From contig JAUNSC010000034.1 in assembly GCA_030539395.1 (NCBI GenBank), forward strand, positions 1 through 34,525: a stretch of DNA of 34,525 nucleotides. The letters are read 5' to 3'. The position numbers were made by a program, and so were the translations under genes. This stretch comes from Eubacteriales bacterium (lineage in GTDB: Bacteria; Bacillota; Clostridia; Lachnospirales; Lachnospiraceae). Below are positions 1 to 34,525 of this stretch, in pieces; position 1 is the stretch's first letter, and the number at the start of each line of letters is the position of its first letter. The notes under the pieces are model-generated. The model did not search any database. It saw nothing but the letters and a program-made list of their open reading frames with translations, and was not told where the DNA came from.

Positions 1-45
1 TAATTATGGCAGATTTGCAGAATAACTTAAATCCACCCCGAAACT

Positions 46-402
46 ATGCGCTTACGGATATACTGGATGATACCATTGTCTAGCCGCATTGACAAATACA
101 GACGGATTATGGAGAAAAAAGAAAAAGCTGGGAAACCTTGCGACATTCTTCATATCGTCAAACTGGACGACAGCCGGGAGAGTGCATTTCTGATACAAGA
201 TATGTTTCCGATAACAGAGGAATACATAGAACGGGAGTATACAATCGCTGGTAATCATCTGATGTTGACGAGTGAGCATACCGCCAGAGAAATTGAGCAG
301 AAAGCAAGAAAAGTCATGGGTATGTTAAAGCGCGGTATCAAGTTCACTCCAACACAGCCGGATGTTATGGCGATATTGGAGAAGCTGAGGGAACATAGAT
401 GA
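46..402 (+). pseudogene. ToxN/AbiQ-like type III toxin, 5'-truncated or frameshifted
   Basis: The 118-residue reading frame resembles the C-terminal two thirds of small gut-Firmicute proteins that I associate with type III toxin-antitoxin (ToxN/AbiQ-like) endoribonucleases. The visible landmarks are YWMIPLSSRIDKYR near the start, AFLIQDMFPITEEYI in the middle and a C-terminal helix ending TQPDVMAILEKLREH. The usual N-terminal beta strands are missing. The ATG at 46 has no Shine-Dalgarno sequence, and its frame has a stop at 28-30. Another frame is open from the window edge to the stop at 81-83 and reads NNLNPPRNYAL just before this ORF, which suits the missing upstream part. A small frameshift near 50-60 would join the two, so the gene looks broken. 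The RNA antitoxin repeats expected upstream would lie outside the window. The family call is from memory and moderate at best. Confidence 0.42.
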
Positions 403-448
403 TTTTCCTTGTTAGTGTAATAATTACATGGCGCTAGCGTCATGTAGA

Positions 449-540
449 TAGGGCAGACAAGGAGAAAATGATGGCTCCGGCTGGATCTATTTTGGCTCTA
501 AAAATTTGGACTGGCACAAATACCAGAGTATTTTTTGAAG
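449..540 (+). other. Possible coding remnant in a gene-poor gap
   Basis: The 275-base gap between the toxin fragment and the terminator at 635 has no convincing gene. One frame between the stop at 449-451 and the stop near 536 reads RQGENDGSGWIYFGSKNLDW and continues HKYQSIF. Its composition looks protein-like rather than random, but it has no start codon. It could be the tail of a degraded gene. I do not recognise the family. Confidence 0.18.
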
Positions 541-634
541 AATATGGATAATAAATTCTTTAAAAAGCAGAGAAAAACAGCCAGTTCATGTTATCCGCTG
601 AGGAGTTTGAATAAAAAAATGGAGCGTAAAAATG

Positions 635-674
635 GAGCTCGGAAACCCATTTATGCGGGTTTCCGGGCTCTTTT
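635..674. terminator. Bidirectional intrinsic terminator
   Basis: A 14-bp stem with one G-U pair (635-648 with 657-670) and an 8-base loop is followed by TTTT on the plus strand. On the other strand the stem is followed by CCATTTTTACG. It lies 4 bases beyond the end of the minus-strand regulator gene and most likely terminates that gene. Confidence 0.8.
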
Positions 675-677
675 GCA

Positions 678-1136
678 TTAGTCATTTGTAAATGGACTTT
701 CGACTCCATTTTCAGAGAGAAATAAATTAACTTCTGTCACATTTTTACATTTCCGGTTGATACACACGATTATTCCAGCGTCAGCAGGGATTTTAGGATA
801 AAGTTCAGAACATCCAGCTAAGGAGAGGGCTTTTTGAGTCTCTTTAAGGTTCATATGTGCTCCAATGCAGAAGGCGGCTAATTTGTATTTTGATGGATTC
901 TTTTTGCCGCTGCAGATTGGATATACATAGTTTTTGCTTAGATTAGAGTCGCGTATAATGATAGAAGGGGTAATATCCGGATGCTCGAAGAAGTAGTTAT
1001 CTATAAAATCTTTCAATGAAATAAATGTTTTTTCGCCTTTGTGCTCATTTAGAAAGGTCTGATATGATTTATGCCCTTGAGAAATGTCTTCCAGCTCCTG
1101 AAATAAAATGGTGGTAGGGGTTTTTTTTGACTTCAT
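678..1136 (-). CDS. Helix-turn-helix regulator divergent from a protein kinase
   Basis: This 152-residue soluble protein has an XRE-like helix-turn-helix region at about residues 55-105, where the segment SNLSKNYVYPICSGKKNPSK looks like the recognition part. The C-terminus holds three Cys (residues 109, 125, 130) without a clear metal motif. I chose the start at 1136 because AAGGAG lies 6 bases upstream; the longer frame from 1154 would place its start before that site. It is transcribed away from the kinase gene at 1232, and the gap between them carries a perfect palindrome. The natural reading is a dedicated regulator of the kinase operon, possibly also a phosphorylation target. That functional link is inference; the exact family is not known to me. 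Confidence 0.72.
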   Translation of the reverse strand: MKSKKTPTTILFQELEDISQGHKSYQTFLNEHKGEKTFISLKDFIDNYFFEHPDITPSIIIRDSNLSKNYVYPICSGKKNPSKYKLAAFCIGAHMNLKETQKALSLAGCSELYPKIPADAGIIVCINRKCKNVTEVNLFLSENGVESPFTND

Positions 1137-1179
1137 AGATGGCTCCTTATGCATGATGGATAATAGTGGAAATAAATGT

Positions 1180-1201
1180 TATAATCATGATAAATGATTA
1201 T
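1180..1201 (+). promoter_or_regulatory. Extended -10 promoter and palindromic operator of kinase gene
   Basis: TGTTATAAT at 1177-1185 is an extended -10 element (TG-N-TATAAT) with no good -35 box. It overlaps a perfect inverted repeat, ATAATCAT-gataa-ATGATTAT (1181-1201), placed where transcription would start. This is the expected position for a repressor site, and the divergent helix-turn-helix protein is the obvious candidate to bind it. The kinase start codon follows at 1232. Confidence 0.6.
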
Positions 1202-1231
1202 TACCTGAAAGACAAGAGGAGATCAACTATT

Positions 1232-2371
1232 ATGACATTAGAAGAGCAGTGCAGATTGTCTTACTATAGAAAAATAGCAGACATCAGCACGCATAAAAAT
1301 GTGTGTCTTGTTCAGCATGTGGAAAATAATCGGATTTTCGTAAAGAAGGAACAGGAAATCTATTGCAGGGAAGTATATGAATATTTGAGGGAGTGTAATA
1401 ATCCTCATATTCCCAGGATTTTTGAATGCATAGAAGATGAAGGGAAACTGATTATTATAGAAGAGTACATACAGGGCGAATCTCTGGCAGTGCATCTTGA
1501 AGAGACGGGAGTTTATACGCAGGAGGAAGTTTGTCGTTTTATGATTACTATATGTGATGTGCTGGAGCAGCTTCATCAATTGCCGCGGCCTGTTATTCAC
1601 AGGGATTTAAAACCGGAAAATATTTTGATTCAGGAAAATGGTTATCTGAAAATCATAGATTTTAATACGGCAAAACAATATGAACAGGGAAAAGGCTATG
1701 ATACAGTAATTATTGGAACACGAAAATATGCGGCTCCGGAGCAGTTTGGCTACCGGCAATCAGATGCAAGGACGGATATTTATGCAATGGGGATCATGAT
1801 GAATTATTTGCTCACAAAAAAATATCCGGATGAATATTTGTATAAGACTGAGAAACATGGAAGGATTTCCGTGCCAGACATTATTAATAAGTGTATTGAA
1901 TTTTCTCCTGACAGCAGATATCAGACGGTAATGGATTTGAGACGGGATCTGCAGACAGTACTGGCCAGGATGATAAAAACGAATCGAACTGGTACAGATA
2001 ATTTACAGGAAAAACTGCCAGAAAAAAGGAGTTTGTGGACAATTCCATTTCTTTTGCCTGGTTTCAGGACAGGGGTAGTCTGGAAAATGATACTTGGCGG
2101 GATTGGCTATTTGCTTATTTTTTGGTTAGGGCTTTCAACAGAATTTACAAAGCCAGATGGCAGTTCGATAACTGGTTTTTACTTATGGGCAAACAGGTTG
2201 ACTTGTTTGATATGGTGTCTGTTAACAATTGCATTTTATGCAGATTATCTTGGTTTGCAAAAGTATTTGCCATTTATGCAAAGAAAATATTTACGTTGGG
2301 TGGGGTATCTTTTGTGGCCAATAATTTTTTTATTTGCGCTGATTTTGATTCTTGCAATTATTGGTGGATAG
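1232..2371 (+). CDS. Membrane-anchored Ser/Thr protein kinase
   Basis: This Hanks-type serine/threonine kinase of 379 residues is read from the ATG at 1232, preceded by GAGGAG 10 bases upstream; the longer frame from 1166 has no such site. The kinase domain fills residues 10-245. It shows the ATP-binding Lys in FVKKE (38/39), the catalytic loop HRDLKPEN (123-130, Asp125), a DFN in place of the usual DFG (143-145), and the activation segment GTRKYAAPEQFG (162-173). Three hydrophobic segments (about 284-301, 314-336, 354-378) anchor the C-terminus. There are no PASTA repeats, so it is not a PrkC-type cell-wall sensor. The catalytic residues are present, so activity is plausible despite the DFN variation. 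The divergent regulator upstream and the small Cys protein downstream probably belong to the same unit. Confidence 0.9.
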   Translation: MTLEEQCRLSYYRKIADISTHKNVCLVQHVENNRIFVKKEQEIYCREVYEYLRECNNPHIPRIFECIEDEGKLIIIEEYIQGESLAVHLEETGVYTQEEVCRFMITICDVLEQLHQLPRPVIHRDLKPENILIQENGYLKIIDFNTAKQYEQGKGYDTVIIGTRKYAAPEQFGYRQSDARTDIYAMGIMMNYLLTKKYPDEYLYKTEKHGRISVPDIINKCIEFSPDSRYQTVMDLRRDLQTVLARMIKTNRTGTDNLQEKLPEKRSLWTIPFLLPGFRTGVVWKMILGGIGYLLIFWLGLSTEFTKPDGSSITGFYLWANRLTCLIWCLLTIAFYADYLGLQKYLPFMQRKYLRWVGYLLWPIIFLFALILILAIIGG

Positions 2372-2452
2372 AATTGTGCTGTCAGCACACCAAAGCTGAT
2401 GGTGTTTATGGTATGCTTTCTTCAATAACAGTAATGAAGGGAGGTGCTGTAA

Positions 2453-2662
2453 ATGCCAAATTATATTATCAATAAAGAAAAGACCGATGGACGTTACAAT
2501 GAAGTTCATACTTCCACATGTATTCGCAGGCCGTCTTACTGGAATCAGTACAATCTTGGATGGCATGCAGATGAAATTGATGCGGTAGCTTATGCAAAGA
2601 GAAATGGCTATCCAGATGCCGATGGATGCTATTATTGCTGTAAAAAAGCACATCGTGGATAG
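2453..2662 (+). CDS. Small Cys-containing protein, hypothetical
   Basis: This 69-residue protein has a strong GGGAGG ribosome site 6-11 bases before its ATG. Its layout, YIINKEKTDGRYNEVHTSTC at the N-terminus and DGCYYCCKKAH at the C-terminus, matches a family of small hypothetical proteins I have seen in gut bacteria that end in GCYYC-x-x-CH-like motifs. Cys23, Cys59, Cys62, Cys63 and His67 could form a small metal-binding knuckle. It lies 81 bases after the kinase gene with no T-tailed terminator between them, so cotranscription is likely. Its function is unknown. Confidence 0.72.
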   Translation: MPNYIINKEKTDGRYNEVHTSTCIRRPSYWNQYNLGWHADEIDAVAYAKRNGYPDADGCYYCCKKAHRG

Positions 2663-2766
2663 GGAAAAGGGAAAAATGGATGTTACGGGCAGCAGCTTTA
2701 TGAGAGATTGCTGCCCTCGGCCTTTATGTTTGCAGTTCTTTAGAGAAAGTCAGGAGAAAAGATTGT

Positions 2767-3534
2767 ATGATATATGAAATAAATGACAGAGATAGTGTGG
2801 TATTTATTTTTGGAGATTGGAAAGAGACAATTATCTGGTCATGCCTGCAAGGTGTGATGGGATACGTTTATGCTGATGATAAATATAATCCCACTTCTGC
2901 AATGGCAATATTGGGTGACTTTTGTTTTTTTGCCGGAACGCCTGACAGGGAATTGATTGCATTTAAACCGGAATGGTGTACACAGGAATTTATAATCGCT
3001 GTTCCGCAGAATCATCAATGGGCGGAGGAAATAGAAAAGTATTATGGCAGCAAGGCAAAAAAGGTTACGCGATATGCCATGAAGAAGGAACAAAATATTT
3101 TTGACAGGCGAAAGTTGGAGTCCATTGTTAAGAAGCTTCCGTCTGAATATATCGTCAGGCTGATAGATAAGCCAATTTTTGATTATTGTAAAAAGGAAGA
3201 GTGGTGCAGGGATCTGGTGTCACAGTTTTCTGATTATTCTTTTTATCAAAAATCAGGTCTAGGTGTTGTCATTACGAAAAATGGGATTCCTGTTTCCGGT
3301 GCATCTTCTTATTCTGCTTATCCTGGCGGGATTGAGATTGAAATTGATACAAAAATGGAATACCGCAGAAAAGGACTGGCTTCTATATGCGGTGCGAAAT
3401 TGATTCTGGAATGTCTTGACAGAGGGCTATATCCAAGCTGGGATGCGCAGAATGTATGGTCGGCAGCTTTGGCAGAAAAGCTGGGATATCATTTGGATTA
3501 TGAATATGATGCTTATGAAATTTGCGGGTATTAA
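2767..3534 (+). CDS. GNAT-family N-acetyltransferase (ZmaR-like)
   Basis: This 255-residue protein matches the GNAT_acetyltran (PF12746-type) architecture. It has a long N-terminal half of unclear role and a C-terminal GNAT fold. The acetyl-CoA loop is YRRKGLA at residues 199-205, followed by ASICGAKLILECLDRGLYP and a WDAQNVWSAALAEKLGY segment that is typical of the family. Members include the zwittermicin A self-resistance enzyme ZmaR, but most have no known substrate. The ribosome site AGGAGA precedes the ATG. The gene sits between the kinase group and the MerR/MATE drug-response pair, which is consistent with small-molecule modification but does not prove it. Confidence 0.85.
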   Translation: MIYEINDRDSVVFIFGDWKETIIWSCLQGVMGYVYADDKYNPTSAMAILGDFCFFAGTPDRELIAFKPEWCTQEFIIAVPQNHQWAEEIEKYYGSKAKKVTRYAMKKEQNIFDRRKLESIVKKLPSEYIVRLIDKPIFDYCKKEEWCRDLVSQFSDYSFYQKSGLGVVITKNGIPVSGASSYSAYPGGIEIEIDTKMEYRRKGLASICGAKLILECLDRGLYPSWDAQNVWSAALAEKLGYHLDYEYDAYEICGY

Positions 3535-3630
3535 GTAACAGAGTGCATTTTAAATATATCAGAAACATTGTTTAAATCAGAAATTTTTGTGCTTATAAAC
3601 TGGAAACTTGACCATGGAGGTATGGTATAT

Positions 3631-3656
3631 CCGGAAATAGTATTTATTCCGGTTTT
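3631..3656 (+). terminator. Weak intrinsic terminator
   Basis: CCGGAA at 3631 pairs with TTCCGG at 3647-3652, with a short loop and a following TTTT. The stem is only six solid pairs, so termination of the acetyltransferase transcript here is possible but not secure. The rest of the 3535-3675 gap is AT-rich, and I see no gene in it. Confidence 0.35.
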
Positions 3657-3675
3657 GGAAAAAGTAAAAATCTTA

Positions 3676-3706
3676 TTGACCTTCACGGAACGTCATAGAT
3701 TAAAGT
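3676..3706 (+). promoter_or_regulatory. MerR-type promoter with 19-bp spacer
   Basis: TTGACC (3676-3681) and TAAAGT (3701-3706) are separated by 19 bp, the over-long spacing that MerR-family activators correct by untwisting DNA. The spacer holds an imperfect dyad, CTTCACG-gaa-CGTCATAG, of the kind bound by TipA/Mta-like MerR proteins. It stands 31 bp ahead of the merR gene, which suggests autoregulation. Confidence 0.65.
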
Positions 3707-3737
3707 AGTTTTATCAGGAGCAGGGAGGCCGGAAGAT

Positions 3738-4583
3738 ATGATGACAGTAAAGGAAGTATCAGAACTGACGGGTATTAGCGCGCGTACACTTCACTATTAT
3801 GATGAAATTGGATTGTTTTGTCCAACTGCTAAAAGTGAAGCGGGATACCGGCTTTATGACGATAAGGCCATGGAGACTTTACAGCAGATATTGTTTTTTC
3901 GTGAGTTTGATATTCCCTTGAAAGAGATTAAAGCAGTTATGGATAATCCTGCTTTTGACAGAAACAAGATTCTGCAAACGCAGAGAAAAATGCTGGTGGA
4001 AAAGAAAGAACGTATGGAGCGTCTGATTGCCAGTATTGATGATATTCTGAAAGGGGACAACAAAATGGATTTTACAATTTTCAGTAAAGCAGAAGTTGAA
4101 GAAATGTTTCAAACAATGATTGAACATATGCCGGAAGAATTGAGACAGCTTTCCATGGATGAGTTTGGAGGCGTGGATCAGTGGAGAAAACATTACATTG
4201 AGGTGGTATCGTCAGAAAAAATGCAGAAAAGTTATGCAAAGGTAGTCGAGTGGTATGGAGGAAAAGATGCTCTTCTGTCTGTTGTAAACAATCCTGTCAG
4301 CAGGAAAGTGGCCGATAGTTATAATAAAAGGATCAATCATATTCTGGAGAAACTGATTGCGAAGCGGGGAAAAGAAATAGATTCCTTTGAGGTGAAAGAA
4401 ATTGTAGGCGAATATGGATTTGTAATGAAACAGTTTACTCAGGTTAAAGAAGAAAAAGGTGTGATGCTTGCTGTTGCCAACTCGTATCGTGATGGATTCT
4501 ATAAAAAGAAATTGGATGAAGTGTACGGTGAGGGCGCAGCTGAGTTTTTTGCAGAGGCCATAGAAGCATTTTATAGCAAATAA
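3738..4583 (+). CDS. MerR-family regulator with TipAS drug-binding domain
   Basis: This 281-residue protein has an N-terminal MerR winged helix-turn-helix (residues 1-70; VKEVSELTGISARTLHYYDE and EAGYRLYDD are typical), a linker coiled coil around 75-110 and a C-terminal all-helical domain of the TipAS type (about 150-280). TipAS domains bind thiopeptides and other lipophilic compounds and switch MerR proteins such as TipA and Mta to activators. GGAGG lies 9 bases before the ATG. The gene has its own 19-bp-spacer promoter and is followed by a MATE exporter in the same direction, so sensing of a toxic compound with induction of efflux is a reasonable model. The ligand cannot be read from the sequence. 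Confidence 0.92.
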   Translation: MMTVKEVSELTGISARTLHYYDEIGLFCPTAKSEAGYRLYDDKAMETLQQILFFREFDIPLKEIKAVMDNPAFDRNKILQTQRKMLVEKKERMERLIASIDDILKGDNKMDFTIFSKAEVEEMFQTMIEHMPEELRQLSMDEFGGVDQWRKHYIEVVSSEKMQKSYAKVVEWYGGKDALLSVVNNPVSRKVADSYNKRINHILEKLIAKRGKEIDSFEVKEIVGEYGFVMKQFTQVKEEKGVMLAVANSYRDGFYKKKLDEVYGEGAAEFFAEAIEAFYSK

Positions 4584-4685
4584 TTAAATTATAAACAAAT
4601 GAGATTAAGAATGTTGACTCAGAGGTGATGAACTTGTAGTTTATTGCCTCTGTTGGTAAATTTCTGGCATAAATATTTATTTTTC

Positions 4686-4718
4686 TTTACAAATCAAAAA
4701 GACGTATGGTATTATAAT
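4686..4718 (+). promoter_or_regulatory. Candidate promoter upstream of MATE leader
   Basis: TTTACA (4686-4691) stands 18 bp before TATTAT (4710-4715), which overlaps a TATAAT (4713-4718). A transcript from here would begin near 4725 and run through the terminator-like hairpin at 4765-4813 before reaching the MATE gene. The assignment rests on box similarity only. Confidence 0.45.
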
Positions 4719-4764
4719 TTCCAGGTTCAAGTGAATATAATATGTTTAAAGCCGGCTAATAATA

Positions 4765-4813
4765 GCGTGAAATCAAGGAGAAATGCTTATCTCCCTTGTT
4801 TTCACGCTTTTTT
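4765..4813 (+). terminator. Intrinsic terminator or attenuator before MATE gene
   Basis: GCGTGAAATCAAGGAG (4765-4780) pairs with CTCCCTTGTTTTCACGC (4791-4807), with one mismatch and one bulge, and is followed directly by six T. It ends 24 bases before the MATE start codon. It can be the terminator of the merR transcript or, given the promoter candidate upstream, a leader attenuator that must be read through to express the pump. I could not find an alternative antiterminator pairing by eye. Confidence 0.7.
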
Positions 4814-4837
4814 ATGTGAGAGGAGGTATTTTATAAT

Positions 4838-6199
4838 ATGAAAGAAAATAAAATGGGTACTATGCCTATGCCCAGACTTGTCATTACAATGTCGCTGCCA
4901 TTGATGCTTTCGCTATTGATACAGTCACTTTATAATATTGTGGACAGTATTTTTGTGGCAAAGCTAAGTGAGGATGCATTGACAGCTACTTCTCTGGTAT
5001 TTCCTGTGCAGCTTTTAATGATTGCAGTGGGGGTTGGTACAGGGGTAGGTGTAAATGCAGTCCTGTCTAAAAATATAGGTGCCCAAAATACTGAGATGAT
5101 TGAAAATACTGCTATGACAGGTTTAATACTTTCGATTTTCAGCACTGTGATTTTTATGATTTTAGGATTTACCTGCACCGGAATTTTTGTCCATACTTTT
5201 ACAAAAAATGAAATCATTGCAGAGTATGGTATTCAATATCTTTCTATCTGTATGATTTTTTGTATCGGAAGCCTGGTCAGCACTATGTTTCAGCGATTTT
5301 TACAATCAGTTGGGGACACCTTTTACAGTATGATCTCACTGATTGCGGGGGCAGTTGTCAATATCATTTTAGATCCGATCTTGATTTTTGGATGGCTTGG
5401 ACTTCCCTCCATGGGAGTGCGTGGTGCTGCAATTGCAACCGTGATCGGGCAGTGTGTCAGTGCTGTCGTTGCAATTTGGCTCAACGCTGTTAAGAATCCT
5501 ACAGTGAAAATAAAATGGAAAGATTATAAAATGAACAAAGCTGTTGTGGCACAAATCTATAAAGTAGGGGTGCCAACCATAATCACACAGTCTATTGGAA
5601 GCGTTATGGTGGCAGTTATCAATGCAATTCTGATTCCTTTTTCATCCACAGCAGTTGCGTTCTTTGGTGTATATTACAAATTACAAAATTTTCTGTTTAT
5701 GCCGATGAATGGATTAGGGCAGGCCGCTATTCCAATTGTAGGATTTTCCTATGGTTCTAAAAATTATAATCGTATTAAGGAAGCAATCCGAACAATTTTA
5801 CCGATAGGAACAGGACTTTCTCTTGTTGCCACGGTAGTTTTTATGGCTTTACCATCTGTATTGCTGGGATTGTTTTCTCCAGGTAATGAGATGCTGAGCA
5901 TCGGGGTTCCGGCTCTGCGGATTATTTCAGTTACTTTTGCGTTTGCTTCTGTCACAATGATTCTTGGATATTCTATGTCCGGATTGGGTAACGGAATGGT
6001 CAATATGTTGGGAACGGCGCTGCGTCAGTTAATCATATTTGTTCCGCTGGCATATTTGTTTGCATCGCGTTTCGGAATCGGAAGGGTATGGTATTCCATG
6101 TGGATTTCTGAATCAGTTGCAATGCTCTATGCTGTTTTTGCAGCCCGAAATGTGATGCGCAGGAGCAAAATTATAATGGAAGAAGAGCAAAGATTATGA
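4838..6199 (+). CDS. MATE-family multidrug efflux transporter
   Basis: This 453-residue, very hydrophobic protein has the two-lobe, roughly 12-helix pattern of MATE/NorM-DinF cation-coupled exporters. The N-terminal signature around PLMLSLLIQSLYNIVDSIFV and the helix-1/2 segment with LVFPVQLLMIAVGVGTGVGV are typical. It has full family length and no frameshift. GAGGAGG precedes the ATG by about 10 bases. The MerR/TipAS gene upstream is in the same orientation, and a terminator-type leader separates the two, so expression is probably conditional. The usual role is export of cationic drugs, toxins or metabolites across the inner membrane; the substrate here is unknown. Confidence 0.95.
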   Translation: MKENKMGTMPMPRLVITMSLPLMLSLLIQSLYNIVDSIFVAKLSEDALTATSLVFPVQLLMIAVGVGTGVGVNAVLSKNIGAQNTEMIENTAMTGLILSIFSTVIFMILGFTCTGIFVHTFTKNEIIAEYGIQYLSICMIFCIGSLVSTMFQRFLQSVGDTFYSMISLIAGAVVNIILDPILIFGWLGLPSMGVRGAAIATVIGQCVSAVVAIWLNAVKNPTVKIKWKDYKMNKAVVAQIYKVGVPTIITQSIGSVMVAVINAILIPFSSTAVAFFGVYYKLQNFLFMPMNGLGQAAIPIVGFSYGSKNYNRIKEAIRTILPIGTGLSLVATVVFMALPSVLLGLFSPGNEMLSIGVPALRIISVTFAFASVTMILGYSMSGLGNGMVNMLGTALRQLIIFVPLAYLFASRFGIGRVWYSMWISESVAMLYAVFAARNVMRRSKIIMEEEQRL

Positions 6200-6283
6200 A
6201 TGGACAAAGTCAGCATATAAACTTGCAGCAGTCAGAGACTGGCTGTTTGAACAGAGTAAATAGTGACGGAAATGTAACAGATG

Positions 6284-6316
6284 AGCGGCGGGATTTTCCT
6301 GCTGCTTTTTATTTTA
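6284..6316 (+). terminator. Intrinsic terminator of MATE gene
   Basis: A 10-bp stem, AGCGGCGGGA with TCCTGCTGCT (two G-U pairs, loop TTT), is followed by TTTTATTTT. It closes the MATE transcript just before the PadR promoter. Confidence 0.8.
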
Positions 6317-6320
6317 CTTC

Positions 6321-6354
6321 TTGACACATAATACTATGTATCGTATAGTATTAT
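6321..6354 (+). promoter_or_regulatory. PadR-operon promoter with embedded operator
   Basis: TTGACA (6321-6326) and TATAGT (6344-6349) are separated by 17 bp, a near-consensus sigma-A promoter. A perfect 10-bp inverted repeat, ATAATACTAT-gtatcgt-ATAGTATTAT (6328-6354), fills the spacer and covers the -10 box. A protein bound here would exclude RNA polymerase. The first gene of the operon encodes a PadR repressor, so autorepression is the likely reading. Confidence 0.82.
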
Positions 6355-6371
6355 ACGAAAGGAGGTATTAA

Positions 6372-6692
6372 ATGGATATTCAGTTAAAAAGAGGACTTTT
6401 AGATGTCTGTGTTCTTGCGGCGATTAAGAATGAAGATTCCTACGGATACCAGATTATCAAGGATATGAAGCCTTATGTGGAAATATCAGAATCGACACTT
6501 TATCCGATTCTTCGGCGGCTGGAATCAGCCCAATTGCTGACGGTGCGTTCTCTGGAGCATAATGGCAGGCTTCGGAAGTACTATCATATTACACCGCTGG
6601 GACTTGAGCGAATTGAAGCTTTTAAGGAAGAGTGGAATGAAATAATGTCGATTTACAGATTTGTAACCAGAGAGGAGAATGACAATGAATAA
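6372..6692 (+). CDS. PadR-family transcriptional repressor
   Basis: This short PadR protein of 106 residues (subfamily 2, no long C-terminal domain) carries the characteristic winged helix: GLLDVCVLAAIKNEDSYGYQ, then SESTLYPILRRLESAQLL, then a wing with NGRLRKYYHITPLGLERI. Such proteins bind palindromes as dimers, and a perfect palindrome overlies the promoter 18 bp upstream. The ribosome site is GGAGG. The end of the gene overlaps the start of the DUF1700 gene, so they are translationally coupled. PadR-DUF1700-DUF4097 operons are common in Firmicutes and are generally linked to envelope or antimicrobial stress; the inducer here is unknown. Confidence 0.93.
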   Translation: MDIQLKRGLLDVCVLAAIKNEDSYGYQIIKDMKPYVEISESTLYPILRRLESAQLLTVRSLEHNGRLRKYYHITPLGLERIEAFKEEWNEIMSIYRFVTREENDNE

Positions 6693-7287
6693 ATTTGAAT
6701 TTCTTGCCCTGCTTCGGGAGCGGCTGGAAGGGCTTCCCAAAGAAGATATTGAAAAGTCACTGGATTACTATAGTGAGATGATAGATGACAGTGTGGAAGA
6801 CGGATTGACAGAAGCAGCAGCCGTCAGTGCAATAGGCCCGGTCGATGAGATAGTATCCCAGATTCTAATGGAGACATCTTTACCCAAACTGGTAAAAGCA
6901 AAAGTGAAACCGCAAAAGGCACTGAGAATATGGGAGATTGTTTTGCTGGTTCTGGGATCACCGGTATGGATTCCGCTTTTGCTGGCGGCTGGCTGCATTG
7001 TCCTGTCACTATATATTGTCCTGTGGTCAGGGATTATTGTGCTGTATGCGGGTGTTGTTTCCTGCGCTGCAGGTGCAGCAGGAGGTGTTTTTGGAGCGGC
7101 AGCACTTGCAGGCACAAGCCATTTTTTCCAGGCTGTATTGTTTTTGGGCGGAGGCCTGATATTTGTTGGTATCACAATCCTTTTTTCCCTGGGAGTCAAT
7201 CAGATCGCTAAGGGAGCAGCAATTCTCAGCAAACAGATTCTGTTTGGCATTAAAGCGTGTTTTATCAGAAAGGAGACTGTATTATGA
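6685..7287 (+). CDS. DUF1700 (HAAS-domain) membrane protein
   Basis: This 200-residue protein begins with the HAAS/DUF1700 helical region (residues 1-65: a segment close to FLALLRERLEGLPKEDIEKS followed by YYSEMIDDSVEDGL), followed by several hydrophobic segments between about 80 and 185. I prefer the ATG at 6685, which lies 7 bases after GGAG; the in-frame ATG at 6679 is too close to that site. The start lies inside the last codons of padR, so the pair is coupled. DUF1700 proteins are thought to act with their PadR and DUF4097 neighbours at the membrane, but no enzymatic role is established. Confidence 0.88.
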   Translation: MNKFEFLALLRERLEGLPKEDIEKSLDYYSEMIDDSVEDGLTEAAAVSAIGPVDEIVSQILMETSLPKLVKAKVKPQKALRIWEIVLLVLGSPVWIPLLLAAGCIVLSLYIVLWSGIIVLYAGVVSCAAGAAGGVFGAAALAGTSHFFQAVLFLGGGLIFVGITILFSLGVNQIAKGAAILSKQILFGIKACFIRKETVL

Positions 7288-8138
7288 AAGAGATGAAAAA
7301 AAGGCTGATCACGGCATCGGCTGTGTGCATTGGTGCAGGAGTAATCATTTCATTTGGTGCGCTGGCTGCCGTTGGTTTTGATCTGTCAAAATTAAATACA
7401 GTGGAGATTGTAACCAATACTTATAGTGTAGAGAACAGTTTTAAAAAAATCAGTATTGAAGAACCTTTGTACGATGTTGTATTTGTTCCTTCACAGGACG
7501 GAAACAGCAGAGTTGTCTGTGCGGCAGAAGATAACATTTCCTATACAGTTGAAGTGGAAAACGATACACTGGTAATTGAATGTGAGGATAACAGTAAGTG
7601 GTATGACCATATAGGAATTTATACAGGTGAAATGGGAATGACCATATATCTTTCGGAAAAAGAATATGATTTCCTTTCTGTTAAAGGAAAAAGCAGTGAT
7701 ATTGAGATCCCGGCAGATTTCTGTTTTGCTGATATCGAAATCAAAAATACCAGCGGTGGAGTAGATTTACAGGCGGCTGTAAAGAATGACCTGAATATCA
7801 CAGTTTCCAGCGGGGATATTAATCTGGAAGGAATTGAGTGTAAAAATATTACTGTCAATTGTACCAGCGGTGAGGTGGACCTTTTGGATGTGATTGCTTC
7901 TGAGAATATCGCTATAGAAAGCAGCAGCGGGGATGTGACCCTGCGGGGAAGTGATGCAGATTCTCTTCAGATTAGAACAACCAGCGGTGAGGTGTCCGGA
8001 ACACTTCTTACAGACAAGGTATTTATTGTGGATACAGGAAGTGGAGAGATTGACATTCCGGAGTCTGCAGAAGGCGGCAAATGTGAAGTGAAGACTTCCA
8101 GCGGGGACATCAATATGTCTGTCAGACCGAATCAGTAA
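7284..8138 (+). CDS. DUF4097 repeat protein, membrane-anchored
   Basis: This 284-residue protein has an N-terminal membrane anchor or signal (residues about 6-33) and a C-terminal region of seven repeats of roughly 20 residues, each with a [S/T/G]SG[D/E/G][I/V] turn (for example SSGDINLEG, TSGEVDLLD, SSGDVTLRG). This is the DUF4097 beta-solenoid, so the body probably sits outside the membrane. The start at 7284 follows AAAGGAGA; the frame from 7257 would begin inside the DUF1700 gene without a ribosome site. It is the last gene of the padR operon and is followed by a strong terminator. Its molecular function is not known. Confidence 0.88.
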   Translation: MKEMKKRLITASAVCIGAGVIISFGALAAVGFDLSKLNTVEIVTNTYSVENSFKKISIEEPLYDVVFVPSQDGNSRVVCAAEDNISYTVEVENDTLVIECEDNSKWYDHIGIYTGEMGMTIYLSEKEYDFLSVKGKSSDIEIPADFCFADIEIKNTSGGVDLQAAVKNDLNITVSSGDINLEGIECKNITVNCTSGEVDLLDVIASENIAIESSSGDVTLRGSDADSLQIRTTSGEVSGTLLTDKVFIVDTGSGEIDIPESAEGGKCEVKTSSGDINMSVRPNQ

Positions 8139-8165
8139 ATTTAAGTATTGAGAATATGAGAAAAG

Positions 8166-8225
8166 ACCCGGGCAGAGACTGAAGGGAGCATACCAAAATT
8201 GTCTCTGTCCGGGTTTTTCTTTTTT
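8166..8225. terminator. Strong bidirectional terminator
   Basis: A 14-bp stem (8166-8179 with 8201-8214, one G-U pair) is followed by a long T run on the plus strand and preceded by AAAAG, which gives CTTTT on the minus strand. It sits between the convergent DUF4097 and DUF2383 genes and can serve both. Confidence 0.88.
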
Positions 8226-8236
8226 CTGCCAAAGTG

Positions 8237-8668
8237 TTACAGGTAGCAGCGCAAATCTCTGCACAGCTGTTCTTCTATGGAAACCAGACGATTGCAGATT
8301 TCCTTTGAGGTATGGTCGGCAGCCTGATACTGGTTCAGATATTTGTGAAGAGATTTGATTCCCATATTGCATCCGTCTGTCAGCAGGTCGGCAACGGTAG
8401 AATCATCTTCATTTATGGTAAGTTTCATGTTAGTTTTCATCCATGACATGCTTTTGGCTATTGTACCCGGCTCTTTTTCCTCGCTGTGGTGCTGTTCAAG
8501 CTGTGTATGGATTTCATTGCACAGCTTCTCATGATGGCTTTTGCTTTCTGCTAACAGTTTGCGCATATCTGAATTTTGCACCCGGTCAAGTACTTCATCA
8601 ATGGATGATACGGCCATCTTTGTTCCGGCATCACATTCTTTTAATAAACAAATCGTATCTTTTTCCAT
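8237..8668 (-). CDS. DUF2383-like ferritin-like four-helix protein
   Basis: This 143-residue, wholly helical, acidic protein is rich in paired Glu and His (SHHEKLCNEIH, EQHHSEEKE). The pattern fits the DUF2383/PF09537 ferritin-like helical bundle family. I chose the start at 8668 because GGAGG precedes it by about 7 bases; the longer frame from 8734 lacks a ribosome site. These proteins often occur alone, and no metal chemistry has been shown for most. It is monocistronic, ends in a shared terminator, and is divergent from the DUF554 gene. The family assignment is moderate because motifs in this family are weak. Confidence 0.72.
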   Translation of the reverse strand: MEKDTICLLKECDAGTKMAVSSIDEVLDRVQNSDMRKLLAESKSHHEKLCNEIHTQLEQHHSEEKEPGTIAKSMSWMKTNMKLTINEDDSTVADLLTDGCNMGIKSLHKYLNQYQAADHTSKEICNRLVSIEEQLCRDLRCYL

Positions 8669-8735
8669 AGTTGCCCTCCGTGAGATTTTTATTTTTAGTC
8701 TGCCCGGATTGCAGAAAAATATGTGGCTGCACATC

Positions 8736-8764
8736 TTGATTATCTGGATAAAATCGCGTATGAT
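8736..8764 (+). promoter_or_regulatory. Sigma-A promoter of DUF554 gene
   Basis: TTGATT (8736-8741) and TATGAT (8759-8764) are 17 bp apart, and the start codon follows at 8798. This is a good match to the vegetative consensus in the divergent intergenic region. Confidence 0.6.
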
Positions 8765-8797
8765 ATGGTTATTATTACATAGGCGGAAGAAAATGAT

Positions 8798-9523
8798 ATG
8801 ATTGGACTTGGAACAATAATAAATACAGTTTGTATTATAGCCGGAGGTTTTGCCGGCTGTTTTTTTGGCAGATACCTCAAAGACAGCAGTCAGGATACTT
8901 TGTGTAAGGCATGCGGGGTCAGTACTCTTTTTATTGGAAGCGCAGGTGCGATGGAAGGCATGCTGAAGATCGAGAATGGAGCGCTTGGAAGCGGCAGGTC
9001 GATGTTTGTCGTAATTTGTCTGGCTTTAGGGGCCTTTATCGGTGAGATTATTGATATAGAGGAAGGATTTGAGCGATTCGGAGAATGGCTCAAGATTAAG
9101 ACCGGAAATGCAAAAGACAGGGATTTTGTTAATGGATTTGTTACAGCATCTCTTACTGTGTGCATCGGGGCAATGGCAATTGTGGGATCGATACAGGATG
9201 GTATCATGGGAGATTATTCGATTTTGGCAACGAAGGCTATTCTTGACCTGATCATTATTATGGTTATGACCTGCTCCATGGGAAAAGGCTGTGTATTTTC
9301 AGCAATTCCTGTTTTTTTGTTTGAAGGAGTGATGACACTGCTGGCAAGACTTATCAAACCTGTTATGACGGAAGCGGCGTTGATGAATCTGTCTTTGATT
9401 GGATCTGTTTTGATTTTCTGTGTAGGGATCAATCTTGTCTGGGGCAAAAAAATCCGTGTTGCGAATCTGCTGCCGTCTGTTGTTCTGGCGGTGATTGGTG
9501 CTTTTTTACCGATTGACATATAA
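8798..9523 (+). CDS. DUF554 integral membrane protein
   Basis: This 241-residue membrane protein with about seven hydrophobic segments matches the DUF554 (YdfK/YqgA-like) family. It starts IGLGTIINTVCIIAGGFAG, has the family-typical GALIGE-like loop (here GAFIGEIIDIEEGFERFG), and carries FVTASLTVCIGAMAIVGSIQ and a C-terminal GSVLIFCVGINLVWGKKIRV. All parts are present. A vegetative promoter lies 34 bp upstream of the start. Members are predicted transporters or channels without a proven substrate. Confidence 0.92.
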   Translation: MIGLGTIINTVCIIAGGFAGCFFGRYLKDSSQDTLCKACGVSTLFIGSAGAMEGMLKIENGALGSGRSMFVVICLALGAFIGEIIDIEEGFERFGEWLKIKTGNAKDRDFVNGFVTASLTVCIGAMAIVGSIQDGIMGDYSILATKAILDLIIIMVMTCSMGKGCVFSAIPVFLFEGVMTLLARLIKPVMTEAALMNLSLIGSVLIFCVGINLVWGKKIRVANLLPSVVLAVIGAFLPIDI

Positions 9524-9591
9524 GGCAGGCTGGTGAATTTCAAATGAATAATATAGAAAATTTTAAAAAGTAATCTGAGAGGATGATGTAA

Positions 9592-10131
9592 ATGATGATC
9601 AGAAAAGCAGCAGAAAATGATTTGCAGCAGATAGAGGAGATTTATTCAGATATTCATACAGAAGAAGAACAGGGACGTGTTACGATTGGCTGGGACAGAA
9701 ATGTTTATCCAATTCGGGAGACTGCACAGGCAGCTCTGCAAAGAGGAGATCTGTTTGCTGCGGAGGATGATGGCAGGCTTGTGGGAACAGCAATCATTAA
9801 CCGGCAGCAGGTGGATGTCTATAAAGAGGGAAAGTGGCAGTATCCGGCATCCGATGATGAAGTAATGGTGCTGCATACGCTTGTTATCTCGCCAAAAGTT
9901 TCGGGAAAAGGATATGGAAAGAAATTTGTTCGATTCTATGAGCAGTATGCGTTGAAAAATGGCTGTTCCTGTCTGAGAATGGATACCAACGAGAGGAACC
10001 TCCGTGCCAGGGCAATGTACCGAAAACTCGGATATAATGAGATCGGCACTGTGCCCTGTGTTTTTAACGGCATAGAGGGTGTTGGGCTGGTGCTGCTGGA
10101 GAAGAAAATCTGCGGTGAATTTTCAAAATAG
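9592..10131 (+). CDS. GNAT-family N-acetyltransferase
   Basis: This 179-residue single-domain GNAT enzyme has the beta-4 strand and acetyl-CoA loop VISPKVSGKGYGKKFV (pyrophosphate loop GKGYGK at 105-110) and the C-terminal NLRARAMYRKLGYNEIG motif found in most members. The N-terminus MMIRKAAENDLQQIEEIYSD is also typical. GAGAGGA precedes the ATG. It lies 68 bases after the DUF554 gene with no clear terminator between, so it may be cotranscribed. The acceptor, whether small molecule or protein N-terminus, cannot be deduced. Confidence 0.92.
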   Translation: MMIRKAAENDLQQIEEIYSDIHTEEEQGRVTIGWDRNVYPIRETAQAALQRGDLFAAEDDGRLVGTAIINRQQVDVYKEGKWQYPASDDEVMVLHTLVISPKVSGKGYGKKFVRFYEQYALKNGCSCLRMDTNERNLRARAMYRKLGYNEIGTVPCVFNGIEGVGLVLLEKKICGEFSK

Positions 10132-10149
10132 TATTGTGGACCCCGGGAA

Positions 10150-11334
10150 TTAGTTTTTCTTAAATTTTATCTCAATACTGCAGATTTCACTCTTTGTTCC
10201 CACACGCATATTGGGGCCGAAGACGCCGACTCCGGATGTGACAATATTGTGCATATTACCTTTTTTCAGATAGCCGTAAGCGTTTTCCCAGAAGAAATTG
10301 ATCGTAATATTTCCGGGGAAAATTTGTCCGTCGTGTGTGTGACCGCACAGATCCAGATCCACGCCGGCCTCTGATAATTCATCCAGCTCGTCAGGTTCAT
10401 GGTCAATGACGATAAGGGGTTTATCCGGGGCGGCCTGAGCGGCAAGTTCTGCAGGTGTTTTGCGTTTTTCAATACCCCGTCCGGGACGTTCTTTGTCGGC
10501 TCTGCCATACAGATAAAAACTGTCGTCGATTAATACGCCTTTATCCCGCAGCAGGATAATTCCGGCATCTTCTACAAAAGCGTCCATTCTTGGATCGCTT
10601 TCTTTTTTCTCAGTTTGATCAAAAGTGAATCCCGCCAGGATCTTTTCCTGGATATCATGATTTCCATAGCAGGCGTATACACCGCATGTACTTTCAATAT
10701 CACGAAGTGTGTCAGCAATTTTGTCGGGATCTTTTAAAGCGTCAAAGTCATTGTCAAAAAAATCTCCCGCAATGACTACAAGGTCAGGTTTTTGGGCATT
10801 GATTTTTTTTACCATCTGTTTCATCTGAGCATTTCCCATGTTATAACCCAGATGAAGATCGGCAGTCAGTACGACTTTCATGGAATCGTACCCGCCGCAT
10901 TCTTTATTGATAAAAACGGTGTATGGCGTTACCTGGATGTGTCTCGCGTGGAAGTAGCCGTATATTGTCAGAGCGGCAATAATGATAATGCATATTGTTC
11001 CGTTTGCGATAAACAATCTGGGTGAAGACAGCTTTTCCGGATTTATTTTTATCACATGTTTCAGAAGAATGCGCACAAGGTCAGCGAAGGCAACTGTCAG
11101 AAGTATATAGGCTATCATTCCAAACCAGATATTGGAAACATGCTTCAGCCAGCGTATGGGGAACAGAAAGGCAAACAGGATGGACAGTGCAAAAAAGCTG
11201 TATATAATGAGTGTCACAGCTCCGAACTGCCATTTTTCAAAATAATGTGAGCAGGCACTCATATACCGCATAAACCATAAGAAAATGTATGCATTTAGTG
11301 CGATATATACAGGTGCCAGAAAAATGGCTATCAT
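10150..11334 (-). CDS. Membrane-anchored metallophosphoesterase (YaeI/YkuE-like)
   Basis: This 394-residue protein has four N-terminal membrane helices (about 1-24, 37-60, 67-90, 108-128) and then a calcineurin-like phosphoesterase domain. The metal-ligand motifs are all present: TADLHLG (Asp159-x-His161), VVIAGDFFDND (Gly190-Asp191), YGNHDI, IDHEPDE and CGHTHDGQ. The start at 11334 overlaps the stop of the HD-domain gene as ATGA, so the two are translationally coupled; the frame from 11352 would start inside the HD gene. YkuE/YaeI relatives act on lipid or nucleotide phosphates at the membrane surface. The substrate is not predictable here. Confidence 0.9.
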   Translation of the reverse strand: MIAIFLAPVYIALNAYIFLWFMRYMSACSHYFEKWQFGAVTLIIYSFFALSILFAFLFPIRWLKHVSNIWFGMIAYILLTVAFADLVRILLKHVIKINPEKLSSPRLFIANGTICIIIIAALTIYGYFHARHIQVTPYTVFINKECGGYDSMKVVLTADLHLGYNMGNAQMKQMVKKINAQKPDLVVIAGDFFDNDFDALKDPDKIADTLRDIESTCGVYACYGNHDIQEKILAGFTFDQTEKKESDPRMDAFVEDAGIILLRDKGVLIDDSFYLYGRADKERPGRGIEKRKTPAELAAQAAPDKPLIVIDHEPDELDELSEAGVDLDLCGHTHDGQIFPGNITINFFWENAYGYLKKGNMHNIVTSGVGVFGPNMRVGTKSEICSIEIKFKKN

Positions 11335-12101
11335 AATTGTTCCCTTCTGCAATATGCAATTGCTTCCTGTTTGATACGCTCCATCTTTTCAGCAGTTTTT
11401 TGATTGCTGTAAGGGATGCGGTCAATATTGCTTTCAATATAATTATGTTCCAGTACATAACGGCAGCTGGCAGGAAAATTGAAATCAAAAATAAATGCAA
11501 TATAGGAGACCCACATATCCATTTTGGTGTGCCGGTCTTCCTTTTTTATCTGATGATGAGCAAGAAATTCTGCCAGAATATTATCACTTATCTCTTCACC
11601 CCCAAGTTCTTCAGCTGAAATGTCCAGCATTGCAGGAATGGGATCAACGGCTTTGACGCGGAAGTTGTCCAGTTTGTCAGCATCCCGGATAATCTGTGCG
11701 TGCAGAAGAGCGCGGCCGGAAAGGGAGGAATCAATGGCGTACAGACTGTGATTTTTAATAGCGTGGCAGATGATGTCGTCATACTTATCAGTGTCAATAA
11801 AATCCCGGATATGTCCGTCTGAAAATAAAACTTTAAGGCCGCATTCGGCATGGGACATCAGGTTATCGTCATAGCTGTTGAACAGTGTCAGCTGTTCAAA
11901 ACGGCCGATATCATGCAGCAGGCCAATAAGCAGAGCAAGATTTTTTTCATTTTCATCCAGTTGAAGAGAATCAGCCAGATACCCGGAGGCTTTCATAACG
12001 GCATAAGTATGGCGGATTTTGAGCGCAATTTTGGGATCCCGGGTATCGTAGGACTTTAAATATTGGATAAATGCCTTTTTGGCATGATTTATTGAAATCA
12101 T
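11331..12101 (-). CDS. HD-domain metal-dependent phosphohydrolase
   Basis: This 256-residue HD-superfamily protein has first ligand His31 (KIRHTYAV), the His63-Asp64 pair in LLHDIGRFEQ, further histidines in SHAECG and HAIKNHS, and the closing Asp in IIRDADKLDNF. All expected metal ligands are visible, so it should be active as a phosphohydrolase, probably on nucleotides. AGGA lies about 10 bases before the ATG, and a near-consensus promoter lies 42 bp upstream. It is the first gene of a two-gene operon with the metallophosphoesterase. Confidence 0.9.
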   Translation of the reverse strand: MISINHAKKAFIQYLKSYDTRDPKIALKIRHTYAVMKASGYLADSLQLDENEKNLALLIGLLHDIGRFEQLTLFNSYDDNLMSHAECGLKVLFSDGHIRDFIDTDKYDDIICHAIKNHSLYAIDSSLSGRALLHAQIIRDADKLDNFRVKAVDPIPAMLDISAEELGGEEISDNILAEFLAHHQIKKEDRHTKMDMWVSYIAFIFDFNFPASCRYVLEHNYIESNIDRIPYSNQKTAEKMERIKQEAIAYCRREQL

Positions 12102-12142
12102 GGGTAAGAAATCCTTTCGCAGTTGTTTCTTAATCTTTTCTC

Positions 12143-12171
12143 ATTATATAATTTGAGGATGGGGAGGTCAA
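12143..12171 (-). promoter_or_regulatory. Sigma-A promoter of HD/phosphoesterase operon
   Basis: Read on the minus strand, TTGACC (12171-12166) and TATAAT (12148-12143) are separated by 17 bp, 42 bp before the HD gene. This is a strong vegetative promoter, and it is back to back with the promoter of the asparagine-synthetase-like gene. Confidence 0.8.
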
Positions 12172-12189
12172 TTTAAAAATAATATACGG

Positions 12190-12218
12190 TTGTTATTGGG
12201 GGGAATTTGATTTATAAT
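12190..12218 (+). promoter_or_regulatory. Promoter of asparagine-synthetase-like gene
   Basis: TTGTTA (12190-12195) and TATAAT (12213-12218) are 17 bp apart, and the ATG at 12259 follows after a GAGAGG ribosome site. The promoter position shows that the short N-terminus of the downstream protein is genuine, because no coding sequence for a longer start lies upstream. Confidence 0.75.
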
Positions 12219-12258
12219 AAAAAATGTCAGGAATTTCAAATGATGAGAGGTTACACAG

Positions 12259-13797
12259 ATGATTACAGTAAAAGAATACAGAGGACATATACGGAATTGG
12301 GAGGCACTCTGCGGGGAACTGGAAATAGATAAGAACTTATCCAGGGAAGCGCGGGAAGAGGCCATACTTATAAAGGCTTATGAAACATGGGGATATCAGA
12401 TGGCGGACCATATGTATGGAATGTTTGCCTTTGCCCTGTGGGATGACAGTGAAAAGAAGCTGTTCTGCCTGCGTGATCAGTTCGGAACAAAGCCTTTTTA
12501 TTATTATATTGCGGAAGACGGTGAGATTCTTTACGGAACAATGATCCGCCAGATCCTTGAGCAGCCGGGATTTGTAAAAGAGCTTAATGAAGAAATGCTT
12601 CAGTTATATCTGACACTGACTTATGTGGCTGGAGAGAACACTTTCTTCAAGGGCCTGAAGAAGCTGATGCCGGGGCATTACCTGATATGGCAAGATGGCA
12701 AGATGGAAATTACACGTTACTGGACTCCCCAATTTCATCCGGATGAGAGCAAATCGCTGGAGGACTGGGCTGATGAAATTCACAGCACGCTTCTTGATAT
12801 TATGCCGGAAGTGAAGGCGAAGGATGAGACCGTTGAGTCTTTTCTGTCAGGCGGAGTGGATTCATCGTATGTCCTGGCAGTATCTGATGCCGGGGAAGCT
12901 GATTCCTGCGGTTATGATGAAGAGCGTTTTGATGAATCCAGAGTAGCGGCAGTGACAGCGGATCTTCTTGGGGTGAAACACAATGTGTGCCGTGTTACAC
13001 CGGAAGATTTTTTCGGAGTCGTTCCCTATGTAATGTACAATATGGAGCAGCCTTTGGGTGATGCTTCTGCAATTGTATTTACCCTGGGGTGCAACGCAGC
13101 AGCGCAGCACACAAAAATCTGTTATTCAGGAGAGGGCGCGGATGAATTTTTCGGCGGTTATAATATGTACCGCAATGCAGAGCGCTACGGCGATAATCTG
13201 AAAACTTTCTATGTGGGCAACACCATGATCATGAAAGAAGATGAGAAGAAGAAGATTCTGAAAAATTATTATGAAGGAGTTCTTCCAATTGATCTCGCTA
13301 AAGGAATTTATGAGGAGACAGAGGGCCTTGATCCGCTGACCAAAATGTCTGATGTAGATATCCAGATTTGGCTGGAAGGCGACATTTATCTGAATGTAGA
13401 TAAGATGAGTACGGCAGCAGGCCTTGAAATCCGTATGCCGCTTACGGACCGGAGAATTTTTGATATTGCATCCCGTATGCCGTCAAGGTATAAAGTGAAC
13501 GATGAGCAGAACAAAGTGGCATTTCGTACTGCTGCGGCAAAAGTACTTCCGGAGGAAATCGCATTCCGTAAGAAGCTCGGTTTCATTGTGCCAATCCGTA
13601 TCTGGATGGCAGACGAGCGTTATAATCAGGATGTGCGGGCGAAATTCCACAGTGAGATGGCGGCTAAGTTCTTTAATATGGAAGAAATCAATGCTATTTT
13701 TGATGACTACATCGGAGGGAATTCCGATAACTGGAGAAAGGTATGGACAATTTATACTTTCCTTGTATGGTATGAAGAATATTTTGTGAAGAGATGA
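12259..13797 (+). CDS. Asparagine-synthetase-like protein lacking the glutaminase Cys
   Basis: This 512-residue protein has the C-terminal AsnB synthetase domain intact: PP-loop SGGVDSS (197-203), CYSGEGADEFFGGY, and EIRMPLTDRRI. The N-terminal class II glutamine amidotransferase domain is cut short. Normal AsnB begins Met-Cys-Gly with Cys2 as nucleophile and reaches a YNGEIYNYRELREEL-like segment near residue 75-85. Here the protein starts just before that point (YRGHIRNWEALCGELE, 7-22), so the nucleophile and oxyanion loops are absent. The promoter and GAGAGG site place the start firmly. It may use free ammonia, accept another amine donor, or have changed role. A NifX-like gene follows 16 bp later in the same operon. 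Confidence 0.88.
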   Translation: MITVKEYRGHIRNWEALCGELEIDKNLSREAREEAILIKAYETWGYQMADHMYGMFAFALWDDSEKKLFCLRDQFGTKPFYYYIAEDGEILYGTMIRQILEQPGFVKELNEEMLQLYLTLTYVAGENTFFKGLKKLMPGHYLIWQDGKMEITRYWTPQFHPDESKSLEDWADEIHSTLLDIMPEVKAKDETVESFLSGGVDSSYVLAVSDAGEADSCGYDEERFDESRVAAVTADLLGVKHNVCRVTPEDFFGVVPYVMYNMEQPLGDASAIVFTLGCNAAAQHTKICYSGEGADEFFGGYNMYRNAERYGDNLKTFYVGNTMIMKEDEKKKILKNYYEGVLPIDLAKGIYEETEGLDPLTKMSDVDIQIWLEGDIYLNVDKMSTAAGLEIRMPLTDRRIFDIASRMPSRYKVNDEQNKVAFRTAAAKVLPEEIAFRKKLGFIVPIRIWMADERYNQDVRAKFHSEMAAKFFNMEEINAIFDDYIGGNSDNWRKVWTIYTFLVWYEEYFVKR

Positions 13798-13813
13798 AAG
13801 GAGTAAACAGAAA

Positions 13814-14221
13814 ATGAAAGTAGCAGTAACTTATGAAAACGGACAGATTTTCCAGCATTTCGGACACACGGCACAGTTTAAGCTGTACGAGGTGGAAAAC
13901 GGACAGATTGTGAAAGAACAGGTAGTAGATACTCTGGGAAGCGGACATGGAGCACTGGCTGGATTTCTGGTAAATTCAGGAGTTGATACACTTATCTGCG
14001 GCGGGATTGGCGGTGGTGCCCAGGCTGCTCTGGCTGAAGCCGGTATCAGGCTTTTCGGCGGCGTATCAGGTGATGCAGATGCAGCGGTTAAAGCGCTGGC
14101 AGAAGGAAATCTGGCATATAATCCGAATGTTCAGTGCAGCCATCATAATCATGAGGGACATGGACATTCCTGTGGAGAACATCACTGCGGTGAAGACAAA
14201 CATGGATGTACAGGTCACTAA
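13814..14221 (+). CDS. NifB/NifX-family protein with His/Cys-rich tail
   Basis: This 135-residue protein has an N-terminal dinitrogenase iron-molybdenum cofactor biosynthesis fold (PF02579, residues 1-103; QHFGHTAQFKLYEVENGQI and DTLICGGIGGGAQAALAEAGI are typical) and a tail that in 28 residues contains nine His and four Cys (108-135). Such small proteins occur widely in non-nitrogen-fixing anaerobes and are not evidence of nitrogenase. The tail looks like a metal-binding or metal-storage segment. The ribosome site is AAAGGAG. The gene lies 16 bp after the asparagine-synthetase-like gene and is surely cotranscribed with it. Its physiological partner is not known. Confidence 0.87.
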   Translation: MKVAVTYENGQIFQHFGHTAQFKLYEVENGQIVKEQVVDTLGSGHGALAGFLVNSGVDTLICGGIGGGAQAALAEAGIRLFGGVSGDADAAVKALAEGNLAYNPNVQCSHHNHEGHGHSCGEHHCGEDKHGCTGH

Positions 14222-14272
14222 AGAGAAGAATGAAAATAAATTACTGTAAGATCGAAAAAGGAGGAAAAGTCA

Positions 14273-14983
14273 ATGAAAAAGATGTACCGTCACTTAATAA
14301 CAATTATAGCAATTTTTGCGATGGTAATGGGTGCTTCCTCCATTGCGGGCGCTGATCAAAAAGCGGCAACAGCATACAAAGTTAAGGTTGACAGCGGATA
14401 TCTGGCGCTCAGATCCAAACCGGCCTATGATTCTTCAAATGAGATCGGTCAACTCTATACGGGGGATACTTTCTATGTGATGGATGATGGTGATTCGCAA
14501 TACTGGTATGGATACACAGAAGATCAGAAAGCCGGTTACGTGAATAAAGATTATCTTGTGGCAGATACAGGTTCTGCCACCGGAATTGCTGCGGGAATCA
14601 AGGTGCGCAACACCTCAAGTGATTCCATATTGGAGACAGATGTCTTCGAACTGTATCTTCCTCTGGATATTAAATGGGAATGTGAGATTGTAAATGAAAA
14701 TACGCTTAACTTTTTCTACAATCGGGCAAAAGATGCCGGATATGGCGGAAAGTTCCTGACATTGAAATCCTATGACTGGAGTGCAAATGATTATTCTGAT
14801 TTCCCGGACTGGAAGATTGCCGGGTTAAGTAACGATAAGAAATATGTCGCTGTTTTTCCGACTGATTTGCAGTATGACGCGACAGATTCCGTGCAAAAAG
14901 ATGAATACAGCCGTCTGCTTTCCATTGTAAAACGGATGGACACGGAATCTAGAAGCGGAGATAATCCGTTTCATGTAAAATGA
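14273..14983 (+). CDS. Secreted SH3b-domain protein
   Basis: This 236-residue exported protein has a signal peptide at residues 1-27 (basic MKKMYRH, a hydrophobic core, then SSIAGADQK with likely cleavage after GA) and a bacterial SH3 domain at about 35-97 (YLALRSKPAYDSSNEIGQLY, then WYGYTEDQKAGYVNKDYL). The remaining 135 residues are an unrecognised domain with many aromatic residues. SH3b domains commonly bind peptidoglycan or act as targeting modules. A strong AAGGAGG site precedes the ATG. It follows the NifX-like gene by 51 bases, so shared transcription is possible. It ends before a bidirectional hairpin. Confidence 0.85.
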   Translation: MKKMYRHLITIIAIFAMVMGASSIAGADQKAATAYKVKVDSGYLALRSKPAYDSSNEIGQLYTGDTFYVMDDGDSQYWYGYTEDQKAGYVNKDYLVADTGSATGIAAGIKVRNTSSDSILETDVFELYLPLDIKWECEIVNENTLNFFYNRAKDAGYGGKFLTLKSYDWSANDYSDFPDWKIAGLSNDKKYVAVFPTDLQYDATDSVQKDEYSRLLSIVKRMDTESRSGDNPFHVK

Positions 14984-14989
14984 GAAAAG

Positions 14990-15031
14990 GAAAATCCTGC
15001 AGTTCAAAGAATATTGGACTGCAGGATTTTC
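14990..15031. terminator. Bidirectional terminator hairpin
   Basis: GAAAATCCTGCAGTTC (14990-15005) pairs with GGACTGCAGGATTTTC (15016-15031), about 16 bp with one wobble, around a 10-base loop. T-rich sequence flanks it on both strands. It lies between the convergent SH3b and multicopper oxidase genes and can end both transcripts. Confidence 0.7.
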
Positions 15032-15093
15032 AGGTTTATATTTTTGAAAACATTCTGCCGGGGCAGATAGTTTCCGGTGGAAACCAGATTAAA

Positions 15094-18000
15094 TTATTTA
15101 TCTCTGCACATACGTTTCCACATTTTGTGGCAGGCATTTTTGCATCGGCATCCAATGCCCTGTTTCATTACCCGGAAGATTCCCCACATGCCAGATTCCA
15201 CATCCCATTTCAGGCTGCCGGAGCGATAGAGATAGTCGCCGGGACAGGAAGCGCCATTCTTTAGTTCCATATCGAAGGTATTTCCGATACTGATGCCGCC
15301 CTGGAGCGGGATTACTCTGGAAAATGGATCTTCCGGCTGCTCCTTCCATTTATGACCATGAAGAGTGAATCCCACATTGCGTGGCTTATCTGCCGGCATC
15401 ATGGTGCGGAAAATAACCCGCTCACCTGCATAGGCTCTAAACAGTGGAGTTGCCGGATCGCCATGGATACGGCTGTTAAAAACTCTGGAAATCCGGACGT
15501 CATGTTTCAGCCTGTTGGCAAAACGCTCCGAGCGGTAATTATAACCTTTTTCTCCTGTATCTTCTGTATCGACAGCTTCTCCGTCTTCTTCCTGTATTGT
15601 CTTTACAAGTTCTCCGTTGGAATCCAGCATGCGGATACCGTTCTGGATCATTACCACACATTCCCGAAAGCTTTCCACACCGGGAGCAGTGATGACGGCT
15701 TCTTCATCATACAGTGCTCTGGAAAATGAGAAATTGCGGTACCATTTGGCACCGGCCGGTTCTATGAGAATAGCGCCGAATAATCCATGATATCTGTGGT
15801 TGCGCATATCTCCAAAAGAGTGGATAATGCAGGGACCGTATTCTTTATCTGCATACCATAGATATTTTTTGCTCTCTCCTGGGCCGACTGTCTGCTCTCT
15901 GTTGTTGTAGCCCACATTGATCCCTGAATCACAAACAGGGTCATAGTTTAGAAATTGAGGATTCAGGGAAACCCGCATGGAAGGCTGATGCTTAAAATCC
16001 AGAGGCACTCTCGGATAATCAAAAAATTCTACAGGCTGCGCCGGATTGAAAAGATTATGAAGCGTGACTTCGATCCATTCTCCCGCGTTTGCACGAAGAA
16101 TCAGGGGCCTGGGTTTATAATTTCCGCACAGTGCGCGGTCAGAATCCTCAATGGGGACAAACAGCAGTCCATCCGGGTCATGGTCACCATAGCGGTTATA
16201 GGAGATGTTCTGCTGCACGGCGGCAATTTCGTATTTGCGGATAACCGCATCCTTGTCAGGGCAGGGCGGAAGCGGTAAGATACGGTCTTTACCTTTGCAC
16301 AGAGGTTTCAATCGTTTTACGGGATAGTCATATGCACGCAGGATACCCCAAAGTCCCAGCCATGTGTCATCAATTCCTCCAAAGTAGTAGAGATAATCCC
16401 CTGGTCCATATTTTTTTGTGATTCGAAGGTTAAAGGCTTCAGATATACCGATTGTCTGAGAGGCTGCAGTGGGAGAATGGGGATCTGCGATTTCCCGGTG
16501 CCAGGACATTCCGGTAAGGTTGAAGGCGTGCTGCTCTTCATGCGCTCCATCCAGAAGACGGATTATAATCTCATCTCCCGGGTAGGTTTCAAGGATTGGG
16601 GTGGCAGGGTCTCCGTGAACCAGGGAACTAAAAATATAAGCAGGATCCTCCTTTTTCTTCAGGCGCTCCCGCATAGGTTCACAGCGGTAGTTGATACCCA
16701 TCACACCGGGATCATCATGGGAACCGGGAACTTCCGGAGGATTTAGAGCGTTTCCGTTTTTATCAAAGAGGAATGCAAAATCATGGACAAACAGGACAAA
16801 TTCCCGGAAGGAAGTACCATCTCTGCGGCGAATGACCGCCTGGGAACCTCTCCGCAGTTCTTTACCGCTGCGGATGCTGTGGAATGTGGCTCCGGCTTCC
16901 TCAATGATCATTGCACCGAATACACCGTGCATCTGGTGGGAATTGGCAAACAGATGATCATGGAAAAAGACTGTGCGAAGCTCTGTGTCTGCAAAAAAAC
17001 GTTCAATAAGAGTCTCATATTTTCTGGCTCCGGCAATATTGTTCCATCCGTTTGCAGCGCCATCTGATACGATAGTATCGAATTTTACCAGGTGTACATG
17101 AAAACCTGTAATATCTGTTAAAGTTTTTAATTGAAAAGGACTTTCCTCAAGATATTCCGGAAGCAGATTTGTAAAGCGGATCTCAATACAGTCTCCGGCA
17201 TTGGCCCGTATGACAAGCGGCTCCACACGAATTTTCTGTTCTTCCACTTTGCGGATATAGCGGTCAAGGCCACCGTGATACTCCAGATCTTCTTTCAGGA
17301 CAAAGAAACGTCCCTGGGGATCGTTCCAGCCATAGCGGTTATAGGTCACTTTAGCCTGGACGAGAGCAATTTCAAATATCTTCACGTTGGATTCATCCTG
17401 ACTGCAGGAAGTATGCAGACAGCATTTTTTCTCCGGCAGGCAGGGGCAGGTTTCAGAATAAAGAGCGCCGGGGACATGGTTTTCTGTGAAATTAGCGCGT
17501 TCCAGATCAGTGGGTTCAATTTTATTGCTGCCGTCAGGATTTAAGATGCCCAGAGGAGGCTGCAGGGGACGTTCGCCAAAGGTTCCGTTGATAAAGCCTG
17601 GATAGCCTGGATGGGTGTCATCTTTTAGTGGCGGTGCGATTCTGTCTTTTAATGGAATCAGCGGTGGAATTACTGTGCCATCCGGAAGTTTTCCGGTGCC
17701 ATCCTCCAGGCGGTCGTGGATTCGCCATAAGGTCCACATCCCTTCATGAAAGTGCGGATAAAGGTGGCAGTGAAAGATTACATCACCGATGGTTTCGGTC
17801 AGGCTTCCCGCACCATGAAGAATATCAAGGGTATAGCATTCCTGAGGACCAAGCGTAATGGAGTCTAAAATGGTGGAAACCGGGTTATCTGCCTCCAGGC
17901 GCCATTGATGATTGTGGAGGTGGAAAACATGGGTTTCCTTAATTCCTCCGTGGATCAGCCGGATTTTTGCAGGGTCACCTGCGTAAGCCCGCAAAATGGG

Positions 18001-18792
18001 CGGAGCCGGATCACCATAAACCCAGGAACTCATGGAAATATCTTCTCCGCTGTCCGTGTGTTCATTGGTCAAAGGCTCGCGGTTGCGCATGGGTTCAGAC
18101 CGATAACTGATTCCTGTGGTGGAAGAAGGAAGACCGGTGTGGGGATCTACAGGCGGGTTGCCGTTTTTGTCCCGGATTTCCAGCTCATCGTGAAAGAATA
18201 CGGCATATTCCCGGAAAGCCGGCTTGCCGGGGGAATAAATATCTGCGAAAAGGCCGCTTTCCAACTCATCGCCTGTCTGAGGGTCCAGCCATTTTGACTG
18301 TGGGGCTTCTACGATTATGGCACCAAAAAGCCCGTGTATATTGGTTCCCTCTTCACTGCTTCTGGTATCACCCATATCGTGAAACAGATACACACCTTCC
18401 CGGTCTGCATACCAGGTGTAGGTGATCTGATTTCGGGTGGTGGTATCCTTATTAAATCCCACATTTGCTCCGTCGGATGTCTGCACATCATATTCCATTC
18501 CCAGAACATGGATGGAAAGTGTGCGGTTTAGCGAATGGGAAAAAGAAATCACAACTTTTTCCCCGACATTTGCCCGTATGACCAGCGGCTTTACTTCATC
18601 ATAGGGCTGGGGGATTTCACAGGAAAAATTGCGCAGGGCTCCTTCACGGACGCGTTCGGCATCTTTTTTCAGCACGTACAAAAGCCCGTTGGGGTCATGA
18701 TCTCCGTATTTGTTATAAACAACAGGTATTTCAATGGCTTCAATTTCGTAATATCTTATCTGGTCGGGACAGGGATAATTGCAAAGTTCCAT
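15094..18792 (-). CDS. Six-cupredoxin multicopper oxidase (MnxG-like)
   Basis: This 1232-residue protein is built of three tandem copies of a two-cupredoxin unit starting near residues 15, 471 and 852; each copy opens with an NKYG/NRYG-x-x-DPxG segment and repeats GDPAxPI near 260, 727 and 1111. One complete copper ligand set is visible. Type 1 copper would use His288, Cys342, His347 and Met352 (HCHLYPHFHEGM). The trinuclear site would use His291, His293, His341, His343, His565, His567, His611 and His613. The equivalent sites in copy 3 are degenerate. There is no signal peptide. Length and domain count resemble the Bacillus manganese oxidase MnxG. The tail has a CRCKNACH motif, and a Cys cluster lies at 449-463. 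AGGAGG precedes the ATG. A DUF2935 gene lies 11 bp upstream. The substrate is unknown. Confidence 0.88.
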   Translation of the reverse strand: MELCNYPCPDQIRYYEIEAIEIPVVYNKYGDHDPNGLLYVLKKDAERVREGALRNFSCEIPQPYDEVKPLVIRANVGEKVVISFSHSLNRTLSIHVLGMEYDVQTSDGANVGFNKDTTTRNQITYTWYADREGVYLFHDMGDTRSSEEGTNIHGLFGAIIVEAPQSKWLDPQTGDELESGLFADIYSPGKPAFREYAVFFHDELEIRDKNGNPPVDPHTGLPSSTTGISYRSEPMRNREPLTNEHTDSGEDISMSSWVYGDPAPPILRAYAGDPAKIRLIHGGIKETHVFHLHNHQWRLEADNPVSTILDSITLGPQECYTLDILHGAGSLTETIGDVIFHCHLYPHFHEGMWTLWRIHDRLEDGTGKLPDGTVIPPLIPLKDRIAPPLKDDTHPGYPGFINGTFGERPLQPPLGILNPDGSNKIEPTDLERANFTENHVPGALYSETCPCLPEKKCCLHTSCSQDESNVKIFEIALVQAKVTYNRYGWNDPQGRFFVLKEDLEYHGGLDRYIRKVEEQKIRVEPLVIRANAGDCIEIRFTNLLPEYLEESPFQLKTLTDITGFHVHLVKFDTIVSDGAANGWNNIAGARKYETLIERFFADTELRTVFFHDHLFANSHQMHGVFGAMIIEEAGATFHSIRSGKELRRGSQAVIRRRDGTSFREFVLFVHDFAFLFDKNGNALNPPEVPGSHDDPGVMGINYRCEPMRERLKKKEDPAYIFSSLVHGDPATPILETYPGDEIIIRLLDGAHEEQHAFNLTGMSWHREIADPHSPTAASQTIGISEAFNLRITKKYGPGDYLYYFGGIDDTWLGLWGILRAYDYPVKRLKPLCKGKDRILPLPPCPDKDAVIRKYEIAAVQQNISYNRYGDHDPDGLLFVPIEDSDRALCGNYKPRPLILRANAGEWIEVTLHNLFNPAQPVEFFDYPRVPLDFKHQPSMRVSLNPQFLNYDPVCDSGINVGYNNREQTVGPGESKKYLWYADKEYGPCIIHSFGDMRNHRYHGLFGAILIEPAGAKWYRNFSFSRALYDEEAVITAPGVESFRECVVMIQNGIRMLDSNGELVKTIQEEDGEAVDTEDTGEKGYNYRSERFANRLKHDVRISRVFNSRIHGDPATPLFRAYAGERVIFRTMMPADKPRNVGFTLHGHKWKEQPEDPFSRVIPLQGGISIGNTFDMELKNGASCPGDYLYRSGSLKWDVESGMWGIFRVMKQGIGCRCKNACHKMWKRMCRDK

Positions 18793-18803
18793 TTGAATAC
18801 CTC

Positions 18804-19712
18804 CTATCGTGTTCGGCCGGTTTCCAGCACACGTATATAGTGGTTGGCTTCCCGGAGCACGTGATCTGCCAGCAGTGGAAGAATGATAGAGGAAATCCGG
18901 CAGTCAAGGATGCCTTTTGTGCCGGCTGCTTTAAAGTCGCGGTATTTTAGTGTCTCATCCAGGGCCTTTTCTGTCATGGCATTTGCACGGCAGTTCTGCT
19001 GGCAGGCCATATTGATCAGTTGTGCATAGTCCCTGGAAAACTGATCGGCTGTTTCAATGAGCTGTTCTTCGGACGGGTCTAAAAGTCCGCGGATGAACCA
19101 CGCGTGCTCCATCATGATCTGATTCCAGAAGGCTTCGGTTTCATATAGATTCTGATAGGAAATGCTTCTGTTTGCCATAATCTGTTCCACTATGTCGCGG
19201 TACAATCTGGCTTCCCGGGTGATGTGTTCGATGAGAAGAGGATAATTGGTGGTGAAAAGTTGTCCGTTCACCATTTTGCACAGAATACATTCCTTAAAAT
19301 GGATCAATTCATTTAAAAGCCCGAGGGCGCGTTCATTAATTCGCTGAACAGGCTGATACAGAGAACGGTTTTCGCTTTGTATACAATTACAGGGCAGCTG
19401 TCGGGTTATTCGGGAAATGTCACTGTCAATGGGAATACCGCTTAAGGTTTCCGTCTTTTTTTCAGCGAAAATTGTAAATTCTGTAATCAGTTCACCAGAA
19501 TTTAAAACAGATTCATGGATGCTGCCTTCGGCAATTTTAAGGACGTCTCGTAAAAGTTCTTCAAATTTCCGGCGAAAACGGTCCGCTTCCTCGATATATT
19601 CTTTTTCACAGCAGGGGAATCCCGCTTCCAGAAAAAGAGAGTGTTCTTTCATAATTCTTGCAAAAAACAAATGGGTTTCTATTGAAAGGATAACATAATC
19701 TCTCATAAGCAT
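18804..19712 (-). CDS. DUF2935 ferritin-like protein, internally duplicated
   Basis: This 302-residue helical protein is made of two copies of a ferritin-like unit. Copy 1 has HLFFARIMKEHSLFLEAGF and copy 2 has EAFWNQIMMEHAWFIRGLL. Each is followed by an E-x-AD-x-F-x-R-D/K helix, and the partner helices PLLIEHITREARLYRDIVE and PLLADHVLREANHYIRVLE also match. The conserved Glu and His suggest a dinuclear metal site per bundle, which is typical of DUF2935. The family occurs mainly in spore-forming Firmicutes, and its function is not established. It is the first gene of the operon with the giant multicopper oxidase, so the two likely act together. The start is set by AAGG 5 bases upstream of the ATG at 19712. 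Confidence 0.85.
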   Translation of the reverse strand: MLMRDYVILSIETHLFFARIMKEHSLFLEAGFPCCEKEYIEEADRFRRKFEELLRDVLKIAEGSIHESVLNSGELITEFTIFAEKKTETLSGIPIDSDISRITRQLPCNCIQSENRSLYQPVQRINERALGLLNELIHFKECILCKMVNGQLFTTNYPLLIEHITREARLYRDIVEQIMANRSISYQNLYETEAFWNQIMMEHAWFIRGLLDPSEEQLIETADQFSRDYAQLINMACQQNCRANAMTEKALDETLKYRDFKAAGTKGILDCRISSIILPLLADHVLREANHYIRVLETGRTR

Positions 19713-19740
19713 TCATACCTTATTTATTTAGAGTTTAGTT

Positions 19741-19749
19741 TAGTATATG
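19741..19749 (-). promoter_or_regulatory. Possible sporulation-type -10 element
   Basis: Read on the minus strand, CATATACTA matches the CATA-N3-TA -10 consensus shared by sigma-E and sigma-K, 29 bases ahead of the DUF2935 gene. I see no good matching -35, and the contained TATACT could equally be a vegetative -10. The call is tentative. Confidence 0.3.
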
Positions 19750-19852
19750 TAGAACGAAGAAAAGAGGAACAAAATTTCCCATAGGATTGTGGGAGCATAT
19801 TGCGCGGAACAATTCATAAACCAGTTTTGGCACCCGAATCAATTTTTGTATG

Positions 19853-19880
19853 TTCACAAAATTCACAAATTTTTTATAGA
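19853..19880 (+). promoter_or_regulatory. clpB promoter
   Basis: TTCACA (19853-19858) and TATAGA (19875-19880) are 16 bp apart, directly in front of the CIRCE element. Transcription would begin inside CIRCE, as expected for HrcA-repressed genes. Confidence 0.65.
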
Positions 19881-19884
19881 ATTA

Positions 19885-19911
19885 TTAGCACTCACTATTG
19901 ACGAGTGCTAA
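19885..19911 (+). promoter_or_regulatory. CIRCE element (HrcA operator)
   Basis: TTAGCACTC-N9-GAGTGCTAA is a perfect 9-bp inverted repeat with the canonical nine-base spacer. It lies between the clpB promoter and start codon and marks clpB as an HrcA-repressed heat-shock gene in this organism. Confidence 0.97.
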
Positions 19912-19996
19912 AATAGGTGTTATATTACGAATAGAACAAAAGATTCTATACCAAAATAAGGTTTTTCATAAAACCGTTAGGATTGGAGGAGTTGTT

Positions 19997-22579
19997 ATGA
20001 ATATCGATAAATTCACTCAGAAATCTTTGCAGGCGGTTAAAGATCTGGAAAAGGTTGCCTATGAATACGGCAATCAGGAAATTGAGCAGGAACATCTTCT
20101 GTATGCGCTGATGAACCAGGAAGACAGCCTTATTATGAAGCTGATTGAGAAGATGGAGATCCAGCCTCAGTATTTCGCCAATATGATTATACAGGCACTG
20201 GAAAAACGGCCTAAGGTATCAGGCGGCCAGGCATATATCGGCAATGACTTAAATAAAGTACTTGTGATGGCTCAGGACGAAGCTAAGGCTATGGGCGATG
20301 AATACGTGTCGGTAGAACATTTATTTCTGTGTATGATCAAGCACCCGAACAGAGCGGTAAATGAGATTTTCAGAAATCTTGGCATTACCCGGGAACGTTT
20401 TCTCCAGGCGCTTTCCACGGTGAGAGGAAATCAGAGAGTAACTTCGGATAATCCGGAGGCGACTTATGATACATTGGCTAAATATGGTCAGGAGCTGGTG
20501 GAGAAGGCACGTCAGCAGAAACTTGATCCGGTTATCGGTCGTGATGCGGAAATCCGGAATGTGATTCGTATTCTTTCCAGAAAGACTAAGAATAATCCGG
20601 TGCTCATCGGAGAACCCGGAGTAGGTAAGACCGCAGTAGTGGAAGGACTTGCTCAGCGTATTGTGCGGGGAGATGTGCCGGAAGGACTTAAGAATAAAAA
20701 AATCTTTTCCCTGGATATGGGTGCACTGGTGGCAGGAGCCAAATACCGGGGAGAGTTTGAGGAAAGGCTCAAAGCCGTACTGGAGGATGTCAGAAAGAGC
20801 GACGGTGAAATAATTCTGTTTGTGGATGAACTGCATCTGATTGTAGGTGCGGGCAAGACGGATGGCGCAATGGATGCCGGAAATATGCTGAAACCTATGC
20901 TGGCAAGAGGTGAGCTGCACTGTATCGGTGCCACTACACTGGATGAACACCGCCAGTATATCGAAAAGGACCCGGCTCTGGAACGCCGTTTCCAGCCTGT
21001 TATGGTAGATGAACCTACGGTAGAGGACACGATTTCGATTCTTCGGGGCCTGAAAGAGCGCTATGAAGTATTCCATGGCGTAAAGATTACTGACAGTGCG
21101 CTGGTAGCGGCAGCAACTTTGTCTGACCGCTATATTTCCGATCGATTCCTGCCGGATAAAGCAATTGACCTTGTGGATGAAGCCTGTGCTTTGATTAAGA
21201 CAGAACTGGATTCTATGCCGACAGAGCTGGATGAACTCTCCCGCCGTATCATGCAGATGGAGATTGAGGAGGCGGCTCTGAAAAAAGAGACAGATAAGCT
21301 GAGCAGGGATCGTCTGGAAAATCTTCAAAAAGAACTGGCTGAGCTGAAAGACGAGTTCACAAATATGAAAGCCCAGTGGGATAATGAGAAGGCTTCTGTT
21401 GATAATCTTTCAAAGCTGCGTGAGCAGATGGAGGATTTGAGCAGGCAGATCGAAGTGGCAAAACGAAATTATGATCTGAATAAGGCAGCAGAACTTCAAT
21501 ACGGAGAGCTGCCAAGACTTCAGCAGCAGCTTGCGGTTGAAGAAGAAAAGGTAAAAAATAAAGACCTTTCTCTGGTGCATGAGAGCGTAACAGAGGAAGA
21601 GATCAGCCGGATTATCTCCCGGTGGACGGGTATTCCGGTTGCGAAACTGACAGAGAGCGAGAGAAGCAAGATTCTTCATTTGGGAGAAGAACTTCATAAG
21701 CGTGTTATCGGTCAGGATGATGGCGTGCAGAAAGTGACAGATGCTATTATCCGTTCAAAAGCGGGCATCAAAGATCCTACAAAGCCTATCGGTTCCTTCC
21801 TGTTTATGGGACCCACCGGTGTAGGAAAAACAGAGCTTGCAAAAGCCCTTGCTGCCAGCCTGTTTGATGATGAGCAGAACATGGTGCGTATTGATATGAG
21901 TGAATATATGGAGAAATATTCCGTATCCAGACTTATCGGAGCGCCTCCAGGATATGTGGGCTATGAAGAGGGCGGTCAGCTGACAGAGGCAGTTCGCAGA
22001 AAACCCTATTCAGTTGTATTGTTTGATGAGATTGAAAAAGCACATCCGGATGTATTTAATGTTCTTCTTCAGGTTTTGGATGATGGTCGTATTACTGATT
22101 CTCAGGGAAGAACGGTAGATTTTAAAAACACGATTCTGATCATGACTTCCAATATTGGCTCCCAGTATCTTCTGGAAGGGATTGATGAAAACGGTGAAAT
22201 TAAAGCAGAAGCAGAACAGATGGTAACAGCAGAGCTGAGAGCGCATTTCAGACCTGAATTCCTGAATCGTCTGGATGAAATCATTATGTTTAAGCCGTTG
22301 ACAAAAGATAATATCGGAAATATCATAGATTTAATGATGGCAGATCTGAACAGGAGACTTAAAGCTCAGGATGTGAAACTGGAACTTACACAGGCAGCCA
22401 GAGATTATGTAATCGAAGGTGGTTATGAGCCTATGTACGGGGCAAGACCGCTTAAAAGATTTCTTCAGAAAAATGTGGAGACTATGGCAGCGAGAGAAAT
22501 CTTATCCGGCGAAGTCAGGGGCGGAGACACCATTGTGATAGATGCTTCAAATGGGGCACTTTCAACGTATATAAAATAA
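19997..22579 (+). CDS. clpB: ClpB protein disaggregase
   Basis: This full-length 860-residue Hsp100 disaggregase works with DnaK/DnaJ/GrpE to pull polypeptides out of aggregates in the cytoplasm. The N-terminal Clp repeats fill residues 1-145. The first AAA+ module has Walker A GEPGVGKT (205-212) and Walker B with Asp277/Glu278. The coiled-coil middle domain spans about 400-530 and distinguishes ClpB from ClpC/ClpA. The second AAA+ module has GPTGVGKT (605-612), LFDEIEKAH and the pore loop GYVGYEEGG. The true start is ATG 19997, with GGAGG 7 bases upstream; the longer frame from a TTG at 19898 begins inside CIRCE. Regulation is by HrcA through CIRCE. Confidence 0.98.
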
Positions 22580-22583
22580 AATG

Positions 22584-22606
22584 CGGGGCTGTCATGTGCA
22601 GCCCCG
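22584..22606 (+). other. GC hairpin between clpB and DUF4250 gene
   Basis: CGGGGCTG and CAGCCCCG form an 8-bp stem with a 7-base loop right after the clpB stop codon. No T run follows, so it looks like an mRNA 3'-stabilising or processing hairpin rather than a terminator, leaving the DUF4250 gene readable from clpB. Confidence 0.45.
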
Positions 22607-22624
22607 GAAAAGTGAGGGTGAGTT

Positions 22625-22798
22625 ATGGTTCCAAAAGATCCGATGATGTTACTAAGCTACATAAATACACAACTCCGGGATTTTTATTCGAGTCTTGATG
22701 CTCTGGCAGAAGGATTAAATACAGATAAGGAAGAAATCGTGGAGAAGCTGAGAAGCATCGATTATGAATACGATGCAGAATTAAATAAGTTTGTATAA
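22625..22798 (+). CDS. DUF4250 small protein
   Basis: This 57-residue protein is too short for usual ORF cut-offs. It starts MVPKDPMMLLSYINTQLRDF and ends IDYEYDAELNKFV, which is the DUF4250 pattern common in Lachnospiraceae and related Clostridia. The middle is a predicted helix-turn-helix-like segment (LDALAEGLNTDKEEIVEKLR), so nucleic acid binding is possible but unproven. A GTGAGGGTGAG stretch stands in for the ribosome site. It follows clpB by 45 bases and is followed by a clear terminator, so it is probably the last gene of the heat-shock transcript. Confidence 0.82.
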   Translation: MVPKDPMMLLSYINTQLRDFYSSLDALAEGLNTDKEEIVEKLRSIDYEYDAELNKFV

Positions 22799-22804
22799 AG
22801 AAAG

Positions 22805-22834
22805 AACAGCTCATTTGGGCTGTTTTTTCTTTGT
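22805..22834 (+). terminator. Intrinsic terminator after DUF4250
   Basis: AACAGCTC pairs with GGGCTGTT around a 4-base ATTT loop, and TTTTCTTT follows. It separates the clpB unit from the fab operon. Confidence 0.85.
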
Positions 22835-22874
22835 GAAGATATAGTGATATGATTATATTTTGTAAAGAATCCTC

Positions 22875-22903
22875 TTGACAAATATATACAATGCGCATAT
22901 ACT
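22875..22903 (+). promoter_or_regulatory. fab operon promoter
   Basis: TTGACA (22875-22880) and TATACT (22898-22903) are exactly 17 bp apart, 61 bp before fabH. This is a strong vegetative promoter for the fatty acid operon. Confidence 0.9.
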
Positions 22904-22915
22904 TTGATAATCAAA
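22903..22915 (+). promoter_or_regulatory. FabT box
   Basis: TTTGATAATCAAA is a perfect palindrome with one central base. With its flanks it matches the published streptococcal FabT site AnTTTGATTATCAAATT at all but the central base and one flanking base. It starts at the last base of the -10 box and covers the transcription start, so binding would block initiation. Confidence 0.9.
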
Positions 22916-22963
22916 TAAATTTAAAATAAAAATATTTGAAATACAAAATGAAAAGGAAAAACT

Positions 22964-23911
22964 ATGAAAACGGTTATTTGCGGAACAGGTTCAGCAATTC
23001 CGGAGTATCGAATGGATAATTGTGAACTGTCACAGCTGGTAGATACAAATGACGAATGGATCCGGGAACGCACTGGTATACAGGCAAGGCATATTGCAAA
23101 AAAAGAGACGACAGTATCTCTGGCAGCGGGAGCGGCAAAGGCAGCGCTGGAGAATTCCGGAATTTCTTCAGAAGAAGTTGACCTTATAATCGTATCTACA
23201 ATTTCATCTGAGGTGATATTGCCATGCACCGCCTGCGAAGTTCAAAGAATGATCGGAGCATCAAATGCGGTCTGTTTTGACTTGAATGCGGCATGCAGTG
23301 GTTTCGTTCTGGCCTATAATACTGCAGCAGCCGGCATAACCGCAGGCATTTATAAAACAGCCCTGGTGATAGGCAGTGAATGCCTTTCTAAATTGACAAA
23401 CTGGAAAGACAGAGGAACATGTATTCTTTTTGGGGATGGAGCAGGAGCTGTCGTACTAAAAGGGGAGGAAGGAGAGGGACGGATTCCCTTCGCATGTTCG
23501 GACGGAGAAAGTGGAAATGTGCTTACATGCAAAACGGGCCTGGGTCAGATATCAGAGGGAGAAGAATATATGCAGATGGACGGACAGGAAGTGTTTAAGT
23601 TTGCAGTCCGTAAGGTTCCGGAGGCAATCAGGGAAGTTCTGTCCAGAAACAATATCGGACCGGAAAAAGTGGACTGGTATATTCTCCATCAGGCAAATAA
23701 AAGAATTGTGGAAGCAGTTGCCAGACATTTAAAAGAACCGATAGAAAAATTTCCTGTAAATATGCAGGAATACGGAAATACCTCGTCAGCCAGCATTCCT
23801 GTTTTATTGGATGATATGAACCGCACAGGAGTGTTAAAAAGAGGGCAGACGGTGGTTATTGCCGGATTTGGCGCGGGCCTTACATGGTGTGCATCAATGC
23901 TTGAATGGTAA
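22964..23911 (+). CDS. fabH: Beta-ketoacyl-ACP synthase III
   Basis: This 315-residue FabH starts fatty acid synthesis by condensing a short acyl-CoA with malonyl-ACP. The thiolase-fold catalytic triad is complete: Cys111 (NAACSGF), His242 (LHQAN) and Asn272 (EYGNTSSAS). The ACP- and CoA-binding segment NDEWIRERTGIQARHI is also present. AAGGA lies 9 bases before the ATG. It is the first gene of the operon, directly behind the promoter and FabT box. Acyl-CoA specificity (acetyl or branched) cannot be told from these motifs. Confidence 0.97.
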   Translation: MKTVICGTGSAIPEYRMDNCELSQLVDTNDEWIRERTGIQARHIAKKETTVSLAAGAAKAALENSGISSEEVDLIIVSTISSEVILPCTACEVQRMIGASNAVCFDLNAACSGFVLAYNTAAAGITAGIYKTALVIGSECLSKLTNWKDRGTCILFGDGAGAVVLKGEEGEGRIPFACSDGESGNVLTCKTGLGQISEGEEYMQMDGQEVFKFAVRKVPEAIREVLSRNNIGPEKVDWYILHQANKRIVEAVARHLKEPIEKFPVNMQEYGNTSSASIPVLLDDMNRTGVLKRGQTVVIAGFGAGLTWCASMLEW

Positions 23912-23981
23912 AGAAGTATTCCGGAAATAAAATGCCGGTTTACATATATAACAAAGAAAAACCATAAAAGGAGAAAACAAT

Positions 23982-24209
23982 ATGTTCGAAAAAATGAAAG
24001 AAATTATATCTGAAAATCTTGGGATTGATCTGGAAAAAATCACAGAAAGTGCATCTTTCAAGGAAGATCTCGGAATAGACTCACTGGATCTTTTTGAGCT
24101 GGTCATGGCGCTGGAAGAAGAGTTTGATATCAGCATTCCGACAGAAGAACTGGAAAAAATGAATACAGTCGGTGACGTGGCAAAATATATTGAAGAGCAT
24201 CAGAAATAA
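23982..24209 (+). CDS. acpP: Acyl carrier protein
   Basis: This 75-residue acidic four-helix protein carries the phosphopantetheine attachment serine Ser34 in the [12 protein letters not shown] motif. It shuttles acyl intermediates between the Fab enzymes encoded around it. AAAAGGAG precedes the ATG. The 70-base gap from fabH is AT-rich and holds no recognisable terminator. Standard FAS ACP is favoured over a secondary-metabolite carrier because it lies inside the fab operon in the usual order. Confidence 0.96.
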
Positions 24210-24227
24210 GAAAAGTGGGGAACAGAC

Positions 24228-25166
24228 ATGAAAACGGAAATAACCAGATTACTGGGAATCCAATATCCGATTATTCAGGGCGGCATGGCCTGGGTGGCGG
24301 AATCTCACCTGGCGGCAGCAGTGTCGGAAGCCGGAGGCCTTGGTCTTATTGGAGCAGCCAGTGCTCCGGCTGAGTGGGTGCGCAGGCAGGTTCAAAAGGC
24401 AAAAGAACTGACTGATAAACCTTTTGGTGTTAACATCATGCTGATGAGCCCCTATGCGGATGAGGTTGCTAAGGTCATTGTGGAAGAAAATGTAAAAGTA
24501 GTTACGACAGGCGCCGGGAATCCTGAGAAATATCTGGATATGTGGAAAAAAAACGGTGTAAAAGTAATTCCGGTAGTGGCTTCTGTGGCAATGGCAAAGC
24601 GAATGGAACGCATGGGCGCAGATGCTGTAGTGGCAGAAGGATGTGAATCAGGCGGTCATGTGGGAGAAAGTACGACCATGACATTGGTTCCGCAGGTGGC
24701 AGATGCGGTTCAGATACCGGTTGTTGCAGCCGGAGGAATTGCAGACGGCAGAGGAATCGCGGCGGCGTTTATGCTGGGAGCAAAAGGTGTCCAGATGGGA
24801 ACTCATTTTGTTGTCACGGATGAATGTCAGGTACACGAAAATTATAAAGAACGGATTTTGAAAGCAAAAGATATTGATACCAGAGTTACAGGAAGAAGCA
24901 CCGGACATCCGGTAAGAGCACTTCGCAATGAGATGACCAGAAAATATCTGGAACTGGAAAGCCGGGGAGCATCTTTTGAAGAATTGGAGACATTGACACT
25001 TGGCGGCCTCAGAAAAGCGGTCATGGATGGTGATGTGAAAAACGGAAGCGTTATGGCCGGGCAGATTGCGGGGCTGGTAAAAGAGAAAATGTCATGTGAG
25101 GAATTGATAAAACGTCTGGTACAGGAAACAGACGCATTAATGAAAGGAACCGGAATCTATGAGTAA
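24228..25166 (+). CDS. fabK: Enoyl-ACP reductase II (FMN-dependent)
   Basis: This 312-residue FabK is a TIM-barrel flavoprotein that reduces trans-2-enoyl-ACP with NAD(P)H, replacing the SDR-type FabI. The nitronate monooxygenase-like N-terminus IQYPIIQGGMAWVAESHLAA, the FMN-site segment GCESGGHVGE with His144 (the position of the catalytic His in the pneumococcal enzyme) and the phosphate-binding AAGGIADGRGIAAAFMLGA are all visible. It overlaps fabD by 8 bases, so the two are coupled. FabK enzymes are naturally insensitive to triclosan. Confidence 0.95.
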   Translation: MKTEITRLLGIQYPIIQGGMAWVAESHLAAAVSEAGGLGLIGAASAPAEWVRRQVQKAKELTDKPFGVNIMLMSPYADEVAKVIVEENVKVVTTGAGNPEKYLDMWKKNGVKVIPVVASVAMAKRMERMGADAVVAEGCESGGHVGESTTMTLVPQVADAVQIPVVAAGGIADGRGIAAAFMLGAKGVQMGTHFVVTDECQVHENYKERILKAKDIDTRVTGRSTGHPVRALRNEMTRKYLELESRGASFEELETLTLGGLRKAVMDGDVKNGSVMAGQIAGLVKEKMSCEELIKRLVQETDALMKGTGIYE

Positions 25167-26088
25167 GCTTGCTTTTATCTATCCGGGTCAGGGCGTTCAG
25201 ACAGCAGGAATGGGAAAAGATTTTTATGAAAACAGCAGCCTGGCAGCAAAAATTTTTGACCAGGCATCTGAAACACTTGGCCTTGATATGAAAAAATTGT
25301 GTTTTCAAGAAAATGATCTGCTGGATCTGACAGAATATACTCAGGCGGCTTTAGTGACGGTCTGTCTTGCCATGACCAAAGTGTTGGAACAGGAGGGGAT
25401 AAAGCCGGATATAACTGCAGGTTTAAGTCTGGGGGAATATGCGGCAATCGCCGCAGCAGGTGCATTTGCAGATATGGATGCCATACATCTTGTGCGAAAG
25501 CGGGGAATACTGATGCAAAACACAGTGCCCGCAGGTGAGGGGGCTATGTGTGCGGTGCTTGCCATGTCGGCAGAAAAAATCGAAAAAGTTCTGGAATCCA
25601 TACCGGATGTTTCTATTGCAAATTATAACTGTCCGGGTCAGATCGTTATCACAGGAAAGACAGGGATGGTGGAACTGGCAGCCGGGAGATTAAAAGAACA
25701 GGGAGCAAGACGCACAGTTATACTGAATGTAAGCGGACCCTTTCATTCTTTTATGCTGAGAGAGGCAGGCGATAAGCTCGCAGAAGAGCTGAAAGGCGTA
25801 TCCATTTCTGAATTGGAGATACCATACATAACAAATGTAACGGCTCAGAAGATAGAAAATGCAGAGAATATCAGAGAATTGCTTGCAAGACAGGTATATT
25901 CTCCCGTTCGGTGGATGCAGAGTATGGAGACGATGCTGCAGGACGGTGTAAATACCTTTGTGGAGATCGGACCCGGAAAAACACTGGAAGGTTTTCTGAA
26001 AAAAATCGACCGAGAAGCAAAAGTATATCATTTATCTACATGGGATGATTTGAAGGAGATTGTATGTTTGAAGGAAAAGTTGCAGTAG
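25159..26088 (+). CDS. fabD: Malonyl-CoA:ACP transacylase
   Basis: This 309-residue FabD transfers malonyl from CoA to ACP. It has the start FIYPGQGVQTAGMGKDFYE, the nucleophile Ser90 in GLSLGEYAA and His196 in SGPFHSFML, which complete the Ser-His dyad. The C-terminus WMQSMETMLQDGVNTFVEIG with GPGKTL is typical. Its start lies inside the end of fabK, and its end overlaps fabG by 25 bases, showing tight translational coupling across fabK-fabD-fabG. Confidence 0.97.
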   Translation: MSKLAFIYPGQGVQTAGMGKDFYENSSLAAKIFDQASETLGLDMKKLCFQENDLLDLTEYTQAALVTVCLAMTKVLEQEGIKPDITAGLSLGEYAAIAAAGAFADMDAIHLVRKRGILMQNTVPAGEGAMCAVLAMSAEKIEKVLESIPDVSIANYNCPGQIVITGKTGMVELAAGRLKEQGARRTVILNVSGPFHSFMLREAGDKLAEELKGVSISELEIPYITNVTAQKIENAENIRELLARQVYSPVRWMQSMETMLQDGVNTFVEIGPGKTLEGFLKKIDREAKVYHLSTWDDLKEIVCLKEKLQ

Positions 26089-26804
26089 TAACTGGGGCAT
26101 CCAGAGGAATCGGAAAGGCAGTTGCCCAAAGACTGGCTGCACAAAAAGCAACGGTGATTATTAATTATCAGAGAAATGCAGAGCTTGCACAGGCCCTTGT
26201 CTGTGAGATCGAAGAACAGGGAGGCAAAGCAGAGGCTTATAAGTGTGATGTCTCAGATGAACAGCAGTGTCAGGACTTTCTTGCGGCTGTAGTAAAAAAA
26301 TATGGCAGGATCGATATTCTGGTAAATAATGCAGGAGTGACGCGGGACGGTCTGTTAATGAGGATGCCGGAAGAAGATTTTGACAAAGTCATCAACATAA
26401 ATTTGAAAGGGACTTTCCACACAATGCGTTTGGTATCCCGTCAGATGCTGAAACAGCGATACGGCAGGATTGTGAACATGGCATCAGTTGTGGGAGTCTG
26501 CGGAAATGCGGGACAGGCAAATTATGCTGCTTCTAAGGCGGGAGTGATCGGACTTACCAAGTCGGCAGCAAAGGAACTGGCATCCAGAGGAATAACTGTA
26601 AATGCAGTGGCCCCCGGTTTTATTGAGACGGATATGACAGATGTTTTGAGTGAAAAAGTGAAAGAAACGGCTGTTTCCCAGATTCCGTTGGGAGTGTTTG
26701 GGAAAACACAGCAGGTGGCGGCGGCTGCGATATTTCTTGCATCGGATGATGCGGCATATATCACAGGACAGGTATTGCACGTAGACGGCGGCATGGTGAT
26801 GTGA
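26064..26804 (+). CDS. fabG: 3-oxoacyl-ACP reductase
   Basis: This 246-residue short-chain dehydrogenase performs the first reduction of the elongation cycle with NADPH. It has the Rossmann motif TGASRGIGKAV, NNAG at 88-91, and the catalytic Ser141, Tyr154 and Lys158 (YAASK). The C-terminal ITGQVLHVDGGMVM is diagnostic of FabG. The start, with AAGGAG just upstream, sits 25 bases inside fabD. Confidence 0.97.
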   Translation: MFEGKVAVVTGASRGIGKAVAQRLAAQKATVIINYQRNAELAQALVCEIEEQGGKAEAYKCDVSDEQQCQDFLAAVVKKYGRIDILVNNAGVTRDGLLMRMPEEDFDKVININLKGTFHTMRLVSRQMLKQRYGRIVNMASVVGVCGNAGQANYAASKAGVIGLTKSAAKELASRGITVNAVAPGFIETDMTDVLSEKVKETAVSQIPLGVFGKTQQVAAAAIFLASDDAAYITGQVLHVDGGMVM

Positions 26805-26822
26805 GGCAGAAGGGGATAATTT

Positions 26823-28070
26823 ATGAAAAGAAGAGTGGTTGTCACAGGACTTGGAGCAGTAACGCCCATTGGAAATACGGCAGGCGAGTTCTGGCAGGAA
26901 ATTAAAAAGGGAACCGTGGGGATCGGGCCCATTACACGATTCGATACGGCAGATTATAAAGTAAAACTGGCTGCAGAAGTAAAGAATTTTGATCCGAAAA
27001 CAAGAATGGATGCAAGAGCCGCAAGAAGAATGGAACTTTTTTCTCAGTATGCGGTGGCGGCCGCAAAAGAAGCCTTTGAAGATGCAGCACTTGATATGGG
27101 CCGGGAAGATGAATATCGTGTGGGAGTTATCATTGGTTCCGGTATCGGAAGCCTTCAGGTAATTGAAAAGGAATGTGAAAAGATTCTTACAAAAGGACCG
27201 GAAAAAGTCAGTCCCACAATGGTCCCCCGTATGATTTCCAACATGGCGGCAGGAAATGTTTCTATTGCACTGGGGCTGAAGGGAAAATGTACGAACGTGG
27301 TTACAGCATGTGCGTCAGGAAGTCACTGTATCGGTGATGCTTTTCGGGCTGTCCAGTATGGAGATGCGGAAGTAATGCTTGCGGGCGGAACAGAAGGATG
27401 CATCTGTCCTGCCGGTGTTGCAGGTTTTACAAATCTGACGGCTTTGTCTGAGAGTACAGATCCTATGCAGGCATCCATTCCTTTTGACAAAAGAAGAAGT
27501 GGATTTGTTCTGGGAGAAGGAGCAGGGGTAATTGTTCTGGAAGAACTGGAGCATGCAAAAAAAAGAGGAGCCAGGATTTATGCGGAACTGGCAGGTTATG
27601 GAGCTACCGGAGACGCTTATCATATCACTTCTCCGTCTGAGGACGGGAGCGGAGCGGCAAAGGCAATGATCTATGCAATGCAGGAAGCTGGTGTGCAGCC
27701 GGAGCAGATAGATTATATTAATGCCCATGGAACCGGCACTCACTATAATGATCTGTCTGAGACAAAAGCAATCAGGCTGGCATTTGGAAAAGCTGCTGAA
27801 AACATTAATATCAATTCCACCAAATCTATGATCGGTCATCTTCTGGGGGCAGCCGGAGCAGTGGAATTTGTTGTTTGCGTAAAGAGTATTCAGGAAAATT
27901 TTGTCCATCAGACGGTGGGTTCATCCCAGGCAGATGAAGAGTGTAATCTGAATTATACATTTGGCGTGCCGGTTCAGAGAAAAATTGAGTATGCAATGAC
28001 AAACTCCCTTGGATTTGGCGGCCATAACGCATCCCTTCTTTTGAAGAAATATAACGATCAGGGAGGATGA
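26823..28070 (+). CDS. fabF: Beta-ketoacyl-ACP synthase II
   Basis: This 415-residue FabF carries out the main chain elongation. It has the catalytic Cys163 (TACASGSH), His302 (NAHGTGT) and His339 (KSMIGHLLGAAGA), plus the starting RRVVVTGLGAVTPIGN. AGAAGGGGA lies upstream of the ATG. It is the only condensing enzyme of the FabB/F type in the operon, so it may also serve unsaturated chains if the organism makes them; no fabM or fabN isomerase gene is seen here. Confidence 0.97.
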   Translation: MKRRVVVTGLGAVTPIGNTAGEFWQEIKKGTVGIGPITRFDTADYKVKLAAEVKNFDPKTRMDARAARRMELFSQYAVAAAKEAFEDAALDMGREDEYRVGVIIGSGIGSLQVIEKECEKILTKGPEKVSPTMVPRMISNMAAGNVSIALGLKGKCTNVVTACASGSHCIGDAFRAVQYGDAEVMLAGGTEGCICPAGVAGFTNLTALSESTDPMQASIPFDKRRSGFVLGEGAGVIVLEELEHAKKRGARIYAELAGYGATGDAYHITSPSEDGSGAAKAMIYAMQEAGVQPEQIDYINAHGTGTHYNDLSETKAIRLAFGKAAENININSTKSMIGHLLGAAGAVEFVVCVKSIQENFVHQTVGSSQADEECNLNYTFGVPVQRKIEYAMTNSLGFGGHNASLLLKKYNDQGG

Positions 28071-28074
28071 GAAC

Positions 28075-28488
28075 ATGGAAATAGAAAACCTGATAAAATT
28101 GATTGAAAAAGTATCAGTGTCCGGGCTGAATACGTTTTGCTATAAAGAAGATGGCGTGAAGATTCGGATGACGAAAAAACAGGCAAAGAGGTCACATGCA
28201 GGATATCCTGAAATTGAGACGGAAATCATTGCGGATACAATTTCTGACATAGATGTGAAAACAGTCGTATCGCCTCTGGTAGGAATCTTTTACTGCGCAC
28301 CGGCAGAAGATGCCGAACCTTACGTTACCGTAGGGGATACTGTGAGAAAAGGACAGGTTCTGGCCATTGTGGAAGCAATGAAACTGATGAATGAAATAGA
28401 GAGTGACTATGATGGAAAAATAACAGAGATTCTGGTGAAAAACGGTCAGACTGTGGAATACGGTCAGCCCCTGTTTCGGATACAATAA
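28075..28488 (+). CDS. accB: Acetyl-CoA carboxylase biotin carboxyl carrier protein
   Basis: This 137-residue carrier subunit has a C-terminal biotinyl domain (residues 62-137) whose attachment Lys103 lies in VEAMKLMNEIES. The thumb-like segment VSPLVGIFYCAPAEDAEPYV before it is typical of AccB. The N-terminus MEIENLIKLIEKVSVSGL and a flexible linker precede it. It begins 4 bases after the fabF stop, so it is coupled to it. It carries carboxybiotin between AccC and the AccDA transferase encoded downstream. Confidence 0.96.
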   Translation: MEIENLIKLIEKVSVSGLNTFCYKEDGVKIRMTKKQAKRSHAGYPEIETEIIADTISDIDVKTVVSPLVGIFYCAPAEDAEPYVTVGDTVRKGQVLAIVEAMKLMNEIESDYDGKITEILVKNGQTVEYGQPLFRIQ

Positions 28489-28497
28489 GGAGAAAAA

Positions 28498-28938
28498 GTG
28501 AAGAAATTAGATATTAAACAGATACAGGAAATCATTCCTCACAGACATCCGTTTCTGCTTCTTGATTATATAGAAGATTATGAACCCGGACAGTATGCGG
28601 TAGGATATAAATGTGTGACTTATCGGGAAGATTTTTTTGCAGGACATTTTCCGTCAGAACCAGTGATGCCCGGAGTTCTGACTGTGGAGGCACTGGCTCA
28701 GGCGGGGGCAGTGGCCATATTAAGTCTGGAAGAAAACCGTGGAAAAACGGCTTATTTTGGCGGGATACAGAAATGCAGATTCAGAGGAAAGGTCGTTCCG
28801 GGCGATAAAGTGCGGCTGGAGACGAGAATTATAAAGATAAAAGGGCCTGTGGGAGTAGGAGAAGCAATTGCATCAATCGACGGAAAAACAGTAGTCAGTG
28901 CAGAACTGACTTTTATGATCGGACAGGAGACGGAATGA
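28498..28938 (+). CDS. fabZ: 3-hydroxyacyl-ACP dehydratase
   Basis: This 146-residue hot-dog-fold dehydratase has the FabZ signature IPHRHPFLLLDYI and catalytic His50 in GHFPSEPVMPGVL with Glu64 in the following helix. It starts with GTG at 28498, preceded by AAGGAG at a good distance; no ATG fits better. Its last 4 bases overlap the accC start as ATGA. FabZ dehydrates all chain lengths but normally does not isomerise. Confidence 0.96.
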   Translation: MKKLDIKQIQEIIPHRHPFLLLDYIEDYEPGQYAVGYKCVTYREDFFAGHFPSEPVMPGVLTVEALAQAGAVAILSLEENRGKTAYFGGIQKCRFRGKVVPGDKVRLETRIIKIKGPVGVGEAIASIDGKTVVSAELTFMIGQETE

Positions 28939-30296
28939 TTAAGAGATTACTGATTGCAAACCGCGGAGAAATTGCAGTCCGGATTATCCGGGCATGCCGC
29001 GAAATGGGCATAGAGACGGTGGCAGTTTATTCGAAAGCGGATAAGGATGCGCTTCATACAAAATTGGCAGACCAATCTGTATGTATCGGACCGGCACCAT
29101 TGTCAGAGAGCTATCTTAGCATGGAACGGATTATCAGTGCAACGATTGTATCCGGGGCGGATGCTATTCATCCGGGATTTGGCTTTTTGTCAGAAAACAG
29201 TAAATTTGCGGAGCTATGTGAAAAGTGCAATATAATATTTGTAGGTCCTCCGGCAGAGGTGATAGCAAAGCTGGGAGATAAACAGGCGGCGAGAAATACT
29301 ATGGCAGAAGCGAATATTCCGGTGATCCCGGGCACAACCCGAGCCGTCTATGATGTACAGTCCGGTAAAAAGGCTGCTCAGGAAATCGGATATCCGGTGA
29401 TGATAAAAGCAGTTCTCGGAGGCGGAGGAAAAGGAATGCGAAGTGCTGAAACACCGGAAGAATTTGAACAGAATTTTATTACCGCCCAAAAGGAAGCGGC
29501 AAATGCATTTGGAGATAATGCCATGTATGTGGAGCACTTTGTAATGCATCCAAGACATATAGAATTTCAGATATTGGCAGATAAATATGGAAATGTGGTT
29601 CATCTTGGGGAGAGAGACTGTTCTATTCAGAGAAACCATCAAAAGCTGATTGAAGAATCACCATCATCTGCCCTGACGCCGGAACTTAGAAATAAAATGG
29701 GAAAAGCTGCGGTAAGAGCTGCAAAAGCAGCGGGATACATCAATGCAGGAACCATTGAATTTCTGTTGGATGAGAATCGTAATTTTTACTTTATGGAAAT
29801 GAATACAAGAATCCAGGTAGAACATCCGGTGACTGAATGCGTAACAGGAATCGATCTGGTGAAAGCACAGATACAGATTGCATCGGGCGATGTTCTGGAA
29901 TTTTCCCAGAAGGATATTCATTTGTCAGGTCATGCCATCGAATGCAGAATTAATGCAGAAAACCCTCAGGAGGATTTTCGTCCCTGCCCGGGCACAATAC
30001 AGGATATGTATCTTCCGGGTGGAAAGGGTGTTCGTATTGATTCAGCGATCTATGCCGGTTATACCATACCGCCATATTACGATTCTATGATCGCAAAGCT
30101 GATCGTATGGGATGAGAACAGAGAAGAGGCCGTTCATAAAATGCAAAGTGCCCTCGGAGAAGTAGTAATAGAAGGAATTACCACAAATGTAGACTATCAG
30201 TATGAGATTCTGCATAATCGTAAGTTTTTAAACGGAGACGTCAATATTGATTTTATAGAGGAAAACGGAAAAGTAATATTACAGAATCTGGAATAA
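28935..30296 (+). CDS. accC: Biotin carboxylase subunit of acetyl-CoA carboxylase
   Basis: This 453-residue ATP-grasp enzyme carboxylates the biotin on AccB using bicarbonate and ATP. It has the N-terminal RLLIANRGEIAVRIIRACRE, the glycine-rich ATP loop LGGGGKGMR (161-169), the active-site segment MEMNTRIQVEHPVTE near 290 and the C-terminal INAENPQEDFRPCPG. Full family length. It is coupled to fabZ by a 4-base overlap and is followed 13 bp later by accDA, giving all carboxylase parts in one operon. Confidence 0.98.
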   Translation: MIKRLLIANRGEIAVRIIRACREMGIETVAVYSKADKDALHTKLADQSVCIGPAPLSESYLSMERIISATIVSGADAIHPGFGFLSENSKFAELCEKCNIIFVGPPAEVIAKLGDKQAARNTMAEANIPVIPGTTRAVYDVQSGKKAAQEIGYPVMIKAVLGGGGKGMRSAETPEEFEQNFITAQKEAANAFGDNAMYVEHFVMHPRHIEFQILADKYGNVVHLGERDCSIQRNHQKLIEESPSSALTPELRNKMGKAAVRAAKAAGYINAGTIEFLLDENRNFYFMEMNTRIQVEHPVTECVTGIDLVKAQIQIASGDVLEFSQKDIHLSGHAIECRINAENPQEDFRPCPGTIQDMYLPGGKGVRIDSAIYAGYTIPPYYDSMIAKLIVWDENREEAVHKMQSALGEVVIEGITTNVDYQYEILHNRKFLNGDVNIDFIEENGKVILQNLE

Positions 30297-30309
30297 AAGG
30301 TGAAGCTTT

Positions 30310-32028
30310 ATGAAGCTGGATAATATGTTTAAAAAAAACAGACTTCCGGAAAGCAGAAAAACTGTACGCAGAAAAGGAGCCAGCCGCCCTGAGGTGCCGG
30401 AAGGTCTGCTTAAGAAGTGCAATATGTGCGGGAGTGCGATTATTGCAGAGGAAGCGAAAAAAGGATATTATATCTGCCCTAAATGCGGCGGATATTTCCG
30501 GGTCCCGGCATATGTGCGGGTAGAAATGATTGCAGATAAGAATACATTTGAAGAATGGGATAAGGAGTATCCGATTCGAAATCCCATGGAATATAAAGGA
30601 TATGAGGAAAAAATAAGAGACCTGCAGGAGAAAACCGGGTTGAATGAAGCTGTGATCACAGGAAAAATCCGGATAGATGGAATGGAGGCTGCAATCGGAG
30701 TGTGTGACGGACGCTTTCTGATGGCAAGCATGGGTGGAATAGTGGGAGAAAAAATTGCCCGTGCAGTAGAAAGAGCCACAAAGGAAGAATTGCCGGTGAT
30801 TTTGTTTGCATGCTCTGGAGGAGCCAGAATGCAGGAAGGAATCACATCTTTGATGCAGATGGCAAAGACATCCGCAGCATTAAAACGTCACAGTGATGCG
30901 GGACTTCTCTATATCAGTGTGCTGACAGACCCTACAACAGGAGGAGTGACCGCAAGTTTTGCCATGCTGGGAGATATCATTCTTGCAGAACCGGGAGCAT
31001 TGATCGGATTTGCAGGCCCCAGAGTGATCGAGCAGACCATTCGCCAGAAACTTCCGAAAGGGTTTCAGAGGGCGGAGTTTTTGCTTGAACATGGATTTTT
31101 GGATGATGTGGTTTCGCGGGAACAACTGAGGGAAAGACTGTCGGCAATTTTAAAATTACATGTGAAATGTCCGCAGGTGGAGGCTGCAGAGAAAGAAACA
31201 GAAAATGAGAGCCGGAAAAAAGAAATAATGGCTGTGAAAATACAGAAGGCAGATGCATGGGAACGCGTGCAGATATCAAGAAGGAAAGACCGCCCGGTCG
31301 GAAGTGATTACCTTCAAATGCTGTTTTCGGATTTTGTGGAATTACATGGAGACAGGCTGTTTGGGGACGACAGTGCTGTGAAGGGAGGAATTGCTTTCAT
31401 AAACGGAAGAGCAGTGACGGTGATCACTCAGGAAAAGGGAAAAGACACCAGGGAAAATATCAGGTGCAATTTTGGAATGCCAAAGCCGGAAGGATACCGG
31501 AAAGCTCTGCGTCTTATGAAGCAGGCTGAAAAATTCAAAAGACCGGTAATCTGCATTATAGATACGCCAGGGGCGTTTTGTGGAATTGAAGCAGAAGAAC
31601 GGGGACAGGGCGAAGCAATCGCACGAAATATATATGAGATGTCGGCTTTGAAGGTGCCGGTATTATCTATCGTTATTGGCGAAGGCGGAAGTGGAGGCGC
31701 GCTTGCCCTTGCAACAGCAGATGAAGTTTGGATGCTGGAAAATGCCGTGTATTCTATTCTTTCACCGGAAGGATTTGCAAGTATTTTATGGAAGGACAGT
31801 ACCAGAGCGAAAGAAGCTGCCCGGGTCATGAAACTGACAGCACAGGATCTTCTGGAGAGAGGCGTAATAGAACGGATTTTTCCGGAACCGGAGAACTTCC
31901 GTGCAGAGACGATGGAAAACCTTACAAAGGACATGAAAACAGAAATTATCAAATTCATTGAAAAAAATTGCAAAAAGCTTCCAGAAGAACTGACAGAGCA
32001 GCGTTACCGGAGATTCCGCAGGTTATAG
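30310..32028 (+). CDS. accDA: Fused acetyl-CoA carboxyltransferase beta-alpha (AccD-AccA)
   Basis: This 572-residue protein joins the two carboxyltransferase subunits in one chain. The AccD part (1 to about 290) has the zinc ribbon Cys37, Cys40, Cys56, Cys59 and the oxyanion segment FACSGGARMQEGI. The AccA part (about 305-572) starts AVKIQKADAWERVQISRRKD and includes IDTPGAFCGIEAEERGQGEA and GEGGSGGALALA. A Lys/Glu-rich linker (EKETENESRKKE) joins them, and the old AccA start Met survives inside the fusion. In E. coli and many Firmicutes these are separate genes. The fusion fixes 1:1 stoichiometry. The frame is continuous without sign of error. Confidence 0.95.
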   Translation: MKLDNMFKKNRLPESRKTVRRKGASRPEVPEGLLKKCNMCGSAIIAEEAKKGYYICPKCGGYFRVPAYVRVEMIADKNTFEEWDKEYPIRNPMEYKGYEEKIRDLQEKTGLNEAVITGKIRIDGMEAAIGVCDGRFLMASMGGIVGEKIARAVERATKEELPVILFACSGGARMQEGITSLMQMAKTSAALKRHSDAGLLYISVLTDPTTGGVTASFAMLGDIILAEPGALIGFAGPRVIEQTIRQKLPKGFQRAEFLLEHGFLDDVVSREQLRERLSAILKLHVKCPQVEAAEKETENESRKKEIMAVKIQKADAWERVQISRRKDRPVGSDYLQMLFSDFVELHGDRLFGDDSAVKGGIAFINGRAVTVITQEKGKDTRENIRCNFGMPKPEGYRKALRLMKQAEKFKRPVICIIDTPGAFCGIEAEERGQGEAIARNIYEMSALKVPVLSIVIGEGGSGGALALATADEVWMLENAVYSILSPEGFASILWKDSTRAKEAARVMKLTAQDLLERGVIERIFPEPENFRAETMENLTKDMKTEIIKFIEKNCKKLPEELTEQRYRRFRRL

Positions 32029-32059
32029 ATAAATAGAAATTTTTACTGATTTAAAATGG

Positions 32060-32088
32060 TTGATTCCGGACGATAAAACGAATATAAT
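32060..32088 (+). promoter_or_regulatory. Internal promoter for fabT-like gene
   Basis: TTGATT (32060-32065) and TATAAT (32083-32088) are 17 bp apart, 60 bp before the regulator gene. No FabT-type palindrome lies here, and no terminator separates it from accDA, so the regulator can be made both from its own promoter and by read-through. Confidence 0.75.
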
Positions 32089-32148
32089 ATAAGTCACAGG
32101 GAGTTCACTTGCAGGCGTACATGAAGAGACAGAAAGGTAATCTGGCAG

Positions 32149-32595
32149 ATGGAGAGCGCATACAAAAAGATAAATTATATATTAGTCAATCTGGTAAATG
32201 AAATCTGGGAACTGGAAGGAAAAGCCATTATCACAGAAGAATTTAAAGATTTGACCAATAATGACATGCACGTGATCGAAGCAGTGGGCCCTGGAGATGG
32301 AATTAATATGTCTTCTATAGCGAAAAAGCTGAATATTACGGTAGGATCGTTGACAACATCGATGAACCATCTTGTGAAAAAAAATTATGTCAGCAGGAGC
32401 AGAAGCGAGGAAGACAGAAGAGTTGTGCTGGTGAAGTTGACGGAAAAGGGGATTGCGGCATATCACCATCATGAAGATTACCACCGGCAGATGGCGGAAG
32501 CGGTTTTAAAGCGTCTGGATGAGACGGAACTTCCGGTATTATTAAAGACATTAGATGCATTGGATGAGTTTTTTAAGGGTTACAGCGGAGCATAA
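32149..32595 (+). CDS. fabT: FabT-like MarR-family regulator of fatty acid synthesis
   Basis: This 148-residue MarR protein resembles streptococcal FabT closely in layout: NNDMHVIEAVGPGDGINMSS, ITVGSLTTSMNHLVKKNYV, and the wing RSEEDRRVVLVKLTEKG (Asp89-Arg-Arg), then a YHRQM helix. FabT represses fab genes when complexed with long-chain acyl-ACP. Its site is present at the operon promoter 9 kb upstream. In streptococci fabT comes near the start of the cluster; here it comes at the end. AAAGG precedes the ATG. The last codons form the left arm of the terminator. Symbol by inference from similarity and context. Confidence 0.88.
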   Translation: MESAYKKINYILVNLVNEIWELEGKAIITEEFKDLTNNDMHVIEAVGPGDGINMSSIAKKLNITVGSLTTSMNHLVKKNYVSRSRSEEDRRVVLVKLTEKGIAAYHHHEDYHRQMAEAVLKRLDETELPVLLKTLDALDEFFKGYSGA

Positions 32596-32608
32596 GCTCC
32601 GCTGTTTT
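32582..32608 (+). terminator. Intrinsic terminator of fab operon
   Basis: A perfect 10-bp stem, ACAGCGGAGC with GCTCCGCTGT, loop ATAA, is followed by TTTTC. The left arm overlaps the last codons of the FabT-like gene. Confidence 0.88.
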
Positions 32609-32611
32609 CAG

Positions 32612-32760
32612 GTATGACGGGCATGCCGTCAATCTGTGGTGAAAGTCCACAAGAGGCGTAGTTGCCAACGAACCCCATAGCAACTCCCAGGGTTTGTATC
32701 GTGAGGTACAGGCGAGAAGAATGGATAGTTTGCGATAGTCTATAGAATGAAGAAGTGGTC
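32612..32760 (+). mobile_element. Group II intron-like 5' remnant
   Basis: About 150 bases just after the fab terminator look like structured RNA rather than protein coding. They begin GTATG and contain GACGG-loop-CCGTC, TGTGG-tgaaagt-CCACA, an AGTTGC/GCAACT pair with an unpaired CAACGAACCCC between, and TTTGTATCGTGAGGTACAGG. The combination GGTGAAAGTCCACA with CCAGGGTTTGTATCGTGAGG recalls domain I of bacterial group II introns. No reverse transcriptase, domain V or 3' end is present, so it would be a dead fragment. From memory of such sequences only; confidence is low. Confidence 0.35.
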
Positions 32761-32818
32761 ACTGGTTATATATAGCTACAAGGTTTGAAATCAGAGTCAG
32801 TAATTCTAAAGATATAAA

Positions 32819-32847
32819 TTGACAATAAAATGATTTTCGTGTATACT
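32819..32847 (+). promoter_or_regulatory. tetR promoter
   Basis: TTGACA (32819-32824) and TATACT (32842-32847) are 17 bp apart, near consensus. A shared operator sequence begins 9 bases after the -10 box. Confidence 0.88.
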
Positions 32848-32855
32848 GGCAATCG

Positions 32856-32871
32856 ACAGATAGTCGGTCTA
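32856..32871 (+). promoter_or_regulatory. TetR operator, upstream copy
   Basis: ACAGATAGTCGGTCTA lies across the expected transcription start of tetR. Thirteen of its 16 bases, including the block AGTCGGTCTA, recur in front of the MFS gene at 33632. Two such copies only in front of these two genes point to a TetR binding site. Confidence 0.7.
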
Positions 32872-32903
32872 TAAACTTGATGGCGAAGTAAGGAAGATGA
32901 GAT

Positions 32904-33560
32904 ATGCGGGTAGTTAAGGAAGCAGAAGAAAGAAAACAAGAAATCCTGGATGCAGCAGAAATGTTGTTTGGTACGAAAGGCTTTGACAACACCAGCACAG
33001 GGGACATATTGGATGCAGTAGGAATTGCCAGAGGAACGCTTTATTACCATTTCAATTCTAAGGAAGAGATTCTGAATGGCGTGATTGAGCGAATGACAAA
33101 CCGTCTGATGCAGGATGCGAAAGAGATTGCCCGGAATAAAGAACTGCCGGTGCTTGAACGCTTTACAAAAGCGATTATGGCTTTGAACGTGGAGTCAAAG
33201 ATCGGATATGAAGTAATGGAACAGGTACACCGACCGCAAAACGCACTGATGCACCAGAAGATGCAGACGACATTATTAGCGGGAATCAATCCGATTCTTA
33301 CGGAGTTGGTGGAGGAAGGCATAGAACAGGGAATCTGTCATACACAATATCCGGAATCAGTGGTGGAGATGACAATGCTCTATGCCAATACCGCTTTTGA
33401 TGAATTGAATATAGCAGAGATCAGCATGGAGCAGAGGGAGAAGAAGATCGCCGGGTTTATCTACAATGTGGAGCGGCTCATGGGAATGAAGGAAGGCAGT
33501 CTGCAGGAAGCAATCATGGAAATTTTTCGTGGAAGCAGATTGGGAAGCGGTGAAAATTAA
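32904..33560 (+). CDS. TetR/AcrR-family transcriptional regulator
   Basis: This 218-residue protein has an N-terminal TetR helix-turn-helix (residues 10-57; ILDAAEMLFGTKGFDNTSTG then GIARGTLYYHFNSKEEIL) and a helical ligand-binding domain without a family I can name. The start ATG at 32904 is preceded by GTAAGGAAG. The gene has its own promoter with an operator over the start site, which suggests autorepression. A terminator and a second operator copy separate it from the MFS exporter, so both genes should be released by the same inducer. Confidence 0.93.
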   Translation: MRVVKEAEERKQEILDAAEMLFGTKGFDNTSTGDILDAVGIARGTLYYHFNSKEEILNGVIERMTNRLMQDAKEIARNKELPVLERFTKAIMALNVESKIGYEVMEQVHRPQNALMHQKMQTTLLAGINPILTELVEEGIEQGICHTQYPESVVEMTMLYANTAFDELNIAEISMEQREKKIAGFIYNVERLMGMKEGSLQEAIMEIFRGSRLGSGEN

Positions 33561-33578
33561 GGCAAAAGACGATATACA

Positions 33579-33619
33579 ATAATAGAAAGCCTGTATATCA
33601 TGCTTTCTATTATATTTTT
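33579..33619 (+). terminator. Intrinsic terminator of tetR
   Basis: A 12-bp stem (33579-33590 with 33602-33613) with an 11-base loop is followed by ATTTTT. It ends the tetR message before the MFS operator. Confidence 0.8.
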
Positions 33620-33631
33620 ACATATTTACCG

Positions 33632-33647
33632 ATAGACAGTCGGTCTA
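33632..33647 (+). promoter_or_regulatory. TetR operator, downstream copy
   Basis: ATAGACAGTCGGTCTA contains the perfect dyad TAGAC-agtcg-GTCTA and shares AGTCGGTCTA with the copy before tetR. It lies 18 bp upstream of the MFS start codon, just before the ribosome site. No clear -35/-10 pair is seen for the MFS gene. Confidence 0.72.
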
Positions 33648-33665
33648 AAAGAAAGGAGAATCGCA

Positions 33666-34525
33666 GTGAGTAGCAAGCAAAATTTTAATCAGTTTCTTTT
33701 ATTATGGGCAGGAGAATTGGTGTCCTCCATCGGCGGAGGACTGACCAGCTTTGGTCTGGGCGTCTATGTGTTTGGGCAGACCGGGAGTGCAGCGAGTATG
33801 GCCCTGGTTACCCTTCTGGCTTTTTTGCCAACACTGCTTTTGAGTGTTCCGGCGGGCGTTCTGGCAGACCGCTATGACAGGAGGCTGCTCATGATGCTTG
33901 GGGATGGCTGTTCTGCGGTTGGTATTCTATATATCCTGTTTTGCATGTTAAGCGGTGGAGCCGGTCTTACGGAAATCTGTATCGGCGTGACGATCAGCTC
34001 GGTCTTTTCCTCCCTGCTGGAACCTTCTTATCGTGCGACAGTGACAGATCTTTTGGATGCGGAGGAATATTCCAGAGCCAGCGGAATGGTCAGCCTTGCA
34101 GGAAGCGCCAGATATCTTATTTCACCTGTTCTTGCCGGTGCGCTTTTGACGGTATCGGACATCCGGCTGCTTTTGATTCTAGATATCTGCACGTTTTTCC
34201 TGACAGTGATCTGTACCGGAGTAGTAAGAAAAGGTCTGGCAGCAAAAGCGGCAGAAGAAAAAGAGCCGCTTTTTGCAGCCCTGCAAATGGGATGGCAGGC
34301 TGTTACGAAAAAGAGAGGGGTTTTCCTTTTGATCCTGCTTTCCGCTGTTATGACCTGTTTTATGGGAGCCTTTCAGATTTTGGCGGAGCCGCTGATTTTG
34401 GATTTTGCGGACAGCACCATCCTGGGAATCGGGGAAACAGTCTGCGCCAGCGGGATGCTGGTTTCCGGTTTGTTTTTGGGAGCCAGGGGAATCAAAAAAG
34501 GCTATGTGAAGGTCTTATCCGTATC
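33666..34525 (+). CDS. MFS-family exporter, 3' end beyond window
   Basis: The frame begins with GTG at 33666, with AAAGGAG 8 bases upstream, and stays open to the window end (286 codons), so the C-terminal part is missing. It begins SSKQNFNQFLLLWAGELVSS and has the MFS loop 2-3 signature GVLADRYDRRLLM with several membrane helices. The pattern resembles MdtH/MefA-type drug-efflux MFS proteins (members with GELVSSIGGGLTSFGLGV near the start). It is placed directly behind a TetR gene and a copy of its operator, so efflux of the TetR ligand is the likely role. The substrate is unknown. Confidence 0.9.
   Translation, partial: MSSKQNFNQFLLLWAGELVSSIGGGLTSFGLGVYVFGQTGSAASMALVTLLAFLPTLLLSVPAGVLADRYDRRLLMMLGDGCSAVGILYILFCMLSGGAGLTEICIGVTISSVFSSLLEPSYRATVTDLLDAEEYSRASGMVSLAGSARYLISPVLAGALLTVSDIRLLLILDICTFFLTVICTGVVRKGLAAKAAEEKEPLFAALQMGWQAVTKKRGVFLLILLSAVMTCFMGAFQILAEPLILDFADSTILGIGETVCASGMLVSGLFLGARGIKKGYVKVLSV

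Follow-up and report, generated by a model that had tools for sequence, protein, structure and literature searches.

What use could an anaerobic member of the Clostridia make of an enzyme that requires O2? The question is raised by a multicopper oxidase (MCO) gene and its neighbour in the window, by which we mean the whole stretch of 34,525 nucleotides analysed here, contig C43 of a 3.37 Mb genome that is 94% complete (93.9%) and whose host is probably a member of the Lachnospiraceae, as the original prediction had it. The features that concern us are the following:

14990..15031, no strand assigned: 18-pair stem-loop, a possible terminator, between the MCO stop codon and a convergent SH3-like gene (terminator scan of the region)
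15094..18792, minus strand: MnxG-type multicopper oxidase, 1232 aa (end-to-end match to 9bxa_A; ligand columns in 81 aligned full-length rows)
18804..19712, minus strand: two-repeat DUF2935 protein, 302 aa, or 300 aa if the start is at 19706 (Pfam PF11155; relatives 3d19/3dby)
19741..19749, minus strand: CATATACTA, a putative −10 element of sigma-K/sigma-E type before the pair (upstream comparison; consensus from the accessible part of PMC3789822)

Both genes are open reading frames on the minus strand, with the DUF2935 gene upstream and an 11 bp gap between them, which bears out the two-gene unit proposed in the original prediction. The stem-loop has the longest stem among the nine terminator-like sites of the region, where shuffled sequence gave a mean of 5.1. 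None of the four genes scanned nearest to the pair, for asparagine synthase, a NifX-like protein, an SH3-like protein and ClpB, is a metal transporter or metal sensor, as judged by its matches. The NifX-type (dinitrogenase iron-molybdenum cofactor) domain protein, at 13814-14221, ends in a His/Cys-rich C-terminal tail that is perhaps metal-binding, and a perfect inverted repeat, TTAGCACTC-N9-GAGTGCTAA, precedes clpB at 19885-19911 and is consistent with a CIRCE operator of HrcA.

The kinship to MnxG and the duplicated partner that had been read from this locus stood up to closer analysis. The MCO matched Bacillus MnxG (9bxa_A) end to end, residues 12-1211 against 2-1206, with E = 0 and 1042 bits, and its final 508 residues also aligned, more weakly, to earlier repeats of MnxG, which supports the six cupredoxin domains; Pfam itself recognized two domain families only, with one best stretch each. 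Inspection of the N-terminus by eye revealed no apparent signal peptide. The protein missed the cut-off of the NCBIfam model NF041487 (copper_ox_MnxG), scoring 316.3 bits against 3100; that model spans 1894 positions and seems to have been built on larger MnxG proteins, the MnxG of Bacillus PL-12 being 1227 aa long.

Copper ligands were assigned by motif: H288, C342 and H347, with M352 axial, at the type 1 (T1) site; H291 and H565 at T2; and H293, H341, H343, H567, H611 and H613 at T3. This layout, with T1 in domain 2 and T2/T3 common to domains 2 and 3, is the one that the accessible text of PMC3600357 gives for bacterial six-domain MCOs, in which the trinuclear site lies between domains 2 and 3. 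All 11 ligands and M352 are complete in the window copy and in 79 of 81 aligned rows, which were chosen for full length, contain 69 of the best 80 of 175 MCO loci, and include the window copy, seven exact duplicates (six of them across collections, the seventh on a pair of Priestia plasmids) and two distinct outgroups, Priestia and Pseudonocardia. The exceptions are a Clostridia copy (L065) in which one His is missing and the Pseudonocardia outgroup, in which several are; without the window copy and the duplicates, the set is complete in 71 of 73 rows. To judge from its sequence, the MCO would thus be an active copper oxidase. One candidate difference at the T1 site, an Ala in 9bxa_A opposite H347 of the window protein, was dropped, since His occupies that position in all 81 aligned rows. 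The Ala at the second T1 His of the deposited chain A may reflect engineering or strain variation; published mnxG primers specify the peptide HCHLYPH, according to the available portion of PMC3039467.

Beyond the catalytic core, at least two Cys follow residue 1206 in 72 of 82 rows, window copy and duplicates included. This Cys-rich tail is missing in Clostridium neonatale, C. cuniculi, Terrisporobacter, Priestia and a few other rows; speculatively, it may serve coat cross-linking or metal loading. A tree of 42 rows, built with a quick method and without L087 and L094, for neither of which a full-length ORF was kept, united the window copy and 36 relatives, L099 among them, in one clade (SH-aLRT 100). 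The MnxG proteins of Priestia and of a member of the host's bacterial family, G265, were joined outside it (96), on long branches whose grouping, as the program itself cautions, may be spurious. The L099 protein, from a record titled Methanosarcina sp. Ant1, is 66% identical to the window MCO and groups with that of Clostridium methylpentosum; its contig may have been misassigned to the archaeon.

The partner matched Pfam PF11155 (DUF2935) with 219.6 bits against a gathering score of 24.4, in two stretches that both lie within the single frame 18804-19712, whose start may be the ATG at 19706 rather than 19712, as judged by eye from a conserved leader. Its fold may be ferritin-like. Among solved structures, those closest to it in sequence are 3d19, annotated as 'Conserved metalloprotein', and 3dby, an 'uncharacterized protein'. 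The residues E23/H24, H163/E167, E202/H203 and H284/E288 are invariant across 24 aligned copies and constitute candidate metal ligands.

The association of the two genes extends well beyond this strain, one of the points on which the original prediction had staked its refutation. A contig search found 175 MCO relatives, of which the best 80 were retained as loci, and in 56 of these 80 a DUF2935 gene adjoins the MCO or lies near it. Fifty of the best 80 loci carry it upstream on the same strand, with match ends no more than 100 bp apart in 48 and 0.6 and 1.6 kb apart in L057 and L087; in the others it is upstream and divergent (three loci), downstream on the same strand (two) or downstream and convergent (one). 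Such a variety of arrangements, four in all, argues against the mere inheritance of a single block. In 17 of the best 80 loci, all of them with 1 kb or more of sequence to either side, no DUF2935 gene was found near the MCO, which suggests that the oxidase may manage without it; nor was one found in a further seven with less than 1 kb on the left. When neighbouring ORFs were clustered in search of a conserved third gene, only MCO and DUF2935 exceeded 14 loci; the 14-locus cluster resembles ABC ATPases by eye and may be a paralogue set.

The two genes also co-occur at the level of whole genomes. Among 299 genomes of the host's bacterial family, the MCO was detected in 18 (10 full-length and eight partial) and DUF2935 in 49, the latter being found in 17 of the 18 MCO-positive genomes versus 32 of the 281 others (Fisher P = 5e-14; P = 9e-11 inside spoIVA-positive genomes), with fragments scored as matches and with a shared ancestry of the genomes that makes these P values overstate independence. 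Some of the eight partial MCO copies are broken and some are perhaps cut at contig ends. Decay of the pair is visible in L059, where a DUF2935 remnant (1035-1210) jumps from the first KEH motif into the last HVLREANHY motif, and the pair is fragmentary or interrupted also in L013, L017, L019, L060, L062 and L088.

A clue to when these genes might be expressed came from the sequences before DUF2935, 59 upstreams of which 52 were distinct. The motif CATANNNTA occurs at −60 to −28 in 39 of the 52 versus 10 of 354 upstreams of other ORFs at the same loci, whose starts were placed by a fixed rule at the first ATG, a procedure that could lower the control rate somewhat. Within 100 bp it is found in 41 of the 52, where shuffled sequences gave 3.1 on average and 7 at most. 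The available text of PMC3789822 describes, for C. difficile, very similar −10 elements of sigma-K and sigma-E, with AC as the −35 of the former and ATA as that of the latter. The motif combined with AC at 16-18 nt was present in 25 of 52 DUF2935 upstreams versus 3 of 354 controls. Among the 48 upstreams having CATANNNT at −60 to −28, AC stood 16-18 nt before the −10 in 29 and in 4-10 for each of nine other three-wide windows, while the sigma-E type ATA appeared once at spacing 13 and never at 14-17. The window copy has the −10 at 19741-19749 and lacks the sigma-K −35 AC at 16-18 nt. Among MCO genes without a DUF2935 gene immediately before them in the same orientation, 5 of 26 upstreams examined passed the fixed promoter test, and several of those that failed have near matches by eye. 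Used as a regulon finder in the own genome, the strict form CATATANTATA gave 16 sites versus 23 for the reversed control pattern, that is, no enrichment. DUF2935 genes from 20 MCO-negative genomes (L152-L171), hand-picked among the stronger hits from the 32 family genomes with DUF2935 and no MCO, carried the −10 in 12 cases and AC as well in eight; since these sigma-K-like promoters occur without the oxidase, DUF2935 may have a place in sporulation independently of the MCO.

Sporulation genes themselves point in the same direction. A match to spoIVA (TIGR02836) was obtained in 194 of the 299 family genomes, above the cut-off in 189. It was present in all 18 MCO-positive genomes versus 176 of the 281 others (P = 3e-4) and in all 49 DUF2935-positive genomes versus 145 of the 250 others (P = 5e-11), Fisher values that overstate independence for genomes sharing ancestry. 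In the family member G231 the pair directly follows spoIVA, in the order spoIVA, DUF2935, MCO. The own genome encodes sigK (301.5 bits against a curated cut-off of 298.65) and spo0A (360 bits against 200), and its spoIVA match (E = 1.2e-65) is weaker than in other carriers. This link of the MCO-DUF2935 pair to sporulation is a new result of the present analysis, and the pair is probably switched on only during spore formation, as far as its promoters and distribution allow us to judge.

The closest known system is the Mnx complex of Bacillus. According to the accessible text of PMC5622069, mnxE, mnxF and mnxG are all required for Mnx activity in Bacillus sp. PL-12, and in marine Bacillus manganese is oxidised by the spores and not by vegetative cells. 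In the structure 9bxa, MnxG is accompanied by three chains each of MnxE and MnxF, and on Priestia plasmids (L112) MnxE and MnxF, recognised because they match chains B and E of 9bxa, lie directly upstream of MnxG. The window pair resembles this system in the full-length homology to MnxG, the T1/trinuclear layout, the partner gene directly upstream and the link to spores, and differs from it in having DUF2935 in the MnxE/MnxF slot, in the anaerobic clostridial host and in the Cys-rich tail, which the Priestia copies lack. Neither MnxE nor MnxF gave a match at E ≤ 1 in the own genome, 93.9% complete. The MnxE query does work in the host's family, for it detected MnxE directly upstream of a divergent MnxG, 43-45% identical, in G265 (L134, C1:2455000-2461500); MnxF was not found even at that locus, so its absence from the own genome says little. 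Two arrangements, MnxE-MnxG and DUF2935-MCO, therefore exist within one bacterial family; the DUF2935 gene of G265 sits elsewhere in its genome, away from MnxG. By analogy of position, DUF2935 might functionally replace MnxE/MnxF. With both subunits required in Bacillus, according to the available part of PMC5622069, and neither found in the own genome, Mn oxidation should not be taken for granted.

Metalloproteins in the spore coat of an anaerobe have a precedent in CotCB and CotD of C. difficile, manganese catalases of the sigma-K regulon according to the accessible portion of PMC3789822, in whose main text the word 'oxidase' is absent. They belong to a protein family different from DUF2935 and are a possible analogue of it.

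Taken together, the data make it probable, in our judgement, that the window encodes a predicted sporulation operon, from which the mother cell would make, at a late stage, an MnxG of the spore coat that has DUF2935 as its partner and acts once the spore meets oxygen. What computation contributes to this reading is the homology, the intact copper ligands, the pairing, the co-occurrence with spoIVA and between the two genes, and the conserved promoter-like element; we infer sigma-K use, the spore-surface site, operation in air only, the substrate and the role of DUF2935. Late in sporulation, sigma-K in the mother cell would direct synthesis of the DUF2935 metalloprotein and then of the MnxG-type oxidase, and both would be laid down on the forespore surface, a deposition for which a signal peptide is unnecessary. 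The oxidase would lie idle in the anoxic gut and work after the spore is shed into air. The T1 copper of domain 2 would then accept single electrons and hand them on to the T2/T3 cluster, located between domains 2 and 3, for the reduction of O2 to water. The likeliest reductant would be a metal ion; homology points to Mn(II), and Fe(II) or Cu(I) are possible. The spore would thereby use up O2 and surround itself with a shell of metal oxide or of cross-linked material. DUF2935, in the place of MnxE/MnxF, would probably load or hold metal or clear peroxide. An oxidase of the spore coat that works after shedding renders O2 dependence in an anaerobe no paradox: the MCO is real, and the puzzle that the original prediction had seen in it largely dissolves if the product resides on dormant spores. 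Likewise, of the two locations proposed there, the promoter element and the co-occurrence with spoIVA favour the spore coat, the cytoplasm being the less favoured. Several observations count against the sporulation-operon reading, namely the absence of the AC −35 from the own promoter, the 5 of 26 passes among MCO upstreams without DUF2935 directly upstream, the 17 of 80 loci, with 1 kb or more on either side, where no DUF2935 gene was found beside the MCO, the failure to find MnxE/MnxF in the own genome, its weaker spoIVA match and the 8 of 18 partial MCO copies; the unenriched CATATANTATA lends it no support.

A spore-surface enzyme might also act as a laccase on organic compounds such as phenolics, bile pigments or coat tyrosines, yielding pigment or cross-links and not metal oxide. 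Bacillus CotA, a three-domain protein, would be the model, likewise an MCO of the spore coat. It makes a melanin-like pigment, according to the accessible text of PMC3192119, and with this precedent the general MCO character of the T1/T2/T3 core and the failure to find MnxE/MnxF in the own genome speak for such a substrate. The kinship, however, is to full-length MnxG with six domains, CotA was not among the PDB matches listed, and the partner DUF2935 is related to a metalloprotein, so that we regard a laccase of this kind as possible and on balance unlikely.

Far less probable, in our view, is a cytoplasmic pair of vegetative cells devoted to copper or iron detoxification or to O2 scavenging. 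It would suit an oxidase with no signal peptide apparent by eye, and related large MCOs on plasmids of Hymenobacter and Microvirga do lie a few kb or less from a gene for a heavy-metal P-type ATPase or of CusA type; yet the four genes scanned here offer no such neighbour, 39 of 52 upstreams bear a sporulation-type element, and spoIVA accompanies every MCO (18/18) and every DUF2935 (49/49) in the family. Nor do we think it at all likely that the pair is a relic being lost and devoid of present function. Erosion is evident in the partial copies that are all that 8 of the 18 MCO-positive genomes hold, in DUF2935 genes broken, interrupted or internally deleted at several loci, and in the presence of the MCO in just 18 of 299 genomes; against it stand the full-length frame and complete copper ligands here and in 79 of 81 rows (selected as full-length), and a promoter-like element retained across divergent loci.

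The original prediction knew of no description of such a system, a statement that holds in part. A 2013 publication (PMC3600357) had already listed MnxG-like proteins from Clostridium perfringens and C. methylpentosum; its accessible part gives phylogeny and copper sites for this same family and says nothing of DUF2935, of a promoter or of what the Clostridium proteins do. At the C. methylpentosum locus (L100) the MCO shows 68% identity and has a divergent DUF2935 neighbour. For the MnxG/DUF2935 pairing and its promoter we found no description in the literature searched, a body of text that leaves most subscription papers outside its scope and that, as far as accessible, mentions DUF2935 by name only in a Fusarium context. 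The oxidase family in Clostridia was thus already published, and the DUF2935 partner, the promoter and the sporulation link appear new against the literature searched.

The sporulation operon favoured here would extend the metal-oxidising spore from Bacillus to Clostridia, with a different partner protein. A bolder extension, which we consider doubtful, is that DUF2935 represents a new class of endospore-surface metalloproteins replacing MnxE/MnxF in Clostridia, and that the pair lets spores of strict anaerobes burn O2 in air and deposit an armour of Mn/Fe oxide, which would make gut anaerobes hidden biogenic metal oxidisers in faeces and soil. Overall, these data connect DUF2935, one of the domains of unknown function, with sporulation and, in many genera, with an oxidase. 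They also recast the seeming contradiction of an anaerobe whose enzyme requires O2 as an idea, open to test, on how gut anaerobes may survive in air between hosts.
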